Assembly: GCA_903813345.2 (NCBI GenBank)
Contig: CAIIXF020000007.1
Coordinates: forward strand, 29,499,564-29,563,563
Length of the DNA: 64,000 bases
Direction: 5' to 3'
Source: Owenia fusiformis
Taxonomy: Eukaryota; Annelida; Polychaeta; Sabellida; Oweniidae
Position 1 is the stretch's first letter, and the number at the start of each line of letters is the position of its first letter. The notes under the pieces were generated by a model. That model saw only the letters and a list, made by a program, of their open reading frames with translations. It was not told the DNA's origin and searched no databases. Position numbers and translations under genes: made by a program. Positions 1-64,000 of the stretch are shown in pieces.

Positions 1-143
1 ACCCGGACAATTACAATATAGCACTTTTTCCAAGTGCTATAAAAAATACAGTCACATGCAAAGCAACAAGAACTGGCTTGAACTGAGCAGTTCTGTTCCA
101 TTTAAATGGGTCTGCTATGGATCAGTGCCTCAGTTCAATTATG

Positions 144-304
144 TACAGTAAAACCTGCCTATTCAAACACCTCTTAATCTTTTGGTCCCATTTTTTAAAT
201 TTGCCATAGACTCCCATGTTAAATATTTTGAAGTGTGAACACCTTCCAATCAGTAGAATATTGGTTGGCACCAATGGTGTTCGGATTAGACAGGTTTTAC
301 TGTA
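144..304. mobile_element. MITE with TACAGTAAAACCTG ends
   Basis: Terminal inverted repeats (tacagtaaaacctgcct ... agacaggttttactgta) bracket 161 bases with TA at both outer ends, as in Tc1/mariner-type MITEs. Copies: 26932-27112, 30061-30208 and 34231-34393. No coding capacity. Confidence 0.8.
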
Positions 305-743
305 TTGCTTATTTGAGGACAAATTGTGGCCCCACAGCAATCACAGTTCAATTCCACACTTCATTGAATGCATTACGACTGATCACACAGATAATTTGTG
401 GCACACAGACTGTGAGCTTCCACAGCATATTTTGACCCATTTGTCAGTATTGGTTATATTTTAGCTTCTTCCTAAAATATTCAAACTATTCTTCAACACC
501 CAAGTGGAATTAATGACAAAAAACTTCAGGTGCAATTTTACATTTTTATTTTGAAGAGATCATAGGTGAGATAACATTTCATTGGTTGTCGCCATTCTAG
601 GCACTTTTACTAAAAATATTTCTCCCGACTGGATAAAATGGATGGATCGGTTAATTCATAATATACAATTGCAAAATTAAATAATAATTATAATATTGTT
701 ACGTAGTACATTCCTGTATATGGCCATGTTATATCAAGCTGAC

Positions 744-1352
744 TTAAAGGGGTATTCCTTGCCAGACCTTCTCTCTCCTAATATGGTAGCTAAAACCATA
801 TACATACTCTGCAAGTTTATCAAAAAACAGAAAAATGTTTTGAAATGGTCAATATTGATCACTTAAAAATGTAGTGCTCATTTCCAGTAGGCTGCCATCT
901 TTTAAAATTTCACTCAGGAAGTGATGTCATCGACTCTCAACTTTGCATATAACATTAGGTAAGGAGCCATTAGAATTACTAAGCCAGCTGAATATTTTTT
1001 TCAATTTGGTCTATGATTAAAATCCTTTTGATGATGTCTTCTTTAGTTCTAAGTTGACAACTCCTGAAAATATTTTTACTCAGAAGATAAGGGCTTCTTG
1101 TTTAGAAGTGATTTTGTACTTCTTTCCTATACTGTAATAGACAAGGTTATAACAGGTGAGAGTCGATGACATCACTTCCTGAAAGAAATCTGAAAAGATT
1201 GCAGCTTACTGGGAATGAGTACTATATTTTTAAATGATCAATATTGACCATATGAAAACATTTTCCCGTGTTTTGCTAAATATGTAAAGTATATATATGA
1301 TTGTAGCTACCATATCAGGAGAGAAATAGTCTGGCAAGGAATGTTCCTTTAA
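744..1352. mobile_element. Foldback element with TTAA target duplications
   Basis: Inverted arms of about 200 bases (left 744-950, right 1150-1352: aaggggtattccttgccaga against tctggcaaggaatgttcctt) flanked by TTAA on both sides, the target site of piggyBac-type transposases. No coding sequence inside. Confidence 0.75.
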
Positions 1353-1399
1353 GCTGAATATAATAATAATACGTAATAATTGCCATGAAATCTGCCCTG

Positions 1400-1500
1400 A
1401 ATATATACACTACTGTATTACATACCCAGCGAAGCATTTGTATTAAAGTCAATGGAGCTGAAGGTCGGCTATATATTCCTGTATAGCCGCCAAACCTTTT
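1400..1500. repeat. Dispersed repeat, shared in inverse orientation with 26515-26580
   Basis: gtattacatacccagcgaag catttgtattaaagtcaatg here matches the reverse complement of the sequence at about 26523-26565. Confidence 0.6.
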
Positions 1501-1620
1501 ACCATTACAATCTTATGACGTCATCGGGACGTCATGTTTCATTTCTTCCTAATTTCACTCGCACACAGACACGTGGCGTCATTGATATAACGTAGCCATG
1601 ATATAAAAGTATGTAATACA

Positions 1621-1739
1621 ACAGTTATGTCCGTATCATTGAATATATGCCTTCGGTCTGTCGTAATATAACCCTCGCAAGCTCGGGCTATATTGGTGGC
1701 AGACCTTAGGCATATATTCAATGATAGGGACATAACTGC
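1621..1739. repeat. Near-perfect 119-bp palindrome
   Basis: cagttatgtccgtatcattg and its reverse complement meet around a centre near 1680; arms differ at only a few positions, so single-stranded DNA or RNA would form a long hairpin. Probably a MITE remnant. Confidence 0.75.
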
Positions 1740-3878
1740 TAAGTATATCCCAGACCTTAAGAAATCTGTCACTCCAAATAAGTCTTTTATCATAACTCTG
1801 CACAAAACTCCATTGCAATGTCTATATATGGTAAAAGCACCTGACAAATGCCATGGCAATTATTAAAAAATGAGAATAAATAAACCATTTCTATAAAATT
1901 AAGTTCTATAATAAACAAAGGCGAGATTAACTGATTAAGTACATCCATACTGATACAAAAGAGGTTTTTGCATAACGTTTTTTTGCCTCACATATCTCTG
2001 TTCAATTTGTTCATCATTTTTATTGGTGCATCTAAAAGAACTCGGGGCTCCTTCAAGGATGGGTTTCTGTCTCTGTGTTTGAGTGTAAGATACGTAAAAT
2101 ACTGAATATACCAATGAGGTATTGCTCTCCAAAATATGGTAGTAACCAAAACATAATACAATTATACAATAATACATATATGGATGTGTTTGGCTAGAAA
2201 AACTTTATGCAAACCTCTATATTGTCACATCTAAATTTCTTTAATCAATGGAAAACTGTGTTTTATGTAATTAAAGGGTCAATTGACATCAATTGACAAA
2301 ATCATATTCAAAATTCGAACATGACTGTATCCACGCCTTCTTTTAACTGTGAACAAAGGCAATATTTCTCCCGGTATGTATTCGGTTATGCGGGGTTCAG
2401 AAATGTTTGTGCCTAGCCATGCAGTATGTATTCGTCAATATAACACCTGCTCTTTGGTCTATATTTCTTAATTATATTAGCCTGAATGTGTTTGTAGGAA
2501 CTTGTGTCTAAATGTAAACATACCTTTAATTCTAATACATTTTACATATATATTGCACCCAATATATTGTAATAACTGATTTTTATGTGGAAAATTTATT
2601 TTGCACAGATAAGTCTAATTTTTCACGTTATCCCAAGAATTGCCTTTCTTAGTGCAATACCTTTCTTTACAATTCAAATTTTGAGTATGGCCTCACATTC
2701 AAGAGATTAAAAACCAGAGCATAATCTAATTGTTATTGAGAAATGGCAAATGAGGTATGAATTCAATGAAATAGTCCAAATGATAAAGAGTCAAAAATTA
2801 TTACTATGGTTGAAATGAAAAGCATGAATATAAACACGTGAAAATAACACGGGGCAATTTTATTTTGGAAACAAATATAATCTGTGGCATATAACTTTAT
2901 GAAACAATTTTGTGATTCAAAAGTACCCAACTATAAGTATAAGAACATTGTATAATAAATAAATAAATTGCTATAATACATAACATACGTCCATTCTATA
3001 ATATACAAAATATACACATTATGCATACATATGTATATTTAATTCACATTTGATTTGTAGAACAATACATTTTTAACTTAATTTGTGTCTATCATCACAT
3101 AAAAGCTAGTAGTACCATATTATAGTGCCCATATCAGTAGCTTATCTAATAGCCCTGGGCTATAATAATGACATGTATGACATTCATACTACATTATAAT
3201 GCTAAATATTTATCATTTTATACCAAAATTTTCATTTAACTAAATTACATAAATAGTATTGTATTATCGGATCGAAATCCCGAATATTTCCAGAATAAAA
3301 CCTACAATAATTCCTAACAACCCTAATAAATTGTCAAATCTTTTTCAGCAGTGTCGATAAAATTTTCTATTCCAATCGTGAAGTAAAGTGAATGTCTTTT
3401 TTCTTAACGTAGCACCAAAATAATTATGCAAATTACATTCTCTGTTTTATAGCAATGTAAAAGATATCACCATTAATTAAGAAGATTCCTTGGAATGAAG
3501 TCCTTCAAATTCTGATGAAACCCAAAATGAATATGATGGACATGGATGTATTTGGGAGGGAGAGACTTGAATTATTGAGAGATTCCTGCATCATGTGTCA
3601 TTTTTGTCACATCAACATTCTTTTTAGATACCACATCTTTAAAAGTCTAAGTTAGAATTTTTTTCAGAATAAATATATTGGCCAGTATGAAAACTATTGT
3701 TCTCTCATGTCACTATGGAAACAACCAGTGTGTGTGTTAAACAATCTCCCAAACATTGCATCGTCATTAGCAATAAAATACAGCACCGAATTGTAAAACA
3801 TTGGACAGTTCTCATAGTTGTAATATATAAGCAGATAACAGTCACTCTTTGTGCATGTTTGTGATTGTTGGACTCGGC
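1740..3878. other. AKAP9 3' UTR/downstream flank, no gene seen
   Basis: AT-rich, with no open frame resembling a protein and no clear repeat. Part must be 3' UTR of AKAP9, but I could not single out a convincing polyadenylation signal on the minus strand; a TTTATT (AATAAA on the minus strand) occurs at about 2858-2863. Confidence 0.4.
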
Positions 3879-3910
3879 TCAGTACCTCCTATAACCATTT
3901 GTTTGTGGAG
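3879..3910 (-). CDS. AKAP9: AKAP9-like exon 54, stop codon
   Basis: Last coding exon, giving TPQTNGYRRY then TGA at 3879-3881. Acceptor ATTTTCAG fits the phase 1 exit of exon 53. Short, so the call depends mainly on phase and splice signal. Confidence 0.66.
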
Positions 3911-6900
3911 CTGAAAATAATAATACATTTGAATACTTTAAAAGAATCATAAGGAATTGTGCCCAAATGTTTCAACAGTTGTGAAAGCTTATTTCCTGTG
4001 GGAGGGGAATGGTGTTTTTGTTACTGTAAAATATTGACATTTGGCATAGAAACGAAAGCAAATTAACATTTTTAGCTTTCTTTATACGAGAAACCATAAA
4101 AACATTGACATTTGGACAACAACCCTAACAATTATTATTACTTGGTTCTATATGTTTCTTCCTTCAACTCTAAGACTAGATAATAGACACAAAGAGAAAT
4201 AATGTTGATTTTCAAACTGCGGACATTTTTGGAAAAAGGATGCTTACTGTTGTTAACTGTAGCTAGTCTATGTTGCAGGCTCTCTAGACGTCCCATATAG
4301 TCATCTAGAGACTGGTCTCCAGTGCGGTCTGTTATGTGACTCTCTCTGAAAAATATTTACATTGTATTGAAATAAGAAAGGAGTTAGTATAGAAAGCATT
4401 ATGCATGAACACAATGAATTCAAATTAAAATCTTTACAATACACACAGCTGAAATGTATCAAATTTGAGCCATTTGTATCTAGATGCAAAACGAATGAAC
4501 CCCCATCTGTACCACCTCTAATTATTAACGATATATATATATATCTTTTATTGACTCTTTAGATGTCATATCATATTAGTCACTAAGGTAGAGCAGTTCT
4601 TCCCATTGTCGAGTTGAAGAACTGGTATCTTTATCCTGGCTAGAACCATAGACAATTCTAGCCAGCGCAGCCTTTTATCGAGTTAGCAGCACTCTAGTAA
4701 TCGCCGGTATAGGTCAGCAGTCATAGGTCAAAGACAAATCACAAGAAGTGCTGTGACCTGGGTTTGAACCCAAGACCTCTACTTTTCAGCCTGAAGCCAG
4801 ACTTCCTGCTTTTCAGACTATTAGCTTTGCCAAGAGGTCAAAGATGTTCTGAATTTCATGAAATTCCATATTTTTTCAAGCTTGTAAAATTTAATAAATT
4901 CCACTTTACCTGTGTTGTTCATTGGGAGGTGTTGCGTATGGGGAATGTGTTTGGTAGCGGTCTCCGCTACTGAGATCTAAGACTGGCACGTGAGAATGGA
5001 AGGATCCAGACAGACTATTGGCCCCTGACTTCACTGGGGAGTAGCCCTGGTTCTGAGGAATGTAGCTAGTGCCTGGAGAGGCATTTACATTGCCGATAAC
5101 AGCTGGTGAGCCAATCCTGGTGGCCCTTCTCCATTTACGCACCAAGAACTGCAATCTGAAACGCAGTAATATTTCATATGAAAAATGTCATTCAGACCAG
5201 GTTTTAAATTATGTTGAAAAGAATGGAACTTGCTAAGAATAAAATTCTTCATTGAACAGAAATGACAGAAAAGCTGTTTATTCATTATTTGTACTGCTAT
5301 TTGGGGCTGTAAAATGAAGCCTATTGTGCCATCTTGGAGCATACACTGATCCCAGACCCAGAACCAGCCCTGTACTAGTTCAAAACATAAACACTATACC
5401 TAGACCCAGCCCTGTACTAGTTCAAAACATAAACACTATACCTAGACCCAGCCCTGTACTAGTTCAAAACATAAACACTATACCTAGACCCAGCCCTGTA
5501 CTAGTTCAAAACATAAACACTATACCTAGACCCAGCCCTGTACTAGTTCAAAACATAAACACTATACCTAGACCCAGCCCTGTACTAGTTCAAAACATAA
5601 ACACTATACCTAGACCCAGCCCTGTACTAGTTCAAAACATAAACACTATACCTAGACCCAGCCCTGTACTAGTTCAAAACATAAACACTATACCTAGACA
5701 CAGCAATAATAACCCTGGCAGCAGTTCTAAACCTTGTAAGACCAGGTCTTTGTGGTACTGCCACTGGCGTCTGCAAAGTGTAGCCTCCTATACGGGCGAT
5801 CATGGAGAGTGTATCTTCTTCACCATCTCGGAATCCTCCAAGCAGCAGCAGTAGATATTTCTTCTGGTATATTAAAGCCTTTCTGAAACTCTCTGCTCGG
5901 AGATATCTGCCATATAATCTTTGGATCTGGAATATAGAAAGCATCGATGCTGTATATTAGGGCTGAGCAGTCACTTAAGCAGTTTAGGCAGACTTGTATC
6001 CATGACACTAAAGTTGCAGGTATTAAACAAGCTTAAGATGTACTGTACTGTACTCTACTGTACTCTACTGTACTGTACTGAACTGTTCTGTACCTTGCTC
6101 TTATCCACATCATTTGGTATACTGTTTGCTGGGGAGAAATGCAGCACTTTTAATCTCTCATTGTCCAAGTCTTTCTGTCTCAAGTCTGCCTTCAGTTTGA
6201 TTATTTCCTTCTCCCCCTGGTGTAGAGCCAGTGTGAGGGAGGTACGTTCTCTGGACCAGTGGGCACGCTCATCTGCCAACTTCTCCGCCGAATTCATCTC
6301 TTTCTGTAACTATAATGAAATCGGATAAATTAGCTGCCAAAAATAATAAGTCTTTACATCATAGCATGACATATAACATTTGTTCACATATCTCTGAATG
6401 CAGTGAACACTTCATTCAGGTAAAACAGGTATTGCCATCATCTTACATGTGTGTGTGTTTCAAAATATACACTATTACTAGTACTGCATATGCATCCTCC
6501 GATCACAGGGCTTCAAAATTCAGAATATCTTCTTTCTTTTTACCCCCTGCTATAACCAAGTTGGAACCACCCGATTAAACTGAATCACGTGATCTAATTA
6601 TGCGCCAATGACGTATACATGATTGCTGTGTTGCGACAGCCAATCAAATCACAAGTTCTTAATCGGGGAAATGCTAACTGCTTATAGCAGGGGGGAAGAA
6701 GGAGGTACGGTTTCTGGACACCTGCTTAGGAGGACGCTGCATATGGTAGTGTTACTTTTTGAAAGTCAATGGTGTCTCAAAAGATAAATTAAATTAAAGA
6801 TTGCATTTCAACATTTAAGGTTTGCATTTTGGTGAACTAGTTCTGTTGTATGTAATAAATAATGCACATGTACTGTACATACAATTATTCATGCAGAATT

Positions 6901-9900
6901 TTATGTATTATAGTAACTGACATGCGCATTACAATGTGATTGACATGATTTACAGCCATTGACATTAAAGGCCCTGTGTAAGGTTTGGACACTCCTTCTT
7001 TTAACTTTCAATGAATAGCTTAGTCAAAAGGAATACACGTTACTTTGCATGGGCCTTTAAACATGTTAACTCTTTTGACTGGTAATTAGCAAATTTGTTA
7101 CATTGCTAGGATCAGTAATTAATTTTATTCAAACAGTCATAACTTTTTAACTAGCAATCAAATGTTGATGAAAGTTTCAGTACATGCTGTCAATATATTG
7201 TTCTACCATTTCAAACCATTAAAACATACAAATTCTAGGGTATAGACTAGCAATTACATCATTATCCCATCGAACGAAGTTTGGAGGGATATAGGGAATG
7301 CCTCCGTCCGTCCGTCTGTACGTACGTCCGTCCGTCCGTCCATCGGGGCAATAACTCAAATACCATTGGCTCGATTTTGTTCATATTTTGTACACATATA
7401 CCTTATGGGGGTAGAAGTTCTGCTCGAAAGCCGATTTTCAAAATGGCCGCTCATTTCAAAATGGCGGCCATTTTAGTGCCGACTTTACAGTAATTTAGGT
7501 GCAATATGTAAAACTGTTATATCAATATGTTTTAAATGTAAAAAAATTATAAAGGACATTAATAATGCTACAAATGTAGATATTAAAGAAGCACATGGCA
7601 GCCATCTTGAAAAATGGCGGCCTTTACTCGTCATTTTACGATTTTTGCTATAACTCAAAAAATAGTGGAGCGATTTTGTTCATATTTGGTATGTGAATAC
7701 TATAAGCATGGCACACTGTCCTATGACACTTTTGGTAGAAGGCGGCCATTTTGAAATTTTTTTTGAAAAATGGCCGCCATTTTAACGTATTTTACTATAA
7801 CTCGAAAAGTAGTGGAGCAATTTTGTTCATATTTGATATGTGAATACTTTAAGCATGGCACATTGTCTAATAAAACTTTGGGGAGTAGTCGGCCATTTTT
7901 ATGTGTGTTATTTTACAAGTACGTGTGCGATTTTTCAAAAATTTTAGAGGTGGCTACTGAAAAGCATATTATTTCTTCTGATGACAACTTGGCTAGTGAG
8001 CGACCATTTTGAAAATGGTGGCCTTTCTGGTGTGTTGTTTTATGATATTTGCTATTCGTTTGTAAAAATGCCAGCCATTTCTGTTCGATGGGATTCGCTA
8101 CGCTTTGGCGTTGCCTTTGTTCTGGTTGATCATGATATCATAAATGAGAAAAATAGAATAAAATTAAATAATATTCAATGTAATAATAAAAATAAAATAA
8201 TATCATCCAAAAATCCAAATCAAATCATAATTTTCACCTCGTTTCATCAAGTATCGTTTTCACTGTCCAAATCATTGAATATTTGATCAAAATTGTCCTC
8301 AGTAGCCCTAATGAGAGTTCGAGCTCTAGCAGCAGCCATTTTAAATCCCCTTTTCTTTATTTCAAATAATATTAGCGAAAACATTGGTTTATTTTATGAA
8401 AAGGTCACGAAATATCATTAACTTCCTGTTACATTTATGTTTCGTCCTGTACAAACATAATACACAAGGTTAGACATAGCCTGACATCTATAAATACAAC
8501 GGAAAACTTATCGGCATAGTACATGTATAAAAGTTGACTATAATCGACTTGCCGCAGTTACCGATAGGATGAATTAGTCGACTTACTGGTCAAAAGAGTT
8601 AATCAGTACAAACATGCGTCCAAGATTATCACAATGTGATATCTGAAATTTCAAAAGTAGGTTTTACAGGACAAAGTTCAAGACTGCGGAAAAATTAAAT
8701 AAAATTATTGAAACTGCAATTTTTACTTGATCTTTCAAGGGACAAATTAGAGAAATACTGTGCTTTATTAATTAAAATTGGAGTTTTTGATGATCTAAGA
8801 ATTTTGGCTTTTTATGTTAAAATAGCAGGAAATTCAAATATTTCAAAAACAGAAAGCCAGGTAATAACTTTTTAAAAGGGGCATGACTAAAGACAAACAT
8901 GGGAAATAAATACAAAATGTATATGTTAAGCCTACTCTTGAAGTTCTCAAGAATCCCAGGCCCATTGGTCTCTAGGGGATATGTAATATGTATTTTCTCT
9001 TTTTTATCATTAGCTTTAATATTTAAAACCTAGCAATGTGTATTTGAAAAATATATTTCATCACTCTTGATCTGGGATGAGCTGAAGGTTAATTCAAAAA
9101 ATCTACATACATTTAGCTCACCCATGTTATATATGACAGCTACTGTTAAAATATAGGTCATTTCTATCGAAGACACCCTTCCTTTCAATTTTTTGAAAAA
9201 ATATTTTAATCAATACAAACACGTAGCTGCAAATATGATGTGTTTAAACAGGGACTGCCATGAAAATGTACTACACAGTTCGTGGCCAACTATGTTTGTC
9301 AAAATTCTTTTTTAGTTTACTAGGCTTTTAAATGTAAATAGAATTCAAGCTATTTGAAAGAAAACACATAGTGAATATTGATGCATGCACATACAATATA
9401 AACAAATGATGAATAGACAATATCGAAGGACCATAAATCTTATTTTTCCATTAATGTATTGAGTACATTTTCTTCTGCACAAGTGTTTCTCAATAGTTTG
9501 ATTAAACTTCTTTAAAAGAGAGCTTCATCTTGTAAATACTACTAGTCTTTTGGGTTCATGGTATAGAGTCACATGTCATATTTGCAAGAGTGAAATCTGC
9601 CATTATTTACACAAGTAAAACACTATAACACTAACACTTTAAGAACCTTTTCACTCTAGTTATACATTTAAATATGAATCTTTTGAGGTCATAAATTGAT
9701 CCTTACTAGGGTCAGGTTTCTATGTTTTTATTGAAATGATGATTGACTTGGTGAAAAACGAGACATTCGCTCCTTACTCTATGAGGCTACATTGACCTTT
9801 TGTTAAAGCAAAATTCTAACATTAAACAGCTTTTACATAAAATTCTATTCACTTTGTATATATTGACTAAAGCATTAAAACGTTAAATGTTTTTATCAAA

Positions 9901-12900
9901 TTACAAACAGTGTACTATACTAGTTAATCATTGACTATGTCATGAGAGCGAGACAAGGAAGTTTAAAACATCATGTGATGTGATGTTTGATACAAAGTTA
10001 AGATGGCGACGGTAATGGAAGAACAAGTCAAAGAGACATTGAAATGTAAGTTGTGCTATGAGACATTAACAGACCCAAGGGCACTGCCATGTATGCACAC
10101 ATATTGCTGCAAATGCCTGGATAAATTAGAGAAAACAAAACTAGGAGAGAAACATTGTTTAAGCTGCCCAGAATGTAGAGAAGTTCACACAATACCTACA
10201 GGGGGAGTGGCAAAATTTAAGGTCAATTTCACCACTAGTTCACTAGTGGATCTTTTTCAATCTATGGATATTATTGGAGACAAACCCAAGTGTACAGTAT
10301 GTAAGGAGAGTGAACAAATAGAGACTGATGCTCTAACAAAATGCCTACAATGCAATGAACAATTTTGTAAGGACTGTGATCGATGCCATAGGAAAGTTTT
10401 AAAAGGTCACACAATACTTGACCTTACAGGTGACAAGGCTCAAGATAAACAGAGTGCACTAAAAACTGTAAAACAGCGTGTAGTGTTTTGTGAAACACAT
10501 AAAACCAATCCACTTGAGATATACTGTAAAGTGGATCAATGTGCAGTTTGTGCAACTTGTTACGTGATTAACCATTCTAACCACGAGTGCATGGATGTCA
10601 ACAAGGCTGCGGAAGACAATGTGAAATTAATAGATGACCTCCTCAAGAAAGGTGACAAGTTGGTAGAGAGCTTTGAACAAACCGTACAAAACACCCATAC
10701 CAAGAAAGATAAAATGGAGCAAGAAGCAGATAATGTGACTCATGAACTTAACAATGATATGAACATAGCTCTCCAAGCAGTCCGGGATAAATACACAAAG
10801 AATATCAACCTAGTGGCTGAGAAAAGGGCCATGTGTGCCAAACAGGCAATTGCTCATTTAGGACACTTAGAAATGCAGAAGGCCACAACTGAAAGCACAA
10901 TGAGCCAGCTACATACATTGAAACAACATGGACATGCTACCCAACTAGCTAACATGGCCCAAGACATCACTACAAAATCAAACGAATGGTCTAACACCAA
11001 GGCATCTGAGTTTGACTCAAATATTACATTCACATTTAAAAGAGGTAAGGTATATGATGATAGAATTGTGTTTAGTAAGGTGGACATACAGAATTTGAGA
11101 GACACAACCTCCATTAAAAGATCAACAATAAAACATGTTAAGCCAACAGTTTTAAAGACGAAAAAACTAAATGAGATTAATCAAGTATGCGATTTAGCTG
11201 TTACAAACAGTAATAAAGTGGTAGCTAATGGTTCCAATACCCCATCATATCTCTATGACAAGAACTTTACTTTGAAAACGACATTCGGTGAAAAATGTAT
11301 CAATGTTGATACTAATGATGAAGAGATATATCTCACCAGTAAAACTGATACAGTCAGCATATACCACCAGGATGGCACACACATTAGAGATTTAAAGTTA
11401 CCCAGATTGAAACAATGTAGAGGTATTGCAGTGAACTCAAGAGGGGAACTTGTTATATGTGACATGCATGCAAAGGCTGTATATCATGTTGATAGTGCAA
11501 CTGGTAACATCATGACTCAGTCTAAAGAAGGGGTTTTCATTAACCCTCTCTGGGTAGCTGTCAATAGCAAAGATGTGGTGATAGTATCTGATCGCAGTGC
11601 AAACTGTGTGGTGGGAATGACCAGAGATGGTAATGAGCTGTTCAGGTATGGGACTTATGGTGATGGACAGAACCAACTACACAACCCTTGGGGTCTTTGT
11701 ACAGATACAGCAGACAATATCATAGTGGCTGACTGTTCGAACCACAGGGTACATTTGTTAGGACCAGATGGCAAGTTTATCAAATATCTCCTGACATCAT
11801 CAGATGGACTACAGTGCCCTGGAGCTGTAGCAGTGGACAATGAGGGACAACTGTTAGTAGGGGATAGGAGTGGCAATATCTGGATTGTGAAATACACAGA
11901 GTAAACAATGTACACTGCACATGTTCATAACACAGCAGTATTATTGCCCCAATATAATATACACTGATTTATGAGAAACTGCCATAATCCACTTGATCTC
12001 TTGAATACCTGGAGTGACGGATATATCAATCATAGAATTTCTCACTAAAATGGCGCTTACTTTGACAAATGTTGTTGAATTTATACAAATTATGTTTTAA
12101 TATGTGTTAAGTTGGCCCATGTTCACTAATATCATCAAATGAACATTGATCATTGTATATTAGAAAGTAAAATGAAAAATGCTGGTATTCAAGTTGGAAT
12201 GCACTTAGTAAAAATAAAATGGTGTCCTTTTTTCAGTGAAACTATTGTGTTTCTTTATTGAAAGCCATGCAAAAGTAATAACATAGAAGCAATGTATTTT
12301 GAGTGTGACTCATCTAAATGTAAAGATTTAACAGGGTTGAGATGAGATGTTTTGTAAATGTGAAATATCATATACTTGTCTCCGACATATTTATCCATCT
12401 ATTTAATTATCAAGCAAAACCCACAGCTATACTGAAATTCATGTTTCACTATTTTTGCATGATGGCTTTGATTGACATATTCAGTACATTGGTATTGACA
12501 AGCACAAATGGTGACTGAAGTGAACACATAGAACATGCAGAAATATCAAATCTTACCGATCCAGTCACATTGACCAACAGTCCAGATGTAAGCTACAAAG
12601 TGTAGATGGAACAACATAGGCTTTAGGCCAATAAAATAATTTTACATGTACCTTGTTTATAGAATGAATATGTTTAAGCAGAAATAGGAATTTTTTGTTG
12701 TTTGAAAATTGCATACTGAAAAATGATTCATACTGTACATCGCAAAATGGACCTTCCACTTAATGAGAGATCAGTGTAGAATATAATGTGAATCATATTA
12801 TTATAGACAGCACCTACCACATAGCTGTTCATTTTCACAGATGACACTGACTACTTTTACCTTTCACTTTTATGTTTTAATACTGTCCACAATTCAAATT

Positions 12901-15900
12901 CATTTCTCAAAATATAATAAGTCCTCAAAAAAGCAATATCAACCTTTGAATTATACTATCATTCAACTATGATAAAAACCCTAATTTTTTGAAAACACTT
13001 TTCCAAGTTTTGATTACAGAAAACCTAAATCCACCAGATTAAGATATGGTACAGGAGGGAGATCAAGTAGAGGCACAAGGAGAAAACTGAGTAGAAGTAC
13101 ATTGAAGAAAATAAGTCGAGGCACAGGTCTTACCTGACTAGTGTTTGCCTCTTTGATACGGTATCTATGAATCTCCTCTTCTAGAGAGCCAAGTGTACGT
13201 CGCAAGTCCTGCTTTTCTTCACTAAGGTGTGCAATGAACTGAGTCAGCTCTGCATTCTGCTTCAGGACACGTTCATGAACCCCACCCTCTACTGGCCTTG
13301 ATTCTGTCTCCTGTTATGATAAAACATAATTTATTTAGGAACATGTAATCAGAAAAGTTCAGTCAAAAGTGCTACACTATCAAAGTCAATGTGGTAACTA
13401 GCATATACTAGCATAGCTAGTAACTAGCATATACCACTAGCTGACCCTGAATTTCAACAAAACTAAATGTTAAGAGAATGCGTTCTTAAAATACAAAAGT
13501 TGCCTCCCATCCTCTAGAACCCATCTAATAAGAATAAGAACATGGGCATAGCTAGTTATAGAAAGTATATATCGTTATGACGTTAGAAAGGTTAAACCCT
13601 TGTGAGGGCACCATAAAAATATTTCTTTAACAAAAGGAGACTGTCTGTAGCATTTCCTGCTGCAACACTTTTGAGAAAAATGAGATTTGCCCAAAACTCC
13701 TCACCTGTCCAGTGTTAGATATAGATGTCTCTAGTTGTCGCAGATCAGACATCAAACCATCTAAATTCTCACTGAGATCCTGCACCTCTGCCTGCCCACC
13801 CGATATCTCATGTGGTCCCGCCACTTTACGATCGGTCACGCGAGAAAGTAGTTCCTGATATCGAATCACGAGCAGCTGTAGCTGTTGACGTGTTGACTCT
13901 AGTTCAGTTCTATGGTGAGAGGTGATTTTTGTAGCACCTCCTGTCTTTACCTGGGGACAGAGAGAATATATCTTATTTTACAGTATATACAAGGTAGACC
14001 ATGAAATAACATGAACATCATTCATTCATTCATTCAATTGAGACTCACTTATATCAAAATTTTAATTAATTTTCTTGATCTGATTCATTATTTTTCTATC
14101 AAACTCATTTAGTATGAATGAATTGTCCCAAGATCTTTGTGGTTTTGGATTGGACTTCTGAATAGAGGGGAGGGGGGAGTTAATTTGTTTTATTGGATTT
14201 GCTTTTCATAACAATGGTACTGCTCTTACATTTTTATTTTTCATGCTGTGTTTTGTTTTGCAACGTGTTTTTCTCTTTTTGACACATGTGCTTACATATC
14301 CATAACATGAAATTCAAATTTTTTCATCACTTGTTAAAAGAGCTCTCAATACTGCAATAGTAGTTTGTATAGCCATACTTACCACAGGGGGTCTGTTATC
14401 TATGGATGATGTAAAAGATCCACTCATGTTATCTTGACTATCTTCCGCCTCGGCAACCTGTCTCCGCAACGCAGACACCTGAGACTTTAAATGCTGGATA
14501 TCATACTCATATTTCATCTGCAATATAAGCATTAACATCAAATGCTGGATATCATACTCATATTTCATCTGCAATATAAGCATTAACATCAAATGCTGGA
14601 TATCATACTCATATTTCATCTGCAATATAAGCATTAACATCAAATGCTGGATATCATACTCATATTTCATCTGCAATATAAGCATTAACATCAAATGCTG
14701 GATATCATACTCATATTTCATCTGCAATATAAGCATTAACATCAAATGCTGGATATCATACTCATATTTCATCTGCAATATAAGCATTAACATCAAATGC
14801 TGGATATCATACTCATATTTCATCTGCAATATCAGCATTAACATCAAATGCTGGATATCATACTCATATTTCATCTGCAATATAAGCATTAACATCAAAT
14901 GCTGGATATCATACTCATATTTCATCTGCAATATAAGCATTAACATCAAATGCTGGATATCATACTCATATTTCATCTGCAATATAAGCATTAACATCAA
15001 ATGTTGGATATCATACTCATATTTCATATGCAATATAAGCATTAACATCAAATGCTGGATATCATACTCATATTTCATCTGCAATATAAGCATTAACATA
15101 ACATGCTGGATATCATACTCATATTTCATCTGCAATATAAGCATTAACATCAAATTCTGGATATCATACTCATATTTCATCTGCAATATAAGCATTAACA
15201 CCACATGCTGGACATCATACTCATATTTCATCTGCAATATAAGCATTAACATCAAATGCTGGATATCATACTCATATTTCATCTGCAATATAAGCATTAA
15301 CATCACATGCTGGATATCATACTCATATTTCATCTGCAATATAAGCATTAACATCAAATGCTGGATATCATACTCATATTTCATCTGCAATATAAGCATT
15401 AACATCAAATGCTGGATATCATACTCATATTTCATCTGCAATATAAGCATTAACATCAAATGCTGGATATCATACTCATATTTCATCTGCAATATAAGCA
15501 TTAACATCAAATGTTGGATATCATACTCATATTTCATATGCAATATAAGCATTAACATCAAATGCTGGATATCATACTCATATTTCATCTGCAATATAAG
15601 CATTAACATAACATGCTGGATATCATACTCATATTTCATCTGCAATATAAGCATTAACATCAAATGCTGGATATCATACTCATATTTCATCTGCAATATA
15701 AGCATTAACATCAAATGCTGGATATCATACTCATATTTCATCTGCAATATAAGCATTAACATCAAATTCTGGATATCATACTCATATTTCATCTGCAATA
15801 TAAGCATTAACACCACATGCTGGACATCATACTCATATTTCATCTGCAATATAAGCATTAACATCAAATGCTGGATATCATACTCATATTTCATCTGCAA

Positions 15901-18900
15901 TATCAGCATTAACATCAAATGCTGGATATCATACTCATATTTCATCTGCAATATAAGCATTAACATCAAATGCTGGATATCATACTCATATTTCATCTGC
16001 AATATAAGCATTAACATCAAATGCTGGATATCATACTCATATTTCATCTGCAATATAAGCATTAACATCAAATGCTGGATATCATACTCATATTTCATCT
16101 GCAATATAAGCATTAACATCAAATGCTGGATATCATACTCATATTTCATCTGCAATATAAGCATTAACATCACATGCTGGATATCATACTCATATTTCAT
16201 CTGCAATATAAGCATTAACATCAAATGCTGGATATCATACTCATATTTCATCTGCAATATAAGCATTAACATCAAATGCTGGATATCATACTCATATTTC
16301 ATCTGCAATATAAGCATTAACACCACATGCTGGACATCATACTCATATTTCATCTGCAATATAAGCATTAACATCAAATGCTGGATATCATACTCATATT
16401 TCATCTGCAATATAAGCATTAACATCAAATGCTAGATATCATACTCATATTTCATCTGCAATATAAGCATTAACATCAAATGCTGGATATCATACTCATA
16501 TTTCATCTGCAATATAAGCATTAACATCAAATGCTAGATATCATACTCATATTTCATCTGCAATATAAGCATTAACATCAAATGCTGGATATCATACTCA
16601 TATTTCATCTGCAATATAAACATTAACATCAAATGCTGGATATCATACTCATATTTCATCTGCAATATAACCATTAATATCAAATGCTGGATATCATACT
16701 CATATTTCATCTGCAATATAAACATTAACTCTTATCAGTCTATCAGTGACTATACCTGCAAAATTCTCTAGTGTCTGTTGATGAGTAAGTGAGTGAGTTT
16801 ATTCATCCAAAACCCACATTATTGAAAATAGCAGACCACAGGTTTAAATCCAGTGAAATGCCCCAGACTCTTAAGAGTTAAAATAGGAAATAAAGGATCA
16901 TGCAAAGAAAAAAATTTCTATTAATTTTAGTGCTGTCTTTTGAGATACATCTGATTTTTCTTCATAAAATAAAAACAAATACAATTTCCCTCATGTATTT
17001 GTTTTCATTGTATTCCACGTACCAATGTTTGTCTCTGTCTCTCATTCTCTCTCTCTTTCTCCCTGGCTCTCTCCCTTTCTAGCTGTAACTCTCCTTCTCT
17101 GTTATTCTCCCTCTCTCTCTCCCTCTCCTTGCTTGCCTGTAAGCTTTCATGTAGTCTATCAAACTCTGCCTCAAGCTTGGTCACCTTCTGGCGCTCATAA
17201 TCCAGTTGGTGAGCAAAGTCAACCTTCTCAGTCTTGATAGAAAAAATACAAAATACTTGTATTGAACTCATAGAAATCTTTCAACAGCATATTTTGCTTT
17301 TGACCAATACCTTTATCTTAAATTCTTAGCAATTTTCTAGCCTATTTGGACTATTCAGTATCCCGAACCACTCTCAAATAATTTTCAAAAGCATTAAGAG
17401 CAGAACAGGTTAATTCAGACCTGATAATATAGATCATGGGTTTAAAATCATGTGAGGTTATGAAATAACAATCAGTGTGGAAGTAATGACCGCAAATAAG
17501 CCATTTGTTCCAAAAGTAATTGAAACCATTTTGGCTTTTATGGTCTCATTTCAGATGCTAGCTCAAAGGCAGAATCAGATCTATGGGTGTGACAAAATTA
17601 CAAGCAACATGTACAATTGACCTACCAATCTATTCCTTACAATCTCAAATACAATATCTCCAGATATATCATAAATTGTTGAAGTTATGATGGATTAAAA
17701 GTACAAAAATGGGTGAAAAATGTTTAAATTCTCCCAAATAATAAGAATGGTAACCAATAATAAATAATACATTATTGTAAAAATCTTTAGTTTTCCTGAA
17801 ATAAAGTGTGTACTATGGAGATTTTTGGAAAATAGACATGAAAAGGAATGACACAAGCCAGAAATATTCTAAAATTGAAACAATTTTTTGTTTGGCTGCT
17901 TGCTATATCTGATTCTCTCTTTAAGGTCATTCACTGACAAAAGGAGCTCCACTCACCTCTATGGCATCTTGACTGGCCTTCAGTTTACGCCTAGTAGACC
18001 TCTCTCTCTCCTGAGACTCCACAAGTTCCACCTTCTCAACCTCCAGTTGCTCTGACAGGCTAGTCACCTATGTAATATACCACAGAGATGTTTATCATAA
18101 AGACACATGGGGGACAGGGGTCCCCAGCTATGTAATATACCACAGAGGTGTTTATCATAAAGACACATAGGGGAAAGGGGTCCCCAGCTATGTAATATAA
18201 CACAGAGGTGTTTATCATAAAGACACATAGGGGACAGGGGTCCCCAGCTATGTAATATACCATAAAGATGTTTATCATAAAGACACATGGGGGACAGGGG
18301 TCCCCAGCTACGTAATATACCATAGAGATGTTTATCATAAAGACATATAGGGGACAGGGGTTCCCAGCTGTCAAATATCACTACTGTATTGATGCTGAAT
18401 AAAAGAACATAGAGATTATTTAAAGGGAGGTTTTTGATATAGGGTATATCTGAGGACAATACAATATATCTACCCGAGGGACCGTAAGTTTAATGGGGGA
18501 CTACAGACAGAATATGTGAACCAAGAATATGAACCAAGAAAATGAATGCTAGGAATCAACTCAGGCTGAGACATTTCTTTTGCACAGTGTTAGATTTGCA
18601 CATACAAAGTCTTACCTTGTATCGTTCACGCTCTAAGGCATTTGTGATTTCCAAATTCTTAGTTCTCTCTAAGTCTATAGCTGACTGTAGGTTCTCTATT
18701 GATTCTCGGTCTCTCTGTGACTGGCCCTGCTTGATCTCCTCTAGGGCAGAACTCATCTGAAGCCTGTAACATAGACTGCATTTGTAAAAGGTCCCAATTG
18801 AGGTGATTGAAACCGAACGTAAATGTAAAGATGAATTATATTTTTTCTAGAAGAGCAATTTTGATGTTTTGTTATTGGAAGAATTTCTATTTTATCAAAA

Positions 18901-21900
18901 TCGACACATACTGACCAACAACAAGCCTTTGACTAATAAATCAATTGACTAACTGGTAGCCTATCCATTTACCTTCAAGATATGCAAATAATTTTAGTCA
19001 TATATTCAGAATGTTGTTTCAACAGAATAGAGTACACTACAATATTTCCAGATTTTAGGACAATATAAAGATGGCAGTAGTGTAGTTCATATAAGAAGAG
19101 GACAGGGGGTATACCCCAGAATTCATAGATGAACCAATCCACATATAAAGATAACGTCAATCAATGAATTCTGGGTTATTTCCATACTCTTTATGAACAA
19201 TTTGACCACACTCATCATATAACCATAAGCATTTGAATATTTCTTAACTAGCATTTACCTTTCAGTGTCAATATGTTGAGCTGTGTTAATGACCTCATCT
19301 AGTTGTGCTCGGAGTTCAGTTTCTCGGGCTCTGAGGCTTTCAACTTCTGACTCCAGGGTAGCACACGCCTGACGTTGGCTCTCCAGCTCTGACGCCAGAC
19401 CTTGTCTCCTCTCCGTCTCCATGACAACATCTTCCTGGCTTTTCTGGAAGCACAAACAAGAATTTTCATACTAATGTTAAAATTTGAATAAACCGTTTCA
19501 ATACAAAACAGTACAAGTACATAAGGATTTCAGGTATTATTTACTCATCAAACTATACATATTGTCATTTTTTCAAATACATGCTGGTCTTCAGTACAAT
19601 TTGCTGGTAATTCAATGGAGGCACTGTTGCATGCTTCAAAGAGTGGAATCTTGTTGTTGCTCTTTCAAAATTGAAAACTATCAGGCAAATCATATGAACA
19701 TTCCCTGTATATATACTGTATATATAAGTTGCACCATAATAAACTTTGCAGATAAGTTACCTTGTAAAGTTCCTGGTAGTTGATGAGCTCTTTGTGTGCC
19801 TGCTGACGTTCCTCTTGCATTTGCTGCACTAGATCACGCTTACTGCTTTGCTCTAGTTCTAATGCCTCACGCATGTGCAACAATGACGTCTGCTCCTCTT
19901 CAAGGAGACCCCTTAGAATAGATACAAGAAAATATTATATCTCCAGTTGGGATAACATTAAAAACACAATGTTGAAACATGAGAGAGGATTACTGATATT
20001 TTTAGGTATGAAACAAAATCTCGAAAAGATAGATAGTGGTGGAATGTTGGGTACACCTACAATTTCAACAAATACTAATCTAAAATAGTAAACATGGAAT
20101 GGGGACAGTACTAAAGCAGCAATGAAGCATTAGTTACATACAAATGTGAAACTCAACAGACAACTTTGTTAATTAACATTGCGACCTAAAATGTTAAACA
20201 AAGTCGCCTTTTTGGAAATTTTCTTTTAACATATATTATTGTATTGAATAAAACATGATAAATAAAAAAAACAAAAAAACTTTGCACAAAAAGCGAGCAG
20301 ACAAACTACATGTGAACATTTTCTTGTAACTGAACGAGCAGGGGTAGGCAAAAGTGTGTGTATTGTCTGTCACAAAAGATCAAATGACAAGACTCTGTAT
20401 TTATTGAAGTTGTGAGATCTTGAATAGACGCTTCCAATAAATCCTGCCATCTTTGATTGATGATGTCATAGGCTGTACTTTTCAACATTATCAAAAAGAT
20501 AATCCTATTTTTGCATGGATTGCTACCAACAACCTATGACATCATCAATCTAGCTAATATATATCATAGTTTCTCTGACGGATCAAAAGATGGCAGGAAT
20601 TATCGGAAATGTCTATTGTAATATATTTGACAAAGTGAAAGCAAGTGCAATAACTACTCAAAAACTACATACACAGATGTTGATGATCTACAAACAGAAC
20701 ACATACAAATGTCTTAAAATACAAAATTAATTATACAATTTACATATTAGTTACATTACGTGCAGGTTATTTGAGTATTAAACACAATTGAAAGACTATT
20801 TCTACTTTCTAAAGCCTAATATAATACAGAGTAAAACAATATGTTATTACAAACAGTATGAAACTTCTTTTCTAAAGAAAACATTATTAAATGAAAAATC
20901 CTTCACTAAAAACCTTGTTTTATCATGATGAAAAAAGTAAACAAATAGAGACGAGCGTTGTTAATGTGTAGAAATACCAAAGAAAATGTTATCAAGGTCA
21001 TGTTTTGAAATTCAGAATATAGTGAAAAAAAGTGAAATCAGCAAGGAATAATGTAAACAAGCATAACATTAACACTGCGAATTGTAATAAAAGGCAAGGC
21101 ATCAACATGCAAAATGTCACTACCTGTCATTTGGTACAGACGCCGACCGCTGAACACAAGTACTAATGTTGGAGACTATAAAAATATGTCACCATTTCTG
21201 GTGGTGACATAAAGATATGTCACCATTTCTGGAGGTGACATAGTTTTCTCACTTTCAGAGATTAAAGCGTGGAATATACACAGATCATTAACAACATATT
21301 TCTCTTGGCAAAAAGCTCAAAAACATACATGAGTGACTCATTCTTTGTATGCTCCCTGTCTAGTATTGTCTTCAGGTCCTCCAGTCTGGACTGTGAATCA
21401 GTGAGATCATTCTGTAGGTCCATATTAACAGTCTTCTCTCTGCTGAGTTTGTTTGAGATATCAATGCTGTGAGATTTCTCAATATCAAGGCTGGTTCTCA
21501 GGTCCTCACTGATTACTTTCTCCTGCTGGATCTTGTACTCCATCACCTCCACTGAAAATAGAGATTTTTACATAATATTTATTATTTGAGCCTGGCCATA
21601 GGAAAACTGGTCTTATCACAAAAATTTAAATTGTGCTACAGAGCCAAAAATGTGCCCACGATTAAGAGGAAAATGTGCTAAATTCAGATCCGACTTTTTG
21701 GTCTATATATGCAAGGAAAAATTGTTAGGACATAAGCCATGGCTCATTTGAAAGGTTTCTTTGTGCTTTTTAAGATAAACAAAAAATCAGAATATTGAAA
21801 AAATCTGTGATTTAGACCCCTTTTCCTGTAGCCTGGCTCATTTACTGTTTTAAAACATTTATTATTGTACCCTTGGGTTGTTTCACTGTATGAACAACTT

Positions 21901-24900
21901 GATGTAAGAGAAATCGAAATTGATTTATGAAAGTCAGCTAACTCACTCTGTCTTTGCCAATGACGCTCTTTCTGACTCAGGCTTTCCTCGGTTGAGATTA
22001 GTTGTCTGCGTACATCCTCCTGGTGGTCATCAGCCTCACTTTGGATAGTGGACAAGTGAGCCCGCAGGTCGCGGATCTCCGCTAATTGCGAGCGACGGTC
22101 TGCCTCAAAGATTTGTTCTAGTGAGCTTTCTTGATGTAAAGCCTAAATAAAAATTAATGTTAATGCTTTCATGAAATGTTCAAACTTTATGACCTTCACA
22201 CCTTAAACAAGGCAATAACATGAAAAAAATGTTGCCACCTGCCATTTGTTACAGATGTCGAATGTTCACCACCGCGCCCAACCGCCAAATGCCAACAGCT
22301 TAACACCGTCCCCAAAAAAGTTGGAGACTATAAAACTGTAAGTGAAAACGCAATGTTCAATAAATTAAGATGACTACTACCCCCTCCCTCTCCCCAGTCA
22401 TTATAGACAACTCTGGATACAATCTCTTGCTTTAATCTCTATCTGAAATATTACATCCACAATACACTGGAATACTTACCAAGGCTTTGACTCTTTGTTC
22501 CAATTGCTCTACGTGTGTTTGGGCCTGCCCAGCCTGGCCAGTGTGTGAGCTGGTGACAGCAGTCCTCAGTTCTGACATGAGATGTTCCCGCTCTCTTGTG
22601 AACACACTGTTCACGGCCTTGATGAGCTCACCCCTCCAATCACCATGGACATCCTAGGAACAATAGTAACAAGTTAACACTCAAAATACATGGCATACTA
22701 TTTATTGAATTTGGCGTGTTAAAAATTTCATGTAGAAAAGGTGACCCACTTAAAAAATTTTTAACAGTTTTTAATGTATACACAAATAATTTTGTGTGCC
22801 ACAGTTTGCATCAATCAAATAAAGTTGACAATGTGGAGCAAACATATTTTACGAATCTGAGACATATGTATGAGAGGTAAAAGTTACCATGTCAGGTGTC
22901 TTAAGGTCAGCTAGCAGGGCTTTCAGAGATTCTATAGTCTGTTGTAGGTTACGTTTCTCACTCTGCCATGCCTCTTGTTGCACATCTAGGTCAAGCCCCT
23001 GTGTTGCAACGGTCGCCCCCATAGAGTTCCGTTGGTGGTCACGTAACATCTCAAGTTCAGACAAAGTGAGAACCTGGATACCTTCATTGTGAAGGCGTTG
23101 AACTATATTCTGAAATAATAACAGGAATAGTGCTAAAACACTCACTTTAAATTCTGGCAATTATGGAAAATGAATATTAATTTTTCTGTAAATATCTTCA
23201 TTGTCAGTCATCACCATTCATATTCTCAGTATTTAAAAAGAAATACTCATTTCAACCACTCAACATAGAAAACTTGGAAGTGGGACTACTGTAAGCAATT
23301 CAAACCTGTAATTTCTCAGGGGTAACAGAGCCAGAATCTGAAATCTCAGAGCCAGGGCTGCTATCTCTGCGACCTCCTTGCTCACTCTGTAGCAGTTGAC
23401 TGATGAGTTTGTTATCCAATATTTCCGTGGCAACAACTTCTCGCTGCACTCGTTGACCTAGCTCTGCAACAGATGAGGAATCATCTCCTACAAAGAAAAT
23501 TTGAGTTTTTATACTCAGCAGTCATTTGTATTAATTGGTTTACTCATGTTATTCATAATATGGCCAACACTCAATATTACAAAGTTGTTTGTAAAAGGTA
23601 ATCATTCTCGATATCTTTGCCATCCGACAATTCCTTTTTTCAACTTTTCTACTAGACCAAAAACAAAATTAAAATTTCAATCCACTGATTCCAGAAAGTG
23701 ACATTTGTATTTGATAAAGTATACTGCATTTCAATCTTGACTCAACGTAACCTCCAAAGTTTGTGACATAGCCTCAAAATGCTTAAGTTGTGGTACTTTT
23801 GGCAACAACAGGTATGTAGAACTCACCTTGTATAGAATGTCTACGAGCCTCTAAATCAAACTGTGCCCTCAAATCACCCATCTGTTCCACATGTGCAGCT
23901 CTCTCATGTTCGAGTCTCTGCTCATAAGAACTCCTCACTTCTTTGAGAGTCTCTTCATGATTCTTCTTTGATTGTTCTAGCTCTTTGGTATGTTGTGTTA
24001 GGATATCCTGCATAGTCTCAGCTTGTTTGGCTTCCAGTTCTTCAAGTTTAACTACAGCAGCTTCCTTCTCATGCTCTAATAGAGCACGTACATCAGATAA
24101 CGCCTGTAATATATGAATATGAGTTACAGCTTTTCCCTCACATAAAGAGTGGACAGTCTCTTATTAAAGATCAATTTCTAATTTAATTTCTTTAGTGATC
24201 CATCTCGATTTTTCTCTAAGATTTTCCAATTTTCAACATGATGTAGCACCCAGCTTCTCAATGTTGAGGAGAGCACTATTAAAGTATTAAAAGCAGATTG
24301 ATTGTTGAAAGTATCAGATAAGTCATACATGCACTCAAAGTCAATAAATAGCAATAAAACCATTTGACCTTACATATACTTGAATATGCACATTGTTTCA
24401 TTTTATAGATTTGTACAAGTTAAATTATGGATAAACAGCCTATACACTCTAAATGATCTCAAAAGTGTGATTTCTAGCAATTGTCAACCTACAGTTGGTC
24501 ATATAGTTCATACCAATAATGACCTGAAAGTTTCATATGAATTTCATGATTAAATTTGAAACATAAATTGTAATGAATTTTAAAGTATCAATAAAATGGC
24601 CTATATTCTAAGGTTTTTGATTGTAATAATCACCTCTGAATGTAGGGGGAGGGCATAAGACACTATTTCTTTGTACAGTAGATTATTGTTTGGGATGTTT
24701 GGGGTTTGCTTCCTTATAACTGATTGCACTTTTAAACGTTCCTCTTTATCTTTGTTTAAAATATATTTGGATTTTAACAACCCGGCACTTTCTAACTTTG
24801 TCCCAACGATATTGCAACTCACCTGTTCATTGTCTGAAGCATTTGTTGCGTCATGAATACGTTCTTTGAGCTCTTCCTTCTCTAAATTATGGCGATGTTC

Positions 24901-27900
24901 CACCTCAGCCAGTTGTTCGTTGTGCTCTCTCACTATTTCATCCAGCTGTGTGTCCTTCTCCGTCATCTGTTGTTCAAGACTATCAACAGTAGCATTCTTA
25001 TCAATTAGCTGTAACTGGAAGCTATCAATTGTTGCATTGTTGTTTGTAATCTGTTGTTCAAGTGCATGGATTGTTTTCTCGTTGTTTGTCAGTTTTTGTT
25101 GTAATGTTTCTAATGTTGTAATATTGTCAGTTAATTGATTCTGTAGGGATTCTATTGTTGTGTTTTTGTCAATTATTTCTTGTTGGATGCTGTCTATGTC
25201 CACATTGTTGTCTGATGAACCTTGTTGTTGTAAATTCTCTGATGTTGTATTTTTGTGTTTCAGCTGTTCTTCAAGCTGATCTATTGTTGTATTTTTGTCT
25301 GTTATAAGTTGTTGGAGAGTTTCTATTGTTGCATTATTGTCAGTCAGTTGTTGTTGTAAACTATCTGTTGTTGTATATTGATCTGTTAGTTGTTGTTGAA
25401 GATTATCAATTGTTGTATCTTTGTTCTGAAACAACAACACAATATTCATACACTAATAAATATATTCTTTCCACATCTGCTTTTAAAGTAATGTTTTTGC
25501 AGATGTATTCTGAAGAATACTTATTAAAACCTATCAAAAAAGGAATATTTTCACTTTATCTCACCACAATAAGCAATTGCTTGTGACTGACCAACTTGTA
25601 CAAAGGTACATGAATGATAAAATGAAGGGGTGAATTTCTGATTTTTGGTATTATCATATGCATTCTTATTGGCATTATCATATGCCAAAAATCTATTCAG
25701 AAGTTCAGTGTCACAATTCTTGCTGACTAAACACATTAACGTGCTTATTCCATTTTAAAACAAGACCACTATGCAAAATCTAAAGGGTTAGCATACCTTG
25801 AGTTGTTCTATGATGTCCTCCATGTTGGACTGTGAGCGAGTGCTGGAATCCAGATCTTCTTTTAGTGTACTCAGTTTATGATCAGATCTCACCAACTCCT
25901 CATCTTTGATGTTTAACTCTGCATGGAGGGTATCAACATCTTCAAGCATCATTTCCTAAAAGTTCATTTAATTAATTATTATTTAATAACATAATTAATA
26001 GTAATTTTGCTCCTAAAAATAAAATTCCATATATCACAGATCTTAGAATTACATTTCTACGTGGCCCGTTTTAATTTTTTGTTTGGATGGGGTCGGTGCT
26101 ATCACAAAATTTAAGAAGCCTTTTATTTACTTAAAATATTGATTTTTAAAAAGTTTTGGCCCAATGAGGTTGCTGCATATTCTAGGATCTGCGATATATT
26201 AAGAGGTTATATCACTCTGACGTGAAATATGCCTGAGTTCTCCCAATATAGGCCGACCTTGGGAGGCTCTATATTTGGGCAAGAACAAAGGCATAATGTC
26301 ACAGTAACACAACCTTTATTCCCATGGCAACTTTGTATCAATGAGGTCACATATCTGTTTGCGAGTATGTATGTATGTAAGTATGAATCTTTAAGATCGA
26401 AATGAAACATGACGTTGTGATATTGCCATGGTTATTAAAGAATCTAATATGAAAAAACGAGGTAAGGGGGCTATTTCGGGGTAATCAGGCAATATCGTAA
26501 AAAATATAGCCTGCTAACTTTCCTATTGACATCAATACAAATGCTTTGTTAGGTATGTAATACATGAAATGATGTCACTATCCTCAAGTTGAGTCAAATT
26601 GTTGCATGGTCACAGTTATCCTGATAATCAATTACAAATTGTAGGCAAAGACATAAATTCTCCCAAAAATTTGAACAATTTGTTATTAACCTGTGAAGCC
26701 AATTTTTCATTTAACATTTCCATCTCCTCTGCCTTTTCCTCAATGACATTGTCATTCTCCCTGAGATCTCTCTCCATTTTCTCAATCTGTGCATCATAGG
26801 TGTCTTTGATGGCATGAAGGTCATCCACAGTATGTGTCAGTGAGTCTATATCTGCCTCTCTCTCCTCAACCATACGCTGCATAGTGTCAAAGTCATCCTG
26901 CAGTTTAGCCTACAAGTACATATTGACAGTATACAGTGAAACCTAGTGTAACACCTCTAGAAGTGGAACACCCCTGTTAGCGGAACATTTTTCAAGGTGT
27001 CAAGACCAACTGACTTAATGTTTAAATGAACCTCCATAAGTGGAACACCCCCCCCCCAGTAGAAGAATTGTTAGAGGTTCCAAAGGTATTCCACTTTGAC
27101 AGGTTCTACTGAAATAAGTGTTGGAAGTGTCAACTATAAAAAGTGAACTTCCTTTTGTTAAATGGCTTTCATCAATCCTCAAATAAATGTTTATCTCTGA
27201 ATCCTATATCCTTTTATATCATGTATATTTCTGTATAGTATTATATGCACTATTTTGTATGGATATGTATATGAAATCAGAAATAAATTTATTAAAAAAA
27301 AAAAAAACTATAAAAAGTGTAATAGGGGCATTGTTATAAATGAATAGAGTGATATGTGTGTATATGAAGTGTACAGAATTGTTAGTCACAAAATGAAGAG
27401 AGAAGAGTCTTATTTTGATGTGTGCTTGAAAATGTCATTTTGATATCGTATATGGAGGTGTTAAATTGAATGAATGGAACCTCATAGGCCTCATTTTTGA
27501 TATATAATGGAGGAATGTGAGAATTATATTATGTAGTAGTTATATCTAATAAGGTGTAATAATTTTAAATGCATAGCATATGAAGGTAAGTGTCATTTTC
27601 AATGAATAAAAGTATAAAAAAATAGTCAATTTAAATGACGATTTATTTTCTCATACTTTACCTGGAAATCTTTAAGACTCTGTATTTCCTGTTGTAGTTG
27701 TGTGTTCTGTAAAGTCAACTGCTCAATTTTCTCTTCTCTCTCCAGCAGTACACTGTCTATGGACACATTGTCTTGTTGTGTGTCTACTGTGTCTTGTGTG
27801 TCTGCAGTGAGTTGTTGTGTGTCCAGTTGGTCTTGCTGAGTGTCCACATTATCTTGTTGCGATGCTGCATCAACAAATTCTTTGGCTTGGTCTTCTTTGG

Positions 27901-30900
27901 CTTTCTGTTCAACAAATACATTATAGCCATTCATATTACAATATCGAAAGCTAAAACATGAAATTAAGCCGCAGGACTTTCACAGGTTTGCTTGCTTTTT
28001 ATTTAGACTTTTTAATTCATGTCTTTACATTCACACGATTCCTTTTATTCATTAACTCTCATTAGTTTGCCGCATAATATATGAATTATTGTCGTAAAAC
28101 TTGTCTTAAACACATGCAATGAACAATATAGCAGACCACAGATTCAAATCCAGTGAAATTGTCCAAAGGTATAGCATAAGCTAATCATTAAAACATAATG
28201 TGTACAGTCCAGAATTGAGTAAAATGAAGAGTGACAAACCTGTTCTTGCAGTTCTTTCACAAGTGCTCTCAGCGCAATTACTTCTCGCTCAGAATCCTCC
28301 TGTGATGTCATTTTAGTAGACAGCTCCTGTCTGATGTTCTCCAGTTCTTCAAGCTGCAAATTCAATTCAACAAATGCCTCAGTCACATTTGATCTATGGC
28401 AACCATACAATGGTCGATGTTACCATTTAAGGGTACTGGATTATGATTATTCGCATGATTGTATGTAGTATGCTATATAATCTTATATGTAATTTTGATG
28501 TTGTCTGCATCTTTAACTTGGCTTCAGATCCTGATGCTTCCATTGGTTAAACTTAAGGCTGGGGCTATATTTAGCGCAACATAGAGAATTATATAAGAAC
28601 GGTTGATATGCTTTAGTACTGTTCTGGTGATTGGGGGCCTTTCGGCCCAAGTTCTGGTGAAAGCTCTGATGTGAAGAATTTGAAGCTAAGTTACTGATAA
28701 CAGACTAAAAGAATAAGCTTGGACTGTAGTGATTTAAAAGATAAAATATTTCTTATACAATATACTTGGATTGAACAGCACAACTGACTTGTTATGTTGA
28801 ACTTAGGGAGTTTGAACCACACATCAACTTACTATAATAAGGACAATTCCACAATCAACTATAACACTTCATCAATTAATAAGTCAAACACCAGAACCAA
28901 TAAACAATAATCGAAAGAACTTGTAAAGTTAACAGCCGATGCTTCCCAAAATTCGAGAGAAGCATGCAGCATGAAATATAGGGATAACCAGTATGATGTA
29001 GATCTTCTATATCGATTTCATGAAGCTACGGCCACTGTATTCCTGCCGTAGAGCAAATGTGACTGAGGATTAATTTATTGCAAATGGCATTTGTTACGCA
29101 TGCCAACAAAAATACTGATGACATGAAGTGTCTAAATTGAGAGGGTATTACCTACATGGGGCCAAAGATATGAACAACTACAAGCAATTATGTTACACAA
29201 GTAAAATGAATATATTTGAAATCCCAATACAATAGCTTAAATGGAATAATATGTACATGATTTGGTAAAGACACTGACATTAAGATAATTTCAATTTTCA
29301 AAACAAGGCATTAACATGCAAAATATCACCACCTGCCATTTGTGACAGATGCAGAACATCAGATGCCAATCAACGTCACAAAAAAGTTGACAAAATTAAA
29401 ACCTTATGAAACATAAAATATCTGTTGTATCCTGTACATACCTGAGTAGACATTTGTTCAATCTCGATATTCTTCTCATGAATGAGGTTCTGGGCCAGCG
29501 TATCCATAGAGGTGCCCTCCACTTGCTGTGTAAGCCTCTCAACATCAGTCTGTAGTTGGTTACACCTCTCTTCCAGGTCCGTTTTCTCAGTATGAGAATT
29601 GTTGTACTGCGTACGGAGGATTTCCAATTGAATCTCAAGCTGTTCAGCTTTCTCTATACGCTGGCTCAACTGGTCCTGTTGCTGGTCTAATTGTTCACTT
29701 AGCTGGGCCACCTTTAATAAAAACCAAATTGAAGGTTACCATGGGGATGGTCAGTAAGTCATTGGTTGCCATGGGGATAGTTTGAGTGCAACTGAAGATA
29801 TTAATAAAATGGTACCAAAACAAGTTAGAGTGGAGTTAAAAATAAAAAAAATGATACTAAAAACAAGTTTGAGTGGAGTTGATTTGGACATCATTACTTT
29901 TATTAGTTGGTAATGACAAACATGCCAGTTTCTGGTCAATTTGTTGAATCAAATGATGCTTAATATAAAATCTAAATCATGCTATTTCCAAAAATTTCTC
30001 TCAAAAACATCTATGTATGAAACACACTGGTTACTAGCTACTTGGCTATAATGTTTTGAGTACAGTGAAACCAAGTGAAGAGGAACACCTCTACAAGTGG
30101 GACACCTCTGCTAGTGGAACACTTTTCAGAGTCTTTAAGTGGAACAACTTCCAGGTGGAATATTTTTAGATGTACCAAAGGTGTTCCAATTAGACAGGTT
30201 TTACTGTAATTTTGTAACTGTTTCATGTTAAAATAATTATTTCCCATATTTTTGCCTGTTGCGTCAAAAATTCTAGTGAAATTCCTGACAGTCATATTGA
30301 TAGTTACCACAGTGGTTGGTAACATATCTGGTTGGAGTATGTCTCACCTCTCTCTCCTTCTCCTTCAGGGCATGTCTCTCATCTTCAAGATCTTTCTCTG
30401 TATTCTGACCCATCTCTCTTGTATGTCTAAACTCATCTAACTCAGACTGTTGCAAGACAAAAACACACACCAGTTTAGGGACTCTGTCCGTTGTCCAAAT
30501 ATCAACAGTTGTGAAAATACTAAATCAATTTATTTTTGGTTTTTACCCCACTCCCACAATGATAGATTGAAAAATATCTATTTCCATTTCCTTGATATTA
30601 CGTGTAAATAACTGTTTTACAAAATGAAATGAATTCATTATTTACCCCCTCCCAAAAATTGAAAGTGATTTAATTCTCCAACAATTGTTGATATTTAATA
30701 AACCCCAAGTAGCTCATTCTAAAAGCAATCTTATTGTAGTCAGCTTTCATCTAACACACTACATTTGTACACAGGTTTTGGGGTTTGCTACTAGGAAAGG
30801 CAAATTATCAATGAGTAGATCTAAACCTGGTCTAAGAATTATGCTCTCCAAATTAATCAAAACCCATGCAGTCTAGTGATAAAATGCACATATGAAATGT

Positions 30901-33900
30901 TACCTGTATTGCCATTACTAAACAAAAATTCAAATATCAGTCTAGCGCATTATCTATAACCAAAACTAGCGATAAAGGTAGCTCATGTCAATGCAATACA
31001 AAGGATTACAGATTTCACTGAAGCTAGTTTGAGTCAGTCTAGATAAAATGGGCTTGATGTTTGCTTAGAACCATTTCTAGAGTGCATTAGAATGTTATTT
31101 ACCTTTAATTGTGAAACGTGCGTCAGATGCTCATAAACCTGATCTTGTAAAGCTTTCTTATCAGCCTCCAGGTCTTGTTGTATCTGTTCAGCCTTGTCCA
31201 GTTCACTCCTTAGTGTGCCTATTGTTTCCTCCATGTGTTCCAGCTTGTTTTTATCATCCTCTTCAGAGCTTGCATGATCGGCTTGCTTGTCGACAAGTGA
31301 GTCAAATTTCTGGAAGACAACAGTCAATTTTTTAAGGATTTAAGCCCTGGACTCAGTGCAATGTGGAATGACCATTCCATGAAGATGTTGCTTTCCAAAA
31401 CTTGCACGAGATGCACAGCATCGAGTGCAGGAGTGTTCATTTTAGGAAACAATACCTGAAGTATTATCCATGTTCTGTAATTTCATGTCTTGGGATATTA
31501 ATGCTCACCAGCTAATCTTGAAAATATGGAAAATGGTGTCATTCCTTGAACTCACATAGTGATTCCAAATAATTTTACACCCACTTGAGAAAACTTGCCA
31601 AACTCCGGAGAACATTTAGATACCAGAATGTGAAATACATTAGTTACATTAGATGATATGTCGTCACTAGATAGTTGATACACTATGAGAATATACCTGT
31701 TGAAGATCCTCAAATTCTGCTTCCTTTTCTCTCAATGTAACATCGGTGTTCTCTTTTTCCACTCTGAGACTCTTTAAGATCTTAATGTTACTGTCCAACT
31801 CCTGTTGAAGCCTGTCCCGGTCTTCCTCAGCATTGGTACATCTCTTACGTAGAGATGACAGTTCATTTTCTAGCTCAGAAATCTAAATCAAAATTAAAAA
31901 GTTTGTTAAAGAGTTGCTAGGTAATAAAAAAACAAATAAGAGCAACAACCCGAAGAATGTAAAATTACTCATGTAATAACATTTGGCGGGACTATAACAT
32001 AAGACAACATGGTTTAAACTTTATATGGGGACTTTAAACTGTGTAATTTCAGAAATTATGATCATACATTTTGCGCGTTACAAGCTATTTGAAATGAGAG
32101 ATCTCAGAAATTTCTGACGAAGAAAATTTTTGTTGAACGTCAGCAGATTAATATATCGTGATGTCACAGATTTTAATGCTAACAATGGACTTGAGGGGCC
32201 TTGTTGCCCGGCTGGTAGAAGAGACAAATTCAGAGTAAATTTCAAAAAGCTGGCATTAATTTTACACACAATGTTTTTTGCTTTCATTTCATATCATATC
32301 TTCTAAAAAATATAAGTTTTTATTCTATTTTGGGATAAACCTTCTGTTTTTTCCACAAAATAAAATTAAGACTGTTAGGGAAATATGAGCATGCTTTTTG
32401 AGAAGACAGCTTCTATCATTTTTTACCCTCTCAAGTTCTTGTCACCTCTTTAATGAGACTCTCAATGAAATGTCACTAGAGCGCAATAGCCTCATTACTT
32501 GTGTGTGATTCTTTCAAGTGAAAGGTAACATGTCTACATGCATAGATCAAGATGACATATAAAACTGAATACAGAAATAAAACTATAAAATTAAACCCAT
32601 AGAGATGCTCTAATGTACAATACCTGTAACTACAAAAATATTTTTCAATATGCCTTTTGAATCACTGAGCTAGTACCTAAATAGTGAAACTAGTTTATGG
32701 GTTGTCTAACTGGTTCCTGTGTTGTCTTGTCTGTCTAAAGATTATTTGACTGGTTCTTGAAAAGAATAAATAGTTCCTAAATTGTCTTGCTTATTTGTCT
32801 GTTGCCTTATTAGTCCCTGAATGATATACATGTATATAGCTGGTTCCTAGTGACTAGTCCCTAAATTGTCTTGCTTGTTTGTCGTCATATTAGTCCCTGA
32901 ATGATATAGCTGGTTCCTGAATAATATAAATCGTCACTAAATTGTCTCAATTGTTTGTCTGTTGCCTTATTAGTCCCTGAAAGATATACATGTATATAGC
33001 TGGTTCCTAGTGACTAGTCCCTAAACTGTCTTGCTGGTTTGTCGTCATATTAGTCCCTGAATGATATACATGTAGCCTATCTAGCTGGTTCCTGAATAGT
33101 GTAACTAGTCCCTTAATTTTTAAGCTGGTTCTCTGTTAACTTGGTTCTTGAATAACTATTTACCCTCTGTGCTAAATAATCAAAATGTCACAACATGTCA
33201 TCTGTTACAGACCACCAACCACCATCAGAAGAAACGGAGACCATAACAAAACATCATCTATAATAAAATAAAATGCTGAACAGACCTGGTCTTGGAGGGA
33301 ATCATCATGTTGACTTTTCTGCCTCTTCAACTGAAGCTCTTCCTTCAATTTCCCTTTCTGCCCCTCAAAGTCTTGTCTTTCCTGTTCCCGCTCTACTGTC
33401 TGCTCCTACAATTATAGGGTGTATACTTAGATTATTTACTCTTCTGTATGTATTGACAGTCACTAACTTGGAATTAATCCAGATAGCATGCTGTTATTCA
33501 TCTCCATGGCAACAAATTAGGATATTATTTGAATAAAGACCAGAAACGAAGGATATGTCAATTCTGGGATAATACAAGCCATTGGATTCGTGCCTGATGT
33601 CGCTACACAGGTAAAATTAATACCGTTTCACACAGTGATCAATAGTAAATTAAATGAAGCCTTGGGGTGATCTATGTATATCTATAGCACATTGTAGCAA
33701 ATTGATCTATTTATTTATATTAGATCAGACACTGTATTGTGCAGGCACGGTATCGCAATTAAGAGATGCTGGAAGCTGCATTGCTAGTAATCAATATTCA
33801 TTTGAAATCGATATTTCAGGGAAAGTGTCTAATCGGAATAAAGGCTTTTCTATAACTGAACTCAGGGTGCTTTATAATTACCAGTCTGGAGCCAAACAAG

Positions 33901-36900
33901 CATTCCAAAAAACAATACCCCATTCAGTACCTAATCAGAATAAAGGCTTTTCTATAACTGCCCTTTTTATTGTATCAAGGGGATCAATAATATCTTTTGA
34001 TAAGAATACCTTTCAGGAGTTCATATATTGCAATCAACTAGCTTGCTATAACATGTGAAAAAGACAAATACACACTACAATACACAAAAAATTGTTTCTA
34101 ACTGAAAATGTTAAAAAATTGTAAACGTCTATAATAATCAAAATAAGGTAAAATTAACCCGAAAATAAAATAAAATACATGTAAAAGATACAAATAACTA
34201 AACTTTACAAAGCGAAACATTACAAACATTTACAGTGAAACCTGTCTTAGTAAATACACCTGTGTTTACTGAACACCACTTCAAGACATATTTCACATTG
34301 ATTCCTGTATAAAGTCCTCTGTAGTGAACACCTACCTACAATGAACACTTTTTGTGGCTCCACTGGTGTTCACTATATACAGGTTTTACTGGATTGGTAT
34401 AAAATGAGCATATAAGAAGTTGCTGCTCTCTGAAATCATTCCTGTATCATCCCCATGCATTAATTCATATATGATGAAAGTATGCATATATGCACTTTTG
34501 TCACGGAAGGCAAAATATTAATACATGAGTAGGTGGACAGGATTAGATGTTGAATGCAATAACATCAATACTTCATGCTATGCCGATTAATACAACAGAA
34601 CAGGCACCAGAAAATGTACTTTGTTTCCAAGGCAATAATTTTCAGAGTATTACGTATGTTTTCATTTTGCGATTCACTTACATAAGTTATTACCCTAAAT
34701 ACCAGAGGTTAGTGATTATAGATGCCCTCTGAATAAAACAGAGAATTTTGATGCTAGTTAAATGACCCAAAGGTAGCTGGTTTGGCCTTTTTATGAAAGC
34801 TTGCAATTCTGTAACTGCAATTTTGATTGGGTAGCTGAATATTGAGTGACCCAATCTGATTGGATAAGGCTAGATTAAAATTATCTGCATATTTTCTCGT
34901 CCAAAGATGCTTGAAAGGGGCAAGTTGCTACTTTTTTTGATTTTCTCTAATCCAAAGATTATTCGTTTATGCTTCAGGCTAATTTATATAATGAATAATA
35001 ATATTTTGGTCAAGTTGCAGGTGCCCATTATTCCTGTCTAACAAAGAACTTAAACATCTAAGAATGAAGGAATTCCCAAAAATACACCAAAGTTTGCTCC
35101 AAATATGCACCATTTTCATACATGTACTCTGACACACTTTTTTCTGTAAACTCGCAAAGTATTTAGTTCTACCAAAAATCATGAGAGACATATACCACAT
35201 CATGCACCTCTCGTAATTTGCTTTGCCATGTTGCATAATGTTTACTTTTTTTAAGATTTAGTATTTACAGACAGTAGGGTTAGTTTCAACATCTCCATGG
35301 TGCATACTACAGGCTTATTCCAAAGGAGTGGTATTGATATGGAGAACTTTTTGAACACACGTTTCTCTTAAACCAGTCATAAAAAATCTAAAAATTTAAC
35401 AGATCGTCAATTTAATGGTCATCTTTTGAATGGTAACAATATAATTTGAAATATATATATATACTTCCATCTATATTGTTTTAGAAAACACATCAAACAC
35501 TTGTTTGTTCTTGGTATCATGTTTTCAGAGTAAAATGAAACATCTTTCCGAACCTCATTGGAACAAAACAACATAAACACAACATGATTAGGTCTCTTAA
35601 TATTGTAATTGTACAAAGAAAATTTTGGTTGATTTTAAAAAAGTATCTTGTTAATAAAATAAAAGGTTTATCTTGATTTTTATCTATTTTGGGGGGATTT
35701 TGTTTTAATTTTTTGAATACTTTTTTAAAATCGACCAAAAATTCCTTTGTATAACTATAATATGGAGAGGTCTAAAAACATGTATATGCTATTTTGTTCC
35801 AACAAGGTTCGGAAAGACATTTTATTTCATTCTGAAGAATTGGTAGAAAGGAGCAAAAATAATTGCACTAAAAAAACAAAAAAATGTTAACAAAAACAGT
35901 TATATAAAATATTTCTAAATAATTTTCGCATTAAATTGTTGTCCAGTCAACATTACATAAAATACTGTGTTTTTTTACAGAATGTTTTCAATGATTGGTT
36001 TAAGAGAAAAACATTGTTGAATTTAGTTCTCCATATCGATACCACTCCTTTGGAGTGTATATGAGATCGGAGTTCGAGTCTTTAACTAAAGGGGATGCCA
36101 TGCTTTATATTATGCAATAATTGAAAGCAAAAATAATTGTTAGCTGTTATGCACTAATTAACAAGTAAGGATTCAGTTAGGGTTAGTATAATGTTTACCT
36201 CTATAAACTGTTTATTAGCTGTTAGCAGTCTGTTGACAGACAACAATTGGCTCTGAAGATCCTCTATTTGAAGTAGTTTCTCCTCCAGGAGTTCAGAAGA
36301 CTCCTGTTGCTCCTAGTAAATTAAACACCTCAAACTAAACACTTCCAGGGGTAAAATAAAAACCCTCTTCTTTGTGATTTAAACACTTCAATGTTATACT
36401 ATTTATGGAGACTACTAAATGTATTAGTAAAAGAATAATTCTCTATTTTCTCAAAATTATCAGTGAAATTATAATATAAATACTATTACTGCTTCAAAAT
36501 GGTGCATAATACACATTCCCAAGCACTACCTATTTTCTTAAGTGTATCTAAGTATATATCAAATGTATATTTGTACAGGAGCAAATGTTTTGTTTATATT
36601 TGAACTGGGACAGATAGATAGTATCACACATGTGTATTTACTTATTAATATTAACAATGACAATGAATTACTTCTATGCTTATACACAATGCATGTAGTT
36701 GATAATGTTTAACAGCGACACAACACAATGCAGTAGCAATAGAAGAACTCAGGTGGTTATTGCAAGGTGTCCAACCATAACACACAAGCTAGTATTTTTT
36801 AGTCAAACTGAATTATGAAAACAATTTAACTTAAACAGGCAATGCGCCTATTTTTGAAGGAAAAGGGACAAAATATCATTTGAGACATGTAACTCACACA

Positions 36901-39900
36901 GTCAATCAAATATGATAAAACTTTAATTTGGGTCAATACTGAAATGAAAAAAAAATTACTCGCATAGAAAACAGCATTTGAAGTTCAGAAATCAAAAGAA
37001 GTGAACTTTTCACAAAGTTATGTTTTTAAATAACTCTTGGATTAAAAGATGGCGCATGGTTGAAATCCCATCAAAAATGAATGGATAATTAATGCAAACA
37101 ACAATGCCATCTTTCTATGGCATTGCTAAAAACTTGACATATATAAATTGATAGATCAAAAATATTTTTTCATGATCTAGTGTCAACTCTGATGTGTTTG
37201 AGCTGTTTTTGGTGTCAAATGAAAGATCAGGTATTTATTAATCCATTGGAAATACTATGAAGATCAAAGTGAGACTTCATTTACGCACTTTGTCCCTTTA
37301 AATATATGTCAAACAAACCAATGTGTTATGGTCAGATGTGAATTAATTGTGCAAACAAAAAATAATTGTTTTGTTTTTTGCTTACACTCCCCTTCATAAG
37401 TTTTGAAAACAAGAAGCTCCCTTTTAAATCATGTGTGAAAGCCTGTTTTTGTTTGATGATTAAGGGGACCAATTAAGTTGTTTATTTTTTCTTCGAGCCA
37501 TTCAGTAAAATTACGATCTCTCTGCACCATGATGTCCAATCAAGATCATTCGAGTATCTAGGTATTCCTGACACGTTTAGGCATTCGGGAATGACAATGT
37601 CTACCCAAAGTTTGCACACTATATTGACATAATTTATGACTGAAATACAGGCTTTAACAAACAATCAATGGAGGCTTCCTGTTTCCAAACTCATGGAGAA
37701 GAGTGTATGTTAAGTGTGAAAGCAATAAGCTAGCTGAATAGTGCAAACACTGTCAAGATTCAAAATTAAAATAAAATATACGACACAACAAGATTTTCAA
37801 ATTAAAGTATTGCCGTTAAGAGAAAGTAAATAATAGAAATGAAATACAAACTAAAACATCTAAAAGTCCTTCCCCGAGTTTATACCCCATATATTCCACC
37901 TTTCACAACACTGACAAACATTAAACTCTTTGGAGACATTATTTTTATATATAGATACTTATAATAGATACTACAGATTGATTCAATCAATACAACTTAA
38001 TGTGGAAGAGGTCTGTACAAGACTCTTTAAATTACACTTTTCAACAAGCCATTAACATGCAAAATGTAACCACCTGCCATTTGTTACAGACTCTGAATGC
38101 AAAACACCAACTGCCGAATGCTTACCGCTGAATAATGACCACCAGACACCAACCAATGAACACCATCCACAAACAAGACTATAACAATATATCACAACTT
38201 TTGGTGGTGACATAAAAACTCAAAAAAGCTTTCATCAAACCCAATAGTCTCACATCAAATCTTTGGACCTTTCCCCTTGATTTCTCACTTCTACGAGAAA
38301 AGACTATTAAAATAGCACTACATCACATGACTATAAAAGCCAAAGACTATATTGGGTTGACCTACCTGCTCAATGGTAAGCTCAAGTTGTCTGATCTGTT
38401 CCTGCATTCCACTTCTCTCATGTGCTAGTTGTAGCTCCAGTTCTTCCTTCTCATGCTGTAGTCTCGTCAACTCATCAACAACATCTGGAACAGTTTATTA
38501 AATACATGTACTTTAACATGTAGAAGAAAACAAGAAATTTTACTTTATAGCAATGAAGGAGATTTTGAGAGCAAATGCCATAGAAACCAGCTAGTGTTTA
38601 AACACAAGTTTGAAATTTGGAAAATTAGAAATAGTAAAATCTATAACCAATAAGTTCTGTATTCCTGTATAAGTACCAATGTAACCATTGTATATTATGT
38701 AAAAATTGTATAAATGTTTCAATGTTAATAAATTAATTAAAAAAACAAAAAAAACATGTAGAGGTGTTCACTTCAAGAGACTTAATTCTAGTATCCTCAA
38801 GGTTTTAGGCATGGGCTAAAGATCTCGATTTAAACTGCAAACAAGAGTCACATGCAAAAAATCTCTTACAATATGTATGTATGAAAATAAGATTAATTCA
38901 CCAAACAAGCCTAAAAGAGAACTCAGCTGTGAAGTCAGTTTATTTAAATATGATAAAGGATTAATTTGTTTTCCTGGCTTATAAGCTAGATAAGACTAAA
39001 ACAATATGCTAAATATATGATAGTCAAAACTTTTCCAATGCATTATAACACAAAATGAATGATAGTATTTTTATTTACCTTGGTCTGTTGTGATAATTTG
39101 GGGAATAGATTGAGCTGTTTCCTGTTGAGCTTTACTTGTCTCTACTCGAGCTTTAACTATTTCTAATTGAGCTTTAACTGTCTCTAGTTCAGCAACAAGG
39201 GATGCTTTCTGTTCTTCTAGTGTTTGTACATCACCCTCCAATTGTGAGTTCACCTCTCTACTGCCTTCTAACAAACCTACAATCAGTGATAGGAAACCAG
39301 ATAAGTAAGAGTAAATAAGTGAGATCATGATCCATCATTTAAGTATATATTACTGGGATAAATGGGATTATTCAAAGTGTAACTGAATTCATTTGCTCTT
39401 GAATGCTAGTTATTCTAGATGGGGCCATAGCATCCTTAAAAATTTGGGTTATGGTTAGGGCTGTGTCAGTTTGGAATCTCATTACACTTGCTAGTAAAAT
39501 AACATAGCCATTCATTTATAATATCTATGACTCATAAATCACAGGATATCCCCTAAACATACAATAAAATACAAAAGACAGACTGAAATTAAATTAAAAC
39601 AGTAAATACCTGTGCTCTTTTGTATTTCAATGTCAAGATTCTGTCTAGTGTTTGCCTCATCTAAAGCCTGCTGTTCTAGTCTACTACACTGCTCTCTCAG
39701 CTCCTTGACTACCTCACGGTCTGCTTCAGATTTTCTGAAAAAAAGAAGGAAGATTTAGTCTACTATATAGGAATTGGGAACAGTTCATAATAAAAATGGT
39801 CCGTTTGGGCCATTTCCTATGATTTGGTGTTTAGACTTGAACTAAAGATATAGATGTTTGGAACAGACTTAGTTAATATGGTATAGTCGAAAAGCTTCAT

Positions 39901-42900
39901 AAAATTTCAAATATTTTGTACATTTTATTAGGCAGGCCTATAAGCTGAAAGAGATGGACTCAATATTTTAAAGTTGACCTTCCTATCAATCGTACAAATA
40001 TTAAAATAGCTTACTGTTGTAGCTGGTCCATCAGCTGTTGTTGAGCATCTCTGCCTTCATGCAGCTGTTGTGTTGCATTGGATAGAAGTTCCATCAACCT
40101 TTCTACAGCTGCATCAACTCGAACAGTCGAGTCTGAAACATATGTGAAATAATAATTCATAATATGGGTATAGGTTAGTCTTGTTCAAAGACTGTATCCA
40201 CCCCCCCCCCGTCACCTTCACTATCTTTACCTGGCATATACCTGGAGAGAAGGATAAAGGGGGGGGGGAGTACAGGGTCTTTTAAGCAAGACTAGGTATA
40301 AGTACAACATTGCATGTAGTCAGCATTGATCATTTTAATTGGACTTTTTAAGAATGGCTACAAACGATTGCTTTTTGACAATTTTCAAATTTGCATCAAA
40401 ATATAAGATATTGTTTAAAGATAGTATGCATGGTAATTCATATCAAAATCAATGTTCTACAGAAACAACATTCGTGTACAGTACTGTACTACTTGAAATA
40501 TCTTCAACATACATTATACTAGAGAATGTAACTGAATACATTACTAGATTCATTATTTCTACCTTTAACTAGTGTTTCCTCTTCTGGCTCCAGTATAGTC
40601 CCAGAGAACATAGATGCAGTCATCTGAGACAGTTCTAGACCTTCATCTGACTGGGCAGACTGACCACTTGTGTTCATTGGACCATCCCCTCCTACACATA
40701 CAGAGACAAGGGGGTTATTATCAATTTAAATATTTAACACATACTTACACCACAAATATTACACATAATTGCCTCCCCTATCCAAAACTTGAGTAACCAT
40801 AATGACCTTAGTTTTTTATCCAAGAAGTTCGACATTCCAACCTGATACATAAGGGTTATGTACTGGGAGGTTTTGGATATGGGGTTTATCCAGAGGGAGA
40901 TATGCATATCTACCTGAGGGACCGTAGGGACCAAAGGTAGATGTGCATATCTCACGAGGGATGAACCCAATATCCAAACCGACCGTACATAACTGCTTTA
41001 TCCTATACCAAGTAGAGTTTTCTCATTTTCTTTCAATTTTTTTTCAATTATTTTTTATTTTTTCAATTTTTTCACATTTTCTAATTTTATCAATTTTTCA
41101 ATTTTTTTTCTATTTTTTTCTTTTTTCAATTTTTTATTTTTTCACATTTTTCACATTTCTTCTTTTTCAATTTTTTCAAATTTTTTTTTTGAAGCGGGAA
41201 GATATGCCCTGGAGCGGGAGATATGGCGGGAGATATGGAGGTTCAGGATATGGAAACCTCAAAATCAGGATACGGGATATATCTTACCAACTTATCTCCC
41301 TAAAACTCTACTTGGCATAGGATAAGAGCCATTATTTCCTGCAGAAATTTTGAATGAGAAGCCACAATACTTGAGATTTAAGAGCCTTATTCTCAGAACT
41401 TACCGAATGACAAAGAAAGATTAAATGAATAAAATGAATTAAATGAATAAAATACAGTACATATATAGAAGCTAAAACATCAATAGCAAAGAAAAGATCA
41501 AAAATTAGATATTAAGTAACACAGGAGGAAGGTCATATGAAATACAGAATAGAACTGTATGTTTACATCAATGAAACACTTACAGGTAACCTTTTAGTAT
41601 TTACAGTTAACTTTCATTGAATGATAACTCTCAAAATAATAGAGCATCTCACCTCCTTCTGCCCCCTGGGGTGGTTCCTCCCCTCCCTCTGGGGGTGCAA
41701 CAGACTGCCCCTGTAGGAGAGCTGCCAGACGTTTGTTAATAGATGTCTCCACCTCCACATTACTTCGTACCATGTCACTGAGCACTTGAAGCAAATGTTT
41801 GTTCGTCTCATTCACCTCATCTCTGGAAAGTCATATTATTTATCACATCATAGGTATGAATATTTTCTCTGTCAATTCGATTATGTACTCCAAAGTAAAA
41901 AATAAATAAAATGCCTAATAGATTACCCAGCATGCCTAAAACCTAAACAGATCTAATAGCACCGTCTTGCTTTTGCATCTGCAAGGACAAATTGTTCAAA
42001 GTATAACAAAATTGGTACCTCTCTGAATTCACATGGTCGAGATCTGCCCGAAGTAAAGCAATTAGGTTGCCATCTTCTTCTCTTTGTGTCTGCAGATTGC
42101 CTTCTAGTGATTTAGAGGAATCGGTCAGAGCCTGTAATGATAAAATATAATGATGTATGTCTATAGCTTTCTAAATATGATTCTCAGATTCTGTCTCACT
42201 TGGTTACATTTCAGTAACCCTCTTCTAAGAAATCTCCAAATCTGGTCACTGATTCAGTATGTCCTTAATTTTCACATTTTCCCAATTCATGACATCATAG
42301 AATGTTTACAGAAAGGTACCACTGTCTAATAAGTAATTTTTCCATTACCTTGATAGCTTGCTCATGCTCTTGTTGGAGCTGTCCTTGAAGCGACTGGTAC
42401 TTCTCCTTCCATTCATTATCCTTATCTTCCAGTGCCTTCTCAGCTTCTTTCTCCTTAGCTTCAACACTAGCCTCGTGTTCAGATCTAACTTGTTCCAATT
42501 CAGCAGTTTGCGCTTCAGTTACAGCTTCAATGGCATCTTGTGATTCACTCTTCAGTTTTTCCACCTCAGATATGTGTACATCTTCAACTTCTTTGAGCTT
42601 TGTTTGGGATTCGGTTAATTCTTTTTGGACTGTTTCCAGAGCTTGTTGAGTGTCAGCCAGGCTTTGTTGCGATGCTGATATCAGACTCTGTTGCTCCTCA
42701 AGTTGTTTAGAGCTCTCACTGGACAGTGTTTTAATTTGTTGTTGGAATTCAGTCATTAGTTGCTGCTTCTCCTGTTGATGTATCTCTTCTAACTCTGTGC
42801 TCTCTGAAAATATATAAGCATTAAGAGGACTTGTTCTAATGCCATGGTTTAACAATATGATCAAAAGATTGTCAATTGTCAATATCAGCATTAGGTGTAA

Positions 42901-45900
42901 TACTAAATGACAAGGTATTAACATGTGGTTACAATTATGAAAATGTAACAACTGTTTCAGATGATGATGCCACTCACGGAAAAAAGAGGATATAACTGTG
43001 GCCAATGTCATCAAAACAATTTATTCCTAACTGATGTTGTTCAATCATGCTTGCATAGGAAACCCAGATTTTTAATTATCTTCAATATTGTAATGCGCAG
43101 AAGGCTACTCCCTAGGATGAACCGATGAATATACTAAATGTGTAATCATGGTACACCATTTAGAATTCAATTTTCAATTTCTATTTATCATTTCAAAAGG
43201 AAGACCCATAACAATACAATGGATTGCACATGCGCAAAAAACAAGTTAATCCAGCCATAGAAATTATGTCTACATTATTCTATTTACCCTTCTTGAAGCT
43301 GTCAATGCTGCTAGTAGAGCTCACAAGTTCTTGTTGAAGTGAAGCCACATGACCAGATAGCTCCTCCTCCTTCTTGGAGAGCTCTTCTTTCAGCTTATTC
43401 ATGTTTTCTGTAAATAACCTTTCAATTTATTTCCATCATATTCTATTTCAATTTTAATTTGTACGATACATATACATGGATTCATTGAATACAGTGTTAA
43501 ATAATGACATGGGGTGCATATTTAGTAACTTAATTCTTAATACCTTCATGCTGAGATTGTAAGGTTGCTGTCAGTTCATCCATGGCCTCCTTGTGCGACT
43601 GTTCCAACTCTAAAGACATCTCCTCAAACTTCCTCATGTGCTCAACAACAAGGCCTTCCTGTTACAATAGACAAAGAAAACATGTAAGGATATAGACAAG
43701 ATTAAAAAAGCATTAACATGCGAAATGTCACTGCCTGCCATTTGTTACAGACATCAAACGCTGACCGCTTGTGGTGGTGACATAAAAAATGACTGGATCA
43801 AATCTGCTACAGCTATATTAAGATAAAAAAAGACAATCAATGGAATTTAAAATTTCAAAACATGCCTTTATTCTCCATGATTTATAAAAAGAATTGGGAT
43901 GAAAAGACTCAAATTCATTTGAGAGAATTTCTTTTCTCGACAAGGTCATGTAAATATATCGCTGCAACTTACCTTAATTTCAATTTTGACATTCTCTATT
44001 TTCTCAATGTGTTTATCTTCCAGATCTTGAAGATCAGCTTTGAAGCGTGCATCAGTCTCAAGCTGAGCTTGTTGTAGGCTCTGAATCACCTCCTTTAGGC
44101 TCTCAATCTCGGCTTCCTTTTCACCAACAATCTTCTGGATATCACCATCAAACGTGGATGTCAACTTCTGCTTCTCTTGTTCCACTAACTCTTGCAATTT
44201 CTGTCTTTCTGATTCAAAGTCATTAAGAATTTTCTCCTTTTCATTTGTATTTTCAGCTATGATTGTTTCTTTTTCATTTTCGTAGTTTGATTTCAGCGAC
44301 TGGACTTCAGTTTCATAGTGCTGCTGTAGTCGTTGTTTCTCCTCCTCGAATATAGCCTGGAGTTGTTGCGTTTCTTGCTTTAGTTGATTTTGGAAGTCTG
44401 TCTCTGATTTCTCCTGAGTAGTTTTATGATCATTTTCGAGATTTTCTATATTTTTTTTATATTCAGATTGTAATTGTTGCTTTAATTGGTCCAGCTGTTC
44501 CTGGTGCTCTTTGTTTAGAGTCTCCATTTTCTCAGCCTGCTCACTAGTGTACGTGTCTAGTAACTGCTGGTGTTCTGATAGAAACTTACTCTGAAATATA
44601 AGTGATAGGCTGAGCACTTTGATTTGCAATGGAAACACAGCCTGTGCTGTTGAAGGGTTTTCAAATCAATTGTTGGCAATTGTTCATTTATGTTTTTGTT
44701 ACATTGTATCTGCATTGTATTTAATACATGGTCATTGGTCAGATATGCAGTGCCAAGCACATATTTTAATTACTATTTTACGGACTCAAAAAATTTGTTT
44801 ACTTAGGCATTATCACTGAACAACCATTGATTAGAATAAAAATACTACCTTTTGGTACTATTATTGTATTCTCCAAGAAAATCGAGAGCAATATCAAGTA
44901 TCAATGAAATATAATTTAACTTGCGTTAACAACCTAAGGATACTAACAGATTATGACATTAACATTTAGCCATACCTGTTCTTGTTCTAGCCTTACTCTT
45001 TCAGCACCCTTTTCTAAAATAGCAAATAAAGTTTCTTAAAATACAATTTTTTAACACAATACTTGTTCAAAATATGAATAAAAATCAGCAATCAGCTTCA
45101 TTAAAATAATGTAGATACTGTAATCATTTTCAGTGATTTATGAAAACAATTCATTTATAATATAATTTAAATTAACAAGGCATTAACATGCAAAATTTCA
45201 CCATCTGCTAGGTTTCGGGTTAACAACCAGATATTAGGGAGTTTAAGCTTGCAATGTTTTTCACAACCTAAATGTAAACGGAAAATATTTCAGCGATGCA
45301 TTTGTATGGGCGATCGCTCATACGTATAGGTTGGCGTTTCGATTTCATATGCAAGCTTAAACTCCCTATTTTTGATTGTTTTTTACTTCTACCTGTCCTA
45401 CTAAAGAAAACTGATTACTGGTACAAACAAGATAAACAAGATTCTTACCTGTTTTGAGTTTATCCAAATCTTGCTTCAAAACTTCAATTTCATTTTTATA
45501 TTGCTGCTGCATTTCCAAATTGGTCGAGAGTTCAGCTTTAAGAGCAGATACCTCTTCATAAGCTTTGTCCCTACTCACTTCCATAGAGGCCAGTTCAGTT
45601 TTAACTAACTCTATTTCTTCTGTTAATTTCTCAATTTTCTCCTGACTAGAGGTTAGAGTTTCTTTCAAAGATGCAATTTCAGTGGCATATTTGGAAGTTG
45701 TTTCATTGTCTGATGATAAGTCCACCTTTAATGACTCAACTTCTTTTGTTAGTTTTTCACATGTTTCTTTTGATATGGAAAGCTCTGTTTTCATTGTCTC
45801 AATTTCAGCATTATATTTATCTCTAATTTCACATGCAGCTTCAAGTTCTGATTTAATAGCATTGATATCATTTGTAAACTTCTCAATTAACTCAGCTTCT

Positions 45901-48900
45901 TTAGCAATCTGTTGTTGTGTATAGTTTTCAATTTCCTTCTTTAAGTTATCAATCTCTGGTTCATATCTATTCTTTAATTCATCTTCCAGGTTCTTAAGTT
46001 CCTTGGCTTTTGCCTCATTTGTTTCGTTGCGCAAGTCAGATATTCGTGTTTCGTACTCAACTTTGAGAGTTTCGCTAAGAATTTCAGATCGTTCCTGAAA
46101 CTCTGCTTCAAGTTCAGTCCTCAGTTGGGTCAGATTAGTCTCGGATTGCTCCTCAGAGTCTGACACTGCCTGAAGTCTTATCCTCGTGATCTCATTCTGC
46201 ATATCATTCATATGTTTTTCTCTAGTTTCTTCCATCTCTGTTGTGTGTTTGACAGTCAGTACTTGGAGCTCCTTACTATGTTGGGCCTCTATCTCAGCCT
46301 TAATTCTAGTTATCTCAGTTTCTAGCTTCAGATCAAACTTCTCCTCAATGGCTTTTATATCCGCTGCATGTTGGTTTTCTAGGTCAATACGCAAGTCATT
46401 CAGCTGCTGCTTGGCCTCCTGGAGCTCAATCTCTACCCGCTGAGTGTACTGTCGGGCTAAGTTATCTTGCGTCATGGCTGGGGCTTCAGGGTCGGATGAG
46501 TCAAGATCAGATATGGCTGTTAACATAGTTGATTGCTTCATGCGCTCTCTTTCCTTGTAGGCAGGGTCCACAGAGTCATCAAGACTTGTGTCTCCTCTAG
46601 GGGAGCGTAGGGTAGACAGTTCCCCTTCATATCTACAAACAATTCAAACATTTAATAAAGCCTCAGCTATATTTGCTCTATGGCGGGCGCAGCATCATAA
46701 AATCGATATATAGGATATACATCGTACTCTTATATATCCCTATTATATATTTCATGCTGCATATTTCTCTCCTTTTTAGGAAGCTACGGTCGCTGTACAG
46801 TTGCCATGGATCAAATGTAACTGGGGCATAAGCTACATGGAACATCAACAACATCATCAGTAAGTACTAAGTCTTGCGGCAGCTATGGACATTATACATG
46901 TGTACTGAATCCTTCCTTAAACATTCAAAGAAATCATTTTTCAATTCATTACATTAAAATTCTGTTTTTCTTATTATGATCTTCTGCTATTGGTCAATCA
47001 GAGTGCTTTCTAGTTGGGTTTAATTTTTGTGTCACATTTAGTGTAAATTTTGAAGAAACAGGTGAATAAAACTACAATTGATGAACACATAGTGTCATAC
47101 CTTGCTTGTAAAGCTTTTAACTCCTCTTCAAAATCTTGCTCTTTTTCTTTCACATGCTTTTCAAAGTATGTTCTCAGTTCATCCATTTCAAACTCATGGT
47201 CTTTGATAAGGGAAGACTTGATGGTATCTGAAATACAAAGTATTTGGGACATGAAAGAGCATAACTCAAATGAAAAACACATTCTTTGGAAATACATTTT
47301 CTTTTACTTCACCATTAAAAGAATTATAAAAATTAGCCTTTAGTACCTTCCATTATGATTTCTCAAGGACAATCTATTTATTAGGAAAATATATTACGCA
47401 AATCAGATTCTACTCAAGACAGTATACCCGTTATATGATAATCAAATTTCAAAGCACAGATCACATTATTTTTGGAGTTATCAACATCATAATTTATTAC
47501 AATAGTCCAATAAAGTAACCAAGTTTTGTGGACAAATCATTCTTACCCTTTTCTACGGCTATTTCATCCAGTTGTCTCTTCATCTCGGTCTTATCCTTTT
47601 CTAGCTGTTGTATTAACTGATCATACTCCTTTCTCTGCTGCTCAATCAGGCCAGCATCTAAAATAGAATTTCAATTTACCAATTCAAGCATCTAGGGTGG
47701 ACAATTTTTAAGTAGGTCCCAGAGTAAAGATACGATTCTTGGTGACATGACATAATTCATGACTAATGAACAAAAAAAGTGTAATGTACATACTAATTTT
47801 GAATATGAAAACTATTTATGAAAGTTACTGAGAATTAATTTTCATGTATGTGGTTTTATTCGAATGTGTACTGTTTAATTGAGCAGAAAAACAAGTGCAA
47901 AGTTACCATCCCAATCTGATTGGGTAAGATTAGGTTTAAGAATTACAGGGTGTCAATAAAGACTCTTGTACAATTACAATACATAGTCTGAGCAAAATGT
48001 AAACAGACATAACAGACACACTGTATATCTAATCAAAGAGTGTAGACAAAGTTTTCTTTTCGAGAAGCAATATGAAATCATCGAAGAGGGTAGAATGATG
48101 CAAGACTTGATTATAACCCAAGCAGGTGAAATCTTAGCTAAAAAGTTCAATGTGTTGATTGCTCACCTCGCTGTATGACTTGGCTTGTTAATGCTGTAGT
48201 TGTGGAAGAATGGCTCTGGTGGGCTTCTGTTAACAGTTCCTAAAATAACATGTACAGTTAGGTCAGTTATATTCTACATGGAGCATGTAGTCTATTTCAT
48301 TGGCTACTAGTCTTGTCTAGTTAAGACCATTCATTCACCATTATCAACGAGACATTTTAAAAAATGGCAATTTTTAAAATTTTAAAAAACAGTTCCCCTT
48401 ATTTTTCAATGGAGCTAGAATAGTCAATTTGATTTTCAAAGACATTGGTCTCTAACCTCCTTAAAGTTTACTGTGTGCAATAATATATCAACTTCCCAGT
48501 TTTATTTCTGGATTGTTTAATATAGACAATCAATGGAAGGTAAATACCTGTAATACTGTCTGGTGGCTGGTGTTCAGCTGTTGACGTATCTTCTCTACCT
48601 CCTCCTGGCTGTTCACTTCCAAGGCAGCTAGAAACATAGTAAGTAAGTAAGTAAAGGTATTTATTAGAGTTTCACGCTGTACAAATTAAAATACATTTTG
48701 ATACAATTGATTAAAACAACAGCTCAGCCGGCTCCGGCTTATGAGAGACTTTCTACATACATAAACATACAATTTTATTACGGATAAAGAGCATTTAGTT
48801 CAACACTGACAAGGTGGGCAATATATACATCAACAGGCCTTTTACATTTTTATGTGTTGTTGGTGGCTCATGCTCAATGAATAGCCCCTAGAATATATAA

Positions 48901-51900
48901 ACCACCAGATCTAAAAATAGTATGAAATGCCTAGCGAAGAATGAAGCATGATTACAATTTGAATGTTCATATACATTAGCGAAAAATACAATGTTGCAAG
49001 CTATTTTTGACTTGAAGTTCATACTATTTTTAGATCAATTTGTTTTATAATTGAACTGCATTATTCATGTATTTGTACATATGTTAAAAGTTAAATTAAA
49101 TAAAATAAAAAAATAAATAAAATAAACCACCAGATGTGATAATGTGTATGCAAGTAAGAAAATTTAGGAGAGTCAATTAACCCATACATTTAATACTTCA
49201 TGGATAATCGAAAGGGAAAACAATTGAATCAAAAGTCTTTTTAAAGATGCATTATACCATAGGTTTCTCCCCTAGACAACCAATGATGTCCTATTGTTAT
49301 TGCTCATATAATATCTCACATACCATGGATATATCTTGAGAATAACTTTTGGGTATATTATTGTCGAAATGCTGAAATAATCAACAGAACAACCAACCTC
49401 CAAAATTAAACACAATCGATTCCTCGGCTAGCGAGGGGAATCTCCATTGAATCACACAAGCGCCTTGAACCAGGCAGCCAATCAGGTTCATGATAAACAA
49501 ATTCAACGGCCAATCAGATAACAGGGGAACTTTCCCGGTATCAAACTCCCATGCAGTGATATATCACTGCGACGGGCAGGTATCTCACCGTAAGCACGGT
49601 AATGTCGTAATAAACAACTGACGTGATTGGTTCTAGTCCCATGCTCAGGTTGCGTGATTGTAAAATTTAGACAACTTCATTGGTTGAATTGCGCGTATTA
49701 ACTAATAAACAACACGTGCGGTAAACTATTATCAACACAACTTTTACTCAGAATTCCTTCCGCGGTGATTTCTTTTCATATTTCAATAATTTTGAGATAA
49801 TTTGACAAAATAATGACTGGGGAACATTCATGAATACATATTTTATAAGTTGTGTGAAAATTGACCACATATACGATGAAAAGGGGAACTGTTTTTACCA
49901 AATTTTGGGGATTTTCTTCATCTGCCCGCTGCAGTGTCTATACCGAGACACTGCATGGGAGTTCGTCCCGGTATATTCAAGCTTCAGATTGAATTAATTT
50001 GTGCGAAAATAATTAGATCGGCCAGCACAATCGCAAAATTTACACTGAAAGAGGGGGATTTGGGACTTTTTCTTTGGTAAGTAGATGGGTGAATATGTGG
50101 TGAAACTCAATAAGCAAAAAAGTCCAGAGGGGTCTTGATTGTGCTATCCTATGGCATATAGCCTCTTTAAGGAACATCTGTCTGGATAAAGAGCATAAAA
50201 GATTTAAGGACCTCATATTGTTGACTCACCAGTCTTCTGCATGAGTTCCACATGATACTTGTTGACTTGTTGCTGGAGCCTCTCTTCCCACTCCTGTTCC
50301 TTCTCACTAAGCTGTTTCTCATGCTGCTCTCTGAGGTTATTACATTGTTCCACAAGAGCATTTGTCTTCTCCAGCTCAAGCTCTGTCTTCAGGAGGTCTA
50401 TCTGGCTGGCATGGACCTCGCCCAGTGTTGTCTTCATTGAATCTAACTGGCTTTGTAGCTCAACCTGTAAACACCATGGCAACATAAATATACAATTAAG
50501 CCTGTGAACAAGGAATGCTCTCCAGTATTTAAATACATACAAAATATTAGCTGGCTCTGCAGCTCAACCTGTAAGCACAATGACATTGTTTAAGACAATG
50601 TTCTCCAATAAATTAGGCTTTTCTGGCTGTGCTTTGTATGATATGGTATAACATGATTATCAGTTTTGAAAGTGACTTTGAGGCTAAAATAATTGATTTA
50701 ATACTTTTTATGCTAAATGATATATAGTTAGTTATGAAACGATCTCATTCATGATCATCGGAAAATAAGAAAAATATGGAAAAAGTAAGAATAACAAAAA
50801 ACTTAAATAACATTTTTTTTGTTGAACTTACCGAATGTTGTTCTGTTATGGCCTTTAACTGAGCCTCGTGTCCCTCTTCAAGCTTCTGTTTCAGCTCAGC
50901 AAACTTCAGTTGGTGAGCAGCATCCAACTGACTATATAAGGCGTCCACATCCTTAACAAAACGCAAAAAAATATTAACATTTTAAATTCTAATACACAAG
51001 AACATATAACCAGAGATTTTTATGAGGTAAGAGGAAACTGTAAATGTCGTTAGATTGGCAGATACAATATTTCGCGCCATGTGGAGGATGGGATTTACGC
51101 ACGTTTTTAATTTCACATACCAAGGTGCTGAATGGTCTACAGTACATTATTCCATTAATGCACTGGTCTATACTGTTTGTTACATTGAAAGAGACTAAAA
51201 GGGGAGTTTCTTTGATTCTGATTGTAAATCATCATAAATCTTCATCGCGATAGCCGTGCCCGCTTTGTTTTTATCCTTCCAAAGTGAACGGCAGATAAGA
51301 GGGGCTCTGGCATATACCAGAATACTAAATCTTACATTATTAACCAACTTTGAAACACATTTTTTTCAATTTACTTTTAAAACTTAAAGAGGTGAAACCG
51401 GACAAACTCAAATCTGATTTTGTCATGGAGCTACTAGGAGAGCAATATATGAAAGGTTTAAAAATATCAGAAAAGATACACTGATATGAAAGGTTTAAAA
51501 ATATCAGTAAAGATCTACTGATATGAAAGGTTTAGAAATATCAGAAAAGATCTACTGATATGAAAGGTTTAGAAATATCAGAAAAGATCTACTGATATGA
51601 AAGGTTTAGAAATATCAGAAAAGATCTACTGATATGAAAGGTTTAAAAATATCAGTTAAGATCTACTGATATGAAAGGTTTAAAAATATCAGTAAAGATC
51701 TACTGATATGAGAGGTTTAAAAATATCAGTAAAGATCTACTGATATGAGAGGTTTAAAAATATCAGTAAAGATCTACTGATATGAAAGGTTTAAAAATAT
51801 CAGTAAAGATCTACTGATATGAAAGGTTTAAAAATATCAGTAAAGATCTAAAGATCTACAGAAGTCTGTATTTCACGAGACGCCAGCATTATAGCACTAT

Positions 51901-54900
51901 GCTGTTCTATTACACAATGGAACACGCTTGGAATGAACATATTAAATAATGAATGCAGGTGTAATAAATGTTCCTACTTCTGCAGGGAACTTATAAATAA
52001 CTTATTAGCCATGCTGTAACAATCCCAGGGAATATTTCCCTGTTACTGAATGAAAATAAAAAGGATTGAAAGAAAATTTAATTAATTGAGCATGGAAAAT
52101 AGGTCCATTCGGTTATCTTTATTTTTTAGGGCCTATGGTGGGGGGGTGAATATGGTATATCACTCGAAATTCCCCATGTTAATTTTTTGAAATCAAAAAA
52201 TCAATTGAAATCTCCAATAGGTGAGATTCTAATCTAAGATGCTAGAGATTGGAAACTTGAATATTCAGCCAAAGTGAAAATAATCCCACAGGTCAAAGTC
52301 TGAATTATAAATACATTGTATCCCTTTAAGAAAAGGTTTGAGATTTGTCAAGTGTACCTTTTGGTATTGTCCCTGTATCTGGGAGACCGCTTGCTGGTGG
52401 GACCTTTCATTGAGGGTCTTGATGAGCCCCAACTGCTGCTGTCTCTCCTTCTCTAAAGCATTACGGAGCTGCTCTACCTGCGTTTCATACTGGGACCTCA
52501 GTGCCTCAAGCTGGAATATACGAGAACCATTAAGAGCTGACATATCTTTTTTGGTAACTGAAAGGATAAATAAGGCATTAAAACATGCAAAGTCTCACCA
52601 CATGTAATTTGTAAGAGACCCTGACCTCCAAACACTGAACACTGACTGCCGGACACTGTCCATAAAAAAGTTGGAGGCTATAACAATATGGCACCACTTA
52701 TGTTGGTGATATAAAACTTTGTAATACTATGAGAATGTACAAATGAAAGAAATTCAATGCAGCTTTATCAATCATTAAAACATATGCCTTCCACTAACGA
52801 AGGCTGACCATGCTTGATGTAAACTGGTGATCTTTCTAGTGACCTTGACCTATAAATCTGACCTCGATCAATACTGCTTCCCCATAATATCCAATGACAT
52901 TTAATACTGAATTTAAATATCAATAAATTGATTGACTCAAGTCTGGTGGTGATAAATTAAATGATTGTCCAGCAAGCTTATATGTCATTAGGGTTTATAC
53001 ATAGGCATTGACCTTTGGCAATTTGTCTAGTGAATTTTACAATGAAACAATCATCATTTCAGCTCATAAGGAAAAAATAATAATATGACAACTGGTCCGT
53101 AATCAATTTTTGACCAGAAGGTCCAAATTATGACACGGACACATCCTGGATCTAGGAATCCAAAACCAAATGATTGTGACCCATTGGAAATTTAGGATTT
53201 ATTAATAATTACTTTATGTTTGACATCTTCAATCATGATGCCATTAGGCAACCAGCGTATGACCACCCCGTCCTGCTCCTCTGAGCCCATAAGTTGCATT
53301 GCATTGATTTTAAACATGGTGTCAGATGTGCAATGCAACCATGGATTGAAAACCTCAATCAGCGCCTAACAACTTTAACGAATCCTCGATTTATTGTTTC
53401 ATGGACTATAGAGTCATTTTGTTTATTTGCAGAATTGAAGACCTTGTCCAAGAATTATGTCAACTTATAGTCATTGTCTTGGATGACAATCAATTACAGA
53501 ACAATTGTTCTTTATTGCTAAATATTAATCTCATGTTCAACTGATTGTCTAGTCATTTCGATTTTTTAAATTTCCTGGTACTTTGTCTTAATATTTGAAA
53601 AAAAATATTTTTGAGACATCCGGTTTATTCTCTATCATAATTCAGATCCTTCAACTTTTTCTGGCTTCTTCAAACCACATGCATTTTTTCTTTCTCCATT
53701 CCACATTTTTTCATTTTGATATATAAATACTATCCTTTAATGCTTGATGTTATAACATTTCCTCCTAAGTTATAGGTTAATCCGATAATTTTCCTCCATA
53801 ATTTAAAGATGAAGTCCTAGTCTGCTAACAGAAAATATTGCACCCATCACCCCATAGACAATATATTATTCTCATGCTTTAGATATGTATATCCTTTCAT
53901 TGAAGATCACGACCCTTGATTATTTTCAACTCGCAACAGAAAATATCAATATAACGAGAATCCCAAATTTTCCACTTGATCAGACTTCGGAAGCAAGAAA
54001 TCCTGACTGATTGTCCAAGATTTACAATAAAAGTGCAGAACGCTAAACAATGCCAATATTGATTTGAAAGATTTTTAATATCCATATAAGAGAAATTGCA
54101 TGATAATTTTACAGCGATTTATTATTTAGATACCAGGCTTAATTAATTAAAGGTATTCTTGTAATTCATGCGAGTGATAAAAAATTCATAAGATTCCTTT
54201 CAGTGCTTATATTAAATTCTATAACAACTTCTCAACTCAATGACATTTATTCAACATCATTATCTCCAATCTTAGTCTTACTTTGTATCATATTACATCA
54301 AAGTCTTTATTATATTATTAAGTCCAAAATTTTTAAGAAAATCAATTTTCAATTATTTTCAATTTTAATTGATACTGCAATTACATGTAGGATAGGGAGG
54401 CAATACATTTACAAGGAAAAATAATAACACCCTTTCCAATATTTGGAAGTTTTTTCTTTAACTTTTTAAGTAAAAGATAATTTTTCAATCGAGCCTTAAC
54501 TCATCAAAATGATAGAATATGATCGATCAAAATCCAGCTATCCAATCAAAATAGCAATCACCAAATGTGATGCTTTCATAAGCATCTGGCATTTATTAAA
54601 TACTGTAACTCCCTTTAAAGACCATGCCAGCTATTTTAGGGTCCATTAAGATTTTGACAGCATCAACACTGTATACTAGTATCAATATAATACTTCCATT
54701 CAGAGTTTGATGTATGGGGGGGGGGGGCTCTGACAGTCTGACACTCAGCGTACACAAAACAAAAATTAGAAGAGATTCTTTGAAATGGAAAGTGCCTAAA
54801 AATCAAATCAAGATGCCCAAATATAGATACAGAAATACAGGAATAATGAAACAATAGATACAAACTCCAAAAGTAACGCTGTGAGTCTTGTTATTCCTTT

Positions 54901-57522: not shown

Positions 57523-57549
57523 GGCTCAAACACAGCACCTCACATGCAG
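57523..57549 (-). other. AKAP9: 5' UTR part of AKAP9 exon 1 with splice acceptor
   Basis: A pyrimidine-containing tract ending TTCCAG lies at 57550-57555, so the start codon exon probably begins at 57549 and at least one non-coding exon lies upstream. The in-frame TGA two codons before the ATG lies in this stretch. Inferred from sequence only. Confidence 0.6.
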
Positions 57550-58260
57550 CTGGAAGCAATAAACAATGTTACAAGTAGATGTCTGTAAAACTAATATCTA
57601 TTTTTCATGATTAAAAATGCTTAATATATTTAGTCAAAGACACATTTTTTAAAATTTACATAGACTATATAAAAATGTGGATTTAACAACTATTTATCAA
57701 CTTTGAAATTAATTTATTCAAAATAGGATTTCTTAGTAGAGAAGATTCCCCATAGAGCCCATATTATAAAATCCTAAAATATCTTCTTCTTTCCTCGTAA
57801 ATTTTGCTCAAAAAGGGGGTTGAGAAGCTAGGCTCAAGTGCTATGGTGATAGGAATTTTTTTTAAATATAGACACACCCCCCTTGGAAGATCCTGTGTAT
57901 GCCCCTGTACTATATATAACTTATTATTGGCGTTATAACTCTGAGGAGAGGATGAAAACAAACTGAGGCATTTAAACATAATTTTACATTAAAACAATAG
58001 GTTAAGGGATGTGGGCTTGGAAAAAAGTTTTAACTTGTATGCATCTGTTCTGGCTGATGCGTGTACTAATATATAGATGGTGCTGTTCATTGGGATCTAA
58101 CATCCTCTCTACAAAGCTTGAGAAAACCATGTTGTATTGTCCATTTCAGTTGAGTCATGCATCAATAAAACCTTCTGAATCGTAAATGTTTGTATCTTGG
58201 ATTGCTTGTGGTTTGCTAATAAAATGTTTGGTCTCTTGTATTTTAATGCTTCTCTGACAT

Positions 58261-58290
58261 CAAGGAGATTGACTCCCAGAGTGCAACATC
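58261..58290. repeat. MITE family C, solitary end
   Basis: caaggagattgactcccaga gtgcaacatc matches the left end of the family at 61855; no right end was found nearby. Confidence 0.55.
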
Positions 58291-59412
58291 CATATATTTG
58301 CTATATATGGGCATGTCGTGATTTTGTTCACTTCAACAATTGAATCGTGAATTTTGGTCTTATTTCCGAATGCAAAATTCAAAAACTCACTGATCGTGAG
58401 ATATTATCTTTTGGACTGTTTATTTTGAATTTATAGTTGGTTAAAATTTCAGAAAAACTACAATTAAAGTCCCCGTCTAAAGTTTGAAAATATTTTTTTA
58501 TCATTCATTTACTATTTGTCAGGACTTAAAAAGTGATTTAAGAGATTTCTGAACAAAAAAAAAATTTTGAAAAAAAAGTTGTGAGCATTTCATTTCTCAA
58601 ATATTCAAATTTCCCGCCATTTTTCAAAAAAAGTTGAAATTTCTTAATCATCAAATATTTCTTAATGCATTTCGAAAAAGATTATCTTTTTAACACCAAT
58701 GCAAAGATTGAACAAAGGACACACTATTTCAATAATAAAATGCCATATTTAATGGGCCACTTCAATGTTTTAGCATATCAAAAATATTTTGAAACATTAG
58801 TGATGTCACTAAGGTACCAAAAACTTTTTGAAAAAAATTGAAATTTTTTTTTCGATGTCAATCTTTTCTAAATATGTTAGACTTTCATAAAAAAACAATG
58901 TTGATTGTCTAACCAGGTTAAAAGGAAGAATAAATTATGTTTTAGATATCATTGTACCATTGGCTTCTATGAGAACTGAAATTTTGAAATGCATTTTTCT
59001 CAGAACCATTTTCATGCACTGATAAGTTCATTTCTCGCTTATTTATGAACCGATTTTCTTATTTTTTTCGGCAAAAAACATGGGAGGATGAATGCTATAC
59101 ATTGGTATGAATTGTGGCTAATTAGAAGATATGAGTGACCTCTAAAAGTTGGTTTTAAATAAATTCACAAATTTTGGAACAAAAAGTCTATCAAAAACCA
59201 CTTTTTGAAATTAAAAAAAAAAGTTTCACATATCACACTTTGATAACATTGGGTAAGACTACAATATAAGCCAAAGTGGTTTAAACTTTATATGGGGCCT
59301 TTAAACGTTTCTATATTGAAAAGCAGCTCTTTGGAAAATACTGAGCTGCGCTTGGAGCCAATTCTCCCTGTCTGACATGTTTTTTGTCCCAAAAAAGAAC
59401 ATGGCTGAAACA
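58291..59412. other. Upstream AKAP9 flank, nothing coding
   Basis: AT-rich with homopolymer A/T runs. The phrase tttaaactttatatggggcc tttaaac (59281-59306) also occurs at 32011-32037 and marks another dispersed repeat. Confidence 0.4.
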
Positions 59413-59621
59413 GCTATTACAACGGATAGTGGGAAGTCCTCCATCTAGGAGGTATATTATATACACCAGGTAACGCAGCTAAAAATTTAAAAAATATGAA
59501 AAAAATATGGTCACCTGTCCTCTAGATTCAATTTTTGAATGAATCGTAGCATAATGTACAGATTATTTGATATCATGCTATTCTTGAAACATTTATACGC
59601 AAAAATAACTGGGTCGCTCAC

Positions 59622-59800
59622 CTCTTATGCCTTTATGTGTTCAGTAATCATCAATTATCGTGAGTAAAATTTCTCCAGGCCATTGAAGGGTCCGCTCAGT
59701 AAATTGACAATTTCTACTGCGCATGTTTGAAACACTGGACGAAATGGTTTGGTAAATTTCAAGCTATTTGATTGGTCGAAAAAATCATGCGCCTTTGCAT
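59622..59800 (-). other. Candidate non-coding first exon of AKAP9
   Basis: On the minus strand a good donor (AAGAG then GTGAGC at 59621) lies about 200 bases after the CGCGAGA motifs and would splice to the acceptor at 57550. The 5' edge is a guess. Confidence 0.3.
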
Positions 59801-59855
59801 GATTTGCATTATTTTCGCGAGATGGTGCGTGATTTGCTTTATTCTCGCGAGATAC
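59798..59855 (-). promoter_or_regulatory. Tandem CGCGAGA promoter-type motifs, candidate AKAP9 promoter
   Basis: Two copies of a roughly 30-base unit (gcatgatttgcattattttc gcgagat), one with TTTCGCGAGA (59813-59822) and one with the exact palindrome TCTCGCGAGA (59843-59852), a known CpG-promoter element bound by BANP in vertebrates. A CCAAT on the minus strand lies at about 59771-59775. Position upstream of AKAP9 on the correct strand makes it a promoter candidate; function here is inferred. Confidence 0.4.
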
Positions 59856-60670
59856 GGCGCTCCGTCCCCTTAAATTTTTATTTTGAACAACCATTATGAT
59901 TTGGTGCATTATCTGACCAATAAAGCAGATTTGGAGGTATGAATATTTTTTTTATTTTTCTGTTTAGTGTTTTCTACAGGCCCTATGTGTCTCAGGATAT
60001 TTGTTTAACGAAAACTAGACAAATAATTTATTTTAAAAATACATATTTTTTATTTTGGATGGAAGCTGCGTTACCTGGTGTATAATATATACCTCCTAGA
60101 TGGAGGACTTCCCACTATCCATGGCTATTACTCATAAAACCAAGGGCTTTTGAGGGATATTTCTGAAATCAATCCCGTGTTGAAATATACAAACATTTTG
60201 CGAATGAAATATGAATATATATTTCCATGTAAAAATATACTGTGGTCTTTTGCTTGTTTATTTTTTACTTTTTATTGATCCGAATTGATCTTGGAGTAAC
60301 GGTGATGGATCAGTTGCCTGTGTATTTCAAAATTTTGTGATGACTTCTAGTCATGTGGAGTAAGTCAACCCTCACTCTTATATTCTGTAGCCTATAAGTA
60401 TATTAGAGAATATTTAGAGGGGGGGGGGTGACTTACTCCCAGTGCTTCTAATCCTTCGGTTTGATAATCATGATCCCGAATTACATGTAGTCATGATGGA
60501 AGGAAGACCTGATTCTACTTGTTACAATTTCCTGTAGTTACTCTTATAATCGGAGACATTAATAAACCTCAACCATCAGAAGTTGTCACAATGAGCTAAA
60601 TTCTAAGTTTCATGTCTCTAACTCTATCAAGCGATAGTAAAATAATTCCTGTTCACTTTGAGTAGCACAA

Positions 60671-61764
60671 TACGAGGGGTGATCCAAAAGTCTTGGACGC
60701 CCTGCTCTAATTTTGTTGGTTTTTGATAAAATTACTTTAAACTTTCCAATAATAAAGACCAATAAACTAATTACTTTGTGTATTAATTCCATGGTGAAAT
60801 GATATATTTTATGTAGTTTTCTAAATAGTTTTTAATATAGGGACTCTGCTACCCGGAACGGTATTCGCAGATGGCAACTGTCAGCCTTAAATGTTGCCGC
60901 CATATGACTTGTTTCGCAAGTTTTAACCACTACCTTTCTTTGAATTTTGAATATTTAACCAGGTTAGTTTACTTCCTTTGTTACCAAGCAACCAGTTAAT
61001 TGTGTTTTGATTATAATGTCACATATGACAATGGCCGTATATATTAAATTCCATGAACGTGACATCAGGCAAGCAACCCTCATTCTGGTATCATTTTTGC
61101 TCCAAGATGGCTGCTGAAATGCCGAACATGAAAGAAATCAAAGTGAAACAAAAAATACTACAAAATATTCTCAATATTATTGACCTTGAGCAGCTCCCAT
61201 CTGCGTGATACAGTTTAGTTATGGCTCGGTGTGATTTTCTTCCTTTTCTGAAGTTGAAAGGAGGGCTGAAATAAAATGTTTTTTACTCATTGGATGCGGT
61301 TTAGAGTGGCACTCAAGGAGCATTTGTATCACATAAGCAATGGCGGTTTCATAAATGTCTTCCATTCATGGGTAAAGCGGCATGAAAAATGTATTCAAAT
61401 TCATTGAAAATATGTTAAAAAGTATATCTAATATGTGAAGATGATGGTGGCAGATGACACTCAGACTGAAAAATTGGAAATTCTCTCATATCACGAGATG
61501 GTGTTAGGTTGTGCACCTGCACCTAAAGTATTTTCCATATTTACAGTTGTGACGTAATTTGCCATATTTAAATACCGTTCCGGGTGGCAGGGACCTGATA
61601 TCAAAAAATATTTAAAAAAGTAGCTAAAACATATTATTTTATGGTGAAACTTATACACAAAGTTGTAAAGATGTTGATCTTTATTATCTGTAAGTTTCAT
61701 GTAATTAAATTGGAAAACAGCAAAGTAAGAGCGAGGTGTCCAAGACTTTTGGATCACCCCTCGT
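60671..61764. mobile_element. Decayed mariner-like element with long inverted ends
   Basis: Ends tacgaggggtgatccaaaag and cttttggatcacccctcgta are identical 20-base inverted repeats starting with TA; similarity continues for about 200 bases (to acccggaacggtatt against aataccgttccgggt). The interior of about 700 bases has broken frames; HLYHISNGGFINVFHSWVKR near 61318-61377 resembles the RWVKRF helix-turn-helix of mariner transposases. It is not intact. Confidence 0.65.
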
Positions 61765-61854
61765 AAATGAATCCAAAGCTTCATACCTGCAAATGATGGA
61801 TAAATTCCTACCAAATCAAACGAATGTTTTCATGGATCACCATGTTTGTGATCC

Positions 61855-61981
61855 AAGGAGGATTGACTCCCAGAATGCAACATCAGTTAACCTTATTTAC
61901 TCGTGACAGGTTTCAAAATGGCGAAATGGCATATTGAAAGCTGGCATGTGTCATGTTGCATTCTGGGAGCCAATCCTCTTT
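61855..61981. mobile_element. MITE family C, copy 1
   Basis: caaggaggattgactcccag aatgcaaca and tgttgcattctgggagccaa tcctctttg form inverted ends around about 70 bases. Related ends occur at 58261-58290 (single end) and 62657-62842. Confidence 0.75.
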
Positions 61982-62243
61982 GCGGCGTAATCAGGCTCCA
62001 AAATTACCTCAACACTTGAAGAGTCGGCATTAACATGTGAATATCACTTCAAAATTTTAAGTTCCTATTTGTCATTATCTACATCATGGGCTCTATCAGG
62101 TGGTAGAGCCCATGTCTACATCAATAATCCACAATTATGGACACAAATTCTATATATTATTGTAGGTTCCGGGACGGAGAAAATAGAGCACTCAATTCAA
62201 TTCACTGAGGTAACAATTTATGGCATATGTGACAAAATGTATT

Positions 62244-62426
62244 GTTCATAGTGTTAGTCATTATTTATCTTCACCACTTGAAACATTATACTCTGGCTGG
62301 GATCTAGCCTATTCTATTTCTAAAATATTTTCAAGTCTAGATCTACCGGAAGTTCAAGTTTTCAGCAAAAACACATCACAATATACCTTATACGATATTA
62401 TAAAGGATAGAGAAGAAGATTTTTAA
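62244..62426 (+). pseudogene. Possible coding fragment
   Basis: An open stretch reading HYLSSPLETLYSGWDLAYSI ... LPEVQVFSKNTSQYTLYDII and ending at TAA (62424-62426) has a protein-like composition unlike the surrounding AT-rich frames, and an AG acceptor (ttcatag) sits at its start. I do not recognise it. It could be the last exon of a plus-strand gene, a transposon remnant, or chance. Confidence 0.2.
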
Positions 62427-62656
62427 CATCAACGTATACGATTATAACATACCTTTGCTTGGTGTTCATAAAAACTACGATAAACTTGAGAAATTAAAAA
62501 ATACTTGTTGGCAAACTTTTCACACGCCAAAACTGACCAATGAGATTTCTCAAATAATTCATCCCGCACCAGCCTTCGGGTACAACTCCACTAAATAGCC
62601 TTGACTTTAGTCTAAGGTAAGACTCCAGTAATTATTAAGATAAGTTGGGTTGTCAT

Positions 62657-62842
62657 CAAGGAGGATTGGAAGCCAGGGTTCCAACTCGATATTCTTTAAT
62701 CTCCACGCATGCGTCATTTGCTATTCGTGTCTGTATAATTTGTACGACTGCATGGAGAATGACCCGATACTCTCCAACAAAGCTATCAGGTGATTGTTTT
62801 GCAGAATATCGGTGTTGCATTCTGGGAGCCAATCCTCCTTGG
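62657..62842. mobile_element. MITE family C, copy 2, with target duplication
   Basis: caaggaggattgg at the left and ccaatcctccttg at the right, flanked by direct repeats TTGTCAT (62650-62656, 62843-62849; possibly GGTTGTCAT), in keeping with an 8-9 base duplicating superfamily. Confidence 0.75.
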
Positions 62843-62849
62843 TTGTCAT

Positions 62850-64000
62850 AGAATCGTAAACGTTGATTGATATTGAAATAAACAGCATTAGGGCATGCAC
62901 CTACATCAATAATCCGCAAAAGGCTAATATAAGGCTAATAATCTACGCATCCACTCGGGTTTGGGTAAAAGAGCGTTGGGAGTGGGGTCTACACTCTACA
63001 GGGTGCTCAAAAATGGTTTGGGTAAAAAGGCGTGCTGGTTATAGGGTTTATAGGGTACCATTATTTGGACAATCCAGGCATGGTGTCTAATTCCAGTCAG
63101 AACACGCTATTTCACGGGTTATATAACAGTATCATACAATTGAGAATTGAGAATCATAGCTACAATCATGTAGGCCTAGTATGAAAAAGGAGAATTTTAA
63201 TCAGAATGAAATCAATTTAAAACAGTTGTATTTCGGACTGGACAATATTTCCCAAATTTTGAAATCATGTTATACGAGCGATTGGTATTGAAACTTTTTC
63301 TGATGATATAAATCCCTTCATTGGTGATATATTTTCACTCTGAGAACTTTTTACAGTGCAACCACAGACGCCGGTACCACTAGGCCTACCATAATTGAGA
63401 CAAACTACCATAACTGCATATGTTTAGACAGGGGCGTATGAAGGTGTCAATTCAACACTACGCAAAAGATATGCAAAAAATTGTCAAATTTTTACTTTCA
63501 AGGAATCCGCAAAATGTTATTGATCAATATTGAATTAAATATTCCACACATTAATTACCCTGCGTGCAGAGTCTAGTTGAACTACAGACGAAGCTCTCTT
63601 TTAAGAAGTGAAGTCAAACGCATGCAAAGGGTACACATTAATTGCACTGGACGCACGCTCTAAAAATTGCTGAAAGTAAGGGTCATTGACTCCCACTCTA
63701 TCAAGTTTTATCAATTTCTGTTTTTCTGTCCGGAATGAAAGATGAAATTTTGGATCCTTGCGGCACCCCCACGAAAATAATACAAGAGCTCACATGGGTC
63801 GCCTGCCTGCAAAATACAGAGTGCCGATATATCACAAAAACTGTTTGATTTTTACTACTGTCTTTGGAAAGTAGCTGAAATTACTGTAGGCCTATGTATC
63901 TGTTCTAGCAGCGGCTGCCTAGTGTTTTAGCAAACACTGAAGGCAATTCGTAAGAGACGGCAGATAGCAATGAATGAATTATTTTGTGTATATCTTGAGA
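62850..64000. other. Right end of the window, nothing recognised
   Basis: No long open frame, splice-bounded coding block or clear repeat. A tandem phrase tttgggtaaaa(g/a)gcgt occurs twice (62960 and 63018). Confidence 0.4.

Follow-up and report, generated by a model that had tools for sequence, protein, structure and literature searches.

A tandem array of 44 copies of a splice-acceptor region, each fused to the first bases of the exon that follows it, raises the question of whether the copies are used and lengthen the encoded protein or are removed from the RNA with the rest of the intron. We addressed this question in the 64,000-nt stretch of DNA analyzed here (the window), combining a spliced gene model, TRF, fixed-spacing tiling, read-through from each acceptor, acceptor scoring, and comparison with homologues and with published splice-site repeats.

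The host gene belongs to the AKAP9/pericentrin family

A spliced model, made by dynamic programming with hand additions, places the array in a long coiled-coil gene of the AKAP9/pericentrin family on the minus strand. The upstream part of this model has wrong or missing exons (its best full frame still holds 66 stops with two doubtful exons dropped and one edge moved); the stretch from 18067 to 4910 is stop-free throughout and gives a joined protein of 524 amino acids. This protein contains a PACT domain (PF10495, E value of 8.8e-23), placed C-terminally in a coiled-coil protein as in the AKAP9/pericentrin family, and the best-named homologues among the matches listed are AKAP9-like or pericentrin-like. 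Among the best 120 of 1467 matches, the top one was Lingula anatina AKAP9-like (326 bits, 37% identity), followed by scallops, other bivalves, and lancelet. Identity to the AKAP9 of Branchiostoma floridae in the same set was 32%, and the host does not look like a member of that genus, provided that the two proteins are orthologous; neither these 120 matches nor the 58 listed in a separate search included one similar enough to come from the species itself. In an AKAP9 tree, the window grouped with Lingula, Lamellibrachia, Lytechinus, Branchiostoma, and vertebrates (97/96), with the molluscs apart, and the shortest paths from the window led to Branchiostoma (2.14) and Lingula (2.17). Rfam at gathering thresholds gave no match in the window.

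The main array repeats an intron-exon boundary

The main array received a TRF score of 4279 with 97% matches, which is tandem repetition far beyond chance. Tiling at a fixed spacing of 51 bp resolves each unit into a 22-nt intron end and a copy of the 29 nt that open exon 14517-14383; units are numbered in gene orientation from k = 0 at the true exon to k = 43 at the far edge. The intron parts end in ATATTGCAG in 42 of the 44 units, and the acceptor AG is likewise kept in 42, units 10 and 20 reading ATATTGCAT. TRF, tiling, and read-through together bear out what an initial annotation of this DNA had described, namely, an array with a 51-base period, an in-frame unit, and splice-site content. 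Its start also stands, while the end that it gave (16729) was too short, full units reaching 16732. Its description of about 44 units with stops in just two, both far from the exon, agrees with our tiling, in which units 38 and 40 alone carry stops, at distances of ~1.9 and 2.0 kb from the exon. Coordinates of all features are collected in Table 1.

Table 1. Features of the window that bear on splice-site repeats
Feature	Coordinates	Strand	Basis
Main array, 44 full units of 51 bp	14489..16732	-	TRF and fixed-register tiling
AG of exon-adjacent acceptor (unit 0)	14518..14519	-	Tiling and profile score
Candidate branch-point matches of unit 0	14530..14542	-	Direct reading
Unit 10, AG to AT, acceptor lost	15028..15029	-	Tiling
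Unit 20, AG to AT, acceptor lost	15538..15539	-	Tiling
Unit 38, in-frame TAG (CAG to TAG)	16432..16434	-	Tiling and read-through
Unit 40, in-frame TAG (CAG to TAG)	16534..16536	-	Tiling and read-through
Exon copied by main array, 135 nt, phase 0 to 0, donor GTAAGT	14383..14517	-	Open frame with neighbors
Preceding exon, donor GTACGT	17023..17232	-	Gene model, open frame
Exon after 60-bp array	17957..18067	-	Gene model, open frame
Second splice-site array, 60 bp x 5, ending exactly at acceptor of exon 17957-18067	18068..18369	-	TRF
PACT-domain exon before 42-bp array	5694..5926	-	PF10495, E 8.8e-23
Third splice-site array, 42 bp x 8.3, at PACT-exon donor (5694)	5356..5704	-	TRF
One old copy of acceptor and start of exon 50464	50548..50585	-	84% over 38 bp, 104 bp upstream
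37-bp array, intronic, away from modeled exons	51447-51850		Array search and junction comparison

The 44 units fall into 12 types, and 23 units match the consensus exactly. From the far edge toward the exon, the types are ordered ABCDEDEFGEHEEEEEIFJEEHKLEEEHEFJHKLEEEIEEEEEE. Types A, B, and C are single and lie at the far edge, and units 0 to 5 are identical, which places the edge outside homogenization; an F-J-H-K-L-E-E-E block is present twice, one copy having two extra E units inside. This order fits an old far edge and growth by both single units and blocks.

Repeat numbers are easily miscounted in long arrays of nearly identical units, and the array or its length might for that reason be an artefact of assembly. 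We consider this highly improbable, given that the twelve unit types follow a structured order, a divergent far edge, and the location of the array at a single locus inside a 39.8-Mb contig; the exact number of units is less secure. A junction-spanning 20-mer matched exactly at 42 sites in the 498-Mb assembly, every one of them within the main array, and on this exact matching a dispersed element (transposon or introner) was rejected. When 568 bp of array flank was searched for a second haplotype, one full match only was obtained; the other 17 matches were pieces of 41 to 103 bp, 73 to 90% identical, to one part of the query. Polymorphism of main-array length between individuals is plausible.

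Two further arrays lie on splice junctions of the same gene

The gene carries two shorter arrays at exon boundaries. In the 60-bp array, read-through from all four upstream copies meets stops. The 42-bp array repeats an exon end with its donor (TCTAG/GTATAG) 8 times, the true donor counted; past the true donor the frame gives YSVYVLN and then a stop, and 7 of 7 alternative copies are closed. Because every other copy gives a premature stop, only the exon-adjacent copy allows an intact protein at either array. The periods of the three on-junction arrays (42, 51, and 60) are all divisible by three; since two of the three are closed in frame, divisibility by three alone is no sign of coding.

In the gene model, a copy lies less than 4 kb away from 4 of the 88 modeled junctions. 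Three of the four minisatellites in the gene are on a junction (P value of 0.0017 for random allowed placement, in a set defined after looking). In 200 kb of C1, 0 of 9 arrays lay within 5 bp of a predicted junction, one of them being inside a predicted exon and stopping 14 bp before its end, and nearby copies were found at 0 of 58 junctions there (29 predicted exons, 13 of them strong; unverified). Around the window, 16 other predicted exons, some of which are alternative edges in the same gene, supplied 32 junctions, and none of these had a nearby copy. The exon predictor recovered 37 of 44 model exons exactly but was trained on most of them. As the predicted exons are few and unverified, we make no genome-wide claim on array frequency.

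Upstream acceptors score like the acceptor at the exon

Acceptor strength was scored with a profile of 38 modeled acceptors, each scored with itself left out and with four chain exons omitted. The standard unit scored 5.41, higher than 32 of the 38 other modeled acceptors of the gene, and only 0.94% of 3840 background AGs scored as high; the far unit of the main array scored 3.25. The AG lies outside the profile score, and units 10 and 20 receive 5.41 though they are no acceptors. By this profile the standard unit holds a complete acceptor, in agreement with the initial annotation, in which the units copy a 3′ splice site.

Two candidate yUnAy branch-point matches are present by direct reading in every standard unit. 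In unit 0 these are TTTGAT, which has its A at -21 (position 14538) and is formed where units join, and GTTAAT, with its A at -15 (position 14532). A further candidate branch point, CTGAT (A at 16735), was read in the far flank, just beyond the repeated segment.

The intron ahead of exon 14517-14383 measures 2505 nt via the k = 0 acceptor and 312 nt via the far-edge acceptor. The acceptor of unit 0 is most likely the one in regular use. Because upstream scores are not lower and a 22-nt consensus intron end is common to 32 of the 44 units, the acceptor itself gives no reason for the last copy to win. With 42 acceptors in one intron and 32 units identical in the intron end, the locus offers a natural test of the effect of position on acceptor choice.

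The open frame of the unit is likely due to chance

Read from each acceptor to the end of the exon, the frame stays open for 36 of the 42 (35 upstream plus k = 0) and runs into a stop for 6 (k = 38-43). Roughly 37 open upstream acceptors had been proposed, each extending the protein by n x 17 residues without breaking the frame; most upstream acceptors are indeed open, but the number is 35 plus the exon's own, and the extension fails for k = 38-43. A length-variable, alternatively spliced coding repeat would use these 35 acceptors to lengthen the coiled coil before PACT by n x 17 residues (MKYEYDIQHLMLMLILQ). The open reading through the exon and a period of exactly 17 codons argue for such a repeat, as do upstream acceptor scores like that of the true acceptor and the longest unvarying run of the unit, which covers 18 nt from the start of the exon part (P value of 0.04). 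We nevertheless regard a coding repeat as unlikely, given the observations that follow, the stops in two units, and the closed frames of both sister arrays.

The unit stays open with 22 of 42 other modeled acceptor 22-mers of the gene. Combined with the one period in three that is divisible by three, this fraction puts the chance of an open unit at ~0.17, and the open frame of the main-array unit is therefore likely chance. Distinct changes among units comprised 2 synonymous, 9 missense, and 1 stop, against 1.6, 9.4, and 0.9 expected of 12 under a uniform model, the numbers being small. This count omits three edge differences of unit 43, and the -22 T change is synonymous rather than missense if it arose on a unit with 27 G, in which case the tally is 3/8/1. 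Of the 29 exon-part positions 5 are variable, versus 7 of the 22 intron-part positions (P value of 0.32). The pattern of change among units looks neutral. The unit changes show no protein-level constraint on the 17-residue module, by what is a weak test.

Where exon 17232-17023 meets exon 14517-14383, an insert of ~17 residues was found in 0 of 12 chosen aligned homologues; differences at or near this junction were 3 additional residues in Lamellibrachia and, somewhat upstream, ~18 fewer residues in lancelet. Since 12 of 12 homologues lack the insert, the short form made with the k = 0 acceptor is the conserved protein. The peptides MKYEYDIQ, KYEYD, and LMLMLIL occurred in 0 of 178 fetched proteins, a weak result because the species' own proteins are absent from the listings. 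A query of seven added units plus the exon returned nothing at an E value of ≤0.001 from 5442 candidates, the listings of which likewise do not include the species' own proteins. Coding VNTRs such as MUC1 have an in-frame tandem unit; the main array shares that feature and, unlike them, gives no sign of translation or selection. The initial annotation had left a coding repeat and a harmless one side by side, and the absence of the insert from all 12 homologues, the neutral changes, and the closed sister arrays favor the harmless one.

The main array is most likely a silent mirage

Minisatellite-like copies of intron-exon boundaries have been named mirages in lancelets (PMC3087553). The main array is a mirage of unusual size, of a kind already known from lancelets, and as judged from its sequence it is probably a large new one that is normally excised with the intron. 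As read from the sequence, a 51-bp segment from -22 to +29 around the acceptor was tandemly duplicated across the intron-exon boundary and then expanded in single-unit and multi-unit steps, with the result that divergence is greatest at the far edge and the units beside the exon are identical. The spliceosome would join the acceptor adjoining the exon body, so that the array most likely leaves the RNA as the final part of the 2505-nt intron. Upstream acceptors, being of similar strength, may see low-level use, giving n x 17 additional residues or, from units 38-43, a stop. Boundary-spanning units that mostly keep the AG, the 12 of 12 homologues, the neutral changes, the unremarkable openness of the unit, the single locus, and the closed sister arrays all favor a silent mirage, as do the lancelet mirages and the preferred distal site of a duplicated human CBS junction described below. 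As counterpoints, use of the far-edge acceptor would restore the short ancestral 312-nt intron, and intron definition could favor such use; upstream profile scores are no lower, 18 nt of the unit do not vary, and single units are retained in human ABCA7 (PMC5954066).

In ABCA7, one unit of an intron 18 VNTR is retained in ~2% of transcripts, and skipping of exon 19 rises with VNTR length (PMC5954066). As in the main array, a splice site is present in each unit; unlike it, the ABCA7 repeat has a donor per 25-bp unit and is out of frame. The main array might similarly alter dosage or exon inclusion, long alleles being weakened by length-dependent skipping of the 135-nt exon or by nonproductive splicing from units 38-43. 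The exon runs from phase 0 to 0, so its skipping keeps the frame, and reading from 6 of the 42 acceptors ends in a stop, which together with the ABCA7 precedent would suit such an effect. Lancelet mirages, however, are reported without disturbance of splicing (PMC3087553), and we give an effect on dosage or inclusion a low probability.

As described in two reports, lancelet mirages resemble the arrays described here in being tandem boundary copies with splice signals, on the acceptor or the donor side, whose edge units escape homogenization (PMC3087553, PMC3902484). They include Adh3, with units of 10 to 72 bp; the globin gene BflGb6, where the repeat takes in an intron's 3′ end together with the beginning of exon 2; and BflGb9, with a mirage at the 3′ boundary of exon 2 (PMC3087553). 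Their length is unstable, somatically too, and splicing is reportedly undisturbed (PMC3087553); PGBD5, Adh, and troponin C are listed as similar cases (PMC3902484). Unlike these, the present case combines 44 units, three arrays in one gene, and a unit that is open in frame. The open-licence literature, in its accessible text, yielded no splice-site arrays in invertebrates outside lancelets, and several such arrays in one gene of a host unlike Branchiostoma would widen the phenomenon described there. Mirages have also been suggested to give rise to new introns (PMC3087553). A splicing ladder, in which 36 in-frame acceptors of near-equal strength produce AKAP9 variants differing by multiples of 17 residues in a tissue-, allele-, or cell-specific manner, is doubtful; if true, it would mean that mirages yield new protein length and not only new introns.

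Two repeats of the human CBS gene also touch splice junctions. The 844ins68 variant duplicates the intron 7/exon 8 junction, and its distal site is strongly preferred (PMC2630376); the source writes "donor" for this junction, which is an acceptor. It shares a duplicated acceptor junction with the main array and differs in having one extra copy and no array. The 31-bp VNTR of CBS (c.1444_1467+7) is polymorphic at 16 to 21 units (PMC2630376). Like the main array it spans an exon/intron boundary, by its coordinates an exon end plus intron start, and unlike the main array it lies on the donor side and has a period that is not a multiple of three. New introns may arise from human tandem repeats that lie on exon-intron boundaries (PMC2812944).

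Further splice-site arrays and copies

Besides the main array, the AKAP9-like gene has two further arrays at splice sites (table below). One sits at an acceptor and the other at a donor, and neither is open in frame. For exon 50464, the acceptor and the first part of the exon have one old copy (84%), 104 bp away from the original; it is a duplication of this kind that is either more ancient or failed. A 37-bp minisatellite (10.9 copies) is intronic and lies at no modelled splice site. The main array is also open on the plus strand, where the frame spans 650 codons because the 17-codon period is stop-free, and this openness is thus a by-product.

Splice-site arrays, repeats and open frames
Feature	Location	Strand
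Acceptor array	window 18068-18369	
Donor array	window 5356-5704	
Acceptor copy	window 50548-50585	
Intronic minisatellite	window 51447-51850	
650-codon open frame	window 14483-16435	+
TRIM-like gene	window 9991-11904	+
Host intron	window 6310-13133	
42-nt exon repeats	window 24823-25425	-
27-bp exon repeat	L011 7229-7584	
81-bp exon repeat	L016 7550-7923	

Repeats in exons and a nested gene

In one coding exon of the window, a 42-nt unit (14 residues, TTIDxLQQQLTD type) is repeated in degenerate form. Elsewhere, in two other stretches with their own coordinates, a predicted exon of L011 contains a 27-bp repeat (13.4 copies), and a strong predicted exon of L016 contains an 81-bp repeat (4.8 copies); by its motif, the L016 exon appears to encode a zinc-knuckle protein.

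The largest modelled intron of the AKAP9-like gene hosts, on the opposite strand, a TRIM-like gene without introns, with NHL and B-box domain matches above the cut-off and a RING match slightly under it.
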